Shown here: one piece after another, positions 1 through 64,000 of the stretch
Layout: every line of letters begins with the position of its first letter
How positions within the stretch are numbered: the first letter of the stretch is position 1
Assembly: GCF_009177065.1 (NCBI RefSeq)
Contig: NZ_WEZF01000003.1
Location: forward strand, 1 to 64,000
Length of the DNA stretch: 64,000 nucleotides
Direction of reading: 5' to 3'
Source of the DNA: Tautonia marina
Lineage (GTDB): Bacteria; Planctomycetota; Planctomycetia; Isosphaerales; Isosphaeraceae
Program-made: the position numbers and the translations under genes
Notes under the pieces: generated by a model
The model's database searches: none
What the model was told of the DNA's origin: nothing
Seen by the model: the letters and a program-made list of their open reading frames with translations, nothing else

Positions 1-1
1 G

Positions 2-1174
2 ATGGCGATAGCGCTTGCGCATCGCCTCGGTCTGGTGCCCCATGAACTCATCGATGATCCGCTGGTCCACGCCTCGGGCAGCGAGGTTGCTTGCAAAACT
101 ATGTCGATACGTATGAAAGCCGATCTTGAACCAGTTCCTCCGGCTGTCGAGGCACCACGACGTGCCGCGCATCGGCTGCCAGAAGGCCCGGTTGGCCCGG
201 TCGCTGGACAGGACTTCGAGCGCTTCGGCCTCGGAGATGACGAACTGGCCTCGCGGTCGGCGGTCGCGCCAGGCGAGCAGCTCGTCGCGGAGTTCCGGAT
301 GAAGGTCAATCCGCCGGGTCGACTCGACCGCCCGGCGCGACTGCTTGCGGCTGCGGGCGATGAGCGAGCCGCTGTCGAACTCGACGTCGGTCCAGCGCAA
401 CCGGAGGACCTCGCCGCGTCGCATGCCGGTGTAGGCCGGCACGGCATGCAGCAGATAGCCGAAGTCGTCGCGGGCCCGCTCGCGGATCAAGGCCAGCAAT
501 TCCGCAATCTCGGAAGGGGCCAGGAATAAGCAGTCCCAGATCTTGCCCTGTTCCTCGGGAGACAGCCCCCCGCGCCGGAGGATCGCCTCGATCTCCCCGG
601 TCGTCCGGAAGGGGGGGAGTTCCAGTTCCTCCTTGATCGGGGTCAGGCCCGAGGCCGGGGAGCTGTCGAGGTGCCCCTGGGCGGTGACCCACCGGAAGAA
701 CTGGACGATCGTGTCCCGTTCCTTGTGAACGGTGCTCGACGAACGCTCTCTCAGCCGGACCTGGAGAAATCGTTCAAGGTCCCGGTGGGCGATCCGATCG
801 ACCGGGGCCTCGGAACGAGGGCCGAGGTGCTTGATCAGGTTCCGGAGATGGATCCTCTCGGTGTAGAGACTTGACGGTGCCTTGTGGGTCTGGGAACCGA
901 GGTACTCCTCAAACAGTGCTTGCACGCTCGGTGCGCGCCTTCGGGCTCGGTGGGGTGCCTCGACGGTGCCTCCGCTGACGATGAAATCCCCGGGGTCCAC
1001 CCCGTCGGGGACCCGGATCAGCCCGGTCGTCAGCCCGTGCAGGATGCGCTCGACGCCATGCATGGCCGCACGAGCATCGGCCAGCCGGGTGGTCCGGAGC
1101 GACTTCTTAAATTCTTTGCCGTCATGGCGAAAACGGGCGACGTACAGGTCACCTTTCCGGCCGAGACTGGCCAT
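2..1174 (-). CDS. tyrosine recombinase/integrase, 3' end outside the window
   Basis: Site-specific recombinase of the phage-integrase family. 391 codons are visible from an ATG at 1174; the stop lies left of the window. Residues 1-60 resemble an arm-binding domain (MASLGRKGDLYVARF), about 85-170 the SAM-like core-binding domain, and 235-391 the catalytic domain. The full active-site set is readable: Arg252 (TGMRRGE), Lys277 (SRKQ), His354 and Arg357 (HTYRH), His380 (GHQ), and the nucleophile Tyr389 two residues from the window edge, so the enzyme looks intact. It reads away from the 3' end of tRNA-Leu(GAG), 174 bp upstream, the usual geometry of an element integrated at a tRNA 3' end. Such genes are common in planctomycetes and need not mark a recent island. 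Confidence 0.88.
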   Translation of the reverse strand, partial: MASLGRKGDLYVARFRHDGKEFKKSLRTTRLADARAAMHGVERILHGLTTGLIRVPDGVDPGDFIVSGGTVEAPHRARRRAPSVQALFEEYLGSQTHKAPSSLYTERIHLRNLIKHLGPRSEAPVDRIAHRDLERFLQVRLRERSSSTVHKERDTIVQFFRWVTAQGHLDSSPASGLTPIKEELELPPFRTTGEIEAILRRGGLSPEEQGKIWDCLFLAPSEIAELLALIRERARDDFGYLLHAVPAYTGMRRGEVLRLRWTDVEFDSGSLIARSRKQSRRAVESTRRIDLHPELRDELLAWRDRRPRGQFVISEAEALEVLSSDRANRAFWQPMRGTSWCLDSRRNWFKIGFHTYRHSFASNLAARGVDQRIIDEFMGHQTEAMRKRYRH

Positions 1175-1294
1175 CGACGCCTCCGACCTCAAGGAAGATC
1201 GGGGGGCCAATCACCGCAGATTGAGGCCCCGGGTGCCACGCCACACGATGCCCGACGCTCGCCGTCTGAGGCACTATTGCGGCACCCAGGTTCT

Positions 1295-1322
1295 ATTGTA
1301 CCGCCAACGTCGGCGGGATCAA
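1295..1322 (-). promoter_or_regulatory. putative integrase promoter with palindromic spacer
   Basis: On the minus strand TTGATC (1322-1317), a 16-bp spacer and TACAAT (1300-1295) form a sigma70-like promoter about 120 nt before the integrase start. The spacer is itself an inverted repeat (CCGCC-GACGTT-GGCGG, 1301-1316), well placed for a repressor. Inferred from sequence only. Confidence 0.45.
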
Positions 1323-1348
1323 TCGTCGTAACCCCTTGGGAGACTTAA

Positions 1349-1434
1349 TGCCGGAGACAGGACTTGAACCTGCACCCGCGATGAAGCGGACTAGCCCCTC
1401 AAGCTAGCGCGTCTGCCAATTCCGCCACTCCGGC
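1349..1434 (-). tRNA. tRNA-Leu (GAG)
   Basis: A complete cloverleaf is readable on the minus strand: acceptor GCCGGAG/CTCCGGC, anticodon stem CTAGC/GCTAG with loop TTGAGGG (anticodon GAG at 1400-1398), a long type II variable arm, a TTCAAGT T loop and discriminator A. CCA is not encoded. The 86-nt length and variable arm fit tRNA-Leu. Its 3' end faces the integrase gene, so it is the likely attachment site. Confidence 0.95.
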
Positions 1435-1445
1435 TGAGTTGTTGA

Positions 1446-1474
1446 AATTTATCGTACCAGAGACGCCGCGTCAA
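1446..1474 (-). promoter_or_regulatory. putative tRNA-Leu promoter
   Basis: Minus-strand TTGACG (1474-1469), 17-bp spacer and TAAATT (1451-1446) end 11 bp before the tRNA. The -35 box overlaps the TGA stop (1473-1471) of the upstream metallopeptidase gene. Confidence 0.45.
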
Positions 1475-3411
1475 GGGGGCGGCAGAGTTCGAGGGCCAGG
1501 AGACGAGACTCTCGGTCGTTCCAGTGAAGCCGATCGCAAGGCGTGGGTTGGGCCGGGAGGAGTTTGCGGGGAGAGTTCGGCCCATGAGACACTTCGATTG
1601 CCGTCGTTGGTCCGAGACGTCAGGCGGAAGATCAACGGAGCGGAGGAAAGCTGGTCGCTCGGGATGGAAAACGGCAATGAGGTCAGGCGTTCACCTGGAG
1701 CGATGTTCTTTTGGGGAAAGAGGGAGTGCAATGCGTCACCGTGGAGCATCCAAGCAGCAAGGCTCGACCGAGGGAGCGTCGCCGCGGAAACACCTGGCTC
1801 CCAGGAAAGTTGTTCCAGCGCGGTGCTGAGTCCAGCTCGCTCTTCGATCCGGGCGACGAGCGTTGACAGTTCTGGTCCGTACTCCTTGACGACGACATCA
1901 ATCGCCACATGAGGATGCTTCTGAGGAACAAGAAGCACCGTCAGTTGGGGAAGGGCCGCCGGATCGCAGTGAACCGCAACGTGTCTTGAGGTCCCGGAAC
2001 TGAGCGAGAGCCTGAGATACTGGCTACTCGTTCCCTCCAGAGAAAAGAATTGCTCAGGAGTCTCCTCATCTACCACCGCAAAGCGAACACCTCCCATCGG
2101 CCAGTCGCCGAGCGTCCCGAGCAGGTGGAAGCGTTCTCCACAATCACGCGGAATCCCAAGGCTTTCCAGGGCGTTGGTGATTGTCCAGCGGCGATACAAT
2201 TCGTGGAACGGTAGACCGGCCGCGCGCTCCAGATTGGCGATACCGACTTCTCCCTGGGTGCAGAGACGTAGAAGGAACGCGTCGCCAATTGTCTCGGCAC
2301 ACCAACGAAGAAAGAGGTACGACGCCCCTCGGTTACCGTGGCTTCGGAACCGCCCGGGGCGATGTTCGTTCTCGACGATTACGCAGGAGCGATTCGGTTC
2401 CGAGAGAAACGCGCTCACTCGGTAATCGAGATTCGAGGTCGACTGGCCGACAATCTCCTCGCACAGGTGAGCCATCGCCTCGTCCAGCCACGACTCCTCC
2501 AGCAGGGAACCACCCTGCTCCCGACGTCGCGACTCAAGGACGGCATGCGCATATTCATGAGCAAGAACTGTTTCCAGATAAGGGCCGGCCTGGAGTTCCG
2601 CGTTCAGGTAAATCATGTCGGCCCGATTACTCAGCGGGCGGGGCAGGTCGTGGTCAAGATCGCTCGCCCGAAAGTAGCCGTCAACATGTGAACCCTGGGG
2701 AAAGGGAAGGCTGATCCGTCGGGAGAGTAACACGGTGAACCGCCCGTCGCGATCGACGTCCAGCGCCGTCCCGATCCGGGTTTCGAGCCGAGGATGAATC
2801 CGTCGATCGAAGCTGGTGACAAGGGTTCGAAGCACGTCGTCTCCCACCAGCGCCAGATCATCGTCATCCACGAACACCTGAATGCGTTCCCCCACGGCGC
2901 GGAGCCGTGCGTCGACCAAGTCATAATGACTCGGAGATCGGGGATCGCCCGGTCGGACTCGGACGGAGAACCCTCTTCGGAGCATGGGATGTCCGGGCTC
3001 GGCAGGGCGATTGTTCCGGAGCGTTTCGTCAATCAAGGCGCTCGGAGACAGGGCGATCGGTCGAGCGAGGTCTTCGATCGGAATCTCGGCACCCATTGAT
3101 CGAAGGTCTAGCAGGCCAGCCCCCTCCTGATCGGGACTCAAGGAACACCGGGCTGCAAAGGTCCCCTCAGTGGCCAGCGCCGAGACGATGAGCACCACCT
3201 CGTGATCAGAGAATTCCGGGGGGAGCTCGAACGTGGCAACTCCTGCTCGAATCGGCACTTCGAAGGCCTCGATCGCCTGGCCTCCCGGAACCCCTGGAGC
3301 CGGTTGTCCTTCGACAGCCCCTCCCATCAGGATCGTCCCGAGCATCGCGATCAATCCGGGGATCGGCACGAGAGATCGCCCCCTGTCCAACTCATCCCGG
3401 CTCGAAAGCAT
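1471..3411 (-). CDS. secreted M30 (hyicolysin)-like zinc metallopeptidase
   Basis: 646 residues. A hydrophobic stretch at about 17-33 after a charged N-terminus suggests export. The zinc site reads LAHEYAH (His285, Glu286, His289) with WLDEA following (Glu311 as likely third ligand). Before it come a DRDGRFTVLL segment, GYFRASDL and SNRADMIYLN, which match in order the pattern I know from M30 hyicolysin-like peptidases. The C-terminal 250 residues have no recognised domain and may be a beta-sandwich. The gene stands alone: its stop overlaps the tRNA-Leu promoter and its start faces the sulfatase gene about 400 bp away. The family call is by motif only; substrate unknown. Confidence 0.7.
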   Translation of the reverse strand: MLSSRDELDRGRSLVPIPGLIAMLGTILMGGAVEGQPAPGVPGGQAIEAFEVPIRAGVATFELPPEFSDHEVVLIVSALATEGTFAARCSLSPDQEGAGLLDLRSMGAEIPIEDLARPIALSPSALIDETLRNNRPAEPGHPMLRRGFSVRVRPGDPRSPSHYDLVDARLRAVGERIQVFVDDDDLALVGDDVLRTLVTSFDRRIHPRLETRIGTALDVDRDGRFTVLLSRRISLPFPQGSHVDGYFRASDLDHDLPRPLSNRADMIYLNAELQAGPYLETVLAHEYAHAVLESRRREQGGSLLEESWLDEAMAHLCEEIVGQSTSNLDYRVSAFLSEPNRSCVIVENEHRPGRFRSHGNRGASYLFLRWCAETIGDAFLLRLCTQGEVGIANLERAAGLPFHELYRRWTITNALESLGIPRDCGERFHLLGTLGDWPMGGVRFAVVDEETPEQFFSLEGTSSQYLRLSLSSGTSRHVAVHCDPAALPQLTVLLVPQKHPHVAIDVVVKEYGPELSTLVARIEERAGLSTALEQLSWEPGVSAATLPRSSLAAWMLHGDALHSLFPQKNIAPGERLTSLPFSIPSDQLSSAPLIFRLTSRTNDGNRSVSWAELSPQTPPGPTHALRSASLERPRVSSPGPRTLPPP

Positions 3412-3420
3412 CGACCGTAA

Positions 3421-3814
3421 TCCCCTGCGCCGGAATTCAACCCAATCATTCGAGACGGATCAACTCCAGAGGGAATCGACCAGCGGAACCTGACGACTTC
3501 ACCGGATTTGACGGATTCTCGGGATCGCGAGAATCGACCACTTGTTCTGGATCGTTCCCCGATCACCAGTTCGGCGCGATCAGTCCACAGGCGTATGGGC
3601 AAGCCCTGGAAAGCCGATCGATCCACGAGTAAGGTACGAACCAAAGGTCACGGTCTGGTGAATCTCGGTTGGGAGAGTTCCTCCGAGTCCTTGGGTCTGC
3701 CCCTCGGCGTTCGATGACCTGATCACCGCCTCGGACGATCTTCCCTGAGGACCACAACGTGTTCCATCTCAGATCAAATTCGACACCGCACAATACCACC
3801 GGAGTCGCGTGATC
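3421..3814. other. intergenic region between divergent genes
   Basis: About 390 bp between the metallopeptidase and sulfatase starts. I see no convincing gene. A hairpin GATTCTCG-GGATCG-CGAGAATC (3514-3535, 8-bp stem) could be an operator. No clear sigma70 promoter was found. Confidence 0.4.
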
Positions 3815-5380
3815 ATGATGCGTTTCCGAACGACGAGCATTTGGACCCAGTTGGCGATGACCGTTCTGGTCTCGCTCACGACGAGTGATTGTGGGTCGAT
3901 TGCCGTTGCGAGCGACGCGGCGAAGGCCGACCGCCCGAACATCGTCTTCATCTTCTCTGACGACCACGCTTATCAAGCGGTCAGTGCCTACGGATCGACG
4001 ATCAACCAAACCCCTCATATCGACCGCCTGGCCAACGAAGGCATGCGCTTTGATGCCTGCCTGGTCACGAACTCGATTTGCGGTCCCAGCCGAGCGACCA
4101 TTCTGACAGGAAAATATAGTCATCTGAACGGATTCTATCAGAATGGCGACCGCTTTGACGGCTCGCAAACGACCGTTCCAAAGCTGTTGCAGGAGGCCGG
4201 CTATCAAACAGCCCTGTTCGGGAAGTGGCACCTGGCCTCCGACCCGACCGGCTTCGACACCTGGCACATTCTGCCGGGGCAGGGGGCCTATTATAATCCT
4301 CCGATGATCCGCAATGGCGAGCGCGTGAAGCACGAAGGCTACACGACCGACATCATCACCGACCTGACCCTTGATTGGCTGAAGAACGACCGCGACTCCG
4401 ATCGACCCTTTCTGCTCATGACGCAGCACAAGGCCCCGCACCGGAACTGGCAGCCCGGGCCGAACCATCTCAATGCCTACAAGGACGCCCCGATCGCCGA
4501 GCCGCCGACTCTGTTCGATGACTACCAGGGACGTGGCACCCCGGCTCGGACGCAGGACATGACGATCCGGGACACCCTGACCCCGAACGACCTGAAGTTC
4601 ACCATTCCGAACAACCTGACCGACGACCAGCTCGCGCTTTGGAACGACGCCTACGCGGCCGAGAACGCCGAGTTCGAACGGCTCGGCCTCTCGGGAGACG
4701 ACCTGGTGCGCTGGAAGTACCAGCGTTACATCAAAGATTACCTCCGTTGCATCGACTCGGTCGATGAGAATGTCGGCCGGTTGCTCGACTACCTCGACGA
4801 GTCGGGGCTTGCCGAGAATACGATCGTCATTTATGCGTCGGACCAGGGATTCTATCTGGGCGAGCATGGCTGGTTCGACAAGCGATGGATGTACGAGGAG
4901 TCGCTTCGCACCCCGTTCCTCGTCCGATGGCCGGGAGTGGTCGAACCGGGATCGACGAACGATCGCCTCGTCTCGAACCTCGACTTCGCCGAGACGTTCC
5001 TTGATGTCGCCGGTGTCCCGATTCCCGACGCGATGCAAGGGCGAAGCCTCGTCCCGCTGCTCAAGGGCGAGACACCCGACGACTGGCGGTCGAGCTTCTA
5101 CTACCACTATTACGAGTTCCCCGCGGAACATTCCGTCCAGCGGCATTACGGGGTGCGGACGGATCGATACAAGCTGATTCATTTCTACAGCCTCGGCGAG
5201 TGGGAGATGTACGATCTCCTCCGCGATCCGCACGAGCTTCGGAGCTGCTACGATGACCCGCAATATACTGAGGTTCGCGAGGAGTTGACGGCCGAGCTTG
5301 CCCGGCTCCGCGAGGAGCTGGCCGTGCCGGACGACCTGCGACCCAACGACGTGCGGCGACCCATCGAGACCAATCCCTAA
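3815..5380 (+). CDS. exported sulfatase (formylglycine-dependent, S1 type)
   Basis: 521 residues; hydrolyses sulfate esters, probably of polysaccharides, outside the cytoplasm. After a signal-like N-terminus the mature protein starts [15 protein letters not shown], giving the metal-binding DD pair. The modification motif [15 protein letters not shown] (Cys89, C-x-P-S-R) supplies the formylglycine residue. GKWHLA, the metal-site segment [11 protein letters not shown] and the terminal YDLLRDPHE segment are all present. Length is normal. The ATG at 3815 has GGAG 10 nt upstream; an in-frame GTG two codons earlier is less likely. The next gene begins 36 nt downstream, so they are probably cotranscribed. 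The specific sulfated substrate cannot be read from the sequence. Confidence 0.93.
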
Positions 5381-5416
5381 CCTGCATTGCGGAACATCCC
5401 TTGAGGAGTTTTTCGG

Positions 5417-6487
5417 ATGAAGATTGGAACACACGTGCTGAGCATCACCCTTGGATCGCTGGCCCTGGTCGGCACTCTGGGGATGTCGAGTCCTGAGGCA
5501 AAGGGAACCGACGAGCCGGTCTTGCGGGCTGGCCTGATCGGGCTGGATACCTCGCACGTCATCGCCTTTACCCGGGTCCTGAACGCCGAGGAGGCCGAAG
5601 GCCCCCTGGCCCGCGTCAAGGTGGTGGCCGGCTATCCGGGAGGGAGCCCCGACATCGCCTCCAGCCGGGACCGGGTCGAGGGCTTCACCACGCAGCTCCG
5701 CGACGAGTACGGCGTGGAGATTGTTGATTCGATCGAGGAACTGCTGGAGAAGGTCGACGTCGTTTTCCTCGAAAGCGTCGACGGTCGTCCCCACCTGGAA
5801 CAGGCTCGCCCAGTGATCGCCGCCGGCAAGCCGTTGTTCATTGACAAACCCCTGGCCGGTTCCCTGGCCGACGCGGTCGAGATTGCCAGGCTGGCCGAGC
5901 AGGCGGGCGTCCCTTGCTGGTCGTCGTCGAGCCTTCGGTTTCAGCCGCAGATCGAGGCTGCGAAGGAGCTTGAGATCGTCGGGACATTCACCTACGGACC
6001 CTGCTCGCTGGAGGAGCACCACCCCGACCTCTTCTGGTACGGCGTCCACGGCGTTGAGATGCTCTTCGCCCTGATGGGCCCCGGCTGCGAGACGGTCAGC
6101 CGGGTCCACACCGACGGGACCGACGTGGTCACTGGCGTCTGGAAGGACGGTCGGGTCGGCACCTTCCGGGGCATCCGAGACGGCCGGGCCGGCTATGGTG
6201 CCACCGTCTTCGGCAAGGAGAAGATTGAGACGATCACCGTCGGCGGCGGCTACCAGGCGATGCTGGTCGAGGTATGCGAGTTCTTCCTCGACGGCGAGCC
6301 GCCGGTCCCGCTGAAGGATACGGTCGAGATGTTCGCCTTCATGGAGGCGGCCGACGAGAGCAAGCGCCAGGGAGGCGCCCCGGTCTCGGTCGTCGACTAC
6401 CTCAAGGAGAAGGAGACCGAGGTTGGAGTCAGGGCGGCCAACCGAGCCCGCGAACAGAAGTTCCGTGCCCAGGGACTGATTCCCTGA
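5417..6487 (+). CDS. exported Gfo/Idh/MocA-family oxidoreductase
   Basis: 356 residues with an N-terminal signal-like segment (LSITLGSLALVGTLGMSSPEA). The nucleotide-binding fold begins at VLRAGLIGLDTSH, where the usual GxGxxG is altered to GLIGLDTSH. The diagnostic motif EKP appears as IDKPLAG (about residues 141-147). The second half is the usual alpha/beta dimer domain with Phe/Tyr-rich substrate-facing segments (HHPDLFWYGVHGVEM). A GAGGAG ribosome site precedes the start. Exported members are frequent in planctomycetes, often beside sulfatases as here, which suggests carbohydrate processing; NAD(P) binding is uncertain because of the altered glycine motif. Confidence 0.85.
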   Translation: MKIGTHVLSITLGSLALVGTLGMSSPEAKGTDEPVLRAGLIGLDTSHVIAFTRVLNAEEAEGPLARVKVVAGYPGGSPDIASSRDRVEGFTTQLRDEYGVEIVDSIEELLEKVDVVFLESVDGRPHLEQARPVIAAGKPLFIDKPLAGSLADAVEIARLAEQAGVPCWSSSSLRFQPQIEAAKELEIVGTFTYGPCSLEEHHPDLFWYGVHGVEMLFALMGPGCETVSRVHTDGTDVVTGVWKDGRVGTFRGIRDGRAGYGATVFGKEKIETITVGGGYQAMLVEVCEFFLDGEPPVPLKDTVEMFAFMEAADESKRQGGAPVSVVDYLKEKETEVGVRAANRAREQKFRAQGLIP

Positions 6488-6544
6488 GCACCATGTCTGG
6501 ATCATCAGAGGAACGACGTGACGGCGTCGTTCTGATGGGTCCTG

Positions 6545-6575
6545 CCGGCGGATCGGCTCAACTTCGATCCGCCGG
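6545..6575 (+). terminator. hairpin terminator after the oxidoreductase gene
   Basis: CCGGCGGATCG (6545-6555) and CGATCCGCCGG (6565-6575) form a perfect 11-bp stem with a 9-nt loop. A second, bulged hairpin (6503-6537) lies just upstream. There is no U-tract. Confidence 0.5.
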
Positions 6576-6716
6576 GGGCCGATTGAACTGGTCAGGTCGA
6601 TCGTTTGCATTATGATGTCCGATCGGCAAGAGACAGGGATGGTCTGCGCCGAGGTCGCTCGGAGCGCGGCCTCGGGGTTTTTGGTTTCCGCGTGGGACGA
6701 ATCGCCAGGAGGGCTT

Positions 6717-7778
6717 ATGCAAGGGGCACGCGATCGCGTCGCCTCGGGGCGACGCCGGATGGTCGGGATCGTCTCGGTGTTCTTCTTCGGGCTGCTCATT
6801 GTCTCGGGCACCGAGTCCCCGCTGCGGGGCCAGTCGACCAGTGAGTGGGTTGAGGCCGTTTTCCCCGAGCGAAGCCACAACTTCGGGACCGTGGCCAAGG
6901 GTTCGGTGCTTCGACAGCACTTCAAGATCATGAACCGGACGAACCGCGAGGTCCGCATCTCGGGATGGAAACCGATGTGCGGTTGCACGGATGTGAACCT
7001 CGGGGCCCAGGCGATTCCTCCGGGGGCTCAGACCACGCTGGAGGTCGTCTTCGACACCACCAAGTTCTCCGGCTACAAGGCCACGGGGTTAACCCTCTAC
7101 CTCGATCAGCCCAGCACTCGCACGGTCGACTATTCGCTGACGGCCTTCATCCAGGATGAGATCGAGGTCAGTCCCGGGGTGCTCGACTTCGGTGACCTGA
7201 AGCGCGGGGCGACGGCGGAAAAGGTTGTCACGTTGCGATACCGAGGCAACCAGAAGGACTGGCGCGTGATCGACATGAGGCACGCGAACTCGTCCTTGAC
7301 GGCGGAACTGCAGGAGGTACCCCGATCGGGCAAGGACGGCGTCGAGTATCGCCTGGTGGCGCGGCTCGATCCGAATCGGCTCCGCAACGGCAACTTCCGG
7401 GATCAGGTCACGCTGGTCACCAACGACGAGCAGCGGAAGACGATCCCGCTGTCAGTCGTGGCCCGGGTCTCGTCGGAGGTGGCCCTTTCGCCGGCGGTCC
7501 TGAACCTCGGTTCGGTGCGAGCGGGCCAGCGGGTCGAGCGGACGGTCTTGCTCCGAGGGTCCACCCCCTTCCGGGTGATGGAGACCAAGGCGGTCGAGGG
7601 AGCGATTGCCGTCTCAGGAGAGGCGGCTGATACGAGCCGCCCGTTGCATCAGATCAAGGTGGCGATCGAGACGCCTCCTTCCACGACCGGGGCGTATCAT
7701 GCGATCCTGGAGATTGAGACCGATCATCCCGACGAGCCGCCAGTGCGCTTGACTGCCTTCGCGACGGTCGTCCCCTGA
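6717..7778 (+). CDS. secreted DUF1573 domain protein
   Basis: 353 residues. A hydrophobic segment at about 15-33 (VGIVSVFFFGLLIVSG) is a signal peptide or anchor. The first domain (SHNFGTVAKGSVLRQHF, then CGCT) is the DUF1573 immunoglobulin-like fold with its typical FG-x-V-x-x-G start and CxC. Two further segments repeat the pattern (LDFGDLKRGATAEKVV and LNLGSVRAGQRVERTV), so the protein is probably three sandwich domains in a row. The ATG at 6717 follows AGGAGGG closely and is preferred to an upstream in-frame ATG at 6612. Function of the family is unknown; planctomycetes carry many copies. Confidence 0.82.
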   Translation: MQGARDRVASGRRRMVGIVSVFFFGLLIVSGTESPLRGQSTSEWVEAVFPERSHNFGTVAKGSVLRQHFKIMNRTNREVRISGWKPMCGCTDVNLGAQAIPPGAQTTLEVVFDTTKFSGYKATGLTLYLDQPSTRTVDYSLTAFIQDEIEVSPGVLDFGDLKRGATAEKVVTLRYRGNQKDWRVIDMRHANSSLTAELQEVPRSGKDGVEYRLVARLDPNRLRNGNFRDQVTLVTNDEQRKTIPLSVVARVSSEVALSPAVLNLGSVRAGQRVERTVLLRGSTPFRVMETKAVEGAIAVSGEAADTSRPLHQIKVAIETPPSTTGAYHAILEIETDHPDEPPVRLTAFATVVP

Positions 7779-7794
7779 TCACGAGCCCGGCATT

Positions 7795-7825
7795 GCGGAC
7801 CCGATCGAGCGAGGATCGGGTCCGC
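7795..7825 (+). terminator. hairpin terminator after the DUF1573 gene
   Basis: GCGGACCCGATC and GATCGGGTCCGC form a perfect 12-bp stem around a 7-nt loop, 16 bp after the stop codon. No U-tract follows. Confidence 0.5.
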
Positions 7826-7869
7826 CCCAGAGCCACCATCGCGTCGGAATCATCACGGAGGTTGCACCC

Positions 7870-9123
7870 ATGTCGCTCGTCCAATCGCAAACCTGGCTGG
7901 CCGAGTCGCCGGCCTCGACCGAGGAGATGGCGCTGGTCGTGGCCGATGCCGGGTGGCACACGACGGCTAACCTGTTCCGGGCGATCGACCGGCCCAACGT
8001 CTCCTCGCTCCTGCTCCAGTGCTGCGACGTGGCTAACGCCAGGACCAAGGGGATTCCCATCTGGCGATGGTGGGGGAGTCGGCCCGAGCCGATCGGTCCG
8101 AAGCAGTGGAGCCAGCAACTGGTGCTGCCGCCGGGGTGGATGAAGCGGTATCCGAAGATCGGGATGAAGCCGATTCAACGGGCGATCGACCGCTGGAGAC
8201 GATCGCTGCCCTTCGACGGTCCGCTCGCGCTGGTGATGACCTATCCGCATTACCGATACCTCCGCGACCTGGTGCGGCCCGACCTGCAGGTCTACCTGAA
8301 CCTGGATGACTACGCCCTCTACTGGCCAGCCCAGGCCGACGAGGTCAGGGCGTTGGAGCGACAACTGGTGGCCGAGGTCGATTTGACCGCCTGTGTCGCT
8401 CAGGCGAGGGCCGAGTTCCTCCGGTCGGTCGTGCCCGAGGCGGCGGCCCGCATCCGGCATGTGCCGCACGGGACGCCCGAGGCCTTCCTGTCGCAGGAGG
8501 TGACGGGCAAGGCCGGTCCAGCGCCGAGCGATCTGGACCACCTGCCGCGCCCGTTGCTCGGGTATGTCGGCGGGTTGGAGGACCGGGTGGACTGGCCGTT
8601 GCTCATCCGGGTGGCGGAGGAGTTCCCCGAAGCGTCGATTGTCCTGATTGGGAAAGAGCCGAAGGATGAGTCAGGCGGTTGGTACGAGTCGGCCCGGCGC
8701 TGTCTGGCGTTGCCGAACGTCCATGCGGTGGGATTTCGGCCTCAGGAGCGGCTTGGCGAGTACCTCAGGAGCTTCGATGCCTGCCTGATTCCGTATCGGG
8801 TGGATCATCCGTTCAATCAGGTCTGCTGCCCGACAAAGATCATGGACTTCATGGGGAGTGGGCGGCCGATCGTGGCGACCAATTTGCCGGAGTGCCGGCT
8901 GTATTCCGGGGTGATCGACGTGGCGACCGACACGGACGACTTCCTCGGCGCGATTGCCTCGCTCAGTTTCCTCCAGTTCGACGACGGCCGGGAGTGGCGG
9001 CGGCTGGAACTGGCCCGGACCAACTCGTGCCGCCGGGTGGTCGGCCGCCTGCTCGATGCCCTTCGACCGAACCTCGCCGAACCGATCGGGATACGCCCGC
9101 GATCGGCCGGGCTGGCCACTTGA
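7870..9123 (+). CDS. glycosyltransferase (GT-B fold, GT4-like)
   Basis: 417 residues, no signal peptide, probably cytoplasmic. The C-terminal half shows the nucleotide-sugar domain: LGYVGGLEDRVDW, IVLIGKEP, VHAVGFRPQERLGEYLRSFDACLIPY, and the final motif PTKIMDFMGSGRPIVATNLPE, where the glutamate of the usual E-x7-E pattern is replaced by an FMGSG loop. The N-terminal acceptor domain is divergent. GGAGG lies 8 nt before the ATG. It resembles enzymes of surface polysaccharide synthesis; donor and acceptor cannot be read from sequence. Confidence 0.8.
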   Translation: MSLVQSQTWLAESPASTEEMALVVADAGWHTTANLFRAIDRPNVSSLLLQCCDVANARTKGIPIWRWWGSRPEPIGPKQWSQQLVLPPGWMKRYPKIGMKPIQRAIDRWRRSLPFDGPLALVMTYPHYRYLRDLVRPDLQVYLNLDDYALYWPAQADEVRALERQLVAEVDLTACVAQARAEFLRSVVPEAAARIRHVPHGTPEAFLSQEVTGKAGPAPSDLDHLPRPLLGYVGGLEDRVDWPLLIRVAEEFPEASIVLIGKEPKDESGGWYESARRCLALPNVHAVGFRPQERLGEYLRSFDACLIPYRVDHPFNQVCCPTKIMDFMGSGRPIVATNLPECRLYSGVIDVATDTDDFLGAIASLSFLQFDDGREWRRLELARTNSCRRVVGRLLDALRPNLAEPIGIRPRSAGLAT

Positions 9124-9220
9124 CTTTGCGGCCCCTGCGTCGGATGTTTGGAACCTTCATACCCTGAAGGCCCCGGTCCCTGGTGCGCCTCGACCACCCG
9201 AAACGAATCGGACTCAGTCT

Positions 9221-10675
9221 ATGGAATACGGCACGTTGCTTCTGTTTGCCCAGGAGGCGAACCTCGCAGAAGCCCCGGACTTCTTGACCAGAGTTGCTCT
9301 GGAATTCAAGCAATTGTTGACGGTCTGGGGCGATCCGAAATACTGGCCCTTGATGGTCCTGTTCTTCCTGGAGTTTGCGATCTGGGGAGCCTGGATCGTG
9401 GTACTGGGGAACTACCTGAATGCGAAGGGGTTCTCTCGGCCCATCATCGGCCGGATTTACGGGACGATGCCGCTGGGGGCGATCTTCTCGCCCTTGATTG
9501 TGGCGACGGTCGCCGACAAGTACTTCAACACGGAAATTGTCATCGGGGCATCGCATCTGATTGGCGCGGTCCTGTTGATCGTGCTGGCCCAGATGAAGCG
9601 GCCGGCGACCTTCTTCTGGGTTGCCCTGGTTTATGCGTTGGTCTATTCGCCGACGCTCTCGCTGGTCAATGCGGTCGCGTTCACGCACCTGCCGAATCAG
9701 AACCTGTTTCCGTACATCCGGGTGTTCGGCACAGTCGGTTGGATTGCCGCCGGGCTGTCGCTGAAGCTGCTGCTGAAGCCGGATCGGCCGGTCGATAACA
9801 AGCCGCTCTTGCTGGCGGGAGGGCTCTCGCTGGTCCTTGGGATCTACACGCTCTTGCAGGTGCCGGAGACGGTCCCGCAGGTCGACCCCAATGCCGGGAT
9901 GTTGCCGATCGTCAAGGCCCTGCGGATTCTCGTCGAGCCGAGCGCGGCGATCTTCTTCGGCGTGACGTTGATTGTCTCGATGGCGATGGGCATTTACTTC
10001 GCCTTCGCGGCCCTGTTCATTGAGCAGCAGTCGGGCGTTCGATCGCAGAACGTCGGGCCGATCATGACGCTTGGCCAGGCGGTCGAGGTCTTCTTCATGC
10101 TGGCCCTTCCCCTGGTGATCAATGACCTCGGCATCCAGGCGGTGCTGTTGATGGGGGTGGCGGCCTGGTCGTTGCGGTTCGGGTTCTTCTCGGTGGCGGG
10201 TCGTGGGAAGTACTTCCCGCTCGTGCTGCTGGGGGTGGCCTTGCATGGGCTCTGCTTCGACTTCTTCTTCGCGGCCGGGTTTATCCACGTCGAGAACCTC
10301 GCCGATGAATCGATCCGGGCGAGCGGGCAGGCCCTCTACGGAGTGGTGGTCTACGGGCTCGGCATGTACCTCGGTACTGAAATGGCCGGTTGGCTGAACC
10401 AGCGGTACACAAAGGAAGAGGCCCCGGCGATTGCGGGAGAGCCTCCGGTTCGTACGACCGACTGGCGGAAGTTCTGGTTAATTCCCTTTGTCGCCGTCAC
10501 GCTGGCGATGCTGGCCTTCATCGCCTCGATGTATCTCGTCGCCGAGCCGGCACAGCCGGAGATCGACCCCGACGCCGAGCCGGCCGCCGTCGTCGAGGGG
10601 GAGGTTGAGACGGACATCATCGCGGTCGAGCCGGCCGTCGAGGAAAGCCCGGTCGAGGTCGAGGAGACGCCCTGA
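9221..10675 (+). CDS. MFS transporter, nucleoside:H+ symporter-like
   Basis: 484 residues with about 12 membrane segments. The start of the first (MVLFFLEFAIWGAWIVVLGNYL region, about residues 44-65) resembles the NupG/XapB nucleoside symporter group of the major facilitator superfamily, which is common in planctomycetes. A cytoplasmic loop and an acidic Glu/Val/Pro-rich tail (about 445-484) follow the last membrane helix. The ATG at 9221 is taken as start although no ribosome site is obvious; earlier in-frame codons would fuse sequence that is antisense to or overlaps the preceding gene. Substrate (nucleoside or sugar) is inferred from family only. Its 3' end overlaps the opposite-strand gene by 198 bp. 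Confidence 0.82.
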   Translation: MEYGTLLLFAQEANLAEAPDFLTRVALEFKQLLTVWGDPKYWPLMVLFFLEFAIWGAWIVVLGNYLNAKGFSRPIIGRIYGTMPLGAIFSPLIVATVADKYFNTEIVIGASHLIGAVLLIVLAQMKRPATFFWVALVYALVYSPTLSLVNAVAFTHLPNQNLFPYIRVFGTVGWIAAGLSLKLLLKPDRPVDNKPLLLAGGLSLVLGIYTLLQVPETVPQVDPNAGMLPIVKALRILVEPSAAIFFGVTLIVSMAMGIYFAFAALFIEQQSGVRSQNVGPIMTLGQAVEVFFMLALPLVINDLGIQAVLLMGVAAWSLRFGFFSVAGRGKYFPLVLLGVALHGLCFDFFFAAGFIHVENLADESIRASGQALYGVVVYGLGMYLGTEMAGWLNQRYTKEEAPAIAGEPPVRTTDWRKFWLIPFVAVTLAMLAFIASMYLVAEPAQPEIDPDAEPAAVVEGEVETDIIAVEPAVEESPVEVEETP

Positions 10676-12019
10676 TTTCCGGGCGGATTGCTCGATCATC
10701 TGGGGGTCATGGACTCCCGGAGTGATGGGCGAGGTGTGAGTCATCACGGGCCGAGACTCGGGCAATGCGGTTGCCTGGGCTCGGCCCGTGGTCGTTGGCA
10801 CGGGGGAACGGGAGGGCGGACGCTCGGATTCAGCGGTGGGGGATGGCACAGAGCGGGGCGAGGGTGCGCCCGGGTGCGCCGAAGGGTGCGCTGACGGGGT
10901 TGAGGAGGCGAGCGGAGATCGTGGCGAGGCCTTCTGGTGCAAGTCGTTTTCAGGTTGAGGGTTGAGGCGAGGAATCTCGTGAGGGTGGTTCGGCGGGTTG
11001 GCTTCGTTCCGGGGCGGTGCGCTCGGACTGAGGGGGATTGAATCGGCGGGGGTGGGGACGGCGGTGACGGGGTCGCGATACCAGCCGGCGAGCGAGGAAG
11101 AGGAGGTGGCGCGGGGGCCTGACTGGCGTTCCTTCCGGGCGGCTTCGGCGGCACGACGGTTCTCGGCGCGGATCTTCATGATCATCTTGAGGTTGCGGTG
11201 GTAGCTCAGTTCGGCCTCGCGTTCATAGCGGTGGGCCGAGCGGGCGGAGCGCGACTGGCCGGCATCGGCGAGGGCGGCCAGGCGAACGGCCTCACGCTCG
11301 GGGCCGTCGACGGTCTGCCAGAGTTCGTCGCGGAGGGCATGGAGGCGATCGAGGCGATCGGCGATGAACTGGTGAAGGGGAGCGAGGGAGGCTCGATCGG
11401 CCTGGCCTTGCGGGGCGGTGTGGTCATCGCCGGGGTTCAGAAGCAATCGGAGCCGATCGGCGAGGGGCGAGGACGTCTCGGTTGCGTCGGTCGAAGTTCC
11501 GACCAGAAGGAAGGCTTGGGCGGTTTGCTCGGCGGTCCAGGGACGACCGGCGGCCAGCGGAGCGTCGAGTCCTTGCCAGTGGTGGATGAGCCAGTCGCAG
11601 CCGAAGGCGGATTGCTCCAGGGTGTTGAGGGTGGAGGCGGGATGCGTCCGAAGGCGCTGGGCCTGGCGTCGGAGGCGTTTGCGGCGTTTTTCGTCCCAGT
11701 TGCGGAGGGCATCTCGGGTGTCGCCGTCCAGGCGGGACTCGCGGGCGGCCTCGCAGCGTCGGAGGCGGACCCGGGCGACGGCGGTGCGGCGGACGAGATC
11801 GGCCTCGACGATGTGGTCGGGGGTGAACAGCTCGCTGAGGGCGTCGAGCGACTCGGCCAGGGCGGCGCGTTCGTCGTCGGTGACGACCGTCTCGGCGGCC
11901 AGGCCGTGACGCAGCCGGTTGCGTCGGGAATGGTCCTTGCCCTCCGGCGTGATCGGGCCGGTCGAATGGAGGGCGTTGAGCCGGTTGGCGGTCGCTCGAA
12001 GTTCGGACGAGTTGAGCAT
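10478..12019 (-). CDS. hypothetical protein with STGPxTPEGK motif
   Basis: 513 residues, soluble, function unknown. The N-terminus (residues about 10-40: NRLNALHSTGPITPEGK then NRLRHGL) matches a motif seen in large hypothetical families of Planctomycetes and Acidobacteria. A helical, Arg-rich central part (about 60-320) is followed by a Pro/Ser-rich linker (about 330-450). The last 65 codons run antisense through the 3' end of the MFS gene, an unusually long convergent overlap; either the overlap is real or the gene has lost its original stop. An 18-bp element at 12130-12147 lies upstream and recurs before another gene at 36987. Confidence 0.65.
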   Translation of the reverse strand: MLNSSELRATANRLNALHSTGPITPEGKDHSRRNRLRHGLAAETVVTDDERAALAESLDALSELFTPDHIVEADLVRRTAVARVRLRRCEAARESRLDGDTRDALRNWDEKRRKRLRRQAQRLRTHPASTLNTLEQSAFGCDWLIHHWQGLDAPLAAGRPWTAEQTAQAFLLVGTSTDATETSSPLADRLRLLLNPGDDHTAPQGQADRASLAPLHQFIADRLDRLHALRDELWQTVDGPEREAVRLAALADAGQSRSARSAHRYEREAELSYHRNLKMIMKIRAENRRAAEAARKERQSGPRATSSSSLAGWYRDPVTAVPTPADSIPLSPSAPPRNEANPPNHPHEIPRLNPQPENDLHQKASPRSPLASSTPSAHPSAHPGAPSPRSVPSPTAESERPPSRSPVPTTTGRAQATALPESRPVMTHTSPITPGVHDPQMIEQSARKSGRLLDLDRAFLDGRLDRDDVRLNLPLDDGGRLGVGVDLRLCRLGDEIHRGDEGQHRQRDGDKGN

Positions 12020-12517
12020 CGCAGGAGACTCCCGGTGCGAGGGCGAGCGGTCTGGTCAGGGAGGAGGTTTGGGTTGTTGGAATGGGAGGGGAGGAACATG
12101 CCCTTCTCGATAGCATCGAGAAATTGAGGGGGTTTAGTCACAAAATCTGGGGAATTGGGGGTGGAGTGGGTGGTGAACGAGGAAGGGGAGGCCGGGCCGT
12201 TGGCCTGGTGTCGGGACGACGACGGGCCCCGAAGACGAAGCGGATGCCCGGCGAATCCTTTGAGAGAAGCGTCACCTGAACCCCTCGTGACGAGGCTCGC
12301 CCCAAACACCACCTGCACTGTCTTGGGGACCGGAGGAGGGCCGGGCATCAGGTGATTGAACGGGGGTTCTCGATCAATAACGGGGGCTCGGGATCGAAGA
12401 TCCTTGAAAGCCGATCGATCGAGGTATCAGGAATGGGCCGGCGGCGATCGGGCGGACGTGATCCGAAGATGAACGCTGCGAGCAATCGAATCCCGAGGCA
12501 GGGGAAGGGGAAGGGCA
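12020..12517. other. intergenic region between divergent genes
   Basis: About 500 bp without a supported gene. It holds the shared 18-bp element at 12130-12147 and a purine-rich stretch (12480-12515) that supplies the ribosome site of the next gene. Short reading frames here look random. Confidence 0.5.
12130..12147 (-). promoter_or_regulatory. shared upstream element, copy 1
   Basis: Minus-strand reading GATTTTGTGACTAAACCC, 111 bp before the start of the STGP protein gene. Sixteen of 18 positions match the element at 36987-37004, also upstream of a minus-strand planctomycete hypothetical gene. Role unknown. Confidence 0.35.
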
Positions 12518-13462
12518 ATGGCCAGATCGCCGGAGAATTTGAGGGACGGGATCCGATTTCTGGATGAAACACCCGAGCCGGTCGAGCCGACGCCGCCGCA
12601 AGCCTCGGGAGGCAAGCGCAAGAAGAAGGAATGGCCGGTGGGGCTGATCGCCTTTCTCGCGGTCGTGACGGGCGGCATCGTGTGGAAGATGGCGCAGGAC
12701 GACGAGATCGCGGTGCGGGAGGTGTATGAGGAACGCTTCGAGGTCGACGACGCGCCGAGGATCGAAGTCGACGCGATTCAGGGGTCGGTGCGAGTCCGGA
12801 GAGGATCGGACGGGATGGTGGTCTGCCGGGTGGAAACCGAGGGGCGAGGGATGACACCGGGCGAGGCGGGCCGGTCGCTCGGGATACTCAAGCCGGTGAT
12901 GCGATCGACGGGAGATGGCGTGTCGATCCGGATCGGGGGGATGGAGTCACGCGGGCCGATCTCGGGAGGAGTGGCGATTCGCCTGGAGGTGCCGGCCGAC
13001 GCTCAGGTGCGGGTGATGACCGACCAGGGCTCGATCCGCGTGTCGAAGGTGCGAGGTTCGATCGCCGCCCGGTCGGGGCTGGGGAAAATCGAGGTGGAGG
13101 GAGCGTCGGGGCCGCTGGTCCTGGATTCGAAGAACGGCTCGATCGAGGTCGAGGCTGAGCAATCGCTGGTGCTGGCCAGCACGTCGAACGGCTCGATCGA
13201 GTTTGAAGGATCGCTGGCGGAGGGGACCTCGCGGTTTCGGACGAGCAACGGGTCGGTGTCACTGGAATTGCCGGAAAATCAGGCGCTGATCGTCGACGCG
13301 AAGGCGGGCAACGGCCGGGTCTCGTCGGACTTCCCAATCGGTCGGGTTCGGAGCGAGTCGGGCGTGATTCCGGTTGGGTTCGACCCGCAAGCGCTGGGGA
13401 TCGCCGGGGTCGAGATCCGGACAGGGAACGGGTCGATCCGAGTCGAGAAGGAGGAGGACTAA
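12518..13462 (+). CDS. membrane-anchored DUF4097 beta-repeat protein
   Basis: 314 residues. A short Lys-rich cytoplasmic N-terminus ends in one membrane helix (about 42-60, VGLIAFLAVVTGGIVWKM). The rest is a repetitive beta structure with recurring GSI-x-V/F units (DQGSIRVSKV, KNGSIEVEAE, SNGSIEFEGS, GNGSIRVEKE), the signature of the DUF4097 family, which is related to the adhesin-like/DUF2807 beta-helix. A GGGGAAGGG ribosome site lies just upstream. Function unknown; the family often sits in cell-envelope or anti-sigma contexts, none of which is visible here. Confidence 0.8.
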   Translation: MARSPENLRDGIRFLDETPEPVEPTPPQASGGKRKKKEWPVGLIAFLAVVTGGIVWKMAQDDEIAVREVYEERFEVDDAPRIEVDAIQGSVRVRRGSDGMVVCRVETEGRGMTPGEAGRSLGILKPVMRSTGDGVSIRIGGMESRGPISGGVAIRLEVPADAQVRVMTDQGSIRVSKVRGSIAARSGLGKIEVEGASGPLVLDSKNGSIEVEAEQSLVLASTSNGSIEFEGSLAEGTSRFRTSNGSVSLELPENQALIVDAKAGNGRVSSDFPIGRVRSESGVIPVGFDPQALGIAGVEIRTGNGSIRVEKEED

Positions 13463-13688
13463 GGGATCGCGGAGCAGAGCGAGGGGAGCGACGTTGAGAG
13501 GAGGAAGCAACTCGCCGAGCGGGTTTCGGCCGAGGGATCGACAGACGGTGAAGCGGTTTGGCCGGCGCCCCGATCGCCGGCGAAAACGGCCTGGAGACGG
13601 GGAGCGGCAGTCTTTCCAGGCGAAGGGTTTCGGCATAGAGTAAAGGGCGGAGCTTTTCCGGACCCGAGCGAGAGAGGTACGCGCCGCG

Positions 13689-14642
13689 ATGAAGATCATC
13701 CTGGCCAATCCCCGCGGATTCTGCGCGGGCGTGAACATGGCCATCGAGAGCCTGGAGCGATCCCTGGACCTGTTCGGGGCACCGCTGTACGTCTACCACG
13801 AGATTGTGCACAACAAGCATGTGGTCGAGCGGTTCAAGGACCGCGGCGTGGTGTTTGTGGAGACGCTGGCAGAGGTTCCCGAAGGCTCACCGGTCCTGTA
13901 CAGCGCGCATGGCGTTTCGCCGCAGATTCGGCAGGAATCGCAGGCGAGGAACTTGCGGGCGATCGACGCGACCTGCCCCCTGGTGACGAAGGTGCATCTG
14001 GAGGCGGTGAAGTACGCGAAGCTCGGCTACACAATCGTCCTGATCGGCCACGAAGGGCACGACGAGGTCATCGGCACGATGGGGGAAGCCCCCGAGCAGA
14101 TGATTCTGGTGGAGTCGGTCGAGGATGTGGAGAAGCTCGACATCAACCCGGAAAAGATCGCGTACCTGACGCAGACGACCCTGAGTGTCGATGACGCGAA
14201 CGTGATCATCAGCGCCCTGCGGAAGAAGTTTCCTCAGATCGCCAATCCTCCGAAAGACGACATCTGCTACGCGACCCAGAACCGCCAGGACGCGGTGCGG
14301 AAACTGGCCTCGAAGGCGGATCTGGTGCTGGTACTTGGCAGCCAGAACAGCTCGAATAGCCTGCGGTTGGCGGAGATTTCGACGACGATGGGGGTGCCCG
14401 GCCACCTGATCGACGGCGCGGCCGAGATCCAGGACGATTGGTTCGAGGGGGTCGAGACCGTCCTGATCACCGCCGGGGCGAGCGCTCCGGAAGACGTCGT
14501 GCAGGAGTGCATCACCTACCTGCAAGACCGCTACGGGGCGACGATGACCGAGGAAACGATCCGGGACGAGGACGTGACCTTCCCGTTGCCGAAGACCCTG
14601 CGGCAACTACTGCCGGAATCGGCCTTGAAAGTCGTTCGCTGA
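13689..14642 (+). CDS. ispH: 4-hydroxy-3-methylbut-2-enyl diphosphate reductase
   Basis: 317 residues, normal length. Last enzyme of the non-mevalonate isoprenoid pathway: reduces HMBPP to isopentenyl and dimethylallyl diphosphate with a [4Fe-4S] cluster. All three cluster cysteines are seen: Cys12 (PRGFCAGV), the IDATCPLV cysteine and the DDICYATQNRQ cysteine. The HNKHVV and YSAHGVS histidines, the TQTTLS segment and GSQNSSNSLRL diphosphate loop are also present. It stands alone; the 3' side is closed by a REP-like inverted repeat pair. The ATG at 13689 is the first codon of the conserved MKIILANPRGFC start. Very secure. Confidence 0.97.
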   Translation: MKIILANPRGFCAGVNMAIESLERSLDLFGAPLYVYHEIVHNKHVVERFKDRGVVFVETLAEVPEGSPVLYSAHGVSPQIRQESQARNLRAIDATCPLVTKVHLEAVKYAKLGYTIVLIGHEGHDEVIGTMGEAPEQMILVESVEDVEKLDINPEKIAYLTQTTLSVDDANVIISALRKKFPQIANPPKDDICYATQNRQDAVRKLASKADLVLVLGSQNSSNSLRLAEISTTMGVPGHLIDGAAEIQDDWFEGVETVLITAGASAPEDVVQECITYLQDRYGATMTEETIRDEDVTFPLPKTLRQLLPESALKVVR

Positions 14643-14697
14643 GTGAACCCAGCGTACTCGACCTTCCCCTCTCAAATGATGCGTTGCCTCTTTGCCT

Positions 14698-14814
14698 TGG
14701 GTGGCCCCGGTTGCTCGTCAATCGGGGTCGCGGAGCGACGAGCGGTCTCGGTGCGGCCTCCCGGAGCCTCTTGCGGCTGCGCCGCCCCGGTTGGCGAGCA
14801 ACCGGGGCCACCCA
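14698..14814. repeat. REP/BIME-like inverted pair
   Basis: A perfect 20-bp inverted repeat (14698-14717 and 14795-14814) bounds a 117-bp element. Each end is also a hairpin: 14705-14727 (CCCCGGTTG / CAATCGGGG) and 14785-14807 (CCCCGGTTG / CAACCGGGG). Two hairpins head to head is the architecture of paired REP sequences. It lies between convergent genes and may also end transcription. Confidence 0.7.
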
Positions 14815-14868
14815 GCGGGGGACCGGTTCCCGGGTTCTGTCCTGCGCTGGCTCGGGGTTTCGGGGCGG

Positions 14869-15534
14869 TTACGAGGTGAACCGAGAGGGAGCGGTGGGTG
14901 GTTCCTCCGATCCTGGCCAGGGCTCGACGGCCACGGGCTGGCCGGACTCGACATCGAAGAATCGGACATCGAGGGAGTCGAGGTCGAGCAGGGCAAAGGT
15001 GCGCGAGGTCTTGACCACGGGCATCGAGACGAGCGAGCCGGGGTTGACGATGAGCTTTTGGGCCGATCGGTAGCACATGGGCTGATGGGTATGGCCGTGG
15101 ATGATGATGTCGGCATCCAGCGAGGAAAGATAGCCGTCGAGGATCGACGGGGGGTGAGTTCTGGGGGTGATGAAGTCCATGTCTCCACGAGGGGAGCCGT
15201 GGACGACGACAATGACGCGCCCGGAGCGATCGAAAACGAGGCTGGGCTCCAGGCGGTCGAGCAAGACTCGGGTTTCGGGAGACGGAGAGCCACCGCCGAA
15301 TTCATCGGGCTCGTGAGGAGGGCGCTCGATGGCCCAGCGGTCGTGATTGCCTCGGACGGAGGGAATCTGGTGCTCGTGGAGGAAGGCGACGACGCGATCG
15401 GGGAACGGGCCGTAGCCGACGAGGTCGCCGGCGCAGACGATCGAATCGGCTCCCAGGAGGGTCAGGTGCGCCCAGGCCAGTTCGAGGGCGATGGGGTCGC
15501 CGTGGATGTCGGAGATCAGGCCGAGCTGGGGCAT
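14869..15534 (-). CDS. metallophosphoesterase, YfcE/MJ0936-like
   Basis: 221 residues of the calcineurin-like phosphoesterase fold. Metal ligands are readable in order: GLISDIHGD (D-x-H), VCAGDLVGYGP (GD), VRGNHDRW (GNHD), VVVHGSPRG (H), HGHTHQP (GHTH). The ordering and PGSLVSMP ending match the YfcE/MJ0936 phosphodiesterase group. Start taken at the ATG at 15534, at the first conserved strand; upstream in-frame codons give Arg/Pro-rich sequence that overlaps the neighbouring gene. No good ribosome site. It follows a PNPOx-like gene by 35 bp in the same direction, so the two are probably cotranscribed. Physiological substrate unknown. Confidence 0.88.
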   Translation of the reverse strand: MPQLGLISDIHGDPIALELAWAHLTLLGADSIVCAGDLVGYGPFPDRVVAFLHEHQIPSVRGNHDRWAIERPPHEPDEFGGGSPSPETRVLLDRLEPSLVFDRSGRVIVVVHGSPRGDMDFITPRTHPPSILDGYLSSLDADIIIHGHTHQPMCYRSAQKLIVNPGSLVSMPVVKTSRTFALLDLDSLDVRFFDVESGQPVAVEPWPGSEEPPTAPSRFTS

Positions 15535-15569
15535 GGAGCAGGAGTTTCGCAAAGGGAGTCGGGGGAGTC

Positions 15570-16022
15570 TCAGGCGTGGTCGAAGGGAACCTCGTGGTAA
15601 TCGAGGGCCCATTCGCGCATGAAGCGAACGCGGTCGGGTCGGATGCGGTAGATGATCAGAGCGGGGTTGTCGATCGAGCCGAGGTAGTTGCGGAGCAGCG
15701 GGTTTTCGTTCCAGATCTGTTCGAGCAGGGGGCGGTCGTCGAGGACCTCGGCCACGCCGGTGATGCGGACCTGATCGTGGCGGGGGTCGAGATAGCAAAG
15801 CTCGACGTGGGGGTTGGCGGCGATTTCGGCGGTCTTGTGATAGTCGCGGAGGTTGGCGACGTAGACCGTGAAGCCGTCGGTCCGGACCGGAGAGACGGGC
15901 CGGAGCCGGGGTTGGTTGCCATCGAGGGTGGCGAGCATGGGAAACTTCGCGGCCAGCATGACCGCCTGGGCCAGCTCGGGCAGGCGATCGGGGTCGATCG
16001 GCTCGGGGGCGGGACGAGACAT
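15570..16022 (-). CDS. pyridoxamine 5'-phosphate oxidase-like flavin-binding protein
   Basis: 150 residues. The split-barrel fold is seen in FPMLATLDGNQPRLRPVSP, then FTVYVANLRDYHKTAEIAANPHVELCYLD, and QVRITGVAEVL, all in the usual order for the PNPOx/General stress protein 26 superfamily. These bind FMN, F420 or heme; the cofactor cannot be decided. The length fits a single-domain member. First gene of a two-gene minus-strand unit with the phosphoesterase. Confidence 0.82.
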   Translation of the reverse strand: MSRPAPEPIDPDRLPELAQAVMLAAKFPMLATLDGNQPRLRPVSPVRTDGFTVYVANLRDYHKTAEIAANPHVELCYLDPRHDQVRITGVAEVLDDRPLLEQIWNENPLLRNYLGSIDNPALIIYRIRPDRVRFMREWALDYHEVPFDHA

Positions 16023-16254
16023 GACGCGACTCCGAACGGGGGGCGAAGAGGCGAATCGACGGGGTTCGGGAGCATCCAGTGTACCCGATCGGCCCTGAGA
16101 ATCACGTCGAAGGCCCCTTGATTGGACGAGGGATCGACGGCAGCTTAGAGGGTATCCGGGGGGTCGGGGTCATCCGGGTGGGATGATCGGCCGCCCCGGC
16201 GGTCTGGTGGATTCGATCCGGACCGAACCGCTCTGCTCTCGGAGGAACACGACC

Positions 16255-17085
16255 ATGAGCCGATGCGCCGCGACCGTCCTCGCGCCGCTGATGGCCGCCT
16301 TGACCCTGTCTCTGGCCGTTGCCGAACGAGCCGATGCCGAGGGGCCGTTTCCCGATGCGAACCTGGATGCCGCCGTCCGCAAGGCCCTGAAGCAGGGACC
16401 GGATGCGGAATTGACCGATGAGACGCTACGGAATCTTTACATTCTGGAAGCCCCCGACCGCGAGATCGCCGATCTGACCGGGCTGGATCGCTGCCCGAAT
16501 CTGGCGTTGATCAACCTGAAGAACAACGCGGTGACCGACCTTGCCCCCCTGAGCGGGCTGGCGAACCTGCAATCGCTCGACCTGTCGGAGAATGAGATCA
16601 CGTCAATCGAAGCGCTCAAGGGATTGGAGAAGCTGCAATATCTGGAATTGAGCAACAATGCAGTGGAATCGATCGAGCCATTGGCGGGCCTGGTGAACCT
16701 GCGATCGCTTTATCTCTCGGAGAATGAGATCAAGGAGATCGGGGCGCTTGCGGAGCTGACGAAGCTGTCGTCGCTGTATCTTGATGGCAATGCGATCGCG
16801 GATCTGGCGCCGCTGGAGAAGGTCACGCGAGTCTCGACGCTGGATTTGAGGGGAAATCAGATCGAGAATCTGGCGCCGTTGACCTCGCAGACGGATGTGA
16901 GAATGCTGTTCCTGGAAGGGAACCCGATCAGCAGCCTTGAGCCGTTGATCGGCTGGGCGAAGACGGATGCGGAGGGATCGAAACGGTTCGCGCCGTATCT
17001 GGAACTGTACCTCGGAGGGCTGGAGGTTCCCGAGGAACAGGTGGCCCAGTTGAAAGAGGCAGGGGTTCGGGTCCACCAGGGCTGA
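16255..17085 (+). CDS. secreted leucine-rich-repeat protein
   Basis: 276 residues with a clear signal peptide (about 1-26, ending VAERADAEG). Residues about 75-250 hold seven to eight 22-residue repeats of the internalin/SDS22 type (LQSLDLSENEITSIEALKGLEK, stepping every 22 residues), each with the LxxLxLxxN core. GGAGGA lies 8 nt before the ATG at 16255. Probably an exported protein-binding scaffold; ligand unknown. It converges with the endonuclease III gene, stops only 16 bp apart. Confidence 0.85.
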   Translation: MSRCAATVLAPLMAALTLSLAVAERADAEGPFPDANLDAAVRKALKQGPDAELTDETLRNLYILEAPDREIADLTGLDRCPNLALINLKNNAVTDLAPLSGLANLQSLDLSENEITSIEALKGLEKLQYLELSNNAVESIEPLAGLVNLRSLYLSENEIKEIGALAELTKLSSLYLDGNAIADLAPLEKVTRVSTLDLRGNQIENLAPLTSQTDVRMLFLEGNPISSLEPLIGWAKTDAEGSKRFAPYLELYLGGLEVPEEQVAQLKEAGVRVHQG

Positions 17086-17101
17086 GCCCCGACCGGTGGG
17101 A

Positions 17102-17776
17102 TCAGCGAGACGCCTCGACCCCGACCTGGCGGCACATGGAACGCAGCGGGCAGGCCGAGCATTTTGGTCGGCCCGCGGTGCAGAGGAACTTGCCGAAGGG
17201 GACGAGGCGCTCGTTGATCTCGATCCAGTAGCGTTTCGGAAGGACCTGGGCGAGAGCCTCGGCGGTCTTCTCGGGGGTCCGGGTGGCGACATAGCCCCAT
17301 CGATTCGTAATGCGATGCACATGGATGTCCACGCAAATAGCCGGTTGGCCGAACCCGGTGGCGAGAGTCAGCGCGGCGATCTTCGGGCCGACGCCTCGGA
17401 AGGCGGTGAGTCCTTCAAGGGTGTCGGGAACCTTCCCCTGATGCTCCTGAAGAATACGACGGGCGATTTCCTTGAGGTCGCGGGCCTTGACCTCCCGAAA
17501 GCCGACCCCCTGAAGCAGCTCGACGAGTCGAGCGTCGTCGAGGGCCAGCAACTGCTCGGGGGTGCGGGCCTCGGCAAAGAGGCGAAGGCAGGCGACGAGG
17601 GTCGTCTCATCTCGGGTGCGGACGGAGATCAAGGCGCCGACGAGTTGCTCGAAGGGGGAGTCGAACCCTTGCTCGCGCAGATCGAACATCGCGGCTTTCG
17701 GAAACGGGGCCACGGCGCGGCGGAGACGACGGAATACCTCGTCGATGTCAAAGGGCTCGGAGGACGGGTCATCCAT
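17102..17776 (-). CDS. nth: endonuclease III-type DNA glycosylase
   Basis: 224 residues. Removes oxidised pyrimidines and nicks abasic sites in base-excision repair. The helix-hairpin-helix LTAFRGVGPKIA carries the catalytic lysine, VDIHVHR the catalytic aspartate, and the C-terminus a [4Fe-4S] loop CTAGRPKCSACPLRSMC with the exact C-x6-C-x2-C-x5-C spacing. One atypical point is that the usual LMLSAQTTD start reads LVGALISVRTRDETT, where the conserved Gln is replaced, a change also found in some Nth-related glycosylases, so substrate range may differ from E. coli Nth. Confidence 0.9.
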   Translation of the reverse strand: MDDPSSEPFDIDEVFRRLRRAVAPFPKAAMFDLREQGFDSPFEQLVGALISVRTRDETTLVACLRLFAEARTPEQLLALDDARLVELLQGVGFREVKARDLKEIARRILQEHQGKVPDTLEGLTAFRGVGPKIAALTLATGFGQPAICVDIHVHRITNRWGYVATRTPEKTAEALAQVLPKRYWIEINERLVPFGKFLCTAGRPKCSACPLRSMCRQVGVEASR

Positions 17777-17934
17777 GCGGGGATCTCGATTTCAAGAGTG
17801 CAATCAGCGGTGCGTGGTCGGTGAGAGGAGCAGTCGGGGCCGGATTGTAGGCTCGATTGCCGCGAGGCTATGATAATGGAACCTTGAACATTGACGCACT
17901 GATCCTTCACGAACCTCGACCGAGACGACCCTTC

Positions 17935-19221
17935 ATGCGATGGCTTGCTGCTTTGGTGTGCTGCGTGGGCTTCGGGCCGATGATCGACGAACCGACAGAC
18001 CGCGCCGAGCGTTCGGAATCGATCGCCTGGCCCGCCGGGCCGCTGGAAGTGAGAATCGTGTCTCCCGAGCCGGTCGCGGCGTCGAGCCTTTCGGGAATCG
18101 AGGGTCGACAGATCCCGTACCAGTCGGGGGGGATGGACTCGGAGCAGGAGGGGGAGAATCCGCTGGGTCAGGTGCGCATTGCCGGAGTATCGCTGGCGGA
18201 TGAGGGGCGCACGCTGATCTTGCTGACCGATCCGCACCCGGCCGAGGCGACCTATCGGGTCGAACTGCCGGAAGGGCTGGGAAGCATTGCCTACGACCTG
18301 ACCGGAGTCGAGGCCATCTGGACACCCGAGACGCGGTCAGACTCCGAGTGGACGGGATGGCTGCCGGAGCTGGATCTAGAGGCTGCCCGAAGTCGGCTGG
18401 CGGCGTCGGTCGAGCATGAGGAAGCGTTCGGGCGGATGAGCCGTGCGGGATCGCTCACCTTGCGGACCTTGCTGGCAATGCCCGACGGGGAAACGACGGT
18501 GGTGATCCAGGCCGATCGGCCCTTTGAGGCCGAGCTGATGTACGTTCCGCTTGAGGTGGATGCCAACCACCGGGCTGAGCAGGTCGTCGATCCCTTCGGA
18601 GAGCCGGTTGAGCTGTTCCTGACTGTGCCCACCGGCCCGGACTGGGACGGACGATTGCCAGAGTTGACCGTCCAGGTTCTGGCCGACGGGGACGACGCGC
18701 CAAGGCCGATCGGCCGGTCGGATCAGATCCTTCCGTGGGCACCGGCGCCGATCGCAGCCCCCAGCGAGTTGCCGAGCCTTCCGGAGAATCTGGCGGGGGG
18801 AGACCCGAGCCGAGGGGAAACGGTCTTTTTCGGTGAACAAGGGAAATGCGCCGATTGCCACCGCGTGGGTGATCGGGGAGGGCAGGTCGGGCCGGATCTG
18901 TCGGACATCGGCAAACGGTTCTCGACGGCGGAAATTTATCGAGAGATCGAAGCACCAAGCGCGGTGATTGCTCCGGACTATCTGCCGTATACCGTGGCGA
19001 TGCGAGACGGTCGGGTTCTGGTGGGAGTGGTGCGGGCCGAGGGGCTGGATCGGCTTCGGGTGGTGGGAGCGGACGCGGAGGAAGTGGACCTGAGCCGTTC
19101 GGAGATTGAGGAGATCCAGCCGGTCTCGACCTCGATCATGCCGGTCGGTCTGGCGGGGGCCCTTGGACAGCAAGATCTTCGGGATTTGCTCGCGTATCTG
19201 GCGGCGCGTCGAGGAGAGTGA
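17935..19221 (+). CDS. planctomycete-type c-type cytochrome / heme-binding protein
   Basis: 428 residues. The N-terminus (MRWLAALVCCVGFG) looks like a short export signal. The first 290 residues are a beta-rich domain without a recognised family. A C-terminal cytochrome domain follows: one CADCH heme site (residues 305-309) inside GDPSRGETVFFGEQGKCADC, then GGQVGPDLSDIG, the signature of planctomycete cytochromes, and MRDGRVLVGVV, the usual small beta unit. A Met ligand candidate lies near SIMPVGL. Start at 17935 is chosen as the codon before the hydrophobic segment. Probably periplasmic; electron partner unknown. Confidence 0.8.
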   Translation: MRWLAALVCCVGFGPMIDEPTDRAERSESIAWPAGPLEVRIVSPEPVAASSLSGIEGRQIPYQSGGMDSEQEGENPLGQVRIAGVSLADEGRTLILLTDPHPAEATYRVELPEGLGSIAYDLTGVEAIWTPETRSDSEWTGWLPELDLEAARSRLAASVEHEEAFGRMSRAGSLTLRTLLAMPDGETTVVIQADRPFEAELMYVPLEVDANHRAEQVVDPFGEPVELFLTVPTGPDWDGRLPELTVQVLADGDDAPRPIGRSDQILPWAPAPIAAPSELPSLPENLAGGDPSRGETVFFGEQGKCADCHRVGDRGGQVGPDLSDIGKRFSTAEIYREIEAPSAVIAPDYLPYTVAMRDGRVLVGVVRAEGLDRLRVVGADAEEVDLSRSEIEEIQPVSTSIMPVGLAGALGQQDLRDLLAYLAARRGE

Positions 19222-19277
19222 GGCCACCGGGGGATCACCCGGCGGGACATGCTCGGTCAACGAGGAAGGGAGAGGCC

Positions 19278-20252
19278 ATGCGGTTTATCGTTCTGACGAT
19301 CGGAGTGGTCGGGGGCGTGGCGGTCTGGTGGCTGCTCAGTTCCCAGGCCGGCATCGATGCCTCGAACATCGAGCGCGAGGTGGGGGCCGACGCGACCGTC
19401 ATCGCCACGGTGGAAGACCTGGCAACGCAAGCCGAGCAAGCGTTTTATCAAGGGGATTACACGCGAGCCGCTTCGATTTATCGCTCAGTCGTTCATCAGC
19501 AGCCGGGCAACGGTCAGGCCTGGGCCCGCCTGGCTCACGCGACGCACGAACTGGGTCGGTACGAGGAGGCGCTGGAACTGCACGACAAGGCCGCCGGGTT
19601 CGAGGAAAACCGCGCGACCTCGCAATTCAAGATCGGCTGCGCCCTAGCTCAACTGGGTCGAACCGATGAGGCGCTGGCGGCGCTGGAGGAGGCGGTCCGA
19701 TTCGGCTACCGAGATCGCTCGTGGAGTGAACAGGAAGGGGACCTGGAATCCCTGCGGGGTTCGGATCGGTTCGCTCGGCTCCTGAATCGCATGGGGCCCC
19801 CCCCCGAGGGGAAGGGAGAACTCGATTTCTGGACGGGTTACTGGATTGCCCGAGATCCGGAGAGTGGCAGGCCGCGCGGGCACCTGAGCCTGCAGCGCGT
19901 CGAGGGCGGGCATGTCTATCAGGAACAATGGAGCGAGTACGCCGGTCATTCGGGGCGAGGGATGCTCTACTTCGACCCGACCGATGGGCTCTGGTGCCTG
20001 GATCGGGTGGATAACCAGGGACGGATACAGAAGCTCCGGGGTCAGCGGGAAGGGGATTCGCTGGTGCTGAGCGGCACCTTGATTCACCGCAGCGGCCAGG
20101 TCCAGCCGCTCAAAGTCGTTCTGGAGCAGAACTCCCGAGGAGGGGTCATGATGGTTTCCCAGGTTTCGGAGGACGACGGGGAGAACTGGCTTGCGTTCTC
20201 TGAAACCCTCCTGAACCGGGATAACCCGATGTGGGTGGGACGGGGCCGGTAA
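19278..20252 (+). CDS. anchored TPR protein with DUF1579-like C-terminal domain
   Basis: 324 residues. One N-terminal membrane helix (about 2-21) is followed by two to three tetratricopeptide repeats (about 50-150: AEQAFYQGDYTRAASIYRSV, then WARLAHATHELGRYEEALEL and KIGCALAQLGRTDEALAALE). The C-terminal half (LDFWTGYWIA, HVYQEQWSEYAG, LYFDPTDGLWCLDRVD) follows the pattern of DUF1579-type beta-barrel proteins. GGAAGGGAGAGG precedes the ATG at 19278. It lies 56 bp after the cytochrome gene and may be cotranscribed. Function unknown. Confidence 0.72.
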   Translation: MRFIVLTIGVVGGVAVWWLLSSQAGIDASNIEREVGADATVIATVEDLATQAEQAFYQGDYTRAASIYRSVVHQQPGNGQAWARLAHATHELGRYEEALELHDKAAGFEENRATSQFKIGCALAQLGRTDEALAALEEAVRFGYRDRSWSEQEGDLESLRGSDRFARLLNRMGPPPEGKGELDFWTGYWIARDPESGRPRGHLSLQRVEGGHVYQEQWSEYAGHSGRGMLYFDPTDGLWCLDRVDNQGRIQKLRGQREGDSLVLSGTLIHRSGQVQPLKVVLEQNSRGGVMMVSQVSEDDGENWLAFSETLLNRDNPMWVGRGR

Positions 20253-20627
20253 CGCTCGAATCGCCTGACCAGACCGCCCGCGGCCGAATCGCGGAGTGGT
20301 CGGAGCCGAGCCCGACGGCCGGAACGACACGAGCGAAGTGCGATGGCACGATTGCCTGGAGGGGATGCCGCATCGCGAGCATGGTCGTGGATCGTTGCTT
20401 CAACCAGTCGGTTCTCGAAGAAGGGACGCAAGTTGAGCCGGGGCGCGAGTCGATGCAACACGAGGAAGCAGGAGGACTGACCGAGTCGCGTTGACGGGGG
20501 TAGGGTGATGGGCTATGGTGCCGATCCCGATCCGACAGGCCGATGGCGAGCCGATGATCCCGAGGCTCGCCCGGAGCCGGGGACCTCAATCACCTCTCCG
20601 GTCCATCGGCGTGCAAGGAGGCACCGG
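20253..20627. other. intergenic region
   Basis: About 375 bp with no supported gene, promoter box or RNA that I can identify, apart from the AAGGAGG ribosome site (20615-20621) of kdsD. Confidence 0.5.
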
Positions 20628-21647
20628 ATGGCCACCGCTCTGGACGCGACGACGCTGGCACCGCCCAGCGATGCCCTGGCCTTCGCCCGCGATGTGCTGC
20701 GCCTCGAATCCGAGGCGATTGATCGCGTCTGCGATCAGCTCGACGAGGTCCTCGTCGAGGCGGCCGATCGGATCTTTCGATGCCGGGGCAATGTCGTGGT
20801 AACGGGCATGGGCAAGGCGGGCCTGGTGGGCCAAAAGCTGGCCGCCACGCTGGCCTCGACCGGAACGACGGCATTCCCCTTGCATCCCGGCGATGCCGTG
20901 CACGGCGACCTGGGGCGCATTCGATCGGGCGACCTCGTGCTCGCGCTCTCGCAGAGTGGCGAGACGGAGGAAGTGACCCGGTTGATCCCTTCGATCCGGC
21001 AGCTCGGGGCGGGGCTGATCGCCCTGACCGCGAGTCCGACCAGTACCCTGGGGCGAGGGGCCGACCTCTGCATCACACTCGGATCGATTGCCGAGGCGTG
21101 CCCGCTCGGTCTGGCCCCGTCGGCCAGCACGACCGCAATGATGGCCGTGGGAGACGCACTCGCGCTGCTGGTCAGCCGGATGCGGTCCTTCGGTCCGGAC
21201 GACTTTCTCCGCTACCATCCCGGCGGCAGCCTGGGGCGCAAGCTGAGCCGGGTTGCCGACCTGATGAGGACCGGCCCGCACGTTCGGACGGCTCGGCCGG
21301 GCGAATCGGTTCGAGCGGTCTTCGTGCGGCTGGGCGGAGCTCGGAGACGGAGCGGGGCGGTGCTGGTGGTGGATGAGGCGGGGGGATTGCTTGGCATTTT
21401 CACCGACAGCGATCTAGCCCGGCTCTTTGAGCTGAGGCGAGAGCATTGGCTCGACCGGGAGATCCGTGAGGTGATGACGGCCGATCCGGTGGTGGTGTCG
21501 GTCGATGCGACCATTGCCGAGGCGGTCGAGTTGCTGCGTTCTCGGAAATTGAGCGAGTTGCCGGTCGTCGATGCGGAACGGCGGCTGGTGGGACTGGTGG
21601 ACATCACCGACCTGATCGGCCTGGAGGCCGACGACCTCGAACCGTGA
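20628..21647 (+). CDS. kdsD: D-arabinose 5-phosphate isomerase (KpsF/GutQ family)
   Basis: 339 residues. Interconverts ribulose 5-phosphate and arabinose 5-phosphate, the first step to Kdo for lipopolysaccharide. The SIS sugar-isomerase domain spans about 35-180 (VVTGMGKAGLVGQKLAATLASTGT, the HPGDAVHGDLG active-site loop, LALSQSGETEE, and FGPDDFLRYHPGGSLGRKL), followed by two CBS domains (about 205-335). Start at 20628 has AAGGAGG 6 nt upstream. The architecture is the normal one. The next gene downstream may act in lipopolysaccharide transport, which fits. Confidence 0.92.
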   Translation: MATALDATTLAPPSDALAFARDVLRLESEAIDRVCDQLDEVLVEAADRIFRCRGNVVVTGMGKAGLVGQKLAATLASTGTTAFPLHPGDAVHGDLGRIRSGDLVLALSQSGETEEVTRLIPSIRQLGAGLIALTASPTSTLGRGADLCITLGSIAEACPLGLAPSASTTAMMAVGDALALLVSRMRSFGPDDFLRYHPGGSLGRKLSRVADLMRTGPHVRTARPGESVRAVFVRLGGARRRSGAVLVVDEAGGLLGIFTDSDLARLFELRREHWLDREIREVMTADPVVVSVDATIAEAVELLRSRKLSELPVVDAERRLVGLVDITDLIGLEADDLEP

Positions 21648-21793
21648 GGCCGCCGGATGCCGGAGCCGTCCGTCCTGACCCAGTGCCAGTTCCGGGGGTG
21701 CCGTCCGAAGTCGCTTCGGTGGTGGCGGTGCCTTCACGTTGAGTCATGGGTTCGCGTCGGCACACCCGGGGGCCGAAGCGCATTGCAGACCGA

Positions 21794-24700
21794 ATGCGGA
21801 CCGACATCATGACCCGAATCGTTCGAACCGTGATCACGTTTGCTCTGCTGATGGCCGGATATTTCGGCTACGAGCACGGGTTTGCGATCCTTTCCGCGCG
21901 GGTCCAGCCGGTGATCCCCAGGGCGAAGGCTCGGTTTGACCTGAGGCCCTCGGCGTCGCTCGGCGCGCAGCAGGCGACGGATCTGGCGGTGCGCAACTTT
22001 GGCGAACATCACTGGACCACTGGGAATGTCAGTGATGTGACCAAGTATTACAACAATGATCGTCGCTACTGGATGTACTGGAGTACGCTGGAATTTCCCG
22101 ACGAGCAGGACCGCAAGCGGATTGTGCTGGCACCCTTTGCTGTCATCTGGGAATCGAACAAGGACGGCAGCACCAAGCTGTTGACGGGCGACCGCGCCGT
22201 GATCGACTTCGATCAGCCCTTCAGCTTCATGGGGGGCGGGCCGAAGCCGAACGTCGTCCACTTGAAGGTTGAGGGGATTGATGAGCACGTCTTGATTCTG
22301 GATGACAAGGGAACCCCTGATCCGCAAGACGACATGGTGGTGACGCTGCCGTACGCCGAGTACTTCGAGAAGCAAATGCAGTTGCGCTGTGATGATCAGG
22401 TGCAACTGGTGGATGGCGACGTCACGGTGCGCGGCAAGGGGTTGGTGATCTCGTTGCGGCCCTCGGAAGGTTCGGGCGGATTCCCCGGCGCAGAGGTGGT
22501 AACGCTCAACCACGGGGTCGAAATTACGTCGGAAGATATCGGCAGCTCGGGATTTGTTCCCGGCAACGCGTTACCCGAACAGCAGGTGGTGTCGGCCGAA
22601 GCGGTCGAAGCTCCGAAGACTCCGGGGAAGTTGACCAGCGGTTCGATGCGACTCCAGTTGCCGAAACCGCGGATGCCGGCTCGGGTGGGGCCTCCGGCAC
22701 CGCCGGCGCCGACGATCGCGGAGTTCTCGACGAACGTGGTGATCGAGCGCGGGGTGGACCAACCCGACCGCATTACGGGTGATCATCTCTACGCCATTCT
22801 CGTTCCGGGAGACTCGCCGGCATCGGGCCCCGTGGATGCCCCAGTCGTGGCCGAAGGGGACCCGGCGGCGGCGGCGACCGAGGAGACGGGCTCGGGGGCC
22901 TTGCGGCTGCTGGAAGCTCGGGTCGATGGTCATGTGGTCTGGCTGGAGTCGCAATCGGAACGCCTGCGACTTCGAGGCAACGAGATGATCTACCGGAAGC
23001 CGGGGAGCGGCATTCCCGATGTGTCGTACTTCCGGGCCGACCCAGGCCAGCAGATTGAGTTTGAGCGGATGGAGGTGGATGAGCAGGGGAATCCGACCTC
23101 GTACGTGACCGTGCTGGCGGCCGACGCGACCTTGCACGGCGACCCGGAGAATCAGGGGCGATCAACGGTCATCACCCGGGGGCCGGTCTTGCTGGAGATG
23201 CGATCGCGGCGGGATGGCCCGGTCGAGCGTTCCGCCACCGCTCGGAATGAGATGGTGATCGAGACCTCGCTGGCCCCGGCCAACGCCGAGGACGAGGTGC
23301 CTCGAACTTTCATCACCCTGCAAGGGTGGCCGATCTTGAACGACCCGAGCCAGTTGACCCTGGCCTGCCGGGACAAGGTAGTGGTGAGCCTCAAGCCGCA
23401 GGGGGGCGGGCCGGAACTCGCGCAGGGCTCGAACGGCGAGCCGAAGGGCCGGTCGTACCAGATGGAATGGATCTCGGCCGTGGGTGACGTGCATCTGGTC
23501 ACACCCGAAGGCTCGGCAGGACCGGCCGGAATGGTGGTGGCCGGCGATCGCAAGCCGAGGCGGGAATTGAACGCCCGAGAGAAGCTGGACGTGGTGTTCA
23601 CCTACCTGGATGCAGTCGCGCCCGTGACCGATGTCATGGCCGGTGGAACGGGGCAATCTGCTCCCAGGGCGAGGTTCGCGTCACAGGTCCAGGAGGCGCC
23701 CCCAGGGCCGGAGGCTTCGGCCGATTCGGCGGTCGCGAGTCGATCGGGCGTTGCAGAGACTGGTACCGAGGAACCGCCGTCGCCGCCGTTCTCGGCCGAG
23801 GCGGATCTGGTCTGGGCTCGGATCGAGGTGACCGGGAATGGACCGGGGATCGACCTGACGGGAGGCTCGGGAGGGACCCGAGAGGTCCGCGAGGCGCGAT
23901 TCCGGCACAACGTCGTCATCCATCAGGACCCCGCGCCCGGGAAGCAGGCCGGTTTTCATGTTGATGCGGATTTCGGCATCGACCTGCAGAACGTCGGGCC
24001 GGGCCGCATGAAGCTGTTCGCTCATGGCGAGAACCGTCCGGTGACGATCGCCTCGGACGACGTGTTCATTCAGGGCTTCCCCGATCCGAAGGCCGACGGG
24101 AAGGTGGTGGTCGGGGTGGATCAGTCGCATGACTACGCCTTCATTCAGGGGCCGGGTCGGCTCTGGAACCTGTCGGATCGTTCGAGCATGGGACGCCTGG
24201 AACTTGCCTCGGACAATCAGGACGAAGCCCCGGCGAAGAATCGCGAGCCGTTGATCGTGACCTGGCAGGAGGCGATGTTCTTCCACGGTCAGTTTGCCGA
24301 GCCCGACGGCTCTCCCGGTCCGGCCCGAGCGTTGTTCCTGGGGGATGTGAAGGCGAGGAACGGCGACGCGGGGTCGGCCTCGCAGGAAATGGAAGCGGTG
24401 TTTGATCGCCCTGTGTCGTTTGACCGGGCCTTGCCGGGTTCGAAGCCAACCGAGGCGACGGAATCAGGCGAGCCCGAGCTGGAAATTGCGTCGATCATCG
24501 GCAACGGGCAGGTCGAGCTCTGGAACCTGGTTCGGGATGCTGAGAATCGGGAGTTGATCCGAGAGCTTCGGCAGTCGAAGGGGGAGTCGGTCACGTTTGA
24601 CCGCCAGGCCGATCGGTTCTGGATGGACGGAGCGGGAAGCGTCTCGGTGGCGACGCTCGAAGGGGGACCGTCGGGATCGGGGAACTCGGCCAGACGGTTG

Positions 24701-25378
24701 ATCCCGACCGGGGCTCAGAACAGGGACGATCCGGCGGTGGCTGATGCCAATTCGCCCCGCCCCATGCGGTTGACGAAGACGAAGATCGAGTTCAACGAGG
24801 GGGTTGAGGGGCAGCTGGGGACGGTCGGCGGTGGCTACCGTGTGGCCGAATTCCGAGGTGATGCTCGCGTGATTCGGGCCGCGGTCAAGCAGTACCAGGA
24901 CGATTTGGAGTTCGACCGGCCCCCTTCAGACGCGGTGATGCTGGAAGGGGATACGATTTACGTCGAGCATAACCCGGCGGTGCCGGGCATTCCCGATCGC
25001 AACTTCCTGAAAGCGTTTGGAGCGGCGCAGGCGAGGGCCGACGGCAAGACCCTGCTGGGGGATACGATCACCTACGACTCGAACACGGCAAACTTCTTCG
25101 TCAGGGGAAGCGCCTCGGCTCCGGTGACGATCGCCAGCCAGGGATCGTTCGGGCAGCCGACCAGCCGGACGACCGCCCGGGCCCTGCGCTACAATACGAA
25201 CACGGATGAGAGCGAGCTGCTTGATCCGGGGTCGGGCATCTTCTTCCGTCCCGATACGGGCTACCGCATCGGCGCCGTGAATCCGCCGAAGGAGAAGAAG
25301 GAGTCGGAGCCGGAACGACCGAAGCCCCGCCTGCCGAGTCGGAGCGACATGGAACGGCAAGGATTCACCGGGAACTGA
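21794..25378 (+). CDS. very large anchored periplasmic protein, possibly LptC/OstA-like
   Basis: 1194 residues from an ATG at 21794; ATGs at 21746 and 21809 are also possible. One N-terminal membrane helix (RTVITFALLMAGYFGYEHGF) anchors a long beta-rich exported part. Several stretches read like the edge strands of LptA/LptC/OstA domains: an early VTLPYAEYFEKQMQLRCDDQVQ and a late ARADGKTLLGDTITYD followed by NFFVRGSASAPVTI. Between them are Pro/Ala-rich linkers and more beta sheet. No metal or catalytic motif is seen. The gene follows kdsD by about 150 bp, so a role in lipopolysaccharide transport is a reasonable guess, not shown. A terminator hairpin follows at 25409. Confidence 0.5.
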   Translation: MRTDIMTRIVRTVITFALLMAGYFGYEHGFAILSARVQPVIPRAKARFDLRPSASLGAQQATDLAVRNFGEHHWTTGNVSDVTKYYNNDRRYWMYWSTLEFPDEQDRKRIVLAPFAVIWESNKDGSTKLLTGDRAVIDFDQPFSFMGGGPKPNVVHLKVEGIDEHVLILDDKGTPDPQDDMVVTLPYAEYFEKQMQLRCDDQVQLVDGDVTVRGKGLVISLRPSEGSGGFPGAEVVTLNHGVEITSEDIGSSGFVPGNALPEQQVVSAEAVEAPKTPGKLTSGSMRLQLPKPRMPARVGPPAPPAPTIAEFSTNVVIERGVDQPDRITGDHLYAILVPGDSPASGPVDAPVVAEGDPAAAATEETGSGALRLLEARVDGHVVWLESQSERLRLRGNEMIYRKPGSGIPDVSYFRADPGQQIEFERMEVDEQGNPTSYVTVLAADATLHGDPENQGRSTVITRGPVLLEMRSRRDGPVERSATARNEMVIETSLAPANAEDEVPRTFITLQGWPILNDPSQLTLACRDKVVVSLKPQGGGPELAQGSNGEPKGRSYQMEWISAVGDVHLVTPEGSAGPAGMVVAGDRKPRRELNAREKLDVVFTYLDAVAPVTDVMAGGTGQSAPRARFASQVQEAPPGPEASADSAVASRSGVAETGTEEPPSPPFSAEADLVWARIEVTGNGPGIDLTGGSGGTREVREARFRHNVVIHQDPAPGKQAGFHVDADFGIDLQNVGPGRMKLFAHGENRPVTIASDDVFIQGFPDPKADGKVVVGVDQSHDYAFIQGPGRLWNLSDRSSMGRLELASDNQDEAPAKNREPLIVTWQEAMFFHGQFAEPDGSPGPARALFLGDVKARNGDAGSASQEMEAVFDRPVSFDRALPGSKPTEATESGEPELEIASIIGNGQVELWNLVRDAENRELIRELRQSKGESVTFDRQADRFWMDGAGSVSVATLEGGPSGSGNSARRLIPTGAQNRDDPAVADANSPRPMRLTKTKIEFNEGVEGQLGTVGGGYRVAEFRGDARVIRAAVKQYQDDLEFDRPPSDAVMLEGDTIYVEHNPAVPGIPDRNFLKAFGAAQARADGKTLLGDTITYDSNTANFFVRGSASAPVTIASQGSFGQPTSRTTARALRYNTNTDESELLDPGSGIFFRPDTGYRIGAVNPPKEKKESEPERPKPRLPSRSDMERQGFTGN

Positions 25379-25408
25379 GCGGCAGCGACTGGCTTACCTG
25401 GAAACTCC

Positions 25409-25444
25409 AACCGGCTCCGGTGCGACGAGGCACCGGAGCCGGTT
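25409..25444. terminator. bidirectional hairpin terminator
   Basis: Perfect 15-bp stem AACCGGCTCCGGTGC / GCACCGGAGCCGGTT with a 6-nt loop between the convergent 1194-residue protein gene and the aldolase gene. No U-tract on either side. Confidence 0.7.
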
Positions 25445-25480
25445 GCGTCAAACGGTCTTGCGATTCCGATTGAAGACGGG

Positions 25481-26608
25481 TCAGTAGACCTCGCCCGCGC
25501 GGACGACGTGGCCGGAGCTTCCGACGGCCGACTCGGCGCCAGGGGCGTAGCGGAAGTGCCAGCCCTCGGCGGCCCGGATGTTGAGGAAGTCGTCCTGGGT
25601 CAGCCCGTACTTGGCGAACCAGGGAGCGCCGCTCTCGCGGACGATGGCGTCAACCTCGGCAACCCGCTTGGCACCGGTCTCGGCGGCAAAGCGAGAGCGA
25701 GCCTCGGCCCCTTCTTCCTGGAAGTATTCCTTCCAGAAGGCCCGACCGCCGAGGATGCCCGAGGCGCCGCAGTCCATGGCCATCTTGACCTGGGTGACGT
25801 AGTCGGCGTAGTCAACACCGGCCGAGAGGAGAACCCAGGGGGTCTGGCTGCACTCGGAGAGGGCGAGCAGGTTGTCGCGGAGCTGTTCCTCGGACTCGTG
25901 GCCGAGGGTGCCCGGGAACTCGGCCTTGTAGACGTCGCACCAGCGGGAAAGCTGGCGGGCGGACTCGATGACGGTTTCGGCCTTGCGGTTGAGGAAGCTG
26001 GTGTCGGTCTTCTTCTCGCCGTCGAGGGGGAAGGCGACCGGCTCAAGCAGCATGAGGATGTCGAACTTGCGGCAGTCCTCGTAGATCTTCTGGATGAAGT
26101 CGAACTGGTGCTGGCCGCTGTCGAGCTCGGTCGGCTCGAAGGGGGCGAGCAGCTTGACGACATCGACGCCCATGAGCTTGATCTTCTCGACCGAGAGGCC
26201 GGGCTCGATCGAGCCGAGCGGGCCGCCGCGCTTGTTCTTCGGGCCGCCGGACTTCTCGACGCGGACGATCAGGCCGCGGTCGGGGGGCACGGCGCCGGTG
26301 GCGATGGCGGGCCAGGCGCCGTAGTAAGCGTCGATGAGGATGCCGGAGGCCTTGGGGGCCATGTGGCGGACCATGTCGAGCTTGGCCTCGACGATCTCTT
26401 CGTAAGTCGGGTCGCGGTCCTCGCCCTTGGCCTTCAGGCCCTTCTTGGCGAGGTCGATCATGGAGCTGTTCTGGTCGAAGGCAACCATCGTCAGCGTGCC
26501 GTTGGGGTTGCTGATGCGTTGCAGACCCCGAAGCTTGCCGGGCGTGAGCCCCCGGCCGAGCAGGACAGTGGCGCCGAGTTTGCTCGGGGTGCTGGCGGCG
26601 ACGGACAT
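25481..26608 (-). CDS. tagatose 1,6-diphosphate aldolase-like protein
   Basis: 375 residues, TIM-barrel. Family features: VAFDQNSSMIDLAKKG, the strand ILIDAYYGAWPA, MGVDVVKLLAPF with the likely Schiff-base lysine in VKLL, VYKAEFPG, and the phosphate loop GASGILGGRAFWKEYF. This order matches class I LacD-type aldolases, which split tagatose 1,6-bisphosphate to dihydroxyacetone phosphate and glyceraldehyde 3-phosphate. Start at 26608 has CAGGAGA upstream. There are no galactose or tagatose genes next to it, so the natural substrate could be another ketose bisphosphate or a sulfo-sugar phosphate. Confidence 0.8.
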   Translation of the reverse strand: MSVAASTPSKLGATVLLGRGLTPGKLRGLQRISNPNGTLTMVAFDQNSSMIDLAKKGLKAKGEDRDPTYEEIVEAKLDMVRHMAPKASGILIDAYYGAWPAIATGAVPPDRGLIVRVEKSGGPKNKRGGPLGSIEPGLSVEKIKLMGVDVVKLLAPFEPTELDSGQHQFDFIQKIYEDCRKFDILMLLEPVAFPLDGEKKTDTSFLNRKAETVIESARQLSRWCDVYKAEFPGTLGHESEEQLRDNLLALSECSQTPWVLLSAGVDYADYVTQVKMAMDCGASGILGGRAFWKEYFQEEGAEARSRFAAETGAKRVAEVDAIVRESGAPWFAKYGLTQDDFLNIRAAEGWHFRYAPGAESAVGSSGHVVRAGEVY

Positions 26609-26885
26609 GGTAAACGTTCTCCTGAGAAGCAAGAGGACCAGAGGAAACGGTCGAGGGAGGGATCGGAGATCGATCGAGCGGCAGCGGGAGCCAACGATTG
26701 CCCCGGTCGGCGCGCAGTCGTTCCGTATCGGCCGGGCGGCCGGATCGGCAGCGAGTCTAGCATCCGGCGATACCGAGGTTCAAGCGACGTTGGCTCGGGT
26801 CGATCGGCGCGCGAAACGCCCCGGACCGACGGCGGAGGAGACGCCGGTCCGGGGCGATCGGGCATCGGAGGTCAGGTCGTAAGGA

Positions 26886-27431
26886 TTATTGCAGGTTCAT
26901 GGTCCAGTACGGGCCAGGACCGTACGCGATGCCGAACCGGGTGGCCGAGGGGGCCAGCATGTTCTGGGCATGACCGGGAGAGTTCATCCAGCTGATGGCG
27001 ATGTCGAGGACCGAAGTCTGGTTGTAGCCGCAGTTCTGGAAAAAGTTGGCCATGATGTGGTGGCCAAGGCCTCTTGAGCACTGCGCGGCGTTGTTCTGAG
27101 AGGCCCAGGCGGCGAGATTCGGATCGTACGCGAGGGGAGGCAGTCCGGCCGAGGCTCGGTAGTTATTGATGATGGCGGCAAAGCCGTACGGGTCGCCGTA
27201 AGCCTGCTCGGCGGGGTACTGGGCGGAGGGGTCGGGTGCGGGCTGAGGCTCGGGTTCGGGTTCGGTCAGCACGTCGAAGTTCGGGAAGATGTCGAGGACC
27301 GCGTGGCCAAGGGCATCATCCCGGAGCGGCACGAAGGTTTCGGGGCGTTCTGTGGCGAACACACGGGTCGACAATCCGGGGGCGAGGGTGAGGATCAGGG
27401 CGGCCGCGATGGTTCTGGTCGTCTTGATCAT
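26886..27431 (-). CDS. secreted CAP (SCP/PR-1) domain protein
   Basis: 181 residues. Signal peptide at about 1-26 (AAALILTLAPGLSTRVFA), a Pro/Glu-rich linker, then a CAP domain: IINNYRASAGLPPLAYDPNLAAWA, HHIMANFF, and SWMNSPGHAQNMLAPSATRFGIAY with the typical conserved His. The CAP family covers cysteine-rich secretory and PR-1-like proteins that bind lipids or have peptidase-like sites; no bacterial role is certain. GGAG lies before the ATG at 27431. It stands alone. Confidence 0.88.
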   Translation of the reverse strand: MIKTTRTIAAALILTLAPGLSTRVFATERPETFVPLRDDALGHAVLDIFPNFDVLTEPEPEPQPAPDPSAQYPAEQAYGDPYGFAAIINNYRASAGLPPLAYDPNLAAWASQNNAAQCSRGLGHHIMANFFQNCGYNQTSVLDIAISWMNSPGHAQNMLAPSATRFGIAYGPGPYWTMNLQ

Positions 27432-27944
27432 GGCTCCAGGTCTCTCTGTGATCGAATCGGGTTCTGGCCCTGCCGAGGGCGCACGGGGAACGTCAACCCG
27501 CGCGGGCATCGCTCGGACGCGGCCTGCGAACCGGCTGGCTGGTGAGGAGTCTGCAAGAGGGGCAAGTGCCGACGAATCGTTCGACTCTTGCGATCAGTCA
27601 AGGTGTGTGTCTTGGGGGTGCTGGGAAGACAAGGCAAGCGCTGCGCCAAACTCCCCTGATTGACGAAACTTTCTGTGAGATGGGGATTTCCGCGCAGGGT
27701 TGTTCGGATTGGAGCGATTGCAAGGGGGGTGTTTCACCGAGGTGAGCAGGGCCTCTCGACAGATTTACAAGCAAGTTCAGGGAAAATGCTACAACGCGGG
27801 GCGTTTCTGCCATCGGTGACGGGAAGATCGGGCAAAACGACGGAGGGGAAGAAACGGGGCGATTGGTGCTCAAGTCATCGAGGTGAGGGATTCGGCGTCC
27901 GTGCCGATGGGCGGCGAGGGGGTCGTCGGAATCGGTGAGATCGC
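27432..27944. other. intergenic region
   Basis: About 510 bp between two minus-strand genes. No supported gene; reading frames here lack protein-like composition. A pair TTTACA / TGCTAC with 17-bp spacing near 27763-27790 on the plus strand is too weak to call a promoter. Confidence 0.5.
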
Positions 27945-28823
27945 TCAGAGCCGATCGTAGGCGGTTGAAAAGAATTCGTCGAGTTGATCGACATCGCCCG
28001 TCTGAAAGCCTTGACGGAACCATCGGACGCGCTGCGCGGAGGTGCCGTGCGTGAAGGAGTCGGGGACGACCTGGCCCTGGCCTCGACGCTGCAGGGTATC
28101 GTCGCCGATGGCGTTCGCGGCGCGGAGGGCTTCTTCGAGATCGCCGGGTTCGAGAATCTGGTTCATGCGGTCGGCATGATGAGCCCAGACACCGGCGAGG
28201 AAGTCGGCCTGGAGTTCCAGGCGGACGGAGAGACTGTTGGCTTCCTCCTCGGTGCGGGCGGATTCCTGAAGGCGGCGGACCTCGTCGGAAATGCCGAGGA
28301 GATTCTGGACATGATGGCCGATTTCGTGGGCGATGACGTAGGCTCGGGCGAAATCGCCCTGGGCACCGAAGCGGTTACTCAGTTCGTCGAAGAATCCCAG
28401 GTCGAGATAGGCTTTCTCGTCGAGAGGGCAGTAGAACGGTCCCACGGCGGCACCGGCAAACCCGCATCCGTCGGTCTGAACGGCCCCCTGAAAGAGGACC
28501 AGCGTCGGTGGTTCGTAACGCTGGCCGAAGGAGGAGGGGAACAGCTCGTTCCAGACATCCTCGGTATCGGCCAGGACCACGGAGACGAATTCGGCCTGAG
28601 GATCGTTCTCGGGGGGATTGTCCGGAGCCCTGGCCGCGCCGGGGCCGACACCACCGGCACCGGCGGGCACGTCCTGGAGCAGCGCCTGGGGATCAACGCC
28701 CAGGGCGAGCATCACGAGGATGAGTACCAGAGAGCCGAGCCCGCCGCCGATGGCCAGGCCGCGGGTGGGAACGCCTCGGCGGTCTTCGATGTTGTCGCTT
28801 TGTCGTCTGCCTTCCCAGCGCAT
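27945..28823 (-). CDS. neutral zinc metallopeptidase, YpfJ/KPN_02809 type
   Basis: 292 residues. One membrane helix (about 24-42, GLAIGGGLGSLVLILVMLAL) anchors an outward domain. Zinc site IAHEIGHHVQNLLGI carries HExxH; ELQADFLAGVWAHHA supplies the third ligand. The regions VLADTEDVWNELF, AVGPFYCPLDEKAYLDLGFF and the final SFTHGTSAQRVRWFRQGFQ are hallmarks of the neutral zinc metallopeptidase family. Length is typical. Substrate is unknown for the whole family. Confidence 0.92.
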   Translation of the reverse strand: MRWEGRRQSDNIEDRRGVPTRGLAIGGGLGSLVLILVMLALGVDPQALLQDVPAGAGGVGPGAARAPDNPPENDPQAEFVSVVLADTEDVWNELFPSSFGQRYEPPTLVLFQGAVQTDGCGFAGAAVGPFYCPLDEKAYLDLGFFDELSNRFGAQGDFARAYVIAHEIGHHVQNLLGISDEVRRLQESARTEEEANSLSVRLELQADFLAGVWAHHADRMNQILEPGDLEEALRAANAIGDDTLQRRGQGQVVPDSFTHGTSAQRVRWFRQGFQTGDVDQLDEFFSTAYDRL

Positions 28824-28965
28824 GGTGAGAGTCCTCAAGAAGGATCTCTCCGGGCTGTCGAGTCTCGATCGACGGGCCGGGTGATCCCGATGCGATGAGA
28901 TTAGGCGAACGGGGTGGGCGTTGGCAAGGAGTGTGGCGAAGATGCTGCTTGGGTGGAGGCGGGGA

Positions 28966-29529
28966 TCACAGCCAGCCGAGGGCATCGAGCGCGGCGAGGT
29001 GCTTGCAAAAGGTGTCGGAGCGGTCGGCGATTTCGTAAATCCAGTGGGCGCAATCGCATTGGGTCGAGCCGTCGGCGAGCCGGCAGGCATGAAAGGGGCC
29101 GTCGTCCGAGAGGGGGATGCGGGTCAATCGCCAGATGCGGGGGGCATCGACGGCGGGGGGCTGGCGATGCAAGGCATAGGTCGTGCCGCCGATGACGACG
29201 AGCACGGCATCCGGGGTTGCGGATCGCCCGAGTGTCAGAACCGTCGCCGGGGGTTCGTCGAGGGCGGCTTCGAGCAAAGGAAGCCCGTAACGAGCCCGGA
29301 GGCGGTCCCAGGAGTTGCGGGCATCGGACAGGGCGCGGCGAAAGAACCAGGTGGTGTCGTGGAAAGGGCCGAGGAAGGATTCGGAGGCGGCGAGATCGGC
29401 CTCGGCCACATCAAGGATCATCCGGCCGCGCTGGGCAAGTTCGACCGCCTTGAACGCAGGCGCATCGAGGACGATCCGGCGAGGCCGGTCGTCGGTGGGC
29501 GGTGGAGGATGCTGGACGGGCAAGGGCAT
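28966..29529 (-). CDS. hypothetical protein with SWIM-like zinc-binding C-terminus
   Basis: 187 residues from an ATG at 29529 (GGAG about 10 nt upstream). The C-terminal end QCDCAHWIYEIADRSDTFCKHLAAL carries a C-x-C-x(n)-C-x-H pattern like SWIM zinc fingers. The middle (residues about 60-120) has no recognised domain. The frame stays open to 30093 but the added part is Arg/Ser-rich and not protein-like. SWIM fingers bind DNA or proteins; nothing more is known here. Confidence 0.6.
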   Translation of the reverse strand: MPLPVQHPPPPTDDRPRRIVLDAPAFKAVELAQRGRMILDVAEADLAASESFLGPFHDTTWFFRRALSDARNSWDRLRARYGLPLLEAALDEPPATVLTLGRSATPDAVLVVIGGTTYALHRQPPAVDAPRIWRLTRIPLSDDGPFHACRLADGSTQCDCAHWIYEIADRSDTFCKHLAALDALGWL

Positions 29530-30117
29530 GACCGAACCGCTCCAGTCGTCCCTCGGGTTCGAAGGGGCGACGACCACACACAGTCGGCTGAAGGCACCCG
29601 GAGAGATTGTGGTTCGAACGATCCTCGGCGCACCGGGAAACCCCGGAGTCGATCCGTCCGAATCAGGGCTGCGTCGGTCCGGTGGCGATTGGGACCAGAT
29701 GGAGGTAGTGCCGCGCGTCGCGGGGCTGCGAGTTCTGAGCCTCGGCAATGCGGTAGAGGCGACCGAGATGGGGAACCGGCCCGTCGACCGAGGGGGCAGG
29801 GAGTCTGGTCCGCTCGGCCGTTCGGGCCGATCCGATGAGGCAGACTTCCCGGAGTGAAGGGTGAGGTGATCGGTTTGGTTGCGGTGCCGAAGATCGCGGC
29901 CATTGAGGGGCGAGAAGACTCGACATCGTTGTCCCTCCGTGCGGTGTCCATCACAACGAGCCGTTGAGGCGGAATCCGGCATGCTCGCGCAACCGGAACA
30001 ACCTGAACATCCGGCATCAGTGTACTGAGCACCAGTCCGGGTGACAAGCGTGCAACGGAGGTTTTGTATCGAATATCCCGGCGTACAGCGCAAAAAGGTG
30101 CAGCAGGAGCGAGGGAA
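29530..30117. other. intergenic region, possible gene remnant
   Basis: About 590 bp between the SWIM-like gene and maf. No confident gene. A minus-strand frame at 29663-29926 gives protein-like composition only in its last 40 codons (VPHLGRLYRIAEAQNSQP), perhaps a decayed or very short gene. I found no RNA or promoter. Confidence 0.35.
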
Positions 30118-30699
30118 TCAAGGGATGGGAACGCCGAGGTCACGGAGGATGGTCGTCAGCGCCATCAAGGGGAGTCCGGTGATCGCCGAATGATCGGCGC
30201 AGACGATTTGCTCGAACAGGGCAATTCCCCGCGATTCAATCTTGTAGGCCCCGGCGCAGTCGATCGGCTGGTCGGCCAGGACGTAGCGTTCGATCTCGGC
30301 TCGGCTGAGGGAGCGGACGTGAAGGCGAGCCACATCCGTATGCTGAATGACGCGCGAACCCTGGATCACGGCCATTGCGGTGATCAGCTCGTGATCGCGT
30401 CCGGAGAGGGCAAGGAGTTGCTCCACGGCTCGTTCGACCGATCCCGGCTTGCCCAGGACCTGCCCTTCGAAGGCGACGAGTTGATCGGAGCCAATGACGA
30501 TTGCGGCAGGATTCGATTCGAGCCGGGCGACGGCGTCGGCCTTGGCAACCGCAAGCCGATCGGCCAGTTCGCGAGGGGAGAGCCCCTGATGCTTGAGCGC
30601 GTCTTCATCGACCCCAGGCGCCCGGCAGCGGAAGGGCAGTCCCAGGCGTTCGAGCAGGGCGCGACGGTACGGGGACGTGCTGGCGAGAATCAGGTCCAT
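30118..30699 (-). CDS. maf: Maf-family nucleotide pyrophosphatase
   Basis: 193 residues. House-cleaning pyrophosphatase that hydrolyses non-canonical or modified nucleotides. Motifs in order: LILASTSPYRRALLERLGL, CRAPGVDEDAL, LAVAKADAVA, VIGSDQLVAFEGQVLGKP (catalytic Asp), and DCAGAYKIESRGIALFEQI, then SAITGLPL. The SDQ (rather than SDT) triad resembles the YceF/m7GTP subgroup over the dTTP/UTP YhdE subgroup. Follows the propeller-like gene by 28 bp and is probably cotranscribed. Confidence 0.92.
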   Translation of the reverse strand: MDLILASTSPYRRALLERLGLPFRCRAPGVDEDALKHQGLSPRELADRLAVAKADAVARLESNPAAIVIGSDQLVAFEGQVLGKPGSVERAVEQLLALSGRDHELITAMAVIQGSRVIQHTDVARLHVRSLSRAEIERYVLADQPIDCAGAYKIESRGIALFEQIVCADHSAITGLPLMALTTILRDLGVPIP

Positions 30700-30727
30700 C
30701 GGCTTGGCTCGATTTGAGGGGGAGTGG

Positions 30728-31780
30728 TCAACGGACTTCCCTCACCGACCAGGAGGAGAGTTCGGAGGTGTTGATCAGGTTTTGGCGCAGATCGTTCAGA
30801 AGTTGCGTGAGCGTGTTTTGAGGGAGCGAACCTTCAATCAGGACCTGAACTGAGTCAAGCTCCCAGGAGGTCTGAACGGCAATCCCCTCGATCAGAAATC
30901 GTCTCGACAGGACATGTTCGTCCTCTGGGAGTGGGATCTGCGTCAACTGCATTCGAGAGGGAAGGAGGGTTTGATCGAGGTTTGAGAAAAGGATTTTTTC
31001 GAAAGGGACAATCACCCGCTCCGGGACCTCGATTTCGAATTCGCGCCAGTCGCTCCGGTCGGTCAGGCGCTGCCAAAGGCCGGTGGTGAGGTCGAGACGG
31101 AACTCATCAACCGAGCGTTTGAGAATGCCTTGCGACTGCGGAACACGTCGGAGGCGATCGACCATACGCTTGAGCATGCCTTGCGGTTCCGGATCGACCC
31201 AGACCCGACCGCCGGAGACGGTGATGCCTGATCGTTGGGCGTCGAGCGTTGCCGAATGAGAGGAGATCCAGCCGGGAGCCTCACCGTGAGTGGAGACGGG
31301 GTCGATGCGGTAGGTCTGGAGATCGAGGGTGAAGACAGGGGTCGTGCCGGGGCGGCGATCCTCGGGGTATCCCATGTTGCCGATGAGGATGAGCCGATCG
31401 CCAACGAGGGTGGCGGTGTGGAAGTCGGTCGGCGGGAAGACCTCGCGGGGGTAGCCGTAGATCTCGATCCTGTCGTCGGGGGTCTGGACGAGGACGTGGT
31501 TATAAATGCAGAAATCGGGATCGTAGAAATCTTCGTGTTCGCCAGCGACGCGAAGGATTCGGCCGTCGGGCAATTCGATGCGGGGCTGGCCAAGATCACC
31601 CGGGCACCAGTCGGGACCGTCGTCGGGATAAGCATCGAGGCCATAGTGCTGACGGAGTTCGACGGGGTCGATCCGCTCGCGGACGATCCACTCCCAGAGT
31701 TCCAGGTGCATGCGCTCTGGGTTTGATCGGCCGAAGCGGCGATGCCGCTGTTCGTGAAAGGTGGCGAGGGAAGGCGGCAT
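30728..31780 (-). CDS. hypothetical protein, possible Kelch-like beta-propeller
   Basis: 350 residues, no signal peptide. The middle contains repeated strands with GD-x-L-I-L-I-G and YP-x-x-D-R-R turns (TATLVGDRLILIGNMGY, FTLDLQTYRIDPVST, SGITVSGGRVWVDPE) which resemble Kelch repeats, but not enough blades for a confident call. The C-terminal 100 residues have a different alpha/beta composition. Placed between a Uma2-like gene and maf, all in one direction with gaps of 28-53 bp, suggesting an operon. Not recognised otherwise. Confidence 0.6.
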   Translation of the reverse strand: MPPSLATFHEQRHRRFGRSNPERMHLELWEWIVRERIDPVELRQHYGLDAYPDDGPDWCPGDLGQPRIELPDGRILRVAGEHEDFYDPDFCIYNHVLVQTPDDRIEIYGYPREVFPPTDFHTATLVGDRLILIGNMGYPEDRRPGTTPVFTLDLQTYRIDPVSTHGEAPGWISSHSATLDAQRSGITVSGGRVWVDPEPQGMLKRMVDRLRRVPQSQGILKRSVDEFRLDLTTGLWQRLTDRSDWREFEIEVPERVIVPFEKILFSNLDQTLLPSRMQLTQIPLPEDEHVLSRRFLIEGIAVQTSWELDSVQVLIEGSLPQNTLTQLLNDLRQNLINTSELSSWSVREVR

Positions 31781-31833
31781 CAGGGACCCCCGAATACGGG
31801 TCGAGCTTCCTTCCCGACGCGAACGAGCGTTCG

Positions 31834-32394
31834 CTAGGGCCGAGGAGGGAAGACGGAATCGACCTCCAGACGCCAGCCGGGGACGGCGGGTTCAGCGTCG
31901 GCAATCTGGCCTCGGGTGAAGACGATGGGAGCTTCGGGGTGATCGTGGCGGTAGGAGCGAATCACCTCGTCGATGGGGTCAACGTCCCAGACGACGAGCG
32001 TGCCGGCTTCGAAGTAATCGGTGCGCTTGGCGGCGTAGGAGCGGTCGGCGTCAGGGCCGAATTCGCCCAGGGTACGGACCTCGACCGCGAAGGTCGGAGG
32101 GCCGTCGATGAAGTTCATCGGATTGATCGGTGGGGCGCCGTCGTGAAAGGAAACAGCGGCACAGAACGATTGACGGCCAGACCGAAGGACGGGGACGGCA
32201 TAGGCAACCGTTGAAGTGAGCATCTCGCCGCGGCCGGTCTGTTCGGCATGGTGGTCGAGGGACAGAGCAAGCCGTCCGACGACCCGGGCCGGAAGGACTC
32301 CGAACATCGGGAGGTGGACAATCCGCCCGCCGATCAACTCGGCACGACCCTCGATAGCGTGGAGGTCTTCGATGGAAGCCGCAGTCGGGATCAT
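31834..32394 (-). CDS. Uma2 (DUF820)-like protein, degenerate nuclease site
   Basis: 186 residues with the Uma2/DUF820 fold of PD-(D/E)xK nucleases: N-terminal YAVPVLRSGR, a central FAVEVRT strand keeping the glutamate, and AAKRTDYFEAGTLVVWDVDP, typical of the family, with a lysine kept. The canonical PD at the first active-site position reads AAVSF, so the metal-binding Asp appears to be missing. Probably inactive as a nuclease. Uma2 genes occur in large numbers in cyanobacteria and planctomycetes and have no agreed function. Confidence 0.8.
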   Translation of the reverse strand: MIPTAASIEDLHAIEGRAELIGGRIVHLPMFGVLPARVVGRLALSLDHHAEQTGRGEMLTSTVAYAVPVLRSGRQSFCAAVSFHDGAPPINPMNFIDGPPTFAVEVRTLGEFGPDADRSYAAKRTDYFEAGTLVVWDVDPIDEVIRSYRHDHPEAPIVFTRGQIADAEPAVPGWRLEVDSVFPPRP

Positions 32395-32452
32395 CGGTGG
32401 TTGCCTCCGTCGGATCGAGGGGTTCAGGAAGCCTCATATTTCTCTGCGATTC

Positions 32453-32485
32453 GGGTGACTTGACTTCACTTCAGTCAAGTCACCC
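32453..32485. terminator. hairpin between carB and the Uma2-like gene
   Basis: Perfect 13-bp inverted repeat GGGTGACTTGACT / AGTCAAGTCACCC with a 7-nt loop, 35 bp past the carB stop. No U-tract. Likely ends the carB transcript. Confidence 0.65.
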
Positions 32486-32519
32486 AAACGACAGAAACGC
32501 AATTGACCGGAGAGCATGC

Positions 32520-35500
32520 TCACTGATTCAAACGCAACAGATCCTGGATCGCGTAAACGTCCAGCTCGTCGCCGCGGAGGCGTTCCAGGGCGGCCACGGC
32601 GGCGCGGGCGCCGGCGAGGGTGGTGATGCAGGGGACGCCGTGGGAGACGGCAGAGGCGCGGATGCGCCCCTCGTCGGTGCGGGCACCCTTGCCGCTGGGC
32701 GTGTTGACAATCAGGGCGATGGCGTTGTTGGCCAGGTGGTCGAGAATGTTGGGTCGGCCTTCCTGGATCTTGCGGACGGTGGTGACGGCGATGCCATTGT
32801 CGGCCAGGAACCCGCCGGTGCCGGGGGTGGACATGAGGTCGAAGCCCAGCTCGATCAGCTTGCGGGCGATCGGGACGACCCCGGGACGGTCGCGCTGGGC
32901 GACGGAGACGAAGATGGTCCCCTCGCGGGGCAAGCGGGTCGAGGCGGCGAGCTGGCTCTTGGCGAAGGCGGAGGGGAAGTCGTGGTCGATCCCCATGACC
33001 TCGCCGGTCGAGCGCATCTCGGGCCCGAGAACGATATCGACGCCGGGGAACTTGATGAAGGGGAAGACGGATTCCTTGACCGAAACGAAGGTCGGCTCGG
33101 GCTCGGTCGTGATGCCCTGCTCGCCCAGCGTCTTGCCGACCATCACCCGAGCGGCAGCCTGGGCGAGGTTCAGGCCGGTTGCCTTGGAGACGAAGGGGAC
33201 GGTGCGGCTGGCGCGGGGATTGACCTCAAGGACGTAGACCTCCCCATCCTTGACGGCGAACTGGATGTTCATGAGGCCGCGGACTTCGAGGGCCTCGGCC
33301 AGGGCGTAGGTTTGGCGCTTGAGTTCGGCGACGACCTTGGCGGGGAGGCTGTAGGGGGGGATGGCGCAAGCGGAGTCGCCGGAGTGAATCCCGGCCTCCT
33401 CGATGTGCTCCATCACGCCGCCGACGAGGGTTCGCTCACCGTCGCAAATGGCGTCGACATCGACCTCGGTGGCGTCTTCGAGGAACTTGTCGATGAGGAC
33501 GGGGTGATCGGGGCTGGCCTCGACGGCGTGGGCCATGTAGCGGTCGAGGCTCGGTTCGTCGTAGACGATCTCCATCGCTCGGCCGCCGAGCACGAAGCTG
33601 GGACGGACGACGACGGGGTAGCCGATCTGAGCGGCGATGCGGCGGGCCTGATCCTCGCTGGTGGCGGTGTCGTTGGGGGGCTGACGGAGGCCGAGTTGCT
33701 CGATGACGGTGCGGAAGCGGTCGCGGTCTTCGGCCTGGTCGATGCGATCGGGGCTGGTGCCGACGATCGGCACGCCGGCGGCTTCGAGGGCCTTGGCAAG
33801 GTTCAACGGGGTCTGGCCACCGAACTGGACGATGACGCCGGTCGGCTGGACGCGATCGACGATGTTGAGGACGTCCTCGACCGTGAGCGGCTCGAAAAAG
33901 AGGCGGTCGGAGGTGTCGTAGTCGGTACTGACGGTCTCGGGATTGGAGTTGACCATGACGACCTCGAAGCCGTCGTCGCGGAGGGCGAAGGCGGCCTGGC
34001 AGCAGCAGTAGTCGAACTCAATGCCCTGGCCGATCCGGTTCGGGCCGCCGCCGAGGATCATGATGCGGGGCTTGTCGCCGACGCGGGACTCGTCCTCGTC
34101 TTCGTAGGTCGAATAGTAATACGGGGTATAGGCTTCGAACTCTGCGGCACAGGTATCGACGAGTTTGAAGACGGCGTTGATGCCGCGCTGCTTGCGGTCG
34201 CGTCGGACCTCGACCTCGGAGGCGTTCCAGAGGTGGCCGAGTTGCTTGTCGGAGAAGCCGGAGCGTTTGGCCTCGCGGATCAGGTCGTCGGACGCGGCGT
34301 CGAGCGAACCGGCCTGGCGGAGTTTCCCCTCGATCTCGACAAGTTCGGCGATGTTTTCCAGGAACCAGGGGTCGATCTGGGTCAGGGCGTGAATGCGATC
34401 GATCGACATGCCGGAGAGCATCGCGTCGCGGATGGACCAGATGCGTTCGGAGTTCGGCGTGGCGAGCTTCGCGGTGATGTCGTCCTCGGATGGGCGATCG
34501 CCGGAATACCAGCGGTCTTTCGGGTCGCAGCCGAGCCCGAAGCGGCCCACTTCCAGACCTCGGAGGGCTTTCTGGAGCGATTCCTTGAAGGTCCGGCCGA
34601 TGGCCATGACCTCGCCGACCGACTTCATCTGGGTGGTGAGGACGGGATCGGCGTCGGGGAATTTCTCGAAGGCCCAGCGGGGGATCTTGGTGACGACGTA
34701 GTCGATCGTCGGCTCGAAACAGGCGGGTGTTTCTCGGGTGATGTCGTTGCGGATCTCGTCGAGCCGGAAGCCGACGGCGAGCTTGGCGGCGATCTTGGCG
34801 ATCGGGAAGCCGGTGGCCTTCGATGCCAGGGCACTGGAGCGGCTGACGCGGGGATTCATCTCGATGACGATCATGCGGCCATCTTTGGGATTGATGGCGA
34901 ACTGAACGTTCGAGCCGCCGGTTTCGACGCCGATCTTGCGAAGGATGGCGATGGAGGCATCGCGCATCCGCTGGTATTCCTTGTCGGTAAGGGTCTGAGC
35001 GGGGGCGACGGTGATCGAGTCGCCGGTGTGGACCCCCATCGGGTCGAAGTTCTCGATGGAGCAGACGATGACGGCGTTGTCGGCGCAGTCTCGCATGACC
35101 TCCATTTCGTATTCCTTCCAGCCGAGGATGCTCTCCTCGATCAGGACGGTGTGAACGGGGCTCAGTTCGAGCGCATAGGTGACCATGCGGTCGAACTCGT
35201 CCTTGTTGAAGGCGATGCCGCCTCCAGAGCCGCCGAGGGTGAAGCTGGGGCGAAGGACGCAGGGGAGGCCGACCTCGTCTCGGATGGCCCGGGCCTCGTC
35301 GAGCGAGTGGGCGACGCCGGATCGGGCCGATTCGAGGCCGATCTCGTCCATGCACTGCTTGAACAGCTCGCGGTCCTCGGCCTTGCGGATGGCGTCGGCG
35401 TCAGCACCGATGAGGCGGCAGCCGAGGCGATCGAGGGCGCCGGACTCGGCCAGGGCGAGGCCGACGTTCAAACCCGTTTGGCCGCCGAGGGTGGGCAGGA

Positions 35501-35756
35501 CGGCGTCGGGACGCTCCTTGGCGATGATCCGTTCGACGACCTCAGGGACGATCGGCTCGATGTAGGTCCGGTCGGCCATGCCGGGGTCGGTCATGATCGT
35601 GGCCGGATTGGAATTGGCGAGGACGACCTCGTAGCCTTCCTCGCGGAGGGCCTTGCAGGCCTGGGAGCCGGAGTAGTCGAACTCACAAGCCTGGCCGATG
35701 ACGATCGGACCAGCGCCGATGATGAGGATCTTCTCGATGTCCTTGCGCTTGGGCAC
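32520..35756 (-). CDS. carB: carbamoyl-phosphate synthase large subunit
   Basis: 1078 residues, full length. Makes carbamoyl phosphate from bicarbonate, ammonia (from CarA) and two ATP for arginine and pyrimidines. Two homologous ATP-grasp halves are visible: [22 protein letters not shown] (residues about 8-30) then the first grasp domain to about 400, and [21 protein letters not shown] starting the second at about 565, with [10 protein letters not shown] and [16 protein letters not shown]. The C-terminal MGS-like allosteric domain (about 930-1078, [13 protein letters not shown]) is complete. carA is not adjacent. A long reading frame on the opposite strand is an artefact of GC-rich codon bias. 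Confidence 0.98.
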
Positions 35757-35993
35757 GGGCGGTGACTCGCTTCGCTTCGCTTCGGGAGGGACGCGGCGTG
35801 GGGACGAACGGACAGGCGGCGCGCATCGGGCCGCGGCACCTCGTTTCGATCCCGCTCGATCGAGGAGCCGCGGCCCGAAAATCGCCTGATTCTAGCCGGA
35901 AGACCGGCCCACCGACAAGGTTCGCCACCAGGGATGAGCAAGATCTCGCCGCCGAAGTGATGCCGGGAACAGGGAATCGGCGGCGAGAACGGG

Positions 35994-36800
35994 TCAGTCG
36001 GCCTCGGGGTCGTCCTCAACGAGGGTGATATCGTCGGGGTAGGGGGGTTCGAGGGGACCTCGGTAGCCGTCGGCCTCGCACGAGTAGCAGCAGGCCAGGT
36101 CGGTGTAGGTCAGGCCGGGGTGGCGATCGAGAATTTCATCCTCGGGAACACCGTGATCACGCATGGAGAGGATGTCATCGACGCGGAGGTTGAACTGATC
36201 CAGGACCGGCCATCGGGCATCGAACGACGGAACCATGGCAACGCGGCTCCGCCAGTCGCGCGCGGCGGCCTCGATCTCGTCGACCTCATCGTCCTTGCCG
36301 TCGTCGATGGGGTCTTCGGAGGGGAGGACCGGCTCGGGCTCGGGCTTCGTGGATTGCGGCGGAGCCGAAGCAACCGGAACGGGAGGATTCGGCGGAGCCT
36401 CGGGGAGGAGAATTGACGCCAAGGTGGGGTTTTCCGGGTCGGAATCGATGATTTTCCGGAGCAAGTCGAAGGTTTTCTGACGCTCTCGGAACGAGGTGAG
36501 CATGGTCTTGAGATACTGGTTCGCGCCGGGAACGCCTTGATCGAGGGCGGCGTAGGCTTTTCGAACACGCTCGAACGTCCAGAGAATGATGTCGATGCCG
36601 CGGTGTTCCAGGTCGGTTCGGGGAGCCAGGAGCGTTCGGATCTGGTCACAGACCGCCCGGAAGGCATCGTCGTTCATCGACCCGAGCGGGTACTGAAGAA
36701 AGATCGAGAGGTCGGTCTTGGGTCGAGTGCTGGTCCGAGATTTCCGGGGGCGAGGGTCACCGTCGGACGAATCGCGCTGGGGTTTTGGAGTGCGAGCCAT
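35994..36800 (-). CDS. hypothetical protein with DUF433-like C-terminus
   Basis: 268 residues from ATG at 36800; an in-frame ATG at 36890 is possible. Residues about 30-130 form a helical domain (FLQYPLGSMNDDAFRAVCDQI, ERQKTFDLLRKII). A Pro/Glu-rich linker and acidic stretch (about 155-185) lead to LRVDDILSMRDHGVPEDEILDRHPGL, which matches the DUF433 helix-turn-helix-like fold that is often an antitoxin. Final DDITLVEDDPEAD is acidic. No toxin gene lies beside it. The upstream 18-bp element at 36987-37004 is shared with the STGP gene at 12 kb. Confidence 0.6.
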   Translation of the reverse strand: MARTPKPQRDSSDGDPRPRKSRTSTRPKTDLSIFLQYPLGSMNDDAFRAVCDQIRTLLAPRTDLEHRGIDIILWTFERVRKAYAALDQGVPGANQYLKTMLTSFRERQKTFDLLRKIIDSDPENPTLASILLPEAPPNPPVPVASAPPQSTKPEPEPVLPSEDPIDDGKDDEVDEIEAAARDWRSRVAMVPSFDARWPVLDQFNLRVDDILSMRDHGVPEDEILDRHPGLTYTDLACCYSCEADGYRGPLEPPYPDDITLVEDDPEAD

Positions 36801-36986
36801 GATGATCGTTCCAATCGTGAAGGTGCCGAACGGAGTTGCAAACGATCGGCGGGGAGTTCGTCGGGGAGTTCCTGCAGCGTCGCAGGTCATCGAGCGTGGG
36901 TGCGCCCCTCCGACGTCGCGAGGCTCGGGCGGTTGGCACGAGTCTCACGGTGATCGCCGCTCCTTTTAATCATCGAAAGAAAGATA

Positions 36987-37004
36987 GGGTCCAGTCACAA
37001 AATC
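36987..37004 (-). promoter_or_regulatory. shared upstream element, copy 2
   Basis: Minus-strand reading GATTTTGTGACTGGACCC, 187 bp before the 36800 start (97 bp before the alternative 36890 start). Matches 16 of 18 positions of the element at 12130-12147. A related GTGATTTTGT lies nearby at about 37012-37024. Confidence 0.35.
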
Positions 37005-37052
37005 AGGCGGAACGATCAAGAAAATTTACAAAATCACGTCAAGCTTTCAGAA

Positions 37053-37931
37053 TCAGCGGCCGTCGGCGGGGACTCGGACACGTTTGCGCGTGACGAAGGG
37101 TTCCTCGCTGCCTTCGAGCGGGTCGCCGGGCTGAATCGACGCGAGCCGAGCTTCGGCGCGGGCGGCGTACTCGGGAGAAAGCTCGAAACCGAGGTAGCGA
37201 CGACCGAGTTTCCGAGCCGCGGCAAGGGTGGTCCCACTGCCGGCGAACGGGTCGAGCACCAGATCCGCTTCCGAGGAACAGGCCCGGATGATTCGACCAA
37301 GGATTTGCTCGGGCATCTGGCAGCCGTGCCAGCCGGCGCGTTCCTTGAAAGTCCCGCAAACTCGGGGGACGTACCAGGTGTCGGAGGCAGGCTGGAAGCC
37401 TTCGGGAACGTCCTGAGGGCGGAGAATCCAGGTGTCGTCGGGGAGCCTTCCCTTGGGATTGGCTCGGCGATCGGCGTAAATCAGCTGGCGAGCCGAGGGG
37501 ACCCGGACGGCATCGTCGTGAAAGGTGAACTGACGAGGATCTTTGACAAAATAAAAGAGATGGGCATGACTCCGGGCGAACTTTCGGGCGCAGTGAACGC
37601 CGAAGGTGTAGTACCAGATGACCCAGCTTCGGAGGTGGAGCTTCAGTTCGCGGTGAAAGAGGACTTTTAATTCGGCGGCAAACTCGTCGCCGATGGCAAG
37701 CCAGAAGGTGCCCGTTGGCTTCAGCAGGCGAACGACCTGCCGGCCCCACTGGAGCGACCAGTCGAGGTACTCGTCGGCCTTGCGAGCGTCCTGGTAAACA
37801 TCGTACTCGTAGCCGATGTTGAAGGGGGGATCGGCAAAGGCCAGTGCCACGCTCTCGCCGGGGAGCGAGGCCATCGCCTCGACGCAGTCACCGTGCAGCA
37901 ATTGATCGACCGGAAGGCCGCTTCGGGGCAT
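37053..37931 (-). CDS. beta-class N4/N6 DNA methyltransferase, orphan
   Basis: 292 residues from ATG at 37931; 37997 is an alternative start. Transfers methyl from S-adenosylmethionine to an exocyclic amine in DNA. Motif order is beta-type: catalytic motif IV ([11 protein letters not shown], residues about 33-43) comes early and motif I ([15 protein letters not shown]) late. A helical insert [19 protein letters not shown] and [10 protein letters not shown] target-recognition part lie between. The DPPF form is found in both N6-adenine and N4-cytosine enzymes. No restriction gene is adjacent, so it is probably solitary. Confidence 0.9.
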
Positions 37932-38124
37932 GGGAGCAGTCTCTCGGCTCGGAGGTGCAACGCGATCCCGCCCAGAGAAGGCGAGAGAGGTCGTCATCAA
38001 AGCGTGAATCTGATGGGGCAACTCACGGCATGCTGACCAAATCCTAGCACGCCGGGAGGTTCCCTGAGGGCTTGGGCGTTGCGGGATCAGGGGCGGGTGA
38101 TGAGGGTGGTGTCGATGTCAGCGG

Positions 38125-38799
38125 TCAGGAGGGCGACCCGAATCGATTGCGAAGCAACGCGGGGAGTTGTCGGTGAAGGGCTCGAAGATCGCAGGCCACG
38201 AAATCAGCGCCGATTCGGGAGCAGGGATCGTCGAGACCCGAAAGGGCTCGGCCACCCGCAATCACCAGCAAGGATGGGCTGATCGATCGACTCTGCGAGA
38301 TGAGCCAGGCGGCCTCGTCGAGGTGCTCGGCCAGCGAGACGGAAAGGGCGAGAACACTGGCCCGAAACTCGGCCACAAAGTCTCGGATGGATTCAGAAGG
38401 AGCCCCCTCGCCGAGCAGGTGGACCTCAAGCCCGGCGGCCCGGAGGATGTCGGAGGCCATCATCAAGCCCAGGACGTGACGCTCATGGGGAGCGCAGCAG
38501 GCCACGGCGGTGCCGGTGATGGCGTCGGGACGAGCCCAGATACGCGGACCGTGGCGGAGAATCAGGTCACGAGTCACCTCGCTGATGTAGTGCTCGTGGG
38601 CCACGCTGATTCGGTCTTCCTGCCACTCCTGTCCGGTGTGGATGAGCGCAGGGACGAGCACCTCGTCGTAGAGGCTCGCCACATCGCCATTGTGTTCGAC
38701 GAGAAAACGCTCGACCAGGCTCATGGCCCCGGGACGATCGAGTTGCACAAGGCGATCAAAATAGGCAAGGTGAGGGGGCATTGGTGTCGTACTGGTCAT
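38125..38799 (-). CDS. stand-alone cobalamin-binding protein with CarH-like W-x9-EH motif
   Basis: 224 residues. A four-helix B12-cap domain (about 10-88) holds Trp59-x9-Glu69-His70, the CarH/LitR photoreceptor motif over the upper face of adenosylcobalamin. The Rossmann part keeps the lower-ligand motif Glu106-x-His108-x-x-Gly111, then LSVSL and AGGRAL. In CarH the residue after the Trp is the histidine that binds cobalt after light exposure; here it is Gln60. There is no MerR DNA-binding domain at the N-terminus. ATG at 38799 has GAGGGG 6 nt upstream. It could be a light or cobalamin sensor acting through a partner, or a corrinoid protein of a methyltransferase. Confidence 0.8.
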   Translation of the reverse strand: MTSTTPMPPHLAYFDRLVQLDRPGAMSLVERFLVEHNGDVASLYDEVLVPALIHTGQEWQEDRISVAHEHYISEVTRDLILRHGPRIWARPDAITGTAVACCAPHERHVLGLMMASDILRAAGLEVHLLGEGAPSESIRDFVAEFRASVLALSVSLAEHLDEAAWLISQSRSISPSLLVIAGGRALSGLDDPCSRIGADFVACDLRALHRQLPALLRNRFGSPS

Positions 38800-38934
38800 C
38801 ACGAACCCCTCAACCATCATCCTCGGGAGGAGCGATCGCCGCCGGGCGGTTCCACCCTTGGAATTCTAAGAACACCTGCGTCTCAAGCTATCGTAAACGC
38901 CGGTGCGGAGTGATCAAGCAGGAAACCGGATGAC

Positions 38935-39801
38935 TTACCAGGCGTCGCGATCGTCGGGTGAGCCACTGCGATCGAAGTCCGCATGGCTGTAGGGGTCGAA
39001 GGTCGCGGATTCGAGCCGCTCCGCTTCCTCGGCCACCAGTACCTGAGCGGTTCGTCGGCACGCAACGCCGGCAATCAGACAGAGCGTCGCCACCTGGAGC
39101 GAGGCGATCACCCGCAGAAAGGTCACGCCGAGGTACATCAGGGCCTCGGCCAGATTGGGCCTGGGGCCGGCGATCAGGGGCCAACCGCCTCCCCATCGGG
39201 TCTGGGTAACGAAGTAGATTAGTGAAACGATCAGGCCGACCATCGAAAACTGCCGGGCCGTGCGTCCGGCATCGGGCGCGGCCTTCATGCCGAGATGCGA
39301 GGCGACTTCGGCCGCGAGGCTGGCAAACAGGTAGAACTCGACCCAGCCGAAAATCAGGACGGCGTTGTGCAGCAGCCACTCGTGGCCCATCGCTCCGACC
39401 GGGAGCCCCATCATCCCGGCCTGGGAGATTCCCCAGTGGATCGAGTCGAACAGGTTCAGGATCACGAGCAGTCCCGCCCGGCGCTGCCAGTGGGAGTCGG
39501 TCCAGCGGCCCCAGAGCAGGTACGAACCGAACAGGGCGCCGGCGGTGATCGGCAACTCAACCGTCCAGGTGAACCACGGTTGATTAAGCAGCACGAGGAG
39601 TCGTTGATCCCAGGTCAGGAGGATCCACAACATCAGGGCGGCACTCAGGCAAAGCAGCCCGAGCGCAGCACCGGCGATCCAGAACCCGGCGGTGCAGAGC
39701 CAGTAGCGGGGGGCCAGCGATGGGTGCTCGACGTCCATGGTTCCTTTTGATGAATTCGGGGTCCGGCCCGGGGGACGGTACGGGGCGGAAAGGGTCATCA
39801 T
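38935..39801 (-). CDS. multi-pass membrane protein of unknown function
   Basis: 288 residues with about six membrane segments. It contains no family motif that I recognise; hydrophobic segments begin at about residues 36, 70, 110, 135, 180 and 225. ATG at 39801 overlaps the stop of the preceding gene (ATGA), which implies translational coupling; an ATG at 39738 with AAGGA upstream would remove 21 Pro/Ser-rich residues. The gene just downstream encodes the cobalamin protein, 135 bp away, so a functional link is possible but unproven. Confidence 0.65.
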   Translation of the reverse strand: MMTLSAPYRPPGRTPNSSKGTMDVEHPSLAPRYWLCTAGFWIAGAALGLLCLSAALMLWILLTWDQRLLVLLNQPWFTWTVELPITAGALFGSYLLWGRWTDSHWQRRAGLLVILNLFDSIHWGISQAGMMGLPVGAMGHEWLLHNAVLIFGWVEFYLFASLAAEVASHLGMKAAPDAGRTARQFSMVGLIVSLIYFVTQTRWGGGWPLIAGPRPNLAEALMYLGVTFLRVIASLQVATLCLIAGVACRRTAQVLVAEEAERLESATFDPYSHADFDRSGSPDDRDAW

Positions 39802-40247
39802 CGCGTGCGGCGATCGGATTCGTCAACACGAGGGGGTTCGTCCTGTTCCGTAAAGACGAGGGCAACTGATCCCCAGGGCCGTTCCGGAGAGGCAAAGCTT
39901 GCGGCATTGCCCAGGACGGTAAGCTCAAGCCGGTTGCGAAGGCGAAGCGGCGAGGGAATCGGCACCTCGATCGGATCGGTTGAGAGCGCGTTCTCGGCCG
40001 ATCGCTCGATCAACGGTTCGCCGTTGAGGTGAACGGTCAGCAACCCCGGCATTGACTCACAGCGAAGCCGGCACGCCATTGACGCAGACCCACGAGCCGG
40101 TCGCCCAAACTGGCGCAAAATCGTCATGGAATCCCGAGCAACGGGGAGGGTGTCGGATGGGAGGGGGAGGCGGATCGGTTCGATGCCGGGATCGGTCGGA
40201 AACCGGAATTCCCAGGGGCCTCGGAGTCGGATCAGGTGTTCGGGCAT
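39798..40247 (-). CDS. small GH2-type jelly-roll (sugar-binding-like) protein
   Basis: 149 residues, soluble, no signal peptide. The chain resembles the N-terminal galactose-binding-like domain of family 2 glycoside hydrolases: LIRLRGPWEFRF start, FGRPARGSASMACRLRC, LTVHLNGEPL and RNRLELTVLG end. Only that one domain is present, with no catalytic barrel. It overlaps the following membrane protein gene by 4 bp. Ligand unknown. Confidence 0.6.
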   Translation of the reverse strand: MPEHLIRLRGPWEFRFPTDPGIEPIRLPLPSDTLPVARDSMTILRQFGRPARGSASMACRLRCESMPGLLTVHLNGEPLIERSAENALSTDPIEVPIPSPLRLRNRLELTVLGNAASFASPERPWGSVALVFTEQDEPPRVDESDRRTR

Positions 40248-40266
40248 CGGAGGTTACGCTTTGGTA

Positions 40267-40295
40267 TGGTCAGGTTCGGCGAGGTTGAGTATAGT
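40267..40295 (+). promoter_or_regulatory. putative fabH promoter
   Basis: TGGTCA (40267-40272), 17-bp spacer, TATAGT (40290-40295). The -10 box matches 5 of 6 consensus positions. The leader would be about 230 nt. Confidence 0.35.
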
Positions 40296-40533
40296 CACTT
40301 TCCATCCCGGTCGTCTGGAGCCAGTCCGTTTCGACTCCCTTCGTTCGACTTCACGACCTCCCGACGTGCCTTGGATCCGATCGCCGCCGTACGGCCCAGG
40401 TCGTGCCGCCGGGTTGGTCGGAACGGGGAACGCAGCGGACCGCGTGCCCCGAGCGAATCGAGCCGCAAAGGCGAGGCGTCTCGCATCGTCTCGCATCCCC
40501 CCTTCCGAATCATACCGATCGACGCCGTCGCCC

Positions 40534-41553
40534 ATGAGCACAGGCCAATCGCAGACCGACGCCCCCATCCGTTCGCTGCGCGGGGTGAAAATCCTGGGGA
40601 GCGGTCGGTATGTCCCGGAGCGGGTCGTGACCAACCACGACCTGTGCGAGATGCTGGGGTTCGATCCCGAATGGATCGTCAACCGGACCGGCATCCACGA
40701 GCGCCGGTTCGCACCGCCCCATCAGGCAACCAGTGATCTCGGCACCGCCGCGGCAGAACGTTGTCTCGCCGATGCGGGGTGCGACCCAGGAGAGGTTGAC
40801 CTTCTGGTCGTCGGCACCATGACTCCGGACATGGCCTTTCCGTCGACCGGGTGCCTGATTCAGGACCGCATGAAGCTGCGATGCCCGGCCTTCGACCTGC
40901 AAGCCGCCTGCGCGGGGTTCATGTACGCCATGCTGACGGCGGCGCAGTTCGTGGCGGCCGGAACCAGCAAGCGTGCCCTGGCAATTGGGGCCGATTGCAA
41001 CAGTCGGGTGATTAATCCGGGCGATCAGAAAAGTTACCCGCTCTTTGGAGATGGGGCCGGCGCGGTCTTGCTGGGTCCAGGGGAGCCGGAGCAGGGCTTC
41101 CTGGCCTATCAACTCGGTTCCGACGGCTCCGGAGGGGATCTATTGAACCGTCCGGCCTGTGGGAGTCGGTTACCACCTTCGTCCGAGGCCCTGACGCAGG
41201 GATTGCATTACCTGACGATGGATGGTCGAGCCGTGTTCAAATGGGCCGTGCGGATGCTGGCCGATTCGTCGAGCGCGGTGCTGGAGCACGCCGGTCAGAC
41301 GATTGACGACGTGCGGTGGTTCATCCCGCACCAGGCGAATATCCGGATCATCCACGCCGCCAGCGACGTGCTGGGTTTCCGTCGCGAGAAGGTGTTCAAG
41401 AACCTGGAAAAGTACGGGAACACTTCGGGTGGGTCGATTCCGATTGCGTTCGATGAACTCCGGCGCGACGACCAGATTCAGTCGGGTGATCTGCTCCTGC
41501 TCTCCGGGTTTGGAGCGGGCCTGGCCTGGGGAACCGCATTGCTGCGGTACTGA
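40534..41553 (+). CDS. fabH: beta-ketoacyl-ACP synthase III
   Basis: 339 residues. Starts fatty-acid synthesis by condensing acetyl-CoA with malonyl-ACP. The catalytic triad is seen in order: Cys (DLQAACAGFMYA), His (FIPHQANIRI), Asn (KYGNTSGGSIPIA). VKILGSGRYVPERVVTN opens the thiolase fold; LFGDGAGAVLL and the glycine-rich GFGAGLAWGT end are normal. The ATG at 40534 starts 21 residues before the first strand; longer frames add unlikely Pro/Ser-rich sequence. No fab or acp genes are adjacent, and a terminator hairpin follows. Confidence 0.94.
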   Translation: MSTGQSQTDAPIRSLRGVKILGSGRYVPERVVTNHDLCEMLGFDPEWIVNRTGIHERRFAPPHQATSDLGTAAAERCLADAGCDPGEVDLLVVGTMTPDMAFPSTGCLIQDRMKLRCPAFDLQAACAGFMYAMLTAAQFVAAGTSKRALAIGADCNSRVINPGDQKSYPLFGDGAGAVLLGPGEPEQGFLAYQLGSDGSGGDLLNRPACGSRLPPSSEALTQGLHYLTMDGRAVFKWAVRMLADSSSAVLEHAGQTIDDVRWFIPHQANIRIIHAASDVLGFRREKVFKNLEKYGNTSGGSIPIAFDELRRDDQIQSGDLLLLSGFGAGLAWGTALLRY

Positions 41554-41604
41554 TTGGCGGCCCGAAGGTGGCCGACGAGCTTCGAGCAAGACACCGAGCC
41601 GATG

Positions 41605-41651
41605 ACGAAGGGCCGCGGTGGACACAAAGATGGTCCACCGCGGCCCTTCGT
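41605..41651. terminator. bidirectional hairpin terminator
   Basis: Perfect 19-bp stem ACGAAGGGCCGCGGTGGAC / GTCCACCGCGGCCCTTCGT with a 9-nt loop between convergent fabH and the surface-protein gene. One of the strongest hairpins in the window. Confidence 0.8.
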
Positions 41652-41694
41652 TGACGCAGGTCAATCCTGGTGAAGGTGCGTTCGGATCGGGATC

Positions 41695-43437
41695 TCACAT
41701 CCGGGTGAGAATGGAGTGGATTCGCCTCGGACCTTCGGGCTGAGGCCCACCGATCGAGGGGAGATCACCGATCAGTCGGCGGGCGAAGAAGCCCGCACCC
41801 TGAACACGGGTCGGTCCGGTCGGCGGGGCGAAGGCTTCGTCGCCGGTGATCCGGTAAAGGTTTCCGGTGAACCGGCCGGCGATGGTTCCATTGCCTGCCT
41901 CGTCGGTCGGGGTCCCGTAGACGCCGTCGGTCGGCCGGTAGGAGGCGGCGATGACCGAATCGACCAGATCGCCTCGCTGCTGGTAGAAGCCGATGCGGCT
42001 CGGTTGACGGATCGGGTCGAGTCCCTGCCGGAAGGAGAGGTAGTCGAACCCGGCGGCGACCAGCGTATTGAGGGAATCGCCAACGATCGTCGTGTCGCCG
42101 ATGGAACGATTGGCGGTCATGGTCACGTTGGTCTGGGCGAAGCCCGGGCGCGTGACATAGTTGATGGTGCCGGGACCGCCGTACTGGATCGTCCGGGGGT
42201 CGGGAGGAATCTGACGGACGAGGTTGGTCGGGCCAAAGGTGCTCGAACCGATTTCCTCGGCCGCGATCACCCCACCGGCGAGGCCGGAGGCGGGGTAGCC
42301 TCGCTTGCCAATCGGATTGCCGGCTTCGAGCAAGGAGGGGGTGGTGTTGGCCGGGTTCCCGAGCCCTCGGAGGAACTTCAGTTGACCGATCTGGCCTGCG
42401 GTGGCGTCAATCGCCACGGCATCGGCAGGACCGCCGAAGTGGGCATGGCCGACCCGATTCAGGCCGCTGAAGCGGTCGGTGAAGGGCTGATCTCCACGGG
42501 CGAGAACGAGGTTGCGGGCCGAGCCGACAACCTTCATTCCTTCCACTCCCCTCGCCTCAACGTTCGTGCGGCCCGTGTACGCGACCGGCGAAAGAATGGC
42601 GTTGATGTCGGCCGGGACGATGTTGGCCGTGACCGAGCCAAGTTCCAGCGAGTGAATGTCGCCGTTGACGATCAGGCGGACCGTCGGTTCGGTCTGCGGC
42701 ACGTTGTTGATCGGCCCGACGGCAGGATCGAAGGCCGTGTTGAAGATATGACCGATCTGAATATTGGGCCGGACCCGTAGCGGGGTGCTCGGGTCGCCAA
42801 TGATCACGTCGACCGGCTCGCCGGCCTCGGGGTTGACGGCGGCCTCGATGGCGTGGAAGGAGAGGTTCTTGACCCCGCCGAGCAGCGCGATGCGAGGGGG
42901 GCCGGTCGGAACCTCTGTGGTTTCTCGGAGGACGAAGCCGTTGAGTGCGATTGAGGCGACCCCATCGGTCGCAAGCAGGCGATTGAAGCCCACCAGGCCG
43001 TCGGTGATCACCCGATCGGAACTCTTGACCTGTCCGGTGACACGGGTTCGATGCGGGTCGGTCCCGACGAGCTGAATCGTGTCGATCTCGGAGTTGAGTA
43101 GGCCGTCGTTCGGAGTGACATCGGTGACAATGGCCACACCGGGGCCGTCCACGGTGATGGAGAACTGATCACCGTTGGGCAACTGTCCGATCAGGACCTT
43201 GCCGTCGTTGTCGAGCAGTGTCTGGAGCTCCGGCCCGTCTCCGATCGGATGAGGTCGGGCCACGATGGGAAAGTTCGTCGAGGAACGATTGAACAAAAGA
43301 CTTGGAATCAAGTCTGGGTTGATCTGTCCACCCCCACCCGAGAGCAGCTGGCGCGTTTCCAGCGATTCGAGCCCCACGCGAGCCTTGGCCCGCTGGGTAC
43401 GAGGGCGATTCGTCTGCTGCCGAGAATCTCGATTCAT
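41695..43437 (-). CDS. planctomycete surface/exported protein with LExLExRxLLS N-terminus
   Basis: 580 residues. After a Lys/Arg-rich start the sequence VGLESLETRQLLSGGGG is the planctomycete surface-protein motif (LEPRxLLS type). The rest is low in cysteine, rich in Gly, Asn, Thr and Val, with repeated short strands (VRLIVNGDIHSLELGS, VEGMKVVGSARNLVLARG, AGQIGQLKFLRG) that suggest a right-handed beta-helix, likely an exported structural or adhesion protein. GGAGGGG lies 7 nt before the ATG at 43437. No enzyme motif is seen. Confidence 0.72.
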   Translation of the reverse strand: MNRDSRQQTNRPRTQRAKARVGLESLETRQLLSGGGGQINPDLIPSLLFNRSSTNFPIVARPHPIGDGPELQTLLDNDGKVLIGQLPNGDQFSITVDGPGVAIVTDVTPNDGLLNSEIDTIQLVGTDPHRTRVTGQVKSSDRVITDGLVGFNRLLATDGVASIALNGFVLRETTEVPTGPPRIALLGGVKNLSFHAIEAAVNPEAGEPVDVIIGDPSTPLRVRPNIQIGHIFNTAFDPAVGPINNVPQTEPTVRLIVNGDIHSLELGSVTANIVPADINAILSPVAYTGRTNVEARGVEGMKVVGSARNLVLARGDQPFTDRFSGLNRVGHAHFGGPADAVAIDATAGQIGQLKFLRGLGNPANTTPSLLEAGNPIGKRGYPASGLAGGVIAAEEIGSSTFGPTNLVRQIPPDPRTIQYGGPGTINYVTRPGFAQTNVTMTANRSIGDTTIVGDSLNTLVAAGFDYLSFRQGLDPIRQPSRIGFYQQRGDLVDSVIAASYRPTDGVYGTPTDEAGNGTIAGRFTGNLYRITGDEAFAPPTGPTRVQGAGFFARRLIGDLPSIGGPQPEGPRRIHSILTRM

Positions 43438-43884
43438 GGAAGAACCCCTCCTTGACTGCCGCTTCACCGATCGATGGCCGCCCTCGCGGTACACCACCGA
43501 CCGAACCACTCCGGCCCACGACGCGATCGCGGCACCTGAGGCGGCAGAGCCTGGTGTCTAGCTCACTGGTTCGGCGATCCGTCGCGTTGGACTTCATCGA
43601 CGAAGTGCTCAAACCAGGGGCGGGTGTCCGCCTGAACCGAGCATTTCGGATCGGACCGAGGCGCCGGTCTCACCGGTCCCGAGCATTCGACCGAAGAGGA
43701 CGATGGTAAGTGTGCCGTGCTTCCGCGATGTGTTCGGATTACCCGCAAGCGTCGTTTCGCGCGATAAGCTTTGATCCATTTGAGACCGACGGTGGTGAAT
43801 CCGTCACACTGCGACATTTCTCAATGTCATGTCGCTTCTCAACTCAACGGGTTCGGTTCTCCAGCTTCCGGAAGGAGTCGGTCA
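43438..43884. other. intergenic region between divergent genes
   Basis: About 447 bp with no supported gene. It must hold promoters for both the surface protein and the lipoprotein; the ribosome sites at 43447-43453 and 43870-43877 are clear, but I could not fix the -35/-10 boxes. Confidence 0.45.
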
Positions 43885-44238
43885 ATGAGCAACGGATGGC
43901 CGGGTGCCTGCCCTGGACGGCGGGTCCTCTCTTTGCTGATGGTGCCGGCGATGGCAATGATGCTGATCTTCGCCGGTTGCGCTCAAAATCAGAAACGGCC
44001 CGGCTTCTTCGAGAAGAATGTCGGTAAGCCGCTCTTTCCAAAAGCCTCGACGACGCGGCCCGAACCGGGCCTTCGTGTGCAGGCTCCCGGGGTGGATGTG
44101 AAGGTTTCCGATCGGACTCGGGAGGAGATGCAGGTCGCGCGGTCTGGTGAAGCCTTGGTCGATGGCGCGTCTCGGATGAGCTTGTTTCGATCAGGTTCGT
44201 CGAGTCGTTCCCTTGAGGAAGCGAGACCGGTAGACTGA
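43885..44238 (+). CDS. small predicted lipoprotein
   Basis: 117 residues. A hydrophobic segment (VLSLLMVPAMAMMLIF) ends in a lipobox-like FAGC (Cys32), with Phe at the -3 position rather than the usual Leu. The remainder is polar and mostly disordered, with no known domain. GGAAGGAG lies 7 nt before the ATG at 43885. It precedes the DUF2760/Hsp70 pair by 88 bp and could belong to the same transcript. Confidence 0.65.
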   Translation: MSNGWPGACPGRRVLSLLMVPAMAMMLIFAGCAQNQKRPGFFEKNVGKPLFPKASTTRPEPGLRVQAPGVDVKVSDRTREEMQVARSGEALVDGASRMSLFRSGSSSRSLEEARPVD

Positions 44239-44326
44239 TGGAATGCGGAAACCAGGCCGGTTCGGCTGGCAATTTGCCAGGTGAGCGGGTCAAGATCGTT
44301 TGATTGAGACTGCGGGAGGATGCGGG

Positions 44327-44806
44327 TTGAATCGCTTCTTGCTTTCGCTTCGAGCCTTCTGGGACGTGCTCACGGATCGGGAGATGGCCGAACGGGTCGC
44401 GCTTGCCCTGGAGCCGCCGAAGGTGTCGGGTCCCGATCTCCGCATCCTTGCCCTTCTGCAACGTGATGGCCGCCTGATCGACTTTCTCCAGGAAGACCTC
44501 GAAGGGTTTCCGGACGAGCAAATCGGCGCCGCCGTGCGAGACATTCATCGCGGCTGCCGCAAGGCACTGGCTGAGTACCTGGAGATTCAGCCGGTGCTCG
44601 CCCGGGAGGAAGGGGATACGGTGTCGGTGGACGCCGAGTTCGACCCGGCGGCGATTCGACTGCTTGGCAACGTTTCGGGCAACCCACCGTATCAAGGAAC
44701 GTTAAAGCATCACGGCTGGCGGGTGACGGCTGCGAAGCTTCCGAACATTCCCGAAGCGCGGGACGAATCGACCGTACTGGCTCCGGCCGAGATTGAACTG
44801 TCCTGA
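44327..44806 (+). CDS. DUF2760 domain protein
   Basis: 159 residues, probably cytoplasmic. The order FLLSLRAFWDVLTD, ALLQRDGRLIDFLQEDLEGFPDEQIGAAVRDIH, CRKALAEYLEIQPVL and GTLKHHGWRVTAAKLP is the DUF2760 family pattern. A TTG at 44327 with GGGAGGA 6 nt upstream is the likely start; an in-frame TTG at 44300 has a worse ribosome site. In other bacteria DUF2760 genes sit beside one or two Hsp70-like genes, as here (69 bp to the next), so the protein probably works with that ATPase. Function unknown. Confidence 0.85.
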   Translation: MNRFLLSLRAFWDVLTDREMAERVALALEPPKVSGPDLRILALLQRDGRLIDFLQEDLEGFPDEQIGAAVRDIHRGCRKALAEYLEIQPVLAREEGDTVSVDAEFDPAAIRLLGNVSGNPPYQGTLKHHGWRVTAAKLPNIPEARDESTVLAPAEIELS

Positions 44807-44875
44807 CGTCATGATCCCGAGGCGATCGGGCAGACCTTGCTGCCTGTTGAGCCGAGCTTGACTGGAACGATTTCC

Positions 44876-46693
44876 ATGTCCCGATTCGTTGTCGGCATCG
44901 ACCTGGGAACCACCAACAGCGCTCTGGCGTATGTCGACACTTCGGAGGCGACCGATGAGCGGCCGGCTCCGGTGCGGTCGCTGGCGATTCCTCAACTGGT
45001 CGCGGTCAACGACGTCTCGGAACGTCCGGTGTTACCATCGTTCCTGTACTTGCCGTCGGAGAAGGATTTCCCGCCTGGATCGACCGATCTTCCCTGGGCG
45101 AAGAAGCCGGATCGGGTCGTGGGCGTGCTGGCTCGTGAGCATGGATCGAAGGTGCCGGGACGATTGGTCGGCTCGGCCAAAAGCTGGCTCTGTTACGAAG
45201 GGGTCGATCGCGAGACGGCGCTTCTTCCGTGGAACGCTCCGGAGGAGGTGCCGAAAGTCTCTCCGGTTGAGGCGTCGAGTGCCTATCTCGGCTACCTCCG
45301 AGACGTCTGGAACGCTCTGATTGCGGGGAAATCGGCCGGGGATCGACTGGAGAAACAGGAGATCTATCTGACCGTACCGGCCTCGTTCGATGCCGTGGCC
45401 CGCGAGTTAACGGTCGAAGCCGCGAATAGCATCGGCCTGGAGCAGGTGACGTTACTGGAAGAGCCGCAAGCGGCCTTCTATGCCTGGCTTTCGGGCTTGG
45501 GTGATGAGTGGCGGAAGCGCGTGTCACTGGGCGATCTGATTCTCGTCTGCGACGTGGGCGGAGGAACGACCGACTTCACGCTGATCGGCGTGGCGGAACA
45601 GGATGGGGACCTCGTCCTCAATCGCCTGGCGGTGGGGGAGCACATTCTGCTCGGTGGTGACAACATGGACCTGGCCCTGGCTCACGCGGTCGCCGCGACC
45701 TTGCCAGGAGGGATGGAGAAGCTCGATCCGACCCAGCGGATCGGGTTGACCTACGCCTGCCGAAACGCCAAGGAAACCTTGCTGTCGAAGCCAGAGTTGG
45801 AGTCGGTGACGGTGTCGGTGCTTGGTCGGGGATCGAAGGTGATCGGCGGCGCAGTGAAGGCCGAGCTGACCCGGACCACGCTGCAGACCGTGTTGCTCGA
45901 CGGCTTTTTTCCGAAGTGCGAAGCGACCGACCAGCCCGCGCGAGGTCGTCGGATCGGGTTGACGGAGATCGGCCTGCCGTATGCGGCCGACCCGGCGATT
46001 ACCCGGCACCTGGCCCGATTTCTCAGCCGACAGGCTCAGGCAACGTCGTCGGGGGATGCCATCGCTCGACCATCGGCCGTTTTGTTTAACGGTGGGGTGT
46101 TTCAAGCGACGGGCCTGCGCGATCGGGTTTCCGAAACCCTCTCGGCCTGGGGAGGAGCGCCGATTGCGGTTCTCTCGGCCGACGAGCCAGACCTGGCGGT
46201 GGCGCGAGGAGCGGCCTATTACGGGATGGTGCGCAGGGGAAAGGGGATTCGGATTCGGGGGGGCGTGCCTCGCTCGTATTACGTGGGGATCGAGACCTCT
46301 GCCCCGGCGGTTCCCGGCATCCCGGCGCCGATCAAGGCCCTCTGTGTCGTGCCGATGGGAATGGAGGAAGGGACGGAGGAGGATGTTCCCGGTTCCGAAC
46401 TCGGGCTAGTGGTCGGGGAATCGGCCGAGTTCCGCTTTCTGGCCTCGACCGTGCGACGAGACGATACGATCGGCACGGTGCTTGATCGCTGGTCGTCGGA
46501 GGAGCTGGTTGAACTGTCTCCGCTGGTGATGTCGCTCGGCGATCAGGAAGGGGAGGAGGGGGACGTGGTTCCCGTGACCCTGCACAGCATCGTCACCGAG
46601 GTGGGGACGCTGGAACTCTGGTGTGAAGGAACGCGATCGCCGGGACGCTGGAAACTCGAATTCAACGTGAGAGATCAGCAGGGCGAGAGCTGA
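44876..46693 (+). CDS. Hsp70-family (DnaK-like) ATPase
   Basis: 605 residues. The actin-type ATPase fold is complete: phosphate-1 loop FVVGIDLGTTNSALAYV, LEEPQAAFYAW, phosphate-2 loop LVCDVGGGTTDFTLIGV, GGDNMDLALAHAV, and the adenosine segment LFNGGVFQATGLRDRV. The last 130 residues replace the DnaK substrate-binding domain with a shorter beta domain (IRIRGGVPRSYYVGIE) and lack a C-terminal EEVD-like tail. This is the divergent Hsp70 that pairs with DUF2760. The usual second member of that cluster (DUF3731 Hsp70) is missing; the next gene is murQ after 200 bp. Confidence 0.9.
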   Translation: MSRFVVGIDLGTTNSALAYVDTSEATDERPAPVRSLAIPQLVAVNDVSERPVLPSFLYLPSEKDFPPGSTDLPWAKKPDRVVGVLAREHGSKVPGRLVGSAKSWLCYEGVDRETALLPWNAPEEVPKVSPVEASSAYLGYLRDVWNALIAGKSAGDRLEKQEIYLTVPASFDAVARELTVEAANSIGLEQVTLLEEPQAAFYAWLSGLGDEWRKRVSLGDLILVCDVGGGTTDFTLIGVAEQDGDLVLNRLAVGEHILLGGDNMDLALAHAVAATLPGGMEKLDPTQRIGLTYACRNAKETLLSKPELESVTVSVLGRGSKVIGGAVKAELTRTTLQTVLLDGFFPKCEATDQPARGRRIGLTEIGLPYAADPAITRHLARFLSRQAQATSSGDAIARPSAVLFNGGVFQATGLRDRVSETLSAWGGAPIAVLSADEPDLAVARGAAYYGMVRRGKGIRIRGGVPRSYYVGIETSAPAVPGIPAPIKALCVVPMGMEEGTEEDVPGSELGLVVGESAEFRFLASTVRRDDTIGTVLDRWSSEELVELSPLVMSLGDQEGEEGDVVPVTLHSIVTEVGTLELWCEGTRSPGRWKLEFNVRDQQGES

Positions 46694-46893
46694 TTTGAGA
46701 ATCGGCTGATCGAGCTCAAGGCTCCGATCGGAAGGGGTTGTTCGGTCACGGTCGTGAGGCGAGTTCCGGCGGTTCGTAGTTCTGCGTTCCCTCCGTGCCG
46801 GTCGAGTGAGACCGGCCAATGGTGTCCGGTCGATGCCCGGAACGGTTGACACGCTTCGATGATTGACGCACTCAAGGACAATCGGGACAGAAC

Positions 46894-47811
46894 ATGCCCC
46901 TCGAAGATCATCTGCTGACAGAGTCGAGAAACCCGGCTTCGGAGCGAATCGACACGCTCGATGCCCTGGGGATCGTTCGCGTCATGAACGAGGAGGACGC
47001 GAAGGTAATCGAGGCGGTCCGCGCTGAGGAGCAGGTGATCGCGGAAGCGGTGGAACTGATCGCGGATCGGTTTCGCCAGGGCGGACGCTTGATTTACGCC
47101 GGAGCGGGGACTTCGGGGCGTCTCGGGGTTCTCGATGCGTCGGAGTGCCCGCCGACGTTCAGTACGCCTCCGGAAATGGTCGTCGGGTTGATCGCCGGGG
47201 GACCAACAGCCCTGACCCGAGCCGTGGAAGGGGCGGAAGATGATCCGGAACAAGGAGCGGCAGATCTGGATGCGCTCGGAGTCTCGGCTCGCGATGTGGT
47301 GGTCGGGATCGCCTCGTCGGGGCGAACGCCGTACGTGCTTGGGGTGGTCGATCGAGCCAGGGAGCGAGGGGCAAAGACCATCGGCATCGCCTGTAACCGG
47401 CCGAGCGTGCTGGGGGAGCGGGTGGATCTTGAGATCGCGCTGCTCGTCGGTCCGGAGATCATCGCCGGATCAACCCGGTTGAAGTCGGGCACGGCGACGA
47501 AGCTGGTGCTGAATACCTTGACGACCGGAGCGATGATTCTGATCGGCAAGACATTCGGCAATCGGATGATCGACCTGCAACCGACGAATCAGAAGTTGCG
47601 GATCCGGACCCGACGAATCCTTCGGGAACTTGGGGACCTGGACGATGAGCAGGCAGGAGCCTTGCTGGAACAGACCGGTGGTCATTTGAAGGCGGCCCTT
47701 GTGATGGCCCTCTCCGGTGTGGATGCCCCGACCGCCCGGCGCTTGCTCGACGCTTCGGGAGGACAGGTTCGGGGTGCCATTGAGGCCGCTCCTCGCGTGA
47801 AGACGCCATGA
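46894..47811 (+). CDS. murQ: N-acetylmuramic acid 6-phosphate etherase
   Basis: 305 residues. Cleaves the lactyl ether of MurNAc 6-phosphate to GlcNAc 6-phosphate and lactate in peptidoglycan recycling. SIS fold with the phosphate-site GAGTSGRLGVLDASECPPTF, the second catalytic-site segment AVEGAEDDPE, GIASSGRTPYVLGV, and GSTRLKSGTATKLVLN. A C-terminal helical domain (about 255-305) is normal for MurQ. First gene of an operon: the stop overlaps the next start by 4 bp (ATGA). Confidence 0.95.
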   Translation: MPLEDHLLTESRNPASERIDTLDALGIVRVMNEEDAKVIEAVRAEEQVIAEAVELIADRFRQGGRLIYAGAGTSGRLGVLDASECPPTFSTPPEMVVGLIAGGPTALTRAVEGAEDDPEQGAADLDALGVSARDVVVGIASSGRTPYVLGVVDRARERGAKTIGIACNRPSVLGERVDLEIALLVGPEIIAGSTRLKSGTATKLVLNTLTTGAMILIGKTFGNRMIDLQPTNQKLRIRTRRILRELGDLDDEQAGALLEQTGGHLKAALVMALSGVDAPTARRLLDASGGQVRGAIEAAPRVKTP

Positions 47812-48749
47812 ATCGGCTTCCCCTGGTTCTTGGCGTCGATGGAGGAGGAACCTCGACGGTTGCCTGGCTGGCCGCGATCGAGGGTGACATCCTCGGTCGA
47901 GGGACCGCGGGGCCATCGAATGCCAAGGCGATCGGGCCGGATCGAGCTCGGTCGGCGATTGGGGAGGCGATCGCGAGGGCGAGACATGATGCGGGCCTCG
48001 GAGAAACCCCGGTCGAGGTGGCGTGCCTCGGCCTGGCGGGCTTCGATCGCCCGGACGATCGAGCCTTGCTGGCCCGCTGGTGCGAGGACGACGGCTGGGC
48101 AAAACGAGTCGTTCCCGCGAACGACGGAGACCTTGTCCTCGCGGCGGGGACGGCCGAGGGGTTCGGAATCGCCCTGATTGCCGGGACCGGTTCCATCGCG
48201 GTCGGACGCGCTCCCGATGGTCGGTCGGCCCGGTCGGGGGGATGGGGGCCGCTGATCGGTGATGAAGGAAGTGCCTATGCCGTTGCCCTGGCCGGCTTGC
48301 GGTTGGTCGCAAGGCGGTTCGATGGTCGATCAGAACCACCGATCGAGGATCGGTTGACCGAGTCGCTTTGTCGGGAACTGGGAGCGCCAACCCCTCGGGA
48401 GATCATCAGCGTGCTGTATGGGCCTGGCTGGGATCGGGCTCGGATTGCTGGACTGGCGCGCTGCGTGATCGAGGCAGCCGAACATGACCGGACCGTTGCG
48501 GACTTGATCCTCCGTCCGGCGGCCGAGGAACTGGTGGAGTTGGTCGACTCGGTTCGAGTGGGGATCGGTTGGGACAAGCCCGGGCATCCTGATCCGCCTC
48601 CGTTGGCAATGGCGGGCGGGTTTCTGCTCGGGGCCGAACGGTTACAAGGTCAGGTGCGGGAATTGCTTGGGACGCGGATTGGGCCGGTGGGAATGGTGGC
48701 CGACCCGGTACTCGGGGCGGTGATTCTGGCGAGGAGGGCATGGGAATGA
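47808..48749 (+). CDS. BadF/BadG-type sugar kinase, probable amino-sugar kinase
   Basis: 313 residues. ASKHA ATPase fold, closest in pattern to N-acetylglucosamine kinases of the BadF/BcrA group: LGVDGGGTSTVAWL phosphate-1 loop, LGLAGFDRP, NDGDLVLAAGT, ALIAGTGSIAVG phosphate-2 loop, GGWGPLIGDEGSAYAVALAGL, and the adenosine-loop end AGGFLLGAERL. By position between murQ and namZ it is likely to phosphorylate N-acetylmuramic acid and/or N-acetylglucosamine released from peptidoglycan. Start overlaps murQ (ATGA) and stop overlaps namZ (ATGA), so the three are cotranslated. Confidence 0.88.
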   Translation: MNRLPLVLGVDGGGTSTVAWLAAIEGDILGRGTAGPSNAKAIGPDRARSAIGEAIARARHDAGLGETPVEVACLGLAGFDRPDDRALLARWCEDDGWAKRVVPANDGDLVLAAGTAEGFGIALIAGTGSIAVGRAPDGRSARSGGWGPLIGDEGSAYAVALAGLRLVARRFDGRSEPPIEDRLTESLCRELGAPTPREIISVLYGPGWDRARIAGLARCVIEAAEHDRTVADLILRPAAEELVELVDSVRVGIGWDKPGHPDPPPLAMAGGFLLGAERLQGQVRELLGTRIGPVGMVADPVLGAVILARRAWE

Positions 48750-49972
48750 TCGGCAGCGCACCTCGGGTAGCAACGGGGCTTGACCGGCTGGTGGACGAGG
48801 GCTTCGACCGCTTGAGGGGTCGAAAGGTCGGCCTGATCGCGAACCAGAGCACGGTGGATCGTCGCCTCCGCCACGCGATTGACCTTTTCCATGGGGCGTC
48901 GGGGGTCGAGCTTGTCCGTCTCTTTGGTCCAGAACACGGGCTCCGCGGCGAAGTGCAGGACATGGAGGGGGTGGGGTCCGAGACGGATTCCCGAACGGGC
49001 CTGCCGATCGTGAGTCTCTACGGGGCCACTCCCGACACGCTGAAACCCCGAGCCGAAGACCTGGACGGTCTGGACTGCTTGATCTTCGATCTCCAGGACG
49101 TGGGATCTCGGTACTACACCTTTGCCGCGACGATGTTCTACGCAATGGAGACGGCCTCCAGCGTGGGTTGCTCGTTTCTGGTCCTCGATCGGCCAAACCC
49201 GCTCGGAGGCATTGGGGTGGAGGGGCCGTCGATTCAGGACGGCTTTGAGAGCTTTGTGGGGGCCTACCCGATGCCGATCCGCCACGGGATGACGGTGGCA
49301 GAGTTGGCTCGGCTCTTTCAGGAGGAACGACAGCTCGACCTGAACCTGGACATCGTAACCTGTTCGGGATGGACGCGGGAGATGCTTTGGCCCGAGACGG
49401 GCCTGTCCTGGGTTCCCCCTTCTCCGAACATGCCGACGTTTGACACAGCCCTGGTGTATCCGGGCGGTTGCCTGATCGAGGGAACAAACCTCTCGGAAGG
49501 CCGGGGAACGACCCGTCCCTTCGAAAACTGGGGCGCCCCCTGGATGGAAGGAGCCTCCTCTCGCATGGTCGAAACGCTGAACGATCTGCCTGGGGTTCTG
49601 TTGCGTCCGAATGTATTTCGACCGGTCTTCCACAAGCACGCCGGAATGACATGCTTTGGCGTCCAGCCGCATGTGGTTGACCCACAAGAGTTTTCGGCGT
49701 TGAAGACGTACGTTCTGATGCTCGTGCTTGGCGTTCGGGACGATCCCGAGCGGTTTGCCTGGCGAACCGAGCCGTACGAGTTCATCGACGCTCCGATCGC
49801 CATCGACCTTCTGTTCGGTTCGTCGGAGGAACGGCTTCGGATCGAGGCCGCGGCTCAGGAACAGCCCTTCGATTTGAAGGGATGGATTGAGGACCTGTCG
49901 GAGCGGTGGAGGAGGGATGAGCAGGCGTTCCAGGAGCGAAGGACACCGAATCTGATCTATCCTTTGTCTTGA
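48746..49972 (+). CDS. namZ: exo-beta-N-acetylmuramidase NamZ-like (DUF1343, GH171)
   Basis: 408 residues from an ATG overlapping the kinase stop (ATGA), 8 nt after GGAGG; an ATG at 48740 is too close to that site. DUF1343 features: KVGLIANQSTVDR start, LVRLFGPEHGLRG with the likely catalytic glutamate, LPIVSLYG, LIFDLQDVGSRYYTF, VLDRPNPLGG, PMPIRHGMTVAELA, and FVYPGGC-like LVYPGGCLIEGTNLSEGRGTT. In Bacillus this family removes MurNAc from non-reducing ends. No signal peptide is seen, so the enzyme should act on cytoplasmic or imported muropeptide sugars. Confidence 0.88.
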   Translation: MIGSAPRVATGLDRLVDEGFDRLRGRKVGLIANQSTVDRRLRHAIDLFHGASGVELVRLFGPEHGLRGEVQDMEGVGSETDSRTGLPIVSLYGATPDTLKPRAEDLDGLDCLIFDLQDVGSRYYTFAATMFYAMETASSVGCSFLVLDRPNPLGGIGVEGPSIQDGFESFVGAYPMPIRHGMTVAELARLFQEERQLDLNLDIVTCSGWTREMLWPETGLSWVPPSPNMPTFDTALVYPGGCLIEGTNLSEGRGTTRPFENWGAPWMEGASSRMVETLNDLPGVLLRPNVFRPVFHKHAGMTCFGVQPHVVDPQEFSALKTYVLMLVLGVRDDPERFAWRTEPYEFIDAPIAIDLLFGSSEERLRIEAAAQEQPFDLKGWIEDLSERWRRDEQAFQERRTPNLIYPLS

Positions 49973-50212
49973 GAAATTGCGATCATTCGGTTTGAATTGG
50001 CCGGCGATGGGGCCGGTTCTCCGGGTCTTGCTCAAGAAAATTCTCTTTCGAAGCGAGAACCTGGATTCTTGCCGTCCCTTGCTTGGGACGGTACCTTCCC
50101 CGAATCTCCGTAAGTTTCCCGCCCCCGGGCTCGATCCAGGTTGCTCAGTTATCGCGGCTTAGCGAGTGCAGCCGACCCTCCACGATCCCGAAACGGCAGT
50201 CAAAGGAACCTC

Positions 50213-51160
50213 ATGACGATGGAGACCTTGGCACAGCCCAAGTCCCGGGCGACGAAGATCGCCTGGCCCCCCCTGATCTGGATCGCCGGGTTACATGCGG
50301 GGGCGTTGCTTGCGTTCTTCCCCCAGTTCTTCAGCTGGAAGGCAGTGGCGGTCTGTTTGTTCCTGCACTGGCTCTCCGGTGGCATTGGAATTTGCATGAC
50401 GTACCACCGGCTCCTGACGCACCGGAGCTTCGCGGTTCGTCCGAAGTGGCTTGAATACGTGATGACGGCAATCGGTTGCACCGCTTCCGAGGGGGGGGCG
50501 ATTCACTGGGTGGCCGACCACCGGAAGCACCATGCCCACTCGGACGATGAGAACGATGTGCATAGCCCCCTGCACGGTGGGTTCGGCTGGGCTCACATGT
50601 TCTGGTGGATGACGCCGGACATCACCTCGGAGCATACCCCCGCCTATCATGCCCGATGGGCTCCGGACCTGATCCGCGACCCGGTTCACGTTTGGCTGGA
50701 TCGCTGGCACCTGATTTTCCCGATCGGCCTGGCTGTCTTGCTGTTTGCGATCGGCGGGATGCCGTACCTCGTCTGGGGCTTCTTCGTTCGATCAGTCCTG
50801 GTCTTGCACACGACCTGGCTCGTCAATTCGGCGACGCATGTCTGGGGTTATCGATCGCACGACACTCGGGATTCGTCAACGAATCTCTGGTGGGTTGCAC
50901 TGCTGACCTACGGCGAAGGTTGGCACAACAATCATCATGCGTTCCAGACGTCGGCCCGGCATGGTCTGCGATGGTGGGAATTTGACATGACCTACATGGC
51001 GGTCAAGCTCATGTCGTGGGTTGGCATGGCACACTCGATCAAGCTGGCGAAGGTCAAGCCGCAGGCGGCAACCAGTGTGGCGGCCGTTTCCTCGGACGAG
51101 GCGCCACCGGTTCGATCGCACGTGACCCAGCCGAAGCCTGCCGTGGGGGTTGCCAAGTAA
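50213..51160 (+). CDS. membrane fatty-acid delta-9-type desaturase
   Basis: 315 residues. Introduces a double bond into acyl chains with a di-iron centre. Three histidine boxes are seen: HRLLTH (65-70), HRKHH (103-107) and HNNHH near residue 240. Four membrane helices frame them, as in acyl-CoA/acyl-lipid desaturases of the OLE1/DesC type. AAAGGAA precedes the ATG at 50213. A C-terminal tail of about 40 residues is disordered. Probably contributes unsaturated lipids for membrane fluidity. No ferredoxin or reductase gene is adjacent. A terminator-like hairpin follows at 51255. Confidence 0.92.
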   Translation: MTMETLAQPKSRATKIAWPPLIWIAGLHAGALLAFFPQFFSWKAVAVCLFLHWLSGGIGICMTYHRLLTHRSFAVRPKWLEYVMTAIGCTASEGGAIHWVADHRKHHAHSDDENDVHSPLHGGFGWAHMFWWMTPDITSEHTPAYHARWAPDLIRDPVHVWLDRWHLIFPIGLAVLLFAIGGMPYLVWGFFVRSVLVLHTTWLVNSATHVWGYRSHDTRDSSTNLWWVALLTYGEGWHNNHHAFQTSARHGLRWWEFDMTYMAVKLMSWVGMAHSIKLAKVKPQAATSVAAVSSDEAPPVRSHVTQPKPAVGVAK

Positions 51161-51254
51161 AGTCGAGGAGCTTGCCCAATCCCCATGAGGGTTTCGCCTG
51201 GGGTTTGGTTTGACGCGACTTGAATCGATCGTTTCCCGTTGTCTCAGAATTCTT

Positions 51255-51288
51255 CGGGCCGAATCACCTTGCAAAGTGATCCGGCCCG
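51255..51288 (+). terminator. terminator-like hairpin after the desaturase, overlapping the tRNA promoter
   Basis: CGGGCCGAATCAC and GTGATCCGGCCCG form a 13-bp stem with one mismatch and an 8-nt loop. Its loop contains the -35 hexamer of the following tRNA gene. Confidence 0.5.
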
Positions 51289-51298
51289 CTGCCATGAT
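51269..51298 (+). promoter_or_regulatory. putative tRNA(CAU) promoter
   Basis: TTGCAA (51269-51274), 18-bp spacer, CATGAT (51293-51298), ending 13 bp before the tRNA. Confidence 0.45.
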
Positions 51299-51311
51299 GG
51301 TGGCTTCAGTC

Positions 51312-51652
51312 GCGGCCCTAGCTCAACGGCAGAGCAGGGGACTCATCAATCAATGGTGGCACCGGAAGGTAACTTTCGGCTGCGAACCGGGTGAATTGCG
51401 GGAAGCCTAAACCGTGTGAGCACGCCATGAGTCGTGACGGCAAGGTAATCCGCAGCCAAGCCTGGTCGGGCACTGGTGGCCAGGACGGTTCAGAGACTAG
51501 CGGGGTGAGTCCCAACAATAATCCCCGCCGATGAGCGCCCGGCCTCCCTCCGAGGGGCAACCCTCGGTGGGGAGGATGAGATAGTCCGAGCCCCGTGGAA
51601 ACGCGGGGGCCCTCGAATCCCTTGGTTGCAGGTTCGAATCCTGCGGGCCGCA
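51312..51652 (+). tRNA. tRNA-Ile2 (CAU) interrupted by a group I intron
   Basis: Exons 51312-51346 and 51616-51652 join to a complete tRNA: acceptor GCGGCCC/GGGCCGC, D arm GCTC/GAGC, anticodon stem GGGGA/TCCCT with loop CTCATAA (anticodon CAU) and T arm GCAGG/CCTGC with TTCGAAT, discriminator A, CCA not encoded. The CAU anticodon could mean Met or lysidine-modified Ile; the ACTCATAATC and CTTGGT surroundings are close to bacterial tRNA-Ile2, and the initiator features are absent, so Ile2 is preferred. The intron lies directly after the anticodon, the same position as in the Azoarcus tRNA-Ile(CAU) ribozyme gene. Confidence 0.9.
51347..51615 (+). ncRNA. group I self-splicing intron (IC3-like), 269 nt
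   Basis: The 5' exon ends in U (CAU) and the intron ends in G, as group I introns require. The guide GTG at 51356-51358 pairs with the exon CAU including the G-U wobble at the splice site, as in Azoarcus. Core elements are readable: P AATTGCGGGAAGCC (51394-51407), Q AATCCGCAGCCAAGCC (51447-51462) giving P4 GCGG/CCGC, R with GACTA (51495-51499) and S with TAGTC (51582-51586) giving P7, a long P8-side hairpin with a GCAA loop, and P9 with a GGAA loop before the last G. GTAA caps P2. There is no protein gene inside, so no homing endonuclease. Confidence 0.92.
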
Positions 51653-51695
51653 TCGCCAAACTTCCGACGATCGATCGCCTCAGAAGACTCTCGCG

Positions 51696-53795
51696 ATGGA
51701 TGGTTATCCGCTGGCCGAGCCTCCCCCTGACGATCGATCGCCTCGGAACGCGACTGAGGTTTCGGAGGGCGCTTCCCTGGAGGAGGCATTCTCTCACCCT
51801 CATCTGGTCGTTCCCCACCATTCTCGAGCGGTAACGCGCTGGGGCCGACTCCTGCGCCTGGTTGTGTTTCTCGGGGTGCTCATCGCTCATGCACTGCTGA
51901 GTTTCGCGTGCTTGGGGGGATGGTCAGAGGTTTCGAGTCGATGGCCTCTGGCGTGGCACGACCACCCGATGCATTACCACAATGCGTTGGTCACACGGTC
52001 CTTTTTCGTCCAAAACGGGACGACGGCCGGTTACGATCCGTACTTCATGTCCGGATATGCGAAGAGCATCGTTTCGGACCCGTCCGGGACGATGATCGAA
52101 GGCGTCATTGCCGTGTTCGGGCGCGATCGACCGGCGCAGACGTACAAGATGCTGGTGCTGACCATCATGGTCATCCTTCCGTGGCTAATCGCGCTGACGA
52201 TCCGACTGGTCGGGGGGGGATTCGACGCGGTCGTTGCGGGCACGATCGCCTTCCTGGTTTATCTCTGGACCGACTTCCCGCTGGAATATGCAGGATTTGG
52301 GATGCTGGCGTTCTTGCTGGTGATCCCGTTGGGATTGGTGGTCCTCGCGCTGGTGGTGCGATTTCTGCGAGGCGGCGGATTCGTACGCTGGGTTCTCGCG
52401 ACGGTCGGCTCGGGGATGTTGATCTTTGTGCATCCTCTGGCCGCGCAGACGGTCGGACCGGCGGTGCTGGCGGCCTATGCCGCGGCGGTCGGATCGAGTC
52501 GCCGGTCAGGAGAACGCCTCCCGATTGGGAGGCATCTGGGGTTGCTGCTCATTCCGCTCGCGGTGCTGGCGATCAATGCGTTCTGGTGGCTCCCGGGAAT
52601 CATGCTCCGGGGAACCCGTGACCCGGACGGCGCAGATTTCTTCTCGCACCCGGAGCCGGTCTTCAGCCGGATTGCTCAGGTTTTCGGTCTGGATGTCCCG
52701 GCTCAGCCTCCGATCCAGATCATCCTGCTCGGTGGAGCGTTGCTGGGCCTGGCGGCCTTGCGCAAACGATGCCCCTTGCAGACGATGGGGCTTGGGGCCT
52801 TTCTCGTGATGGGCCTGTTCTGGGGCTATTTCGCCGGCTGGTTTCCCGCGTTCAACTTCCTCCAGCCTGGTCGGAACACGTACGCGGTGTATTCCGCGGC
52901 GGCGGTCGCGAGCGGGCTGGGTTGGTCCGCCTTGAGACGCCAACTGAGCCGAACGTCGATTCGTCTGGGTCGGTGGTTTCTCGTGGCGACGGTTCTGGTG
53001 TCGATCCGCGTCTTCGTTCCCTCGATGATCCAGAACATCGGATACCGAACGGGGCGGGAACCGGTCCCGGAGTTGGTCTGGCAAGCGGGGGAACTTCCTC
53101 GTGTTCGTTGGTTTGGACCAACGGGAAAAGCACCATTTCTTTCGAGTCGTCCGACGCCCGAACTGACCTGGCTTCTGGACCAGATTCAAACTCATTTCGA
53201 ACCCGGCGACCGTATTTATTATGAGGAGGGGGGGGAACAGCGAGGTGATCTGACTGACCCGTTCGGCGGGCATCGTTACGGGGGATTATTGCCAAGCCTG
53301 GCACGGGTTGAGGTCATCGGAGGTCCGTTCCTGAACGTCCCGGTGCGGGAGAACTTCACGCAATTCGGCATGGGCAAGTTGTGCGGCCTGGAAGCCTGGG
53401 GACGCGAGGAGTTTGAGCAATTCAGCCGCCTCTACGGCCCGGAGGGGATCGTTTGCTGGTCGGCTACCTCGCAGGAATTTTGCCGATCCCATCCTGATCT
53501 GGTCGAGATTGTCGCGGATCTGGGAACCTGGCTGATTGCGAAAGTGAAGGGGTTTGAAGGCGACGCCATTCGAGGCGAAGCCCGCGTGATTGCGGAGGCC
53601 GGAAAGCTCGAAGTGGAGCCGGTCGCCGTTGACGTTGACGGGATGATCGTGCTGCGGTATCACTCCGTTCCAGGGCTCCGGAGTGATCCTCCGGGGCTGC
53701 TTCGCGAGGTCGAGGAGCCGGGCGATCCCGTGCCATTCATCGGAGTGATTCGACCCGAAGGGCCGCTGACCATCGAATGGAATGCGTTCCCTTGA
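51696..53795 (+). CDS. polytopic membrane protein, GT-C-like glycosyltransferase candidate
   Basis: 699 residues. About 11-12 membrane segments lie between residues about 55 and 440, and the last 250 residues form an outward soluble domain. In the first external loop DPYFMSGY and DHPMHYHNAL hold acidic and aromatic residues in the place where GT-C enzymes keep their catalytic Asp. The overall plan resembles DUF6541/PTPS-related membrane proteins. It is followed 80 bp later by a GT87-type gene, which favours lipid-linked glycosyl transfer or surface glycan work. Not assigned to a family with confidence. Confidence 0.6.
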   Translation: MDGYPLAEPPPDDRSPRNATEVSEGASLEEAFSHPHLVVPHHSRAVTRWGRLLRLVVFLGVLIAHALLSFACLGGWSEVSSRWPLAWHDHPMHYHNALVTRSFFVQNGTTAGYDPYFMSGYAKSIVSDPSGTMIEGVIAVFGRDRPAQTYKMLVLTIMVILPWLIALTIRLVGGGFDAVVAGTIAFLVYLWTDFPLEYAGFGMLAFLLVIPLGLVVLALVVRFLRGGGFVRWVLATVGSGMLIFVHPLAAQTVGPAVLAAYAAAVGSSRRSGERLPIGRHLGLLLIPLAVLAINAFWWLPGIMLRGTRDPDGADFFSHPEPVFSRIAQVFGLDVPAQPPIQIILLGGALLGLAALRKRCPLQTMGLGAFLVMGLFWGYFAGWFPAFNFLQPGRNTYAVYSAAAVASGLGWSALRRQLSRTSIRLGRWFLVATVLVSIRVFVPSMIQNIGYRTGREPVPELVWQAGELPRVRWFGPTGKAPFLSSRPTPELTWLLDQIQTHFEPGDRIYYEEGGEQRGDLTDPFGGHRYGGLLPSLARVEVIGGPFLNVPVRENFTQFGMGKLCGLEAWGREEFEQFSRLYGPEGIVCWSATSQEFCRSHPDLVEIVADLGTWLIAKVKGFEGDAIRGEARVIAEAGKLEVEPVAVDVDGMIVLRYHSVPGLRSDPPGLLREVEEPGDPVPFIGVIRPEGPLTIEWNAFP

Positions 53796-53875
53796 TTGTG
53801 GGCCGCTGGAACGTCCGACGCCCGACGGATCGGGCCGCTTGACGCCTGAGGCCCTCTCCAAGGAAGGAGTCCGCC

Positions 53876-55267
53876 GTGCCGCCCGAGCCAACATCGGGGG
53901 AAACTTTCCCCGGCTCCTCTCGCAGGGTCCGGTCCGTCGTCTGGATCGCGTTGGTCGTGACGTTTCTGGTTGCTTCGGGAATTTATTCCTTGAAAGCGGC
54001 CGAGGAGCGAAGTGCCATTATTCGATGGCTGCATCAGGTGGAACAGTTGCAAGACGGAGTGAACATCTGGGACAAATACATGTTCCCAAATCCTCCGATC
54101 TTTCCACTGACTCTGTATCCCTTGACGAGCATGCCTCCGCTCGCGGCCTCAATGGTCTGGTACTATCTCAAGGCGGGGCTGGCGGTTCTTTCGATCGTCT
54201 TTTGCCTGAGGATGGCTCGGACCAAGGAAGACCCCCGACGCATCCCGGGGTGGGCCTTGTTCCTAGTGATCTTGCTGAGTTTCCGACCAATCCTCAGCGA
54301 TCTTCACCATGGGAATAATAACCTGGTGATCCTGTTCCTGATCGTCTCTGCGCTCTATGCGTGGCGCAAGGGATACGACGTGCTCGCGGGGCTCTCGCTG
54401 GCACTCTCGATTGCGTACAAGGTCACGCCGGCGTTGTTTGTTCCTTACTTCCTCTACAAGCGATCCTGGCGTCTGGTGGGTGCCACCTTCCTCGGACTGG
54501 GCCTGTTCCTGTTGATTGTGCCGAGTCTCATTCTCGGCCCTGAGTTCAACGGGGAATGCCTGCAGATGTGGTGGCACCGAATGCTACGCCCGTTCGTGGT
54601 CGATCATGAAGTGGGAGATCACGAGATCAACCAGTCAATGGCTGGCGTGATCATGCGATATTTCACCGAGCAGGAGGCCACGGGAGACGGGCGATATGTT
54701 CCGTTGTACTCGGGCCGGAATTTCTTCTCACTCAATCCGGATCTCGTGGTCTACGGCATCAAGGCGCTCTCGATCGGCATGGTCGGTTTGCTGGCGATGT
54801 TGTGTCGGACCGATACGAACCGCCGAGACAATATCCGTTTTCTCGGCGAGTTCAGCCTGGTGGTCCTGACCATGCTCATCGTTTCGGAGCGAAGCTGGAA
54901 ACATCATTACGTGACGGTGCTTTTGCCCTATACGTACTTGATCTTTCGACTCTGGGCCTACCCGCTTCCTCGCACTCTGAGGTTCTTGGTGGGTGGGTGT
55001 CTTGCCCTTTCCTCCTTGCTCATGCTCACCACGTCAAGTGAGGTGGGAGGTCTTTTTGCCAATGGAACAGGGCATAAACTGGCGTTGTTCTATGGCATGT
55101 TCTTCTGGTCCGGCGTGGTCCTGTACGCGGGGACGGCGATGGTCCTGCGCTTTGAGACGCGTGAGGCCTTGAGAGCAGACAAGGCGGCTGACGCAACGGC
55201 ACGGACGATCAAGGCGCCCCACGCCGTGAAATCGTCGATGTCGGTGACCCCTGGGCGGAATCGCTAG
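53876..55267 (+). CDS. GT87-family membrane glycosyltransferase
   Basis: 463 residues from a GTG with AAGGAAGGAG a few nt upstream. About 10-11 membrane helices. The segments NIWDKYMFPNPPIFPLTLYP, LHHGNNNLVILFLIVSALYAW and SIAYKVTPALFVPYFLYKRSW are typical of GT87 (DUF2029), the polyprenol-phosphate-mannose-dependent transferases. The donor would be a lipid-linked sugar, facing the outside. Adjacent to another GT-C-like gene. The acceptor cannot be predicted. Confidence 0.82.
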   Translation: MPPEPTSGETFPGSSRRVRSVVWIALVVTFLVASGIYSLKAAEERSAIIRWLHQVEQLQDGVNIWDKYMFPNPPIFPLTLYPLTSMPPLAASMVWYYLKAGLAVLSIVFCLRMARTKEDPRRIPGWALFLVILLSFRPILSDLHHGNNNLVILFLIVSALYAWRKGYDVLAGLSLALSIAYKVTPALFVPYFLYKRSWRLVGATFLGLGLFLLIVPSLILGPEFNGECLQMWWHRMLRPFVVDHEVGDHEINQSMAGVIMRYFTEQEATGDGRYVPLYSGRNFFSLNPDLVVYGIKALSIGMVGLLAMLCRTDTNRRDNIRFLGEFSLVVLTMLIVSERSWKHHYVTVLLPYTYLIFRLWAYPLPRTLRFLVGGCLALSSLLMLTTSSEVGGLFANGTGHKLALFYGMFFWSGVVLYAGTAMVLRFETREALRADKAADATARTIKAPHAVKSSMSVTPGRNR

Positions 55268-55350
55268 GATCGAGTCCCATTCGAATCTGATCGAGAACTG
55301 CCTCATCACGCCGAAAAACCGGGCTCAGGCGTCAATTCCAGATCATTGGT

Positions 55351-55378
55351 TTGACTCCTGGGCTCGTTTTGGTACAAT
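55351..55378 (+). promoter_or_regulatory. promoter of initiator tRNA copy 1
   Basis: TTGACT (55351-55356), 16-bp spacer, TACAAT (55373-55378), ending 5 bp before the tRNA. A strong sigma70-type promoter. Confidence 0.7.
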
Positions 55379-55383
55379 CTTCG

Positions 55384-55456
55384 TGCGGCGTGGAGCAGCG
55401 GTTAGCTCGCCAGGCTCATAACCTGGAGGTCGTAGGTTCGATTCCTACCGCCGCAA
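55384..55456 (+). tRNA. initiator tRNA-fMet (CAU), copy 1
   Basis: 73 nt. Position 1 U opposes A72, then GCGGCG pairs with CGCCGC. The D arm GGAGC/GCTC keeps the A11-U24 pair that marks initiators. Anticodon stem CCAGG/CCTGG with loop CTCATAA has A-U, G-C, G-C where E. coli has three G-C pairs. CCA is not encoded. Confidence 0.92.
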
Positions 55457-55493
55457 TTTTTCAAAGCTTACGAAACGTCTGTTTGATCATGTG

Positions 55494-55521
55494 AAACGCC
55501 AACCTCTGCGGGTTGGCGTTT
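55494..55521 (+). terminator. terminator of initiator tRNA copy 1
   Basis: Stem AAACGCCAACC / GGTTGGCGTTT (11 bp) with a 6-nt loop and a following T-rich stretch. It lies just before the methyltransferase gene. Confidence 0.7.
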
Positions 55522-55599
55522 TCTGTTGGTTCCGAGGCCACGGTCCCAGCCGGTCGGTTGTCTCCGCGTTTCCTGCAATCCGAGATCGAGCGATCCGGA

Positions 55600-56298
55600 A
55601 TGACGCATCTCCGTCGTGATCGCCTCTGCCCGCTTTGTGACGGAATCCGACTGGAACCGTTTCATCAGGATCGAGTCCGCGAATACCTTCGATGTGGTGA
55701 GTGTGGGTTGGTGTTTGTTCTGCCTGAGTCGTTTCTCTCCGTCGAGGACGAAAAAGCTTACTACGATCTTCATCAGAACGACCCAGCCGATGTTGCCTAC
55801 CGGCGATTCCTGAGCCGTCTCTCGGTGCCATTGATCCAACGGCTTTCGCCAGGGGCTTCAGGACTCGATTTCGGCAGTGGGCCCGGACCAACCCTCGCGC
55901 AGATGTTGACTGAGTCTGGATTTCCGACACGGAATTATGACCCGATCTACGCGCCCGACCACCAGGTCTGGAACCACTCGTATGACTTTGTGGCCGCAAG
56001 CGAGGTCGTGGAACATCTACAGTCGCCACGCGCGGAACTGGAACGAATTTGGCAGATTCTGAAGCCTGGGGGCTGGCTGGGGATCATGACCAAACGCGTT
56101 TGGGATCTTCAAGCCTTCACGACCTGGCACTACAAGAACGATCCCACGCATGTCATCTTTTTCTCGGAGCAGACGTTCGTCTGGCTCGCCCGACACTGGT
56201 CCGCAACGCTGGAGATCGTCGGCCCCGACGTCGTACTCTTGCAGAAGTCGTCGAGTTCCGCTCCGGCGCCAAGGGAACAGGAGCTGAAGACATCATGA
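55600..56298 (+). CDS. class I SAM-dependent methyltransferase with N-terminal zinc-ribbon-like motif
   Basis: 232 residues from ATG at 55600. The N-terminus has CPLC and CGEC, a four-cysteine zinc-ribbon-like unit often found in C-methyltransferases that act on sugar nucleotides or metabolites. The SAM-binding motif I is GLDFGSGPGPT, followed by NYDPIYAP and a FVAASEVVEHLQ post-motif, then LKPGGWLGIMTK. Substrate unknown. It sits alone between two nearly identical initiator tRNA genes. Confidence 0.82.
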   Translation: MTHLRRDRLCPLCDGIRLEPFHQDRVREYLRCGECGLVFVLPESFLSVEDEKAYYDLHQNDPADVAYRRFLSRLSVPLIQRLSPGASGLDFGSGPGPTLAQMLTESGFPTRNYDPIYAPDHQVWNHSYDFVAASEVVEHLQSPRAELERIWQILKPGGWLGIMTKRVWDLQAFTTWHYKNDPTHVIFFSEQTFVWLARHWSATLEIVGPDVVLLQKSSSSAPAPREQELKTS

Positions 56299-56355
56299 TG
56301 GATACGCGCCGGCTCGAATTTTTCAGAAGATTTCGCAGGAATCAGCGTCAGCGTC

Positions 56356-56383
56356 TTGCAATCCGGAGTGGCTTTGATACGAT
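56356..56383 (+). promoter_or_regulatory. promoter of initiator tRNA copy 2
   Basis: TTGCAA (56356-56361), 16-bp spacer, TACGAT (56378-56383), ending 6 bp before the tRNA. Same layout as copy 1. Confidence 0.65.
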
Positions 56384-56389
56384 CTTCCT

Positions 56390-56462
56390 TGCACCGTGGA
56401 GCAGCGGTTAGCTCGCCAGGCTCATAACCTGGAGGTCGTAGGTTCGATTCCTACCGGTGCAA
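56390..56462 (+). tRNA. initiator tRNA-fMet (CAU), copy 2
   Basis: 73 nt; identical to copy 1 except for positions 4-5 (GG to AC) and 68-69 (CC to GT), which keep acceptor pairing. All initiator marks are the same. Confidence 0.92.
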
Positions 56463-56479
56463 CTTGACGAAGCAAATCA

Positions 56480-56528
56480 CGCCAGGCGGAACCCGGATGA
56501 TGACCGGGTTCCGCCTGGCGTTTTGTTT
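56480..56528 (+). terminator. rho-independent terminator of initiator tRNA copy 2
   Basis: Perfect 17-bp stem CGCCAGGCGGAACCCGG / CCGGGTTCCGCCTGGCG with a 7-nt loop and TTTTGTTT after it. The best terminator in the window. Confidence 0.85.
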
Positions 56529-56640
56529 GCGCTTGTGTCAGAAATGGTCTTCTCGTAGGCTCCCTGATCGCTCGCTGATCCGCTCCCGTGATCGGCTGGC
56601 AGTCGAGATTGCGCCCGAAGGATTGGGGAGGAGGCAATCG

Positions 56641-59376
56641 GTGAAGGCAACGATTCCGGCATGGTGCTTCCTCATCGCTCTGACGACCGGGACGGGAGCA
56701 TTGGGCCAGCCATCTCAGCCAACGTTGCGTTGGCTGGGACAGGTGGGAAGCGATCGCGTCTCAAGGTCCAGCACACCCGGACCCAACGGGGTGCAGGACC
56801 TGGTGTTCGAACTCAACGGTCTCCCAGCCCAGCAAGCGATCAAGAGCCTGACGCTTCGCGGCTACGGCCGAGATATCTGGGGCTATCCCGAAAGCGGGGG
56901 ACACTGGGCGGCCGATCTGCATCGGGAGCCGGGCTCTCCTCGTGCTCTGGTTTCGGTTGAGCCGAGCCATGACGAAACAGGGCGCAAGTTCGACATCGAG
57001 ATTGAGCTGGAAGGGGGCCAGCGTTTATCGAGGAGCGTTCAGGGGGGACGTGCTGACCTGCTCGCGCGGATGCCTGAGGTTCAACTCGCCGCCCGATGGG
57101 TCGGGCCAGATGGAACCGATCTGGTGAGCCCCGGCCCCTCGGTCGGACCTGATGGATTCGAGGACGCGAAGATCGAACTGGCCCGTCTCGCACCAGACCC
57201 AGAGGTGCGGGAACTGACACTCCTCGCCGAAAACGGCCCTTCCTGGACGTTCGGACCCAATCCGGAGGGGAACCACGACGCCTTGTTCATCCGATCGTCG
57301 GATGATCGGTCCCGAGGCGCACTGTACCTGAGTCCTGCGCCGGGCCTCGAAGGGAAACGCCTTCGGATCGACCTCTCGTACACCAATGGGACTCGGGATC
57401 GGGTGATTTTGGTGGCAGGTTCGGCCCCATTGGATCGAGCCGTTACCCGGGAACCGCTCCCGAAGATCACCTCAGACCCGACCCCGGTCCGATGGATTGG
57501 GCAGGACGACCGCGGCCCACTGGGTCCGGGTGCCGTGACGCTCGCCGTCGATCGAATCAGAACGCGAAACCTGCGAGCGGCAGTCCTGAGCGATGGCGTG
57601 ACCGGGGCGTGGGTCTTTGAGGGATCAGGGACGCGCGGATCGTCTGGGATGCCGTTCGTGGGAGAACGACGCAGGAGGCTGGACGTGCGAGAGGGATCGC
57701 GGCCGGGCTCCGTGCTCTTCTCGTTTGTTCCGTACCGAGACCTGGCCGGGGAGGAGATGACCCTGAGGTTGATCGAGGCGGATGGCCGGTCGTCATTGAT
57801 CCGGTTTTCGGGAGAGTCGTGTGATCCGCTCCGACGCTTTGCCGACCCCTCGGTCCGAGAGACCCGCGTTCGGCCCGGAGATGACCTGGCGGCGGTCGTC
57901 GCTCGAGGGGGGACGATTCGCCTTTCGTCAGGAATCTACGAGCTGGATCGGCCGCTCGACCTGCTGGAGCCGACGGCCTTGATCGGGGAGCCAGGGGCTG
58001 AGATTCGGTTCCGGCAGCGTCCCGGTGTCGAACCCTGGGCTGAAGCAATCGCGATTCGATCGCCCGGTCGCTCGACATTCTCGGGACTTCGAATTCGGTT
58101 CGACGGCCCGGTGCGATGGCATCCGCAGGCGGCCTGGGGCGCGGCGATTCTTGGTGTTCCGAATCTCGGGAAGAGGCCGGGAGGACCGGTGCATGTCGAA
58201 GCCAGGGGGCTCGACCTGGAAGCTCCCGTGGCGGGAAGTGACTGGGAAGAGGCGCCAAATTGCCTGAGGTTCCTCGATACGGACTCCGGTGTGATCGAAG
58301 GCTGCACGTTGAAGGGTGGGCCGATCATGATCTTTAACGGTCCCTGGCGAGTCGCAAGGAACCGGCACCGGGGAACACAGCCGAAGACGTTTGCCGGGTC
58401 GTTCCTCTCGGGTCGGGAGATTCGGGAGATTGAGATCGTCGAGAACGAGGTCCGTCCGGAACCGGCATCGGGCAAGCTGTATCGGTTTGTCGTCCTGGTG
58501 GATCGGGGGCATCGGGTCGCGGTTCGGAAGAACACGGTGGTCGGTGTCGGTCCGATGGACGATGACGAACGCCCGCATCCGAACGCGCCGGAGATCCTGT
58601 TGACGGAATCGTATCAGATCCGCTTCGAAGGTCGTCACGCGGGGGTGTCGGACGACGGCCGAGTGCTGGCAATTCCGGAGCCGCAGGGGAAGCATCCCGA
58701 GGTGGGGGAAGTCGTCGCCGTGCTTTCAGGTCCCGACGCCGGACGGTGGGCCGTGATCGAGCAGATCCTCGACCGAGGGGTGATGCTCGTTGATCGGCCG
58801 CTTCCGGCGGGGGATTATGACGTCTCGGTCACACTCGGGTTCGTCGAAACCTCGATCGAAGGGAATACGATTGATTGCCGGGGAAGTTCCGAGGGCCACC
58901 CGGTCGTCTTGACCGGAAATCACTACGGAACGAGGCTCATCGACAACGCGTTGCTGGGTGGAGGCAATGCGTTTCGACTGTCGGCGTACGCGACCAATTC
59001 CCCGTTTCATTATGCGTGGTCGCGTACCCCGCAGTTTGATCTGACGGTCGAGTCGAACACCGTGACCGACTCGGCTCTGGGAGGGTTGATGGCCGTCTCT
59101 CACGGTCCACAACACAAAACGAACCGGGGTCGGGTCTATCTCACGGGCTCGGTCTTGGGTAATACATTTCGGTGGACTGGAGCCGCGCCTCGTGGTTCCG
59201 GGAATGATCGGGTTGCCCTGACGGTCGGCCAGGTCCCCTCACTCGATCCAGGTGAGCTGATCTTGAAGACCGGGAGCAATCAGGCCCTCGATGCTCGAGG
59301 GGAATCGGTCCCGAATCCGATGCGAATTCTCGTCGGAACGGTGAACGATCGGCGCTATGAACCGACCGGAAAGTGA
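56641..59376 (+). CDS. secreted beta-helix protein with three N-terminal repeats
   Basis: 911 residues from a GTG with GGAGGAGG 6-7 nt upstream; a signal peptide follows. Three repeats of about 125 residues (about 25-140, 145-270, 275-400) each begin with RWxG and contain L-T/A-L-x-x-x-G-x-W-x-F/Y and LYLSPAPGLEGKRLRIDLSY-like strands. The C-terminal 500 residues are a right-handed beta-helix with AAVVARGGTIRLSSGIYELDRPL as first coils, like pectate-lyase-fold proteins. No catalytic residue is certain. The start of the following sialidase-like gene is 62 bp beyond the stop. Confidence 0.78.
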   Translation: MKATIPAWCFLIALTTGTGALGQPSQPTLRWLGQVGSDRVSRSSTPGPNGVQDLVFELNGLPAQQAIKSLTLRGYGRDIWGYPESGGHWAADLHREPGSPRALVSVEPSHDETGRKFDIEIELEGGQRLSRSVQGGRADLLARMPEVQLAARWVGPDGTDLVSPGPSVGPDGFEDAKIELARLAPDPEVRELTLLAENGPSWTFGPNPEGNHDALFIRSSDDRSRGALYLSPAPGLEGKRLRIDLSYTNGTRDRVILVAGSAPLDRAVTREPLPKITSDPTPVRWIGQDDRGPLGPGAVTLAVDRIRTRNLRAAVLSDGVTGAWVFEGSGTRGSSGMPFVGERRRRLDVREGSRPGSVLFSFVPYRDLAGEEMTLRLIEADGRSSLIRFSGESCDPLRRFADPSVRETRVRPGDDLAAVVARGGTIRLSSGIYELDRPLDLLEPTALIGEPGAEIRFRQRPGVEPWAEAIAIRSPGRSTFSGLRIRFDGPVRWHPQAAWGAAILGVPNLGKRPGGPVHVEARGLDLEAPVAGSDWEEAPNCLRFLDTDSGVIEGCTLKGGPIMIFNGPWRVARNRHRGTQPKTFAGSFLSGREIREIEIVENEVRPEPASGKLYRFVVLVDRGHRVAVRKNTVVGVGPMDDDERPHPNAPEILLTESYQIRFEGRHAGVSDDGRVLAIPEPQGKHPEVGEVVAVLSGPDAGRWAVIEQILDRGVMLVDRPLPAGDYDVSVTLGFVETSIEGNTIDCRGSSEGHPVVLTGNHYGTRLIDNALLGGGNAFRLSAYATNSPFHYAWSRTPQFDLTVESNTVTDSALGGLMAVSHGPQHKTNRGRVYLTGSVLGNTFRWTGAAPRGSGNDRVALTVGQVPSLDPGELILKTGSNQALDARGESVPNPMRILVGTVNDRRYEPTGK

Positions 59377-59437
59377 TCGTTGCCTGCTCTGGCACGGATC
59401 GCCGGTCGAACTTCAACCCGGCGAGACACAACGTGCC

Positions 59438-60631
59438 ATGAATCGACGACTCTTGCTGGCGATGGCCCTGATGGGAGGGATCGCCTCGACGACGGGAGCA
59501 GACGAACCGTTTCTGGAGCTTCAGGAGGTTTTTCCTCCGGAGCAACTCCACAACCACTCCTCCTGCATTGTGGAATGCGCCGACGGCAGTTTGCTGGTGA
59601 CCTGGTATCGCGGGTCAGGTGAACGGAAGGCCGACGACGTGCAGATTTATGGGGCCCGCAAGCCGGTCGGCGCCGCGTCCTGGGCTCCTCGATTCGTGAT
59701 GGCCGACACGCCGGATTATCCCGATTGCAATCCCGTGGCGTTTGTCCCTCCGGATGGCTCCCTCTGGCTCTTTTACCCGACAATCCTTGATCATCACTGG
59801 GAAGGAGCCTTGCTGAAGTACCATGTGAGCGATCGAAGTGAAGGGGAAGGACCGCCCTCGTGGTCGAAGAGTGGGGTGCTGCATGTCACTCCGACCGGCT
59901 TCGGCGAGGCCTATCAGGCCGCGATGGCTCGGATCGACGAGTTGGGGCTCCAGGTCAAGCCTGAACTGGTCGCGCTGATGAACGAGCGGGCCGACGACGA
60001 ACTGTATCAACGGCTCGGGTGGATGCCTCGCGTGCGGCCCCTGGTGCTGCCGACCGGACGTTGGCTGCTGCCCCTGTATACCGACACGTTCTCGGCCTCG
60101 ATCGTGGCGATCAGTGACGACAACGGCGGATCGTGGCGGTTCAGTTCGCCCATGATCGGCTACGGCAACATTCAGCCGGCACTCGTCCGACGAGAGGACG
60201 GGACCATTGTGGCCTACATGAGAAACAACGGTCCGGGTGAATCGGTCTGCGTAAGTGAGTCGCGGGACGACGGCGAAACGTGGTCGCCGGTGGAGCGATC
60301 CAACATTCCCAACCCCGGTACGAGCGTTGATGCGATCCGGCTCGAAAGTGGACGCTGGGCGCTCGTCTTTAACGATACGGTCAAGGGAAGACACTCGCTG
60401 GCCATCGCGCTGTCCGACGACGAAGGGAAAACCTGGTCCCACGTGCGACATCTCGCCGTGGATCCGGACGAAACGCAGGCGTTTCACTATCCGACGGTGT
60501 TACAGGCGCGAGACGGTTCTATCCACGTCAGCTACACGCACGGTCGACGACCGGAAGGGTCGACGATTGTGCATGCGAAATTGAACGAAGCGTGGGTCAT
60601 GGAAGGGGATGCCCCCCAGACCTCGCCTTGA
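59438..60631 (+). CDS. secreted sialidase/BNR-repeat protein
   Basis: 397 residues with a signal peptide (about 1-20, ALMGGIASTTGA). A six-bladed propeller of the sialidase superfamily is indicated by three Asp-boxes: SDDNGGSW, SRDDGETW and SDDEGKTW. The N-terminal LHNHSSCIVECADGSLLVTWYRG matches the exo-alpha-sialidase-like (GH33-type) family known from many planctomycetes, but the arginine triad cannot be checked by eye. Likely acts on exported glycans; sialic acid as substrate is unproven. Confidence 0.82.
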   Translation: MNRRLLLAMALMGGIASTTGADEPFLELQEVFPPEQLHNHSSCIVECADGSLLVTWYRGSGERKADDVQIYGARKPVGAASWAPRFVMADTPDYPDCNPVAFVPPDGSLWLFYPTILDHHWEGALLKYHVSDRSEGEGPPSWSKSGVLHVTPTGFGEAYQAAMARIDELGLQVKPELVALMNERADDELYQRLGWMPRVRPLVLPTGRWLLPLYTDTFSASIVAISDDNGGSWRFSSPMIGYGNIQPALVRREDGTIVAYMRNNGPGESVCVSESRDDGETWSPVERSNIPNPGTSVDAIRLESGRWALVFNDTVKGRHSLAIALSDDEGKTWSHVRHLAVDPDETQAFHYPTVLQARDGSIHVSYTHGRRPEGSTIVHAKLNEAWVMEGDAPQTSP

Positions 60632-60692
60632 TCGCTGACCTTCGCGAATTCAGGACATCTCGGATCATTCCCGTGCATGGAGACCGAACCCA

Positions 60693-62429
60693 GTGGACGA
60701 TGCCGCCGCGCCGAGTCGAGAGGGCCGAGGTTACGAGTGGGCGACTCGAGGAGACGTCAACGCCTTCTTCGGTCTCATGCTGGATAATGTCAGTGGCCTG
60801 ATCATCACGACCTCGCTCCTGGTGGGTGTGTTCGGCTTCCCCACCGAATTCGTGCTGACGCGGATGATTCCCGGTACCGCTCTGGGGGTGCTTGTCGGCG
60901 ATCTGGTGTTCACCGCGATGGCCTTCCGGCTGGCGCGTCGGACAGGTCGATCGGACGTGACGGCGATGCCGCTGGGACTCGACACGCCGAGCATCTTTGG
61001 CACGAGTTTGCTGGTCGTCGGGCCGGCATTTCTGATCGCTCGGGATCGAGGGATGGAATTGACCGAGGCGGCGGAACACGCCTGGTTCATCGGCATCAGC
61101 ATGCTGCTGGCCTCGGGGCTGTTCAAGTCACTCTGTGCACCGATGAGCGGCTGGATTCGTCGGGTTGTGCCGAGGGCCGGCCTGCTGGGATCGTTGATGG
61201 CGATTGCCCTGGTGGTCATCAGCTTTTTACCCTTGCTGAAGATTCTGGGTGATCCGATCCCGGGACTGCTGGCACTGGCGGTTATTCTGGTTTCGCTGAC
61301 AGCCCGATGGCGATTACCGTGGAATGTTCCGGGGGCGTTGGGGGCGGTGCTAGTCGGCTGTGTCGTTTATTACGGAATGCGGTTGGCGGAGGGTTTGTTT
61401 GGACTCCCGACCCCGCTCGGTGGTTCCGGTGAGACGTTCCCTGCAATCGCCGCCGGGTTACCACTGCCGATGGGAGCCTGGTGGACCTGGTTCCAGTCGA
61501 ATTGGGCGGAGGCATTTAACTACCTGGCCATCGCCTTGCCTCTTGCGCTGGCGACGGTCGTCGGAGGGATTGACTGCACCGAGAGCGCGGCAGCCGCGGG
61601 GGATGACTATCCGACCGGACAGATCATCTTTGTCGAAGGGCTCGCGACCCTGCTGGCGGGCGGGTTTGGAGGGGTGATCCAGACGACGCCGTACATCGGC
61701 CATCCCGCGTACAAGGCGATGGGAGGACGAGCGGCCTACACGCTGGCCACGGCCTTGTTTATTGGCGGAGCCGGGATGCTCGGCTATTTCGTTTGGATTT
61801 TCCGGCTCCTGCCGGAAGTAGTGGTTGCACCGATCCTGATCTTTATCGGGCTGGAGATTACCGCACAGTCGTTTATCGCCACACCGAAACGTCATTATCC
61901 GGCGTTGGCACTGGCAGTTGTGCCGGCACTGGCGTATCTGGTCAACTTGCTGCTCAAGGACGTGCTCTTCGATCCGGCCCTTGCTGAGGCTGGTCTCAGT
62001 TTCGGTTCCTTGAAAGAGTCGGCCCGACAAACGATCGGCACCGTGTCGATGCTGGCGGGAGGATTCATCTTGACAAGCCTGTTGTGGGCCACGGCACTGG
62101 CCCGACTCATCGACGGGCGGCTGCGGTCGGCTTCCTTGACGTTCCTGATCGCGGGAGTTCTGTCGCTGTTCGGGGTGATTCACTCCCCTCTGGTCTCCGA
62201 AAAGGTGATGCTCCCGAACCAGGCAATCGATGAAATGAAGCTGCAAGAACGGTACGAGGCCTCTCGAATGCAAACACCCTACCACTGGGCAGGGGCTTAC
62301 GCGGGGATCGCTCTGGTTTTGGCCGCGATCGGTCGGTTCGGGCGCCCCCCGGAGACAGAAGATCCGCATGACCTGCTCGAACCAACCGGACCAAAGAAAC
62401 CGGAACCGATCGGGATTTCGAGTGAGTAA
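60693..62429 (+). CDS. NCS2-type permease (xanthine/uracil or related)
   Basis: 578 residues from a GTG with GGAG about 10 nt upstream. About 12-14 membrane segments. MLDNVSGLIITTSLLVGVFGFP and VTAMPLGLDTPSIFGTSLLV, GGIDCTESAAAAGDDYPTGQII and TTPYIGHPAYKAMGGRAAYT match the NCS2/AzgA-like permease group; the latter two carry the conserved substrate-site polar residues. Planctomycetes carry several of these. Substrate (purine, pyrimidine or another anion) cannot be fixed from sequence. Confidence 0.82.
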   Translation: MDDAAAPSREGRGYEWATRGDVNAFFGLMLDNVSGLIITTSLLVGVFGFPTEFVLTRMIPGTALGVLVGDLVFTAMAFRLARRTGRSDVTAMPLGLDTPSIFGTSLLVVGPAFLIARDRGMELTEAAEHAWFIGISMLLASGLFKSLCAPMSGWIRRVVPRAGLLGSLMAIALVVISFLPLLKILGDPIPGLLALAVILVSLTARWRLPWNVPGALGAVLVGCVVYYGMRLAEGLFGLPTPLGGSGETFPAIAAGLPLPMGAWWTWFQSNWAEAFNYLAIALPLALATVVGGIDCTESAAAAGDDYPTGQIIFVEGLATLLAGGFGGVIQTTPYIGHPAYKAMGGRAAYTLATALFIGGAGMLGYFVWIFRLLPEVVVAPILIFIGLEITAQSFIATPKRHYPALALAVVPALAYLVNLLLKDVLFDPALAEAGLSFGSLKESARQTIGTVSMLAGGFILTSLLWATALARLIDGRLRSASLTFLIAGVLSLFGVIHSPLVSEKVMLPNQAIDEMKLQERYEASRMQTPYHWAGAYAGIALVLAAIGRFGRPPETEDPHDLLEPTGPKKPEPIGISSE

Positions 62430-62557
62430 GACTCGCCCCACTGACGTTTTTCCGACACAATGGAGTCATTGCGATTCCAGACGCGTTCGCCCCAGATGGT
62501 GGATTCGATGGTCGAGAGCCTTCTGACCACGAAAACCACTGATCGGAATCGCCTGGC

Positions 62558-64000
62558 ATGCTTGTCGGTGATCTGATGTACAAAGGAATTGCGGTCAGCC
62601 CGGGCGTTGTGGTCGGGGTCGCGTACTGCCTGGAAGGCCCGATGGGGCAATCCGAGGTCCAGCGACTGGCTGACGAATCCGACATTCCCGACGAACTCGC
62701 CCGATTTGATCATGCCTTGAAACAGGCGTCGGAAGAGCTGGAAGGCATGGTTGCCAAGGTTGCCCAGCAACTCGGGAGTGACGAGGCCGACATCTTTCGG
62801 TCGCACTACCAGATGGTGCGTGATCCCTCGCTGGTTGCCAAGGTGCACGAGGGAATTTGTGGATCCCGATTGACGGCGTCGTCGGCCTTGCAGTCGGTTT
62901 TGAAAGAGTATGCCTCGATCTTCGCGAGGAGTGGTCAGGAGCTGTTTCAGGAGCGCATGACCGATCTGCGAGATGTCTTCGCAAGGATCACGGCGCATCT
63001 GAACGTAAGTTCGAGCACTTCGGCAGCGATTGACTTGCTCGGTCATGAGGAACCGATCGTTCTGGTGACTCATGAAATCTTGCCGAGCCAGGCGATCAGC
63101 CTCGGTGAAATGCCGATTCACGGAATCGTGACCGAAGTGGGCGGAGGCACGAGCCATGCCGCGATCCTGTCTCGCAGCCGAGGCATCCCCGCCGTTTCCG
63201 GTGCAGCCGGGATTATTGGCCAGGCCAAAACCGGGGATCCGATCGTTGTCGACGGCCGAGATGGCATTGTGGTGCTTCGGCCTGATCCGGAAACCCTGGC
63301 CGCCTACCGCAAGATGCAGCGCGATTTCTTCGAGTTGAAGGATCGGCTGGTCATTAATCGTGATCAACCCGCCTGCCTTTCTGACGGCACGCTGATCGAG
63401 CTCCTGGCCAACGTCAATACGGTTGCCGATGCTACCACGGCCTCGGCGGTGGGTGCTTCGGGGGTTGGTCTGTATCGAACCGAGTACCTCTTTTTGACGC
63501 ATCCGGACGTGCCGGACGAGGACGAGCAATACGAGAATTACCGTCGCGTGATCGAAGCCGCTCCCGATCGCACGGCCACGATCCGAACCCTCGACCTCGG
63601 TGGCGATAAAACGGTTCCTTATCTCGGGCGGCAGCACGAGGCGAACCCATTCATGGGGTGGCGCTCGATTCGGCTTTCGTTTGAACATCCGAAATTTTTC
63701 GAGGTTCAGATTCGAGCGATCCTCCGAGCGGCCTTGCACGGGAAGGTCAGCATCCTCTTTCCGATGATCACGACCCTGGAGGAATTGCAGCACGTAAACC
63801 GGCTGGTCGATGAGGCACGACGAAACCTAAAACGCGCTGGAATTCCTTTTGGAGAAGACGTAAAGACCGGAGTGATGATCGAGGTTCCCGCGGCGGCCAT
63901 GTGTATTGATGCCATGCTGCAGGAAACCGACTTCATCTCAATTGGTTCGAATGACCTGATCCAGTACCTTGTGGCGGCGGATCGAGATAACCCCAAGGTT
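62558..64000 (+). CDS. ptsI: phosphoenolpyruvate-protein phosphotransferase (EI), 3' end outside the window
   Basis: 481 codons visible from ATG at 62558 (in-frame ATG at 62576 also possible); EI is normally about 575 residues, so about 95 are missing. Transfers phosphate from PEP to HPr. Active-site His200 is in VGGGTSHAAILSRSRG; SGVGLYRTEYLFL, LDLGGDKTVPYLG, MGWRSIRLS, IEVPAAAMCID and IGSNDLIQYLVAADRDN are the PEP/Mg-binding elements. The HPr-binding helical domain (about 30-150) is present. HPr and EII genes are not seen in the window. Confidence 0.94.
   Translation, partial: MLVGDLMYKGIAVSPGVVVGVAYCLEGPMGQSEVQRLADESDIPDELARFDHALKQASEELEGMVAKVAQQLGSDEADIFRSHYQMVRDPSLVAKVHEGICGSRLTASSALQSVLKEYASIFARSGQELFQERMTDLRDVFARITAHLNVSSSTSAAIDLLGHEEPIVLVTHEILPSQAISLGEMPIHGIVTEVGGGTSHAAILSRSRGIPAVSGAAGIIGQAKTGDPIVVDGRDGIVVLRPDPETLAAYRKMQRDFFELKDRLVINRDQPACLSDGTLIELLANVNTVADATTASAVGASGVGLYRTEYLFLTHPDVPDEDEQYENYRRVIEAAPDRTATIRTLDLGGDKTVPYLGRQHEANPFMGWRSIRLSFEHPKFFEVQIRAILRAALHGKVSILFPMITTLEELQHVNRLVDEARRNLKRAGIPFGEDVKTGVMIEVPAAAMCIDAMLQETDFISIGSNDLIQYLVAADRDNPKV

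Follow-up and report, generated by a model that had tools for sequence, protein, structure and literature searches.

Here, we identify a group I intron in the tRNA-Ile(CAU) gene at positions 51312-51652 of the window, i.e., the whole stretch of 64,000 nucleotides of Tautonia marina DNA that was analyzed, and we find that this intron is conserved in the family Isosphaeraceae. Altogether, the data make it very probable that the intron is an ancestral ribozyme inherited together with its locus, that it resides in what appears to be the sole tRNA-Ile(CAU) gene of the genome, and that its lineage is one marked by a P7.1-type hairpin rather than the IC3-like one. An intron of this sort is known in kind; what is new is its lineage, its host family and its apparent fixation.

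Several observations establish the intron and its boundaries. First, the Rfam group I covariance model RF00028 matches positions 51334-51608 with 73.7 bits (E 7.8e-17 in the 64-kb window; gathering score 50 bits), and no match besides the tRNA-Ile(CAU) intron was found in the 7.07-Mb genome at E up to 0.001. A preliminary description had proposed a 269-nt group I intron directly after the CAU anticodon of a planctomycete tRNA and had suggested this Infernal search as a check; the outcome that it named as contrary, a search without a group I match, did not occur. Second, precise removal of 51347-51615 joins 51312-51346 to 51616-51652 in a 72-nt tRNA with the anticodon loop CTCATAA, which places the insertion point at tRNA nucleotide 36, between U36 and A37. 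Because ARAGORN in its intron mode misplaces boundaries, exon joins were enumerated instead, requiring a T before the intron and a G as its last nucleotide. The U at the 5' site and the G at the 3' end described earlier both fit, and the U.G wobble at the 5' site and the terminal G are present in 40/40 introns, but neither is independent evidence because both were imposed when choosing the boundaries. An independent sign for the 3' end is the covariation in P9.0, beside the terminal G, where A-U is replaced by G-C in 10 of the 40 introns. Third, the precursor RNA has a folding z-score of −4.01, and none of 100 shuffled sequences was as stable. The G+C content of the intron (0.636) is that of the window (0.633). 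Among all 41 introns at this site, 40 from the family and 1 from elsewhere, no frame stays free of stop codons for more than 125 amino acids, so that, judged by length alone, there is no room for the usual homing endonuclease, as the preliminary description had held. The genome falls in the family Isosphaeraceae and in one genus with G020, G087 and G099; the corresponding intron of G087 is 280 nt long.

The fold of the intron is kept by selection. The 40 whole family introns, that of the window included, were aligned with their exon ends and then folded, and P7 was added to the folded structure by hand as a pseudoknot. In the resulting structure of 75 pairs, 97.6% of 2996 cells are paired compared to 91.8% in shuffles, and 26 pairs have changes on both sides compared to 14.1 (sd 1.9) in shuffles, with 0/500 shuffles reaching as high a number. 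Pairing falls to 38.0-53.3% when the partner is slid by 1 to 3 columns, a comparison that favors the structure over its slid versions since it was derived from the same alignment. Covariation is found in P2, P5, P6, P8, P9 and P9.0 and at single pairs in P1 and P3. Because the pairs of P4 and P7 are invariant and those of P3 nearly so in the 40 family introns, little if any covariation comes from these helices; in the stem of the P7-P3 hairpin, changes within the family are confined to one side. The GUG guide opposite CAU, recognized in the preliminary description, is invariant in the alignment; the adjacent P1 pair, within the intron, is C-G except for U-A in 3 and U-G in 2 of the 40. The complete P3-P4-P5-P6-P7-P8-P9 core is present, together with the P, Q, R and S elements that had been read from the sequence before and that we place at 51393, 51447, 51487 and 51580 (Table 1).

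Table 1. Features of the interrupted tRNA-Ile(CAU) gene, its intron and its neighbors in the window
Feature	Positions	Strand	Evidence or remark
Fatty acid desaturase gene	50141..51160	+	upstream; PF00487; recurs at 30/40 family loci
5' exon of tRNA-Ile(CAU)	51312..51346 (35 nt)	+	ends in anticodon C34 A35 U36; exon join is a tRNA in ARAGORN
Group I intron	51347..51615 (269 nt)	+	RF00028, 73.7 bits; exon joins
GUG internal guide (P1)	51356..51358	+	pairs with anticodon CAU; U36.G in 40/40 aligned introns
P2 hairpin	51359..51383	+	both-side changes in 7/9 pairs
P3 5' strand	51387..51393	+	partner 51536-51542; alignment and fold
P4 5' strand, in P element	51397..51402	+	partner 51449-51454 in Q element
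P5 hairpin	51406..51445	+	2 P4-adjacent pairs invariant; further 5/5 change on both sides
P6 hairpin	51455..51489	+	3 pairs invariant; 4 of the next 6 with both-side changes
R element	51487..51499	+	P7 5' strand GACTA (51495-51499) pairs with TAGTC (51582-51586)
P7-P3 hairpin (P7.1 position)	51500..51528 (29 nt)	+	GCGGGGTGAGTCCCAACAATAATCCCCGC; conserved loop GUGAGUCCCAACAAUAA
P3 3' strand	51536..51542	+	alignment and fold
P8 hairpin	51543..51575	+	both-side changes in 4/8 pairs
S element with P7 3' strand	51580..51587	+	P7 partner 51495-51499
P9 hairpin	51592..51607	+	both-side changes in 3/5 pairs
P9.0 3' strand ending in terminal G	51612..51615	+	partner 51587-51590; A-U to G-C in 10/40
3' exon of tRNA-Ile(CAU)	51616..51652 (37 nt)	+	exon joins; genome search with joined tRNA
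ORF, 699 aa, no Pfam match	51696..53795	+	downstream; recurs at 23/40 family loci

The best reading of this tRNA is tRNA-Ile2(CAU), the lysidine type. It has the CAU anticodon and an anticodon arm, GGGGACTCATAATCCCT, that we take to be of the tRNA-Ile2 type, and TilS is found in the same genome (165.4 bits). When the joined tRNA was searched against the genome (E up to 0.001), it matched the two halves at 51312-51652 and three other matches, which fall at tRNA-Lys, tRNA-Arg and tRNA-Leu genes. Thus, no second tRNA-Ile(CAU) copy was found in this genome; because the genome is 97.76% complete, a sole copy is likely but not certain. A standard ARAGORN run leaves the gene out; when introns are permitted, the program moves the boundary and reports tRNA-Arg(CCG), and this mode gives the same Ile tRNA the names of Arg, Gln, Pro and other tRNAs. 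Annotators should, therefore, be warned that a common tool misses or misnames this tRNA. The silence of the standard run would also fit a dead interrupted copy, the work being done by another gene. We consider the chance of this to be very small: no other tRNA-Ile(CAU) was found in the 97.76% complete genome, TilS is present, the joined exons form a sound tRNA, and the intron covaries strongly.

The distribution of the intron was followed in 397 genomes of the class, including 45 of the family Isosphaeraceae and 352 others. RF00028 has a match in 84 of the 397 class genomes and in 43 of the 45 family genomes. Comparison of the same tRNA in other Isosphaeraceae, as suggested in the preliminary description, revealed an intron at this site (Ile36) in 41/45 family genomes from 20 of 21 genera, whole in 40 of them and in two contig pieces in G076. 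As for the other four, the contig of G147 ends 25 nt into the tRNA, and no such tRNA was found in G135 (where a weak match is a tRNA-Arg), G163 (which likewise has a weak match) and G115; three of these four genomes are 64-77% complete, and G115 is 96% complete. The uninterrupted anticodon arm, sought by exact match to the pattern GRCTCATAATCYCTWGG, which would miss a copy with another stem, was found in 0/45 family genomes and in 119/352 class genomes outside the family. Outside the family, a non-match does not imply an intron because 19 of 28 pattern-negative genomes have a contiguous match of at least 70 bits, judged by score, to an Ile2-type tRNA; in family f2, the tRNA stem seemingly differs, so that the pattern seems to miss it.

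Exon joins could be assigned at 75 of 97 places, namely 41 at Ile36 (40 in the family, 1 outside), 12 at Ile33, 9 at Leu34, 7 at Lys34, 3 at fMet33, 2 at Asn35 and 1 at Arg36. At L030, the preferred join was one with less than the highest script score, its exons being those of the family tRNA; at Asn35, a Thr reading scored equally and the Asn joins were preferred on the fit of the tRNA type; and the boundaries of L034 were set by hand. The 22 places without a join comprise 11 in rRNA, L041 (Ile36) and L032 (Lys34), both cut by contig ends, and 9 others, of which all but 4 were covered by the rRNA check. The rRNA group I introns are those of other planctomycetes, 10 loci being in 23S (L002, L005, L006, L015, L018, L020, L051, L066, L070 and L081) and L008 in 16S; L018 has two.

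The preliminary description had considered the intron to be either stably inherited or moved in trans. The presence across the family, the shared neighbors and the congruence with RpoB favor the former, and vertical inheritance of the intron with its locus is best supported. RpoB served as the host marker, with reading frames chosen by similarity. The RpoB tree covers 36 of the 40 genomes in which the intron is whole; G123, which has no RpoB match, and G107, G151 and G175, which have fragments of it, are left out. Across these 36 genomes, distances in the intron and RpoB trees have a rank correlation of 0.634, and 0/2000 permutations were as high. Genus g5 branches farthest out in both trees under midpoint rooting. 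On the other side, the two trees have only 10 of 33 bipartitions in common, the Tautonia-like genus among them, and five of the nine genera that could be tested are broken up in the intron tree, although support for the branches concerned is weak. Moreover, some neighbor gene of the window is found at 38 of the 40 family loci, a count based on more than 3 kb of sequence at 19 loci and less at the rest. Because the RpoB correlation and the shared neighbors point the same way, one acquisition before the radiation of the family is favored, and the last common ancestor of the sampled family probably already carried the intron. If the intron were instead a recent mobile arrival, kept by a trans-acting endonuclease or by reverse splicing, the related ribozymes seen in viral contigs, and those in various tRNA species of other phyla, would be readily accommodated, as would the patchiness of another intron, Lys34, within the family (9/45 genomes). 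However, such an arrival is highly improbable given that the exact pattern detects an uninterrupted arm in none of the 45 family genomes, that a window neighbor accompanies the intron at 38/40 loci, that intron distances track RpoB distances, and that blastn of the intron against phage and plasmid records gave no match at E up to 0.001.

The Lys34 introns are different group I introns, which lie after U34 of tRNA-Lys(UUU). The nine loci are L054, L068, L073, L076, L097, L024, L034, L032 and L228; seven are placed by join or by hand, one is cut by a contig end and one was read from its ends only.

The layout of the intron had also been matched to that of the Azoarcus tRNA-Ile(CAU) ribozyme. This likeness holds for the insertion site after U36 and the CAU/GUG P1, and both introns are small, without an endonuclease and in the same tRNA. 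It does not extend to the core: that of the window intron carries a P7.1-type hairpin and clusters apart from planctomycete IC3-like introns. IC3 introns are not known to have P7.1/P7.2 between P7 and P3. By contrast, a hairpin is paired between P7 and P3 in 40/40 aligned family introns, and its position, that of GCGGGGTGAGTCCCAACAATAATCCCCGC in the window, is where IA-type introns carry P7.1/P7.2. IA introns are recognized by P7.1 together with P7.2; the window intron has one hairpin, and a second one, directly behind the P7.1-type hairpin and placed as P7.2 would be, is seen in three relatives from genus g5 (L011, L023 and L036). According to passages of the respective articles, P7.1/P7.2 hairpins serve in classing group I introns (PMC3984707), IA2 introns of IStrons have P7.1 and P7.2 hairpins in domain 7 (PMC4227781), and those of the Twort intron encircle the guanosine pocket (PMC1995217). 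The Azoarcus intron is assigned to IC3 in an excerpt of PMC4498298 and in a reference title in PMC3984707.

Comparisons among planctomycete introns agree with this distinction. The hairpin is absent in Leu34 (L057, L060), Lys34 (L054, L024) and rRNA introns and in L045, a comparison made without Ile33, fMet33 and Arg36 introns, in which the script did not find the R element or misplaced it. Rfam has one group I model for all subgroups. A profile was built from planctomycete Leu34, Ile33 and fMet33 introns, which we take to be IC3-like from their sites and 3' ends. None of the 40 family Ile36 introns exceeds 18.1 bits with this profile; with their own family profile, they score 210.6 to 281.1 bits, a range that is circular. 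L045, from genome G015 of family f4, is the sole Ile36 intron outside the family and is in neither profile; it scores 74.1 bits with the IC3-like profile versus 45.9 bits with the family profile. Because these scores go the opposite way to those of the family introns, it seems that introns came to occupy the Ile36 site twice. The planctomycete Asn35 introns are intermediate (65.5 and 52.5 vs 35.8 and 38.6).

Thus, on the hairpin, the profile scores and a core tree that sets the family Ile36 introns apart from the IC3-like group, we reject IC3 membership, planctomycete IC3-like introns rather than the Azoarcus sequence serving as stand-ins. An Azoarcus-type intron, inherited or transferred from the same lineage, would explain the shared site and guide, and Ile2 group I introns, similar by description in their host tRNA, are reported for Acidovorax and Burkholderia in part of PMC8450103; with a core that differs in this way and L045 showing how an IC3-like intron scores at the very same site, we nevertheless find this origin improbable.

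IC3-like introns also occur at another site in other planctomycete families. They lie after U33 of tRNA-Ile(CAU) in L049, L059, L061-L064, L071, L078, L080, L083, L086 and L087 and after U33 of the initiator tRNA in L053, L069 and L074, sites that differ from Ile36. L045 is a single-genome case of an IC3-like intron at Ile36 itself.

Relatives of the window intron were found beyond the planctomycetes. A core pattern of 20 letters matched 62 stretches in named genomes, which we sorted into 30 planctomycete and 32 other stretches. Joins fall at Ile36 in 27 of the 30, and among the 32 others at tRNA-Asn(GUU) after U35 in 18, with none in 7; tRNA-Lys(CUU) is the best join in two Gammaproteobacteria. 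The hosts of the Asn35 introns include Saccharibacteria, other Patescibacteria, Omnitrophota, Chloroflexi, an Acidobacteria and a Nitrospirae MAG, names that may err in the case of MAGs. At several of the Asn joins a Thr reading scores equally well, and some joins have low scores; since GGCTGT is present in many of the 5' exons themselves, the Thr reading was not adopted. One match to the core pattern, L161, seemingly arose by chance. Introns of the window core type are also present in tRNA-Lys(CUU)-like genes of Proteobacteria MAGs (L165, L199 and L207, the join of L165 being less clear), and the same core is found in the Chloroflexi/Acidobacteria introns L169, L176, L185, L191, L205, L206 and L209. 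The five of these that were compared in this region (L169, L176, L191, L205 and L209) have no P7-P3 hairpin, possibly an earlier state.

The hairpin loop motif GTGAGTCCCAACRATAA occurs in at least 120 viral stretches. In the 80 script-readable motif-bearing viral loci, a GACT R element lies at most 16 nt upstream of the motif at 74/82 places, and 21/21 distinct viral stems pair 5/5, compared to a mean of 3.19 when dealt anew. Accordingly, viral-contig group I introns with the loop GUGAGUCCCAACRAUAA have the window-type hairpin behind the R element. They differ from the window intron in that a search for tRNA joins at 90 viral motif places yielded none and that the three loci checked adjoin coding sequence, i.e., for a major head protein (L237, L254) and a ribonucleotide reductase (L302). 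The family profile outscores the IC3-like profile in 78 of 79 viral sequences (74 chosen by loop motif, 5 by core pattern), a preference that is partly built in because the sequences were selected by a shared motif; the lineage comparison as a whole rests in part on sequences chosen for a shared core or loop motif. A core tree of 94 rows included 13 of the 40 family introns, L045, 9 Leu34, 3 fMet33, 1 of 12 Ile33 and 24 of 79 viral introns, only some family and viral rows being entered and rows with an uncuttable core being dropped. In this quick tree, which warns of long branches, viral, Asn, Lys-type and patescibacterial introns make up a group (98) within which the 13 family introns cluster together (92); the IC3-like introns, L045 among them, stand in a separate group (99).

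These sequence comparisons suggest that the ribozyme belongs to the P7.1-hairpin lineage of viral contigs, tRNA-Asn and apparently tRNA-Lys and not to the IC3-like lineage. The P7.1-type hairpin in this way ties tRNA introns of several phyla to viral introns and raises the question of the direction of transfer. As a tentative scenario, which we hold to be possible but on balance doubtful, a P7.1-hairpin lineage widespread in viral contigs may have entered tRNA anticodon loops several times, at U35 of Asn, apparently at U36 of Lys(CUU) and at U36 of Ile(CAU), refitting its guide each time; it may then have become permanent in the seemingly only AUA-decoding tRNA of the Isosphaeraceae, where, with the guide reading the anticodon itself, splicing would license lysidine and isoleucine identity, and an IC3-like intron may have taken the same site independently in another planctomycete family.

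In group I splicing generally, guanosine attack is followed by exon joining at the terminal G. The analysis directly shows the sequence, covariation and distribution of the window intron, and we infer that it is probably excised in this way. The transcript would fold such that the GUG guide pairs with the anticodon CAU itself, forming P1 with a U36.G wobble, and guanosine would attack after U36. The terminal G, positioned by P9.0, would then mark the 3' site and the freed 5' exon would attack there, the exons being held together by the anticodon stem GGGGA/UCCCU. C34 would be paired as long as P1 is formed, and TilS would therefore add lysidine, and IleRS would act, only after splicing. The steps follow the pathway outlined in part of the review PMC3984707.

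Among known systems, a close parallel in persistence is the cyanobacterial tRNA-Leu(UAA) intron, which lies after U34 and belongs to subgroup IC3. Like the window intron, it has long been kept in a tRNA across a lineage; it differs in tRNA, site and subgroup. In the part of PMC4033280 available, this intron is described as ancestral and at the same position in cyanobacteria and plastids, and bacterial tRNA group I introns are described from cyanobacteria and a few alpha- and beta-proteobacteria. The tRNAscan-SE 2.0 article mentions, in one passage, 36 genomes that seemingly lack fMet or Ile2 tRNA owing to group I introns; those named are cyanobacteria, Acidovorax and Burkholderia (PMC8450103). 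In the available text of the bacterial group I intron review PMC3984707, a term count gave no word starting with 'planctomyc'. Our literature search by title found nothing on planctomycete tRNA group I introns, and 'group I intron' was absent among the matches listed for the genus names; most subscription literature lies outside this search, and we do not claim that such introns are unpublished. A planctomycete family that keeps an intron in its seemingly only tRNA-Ile(CAU) gene provides a second natural system for intron permanence.

The window contains two further tRNA(CAU) genes, both initiator-like and on the + strand, at 55384-55456 and 56390-56462, ~1 kb apart. They are identical except in the acceptor stem, where the differences are compensated (GCGGCG/CGCCGC vs GCACCG/CGGTGC). 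Initiator tRNAs usually have a mismatch at 1/72; both of these tRNAs start with U1 facing A72.
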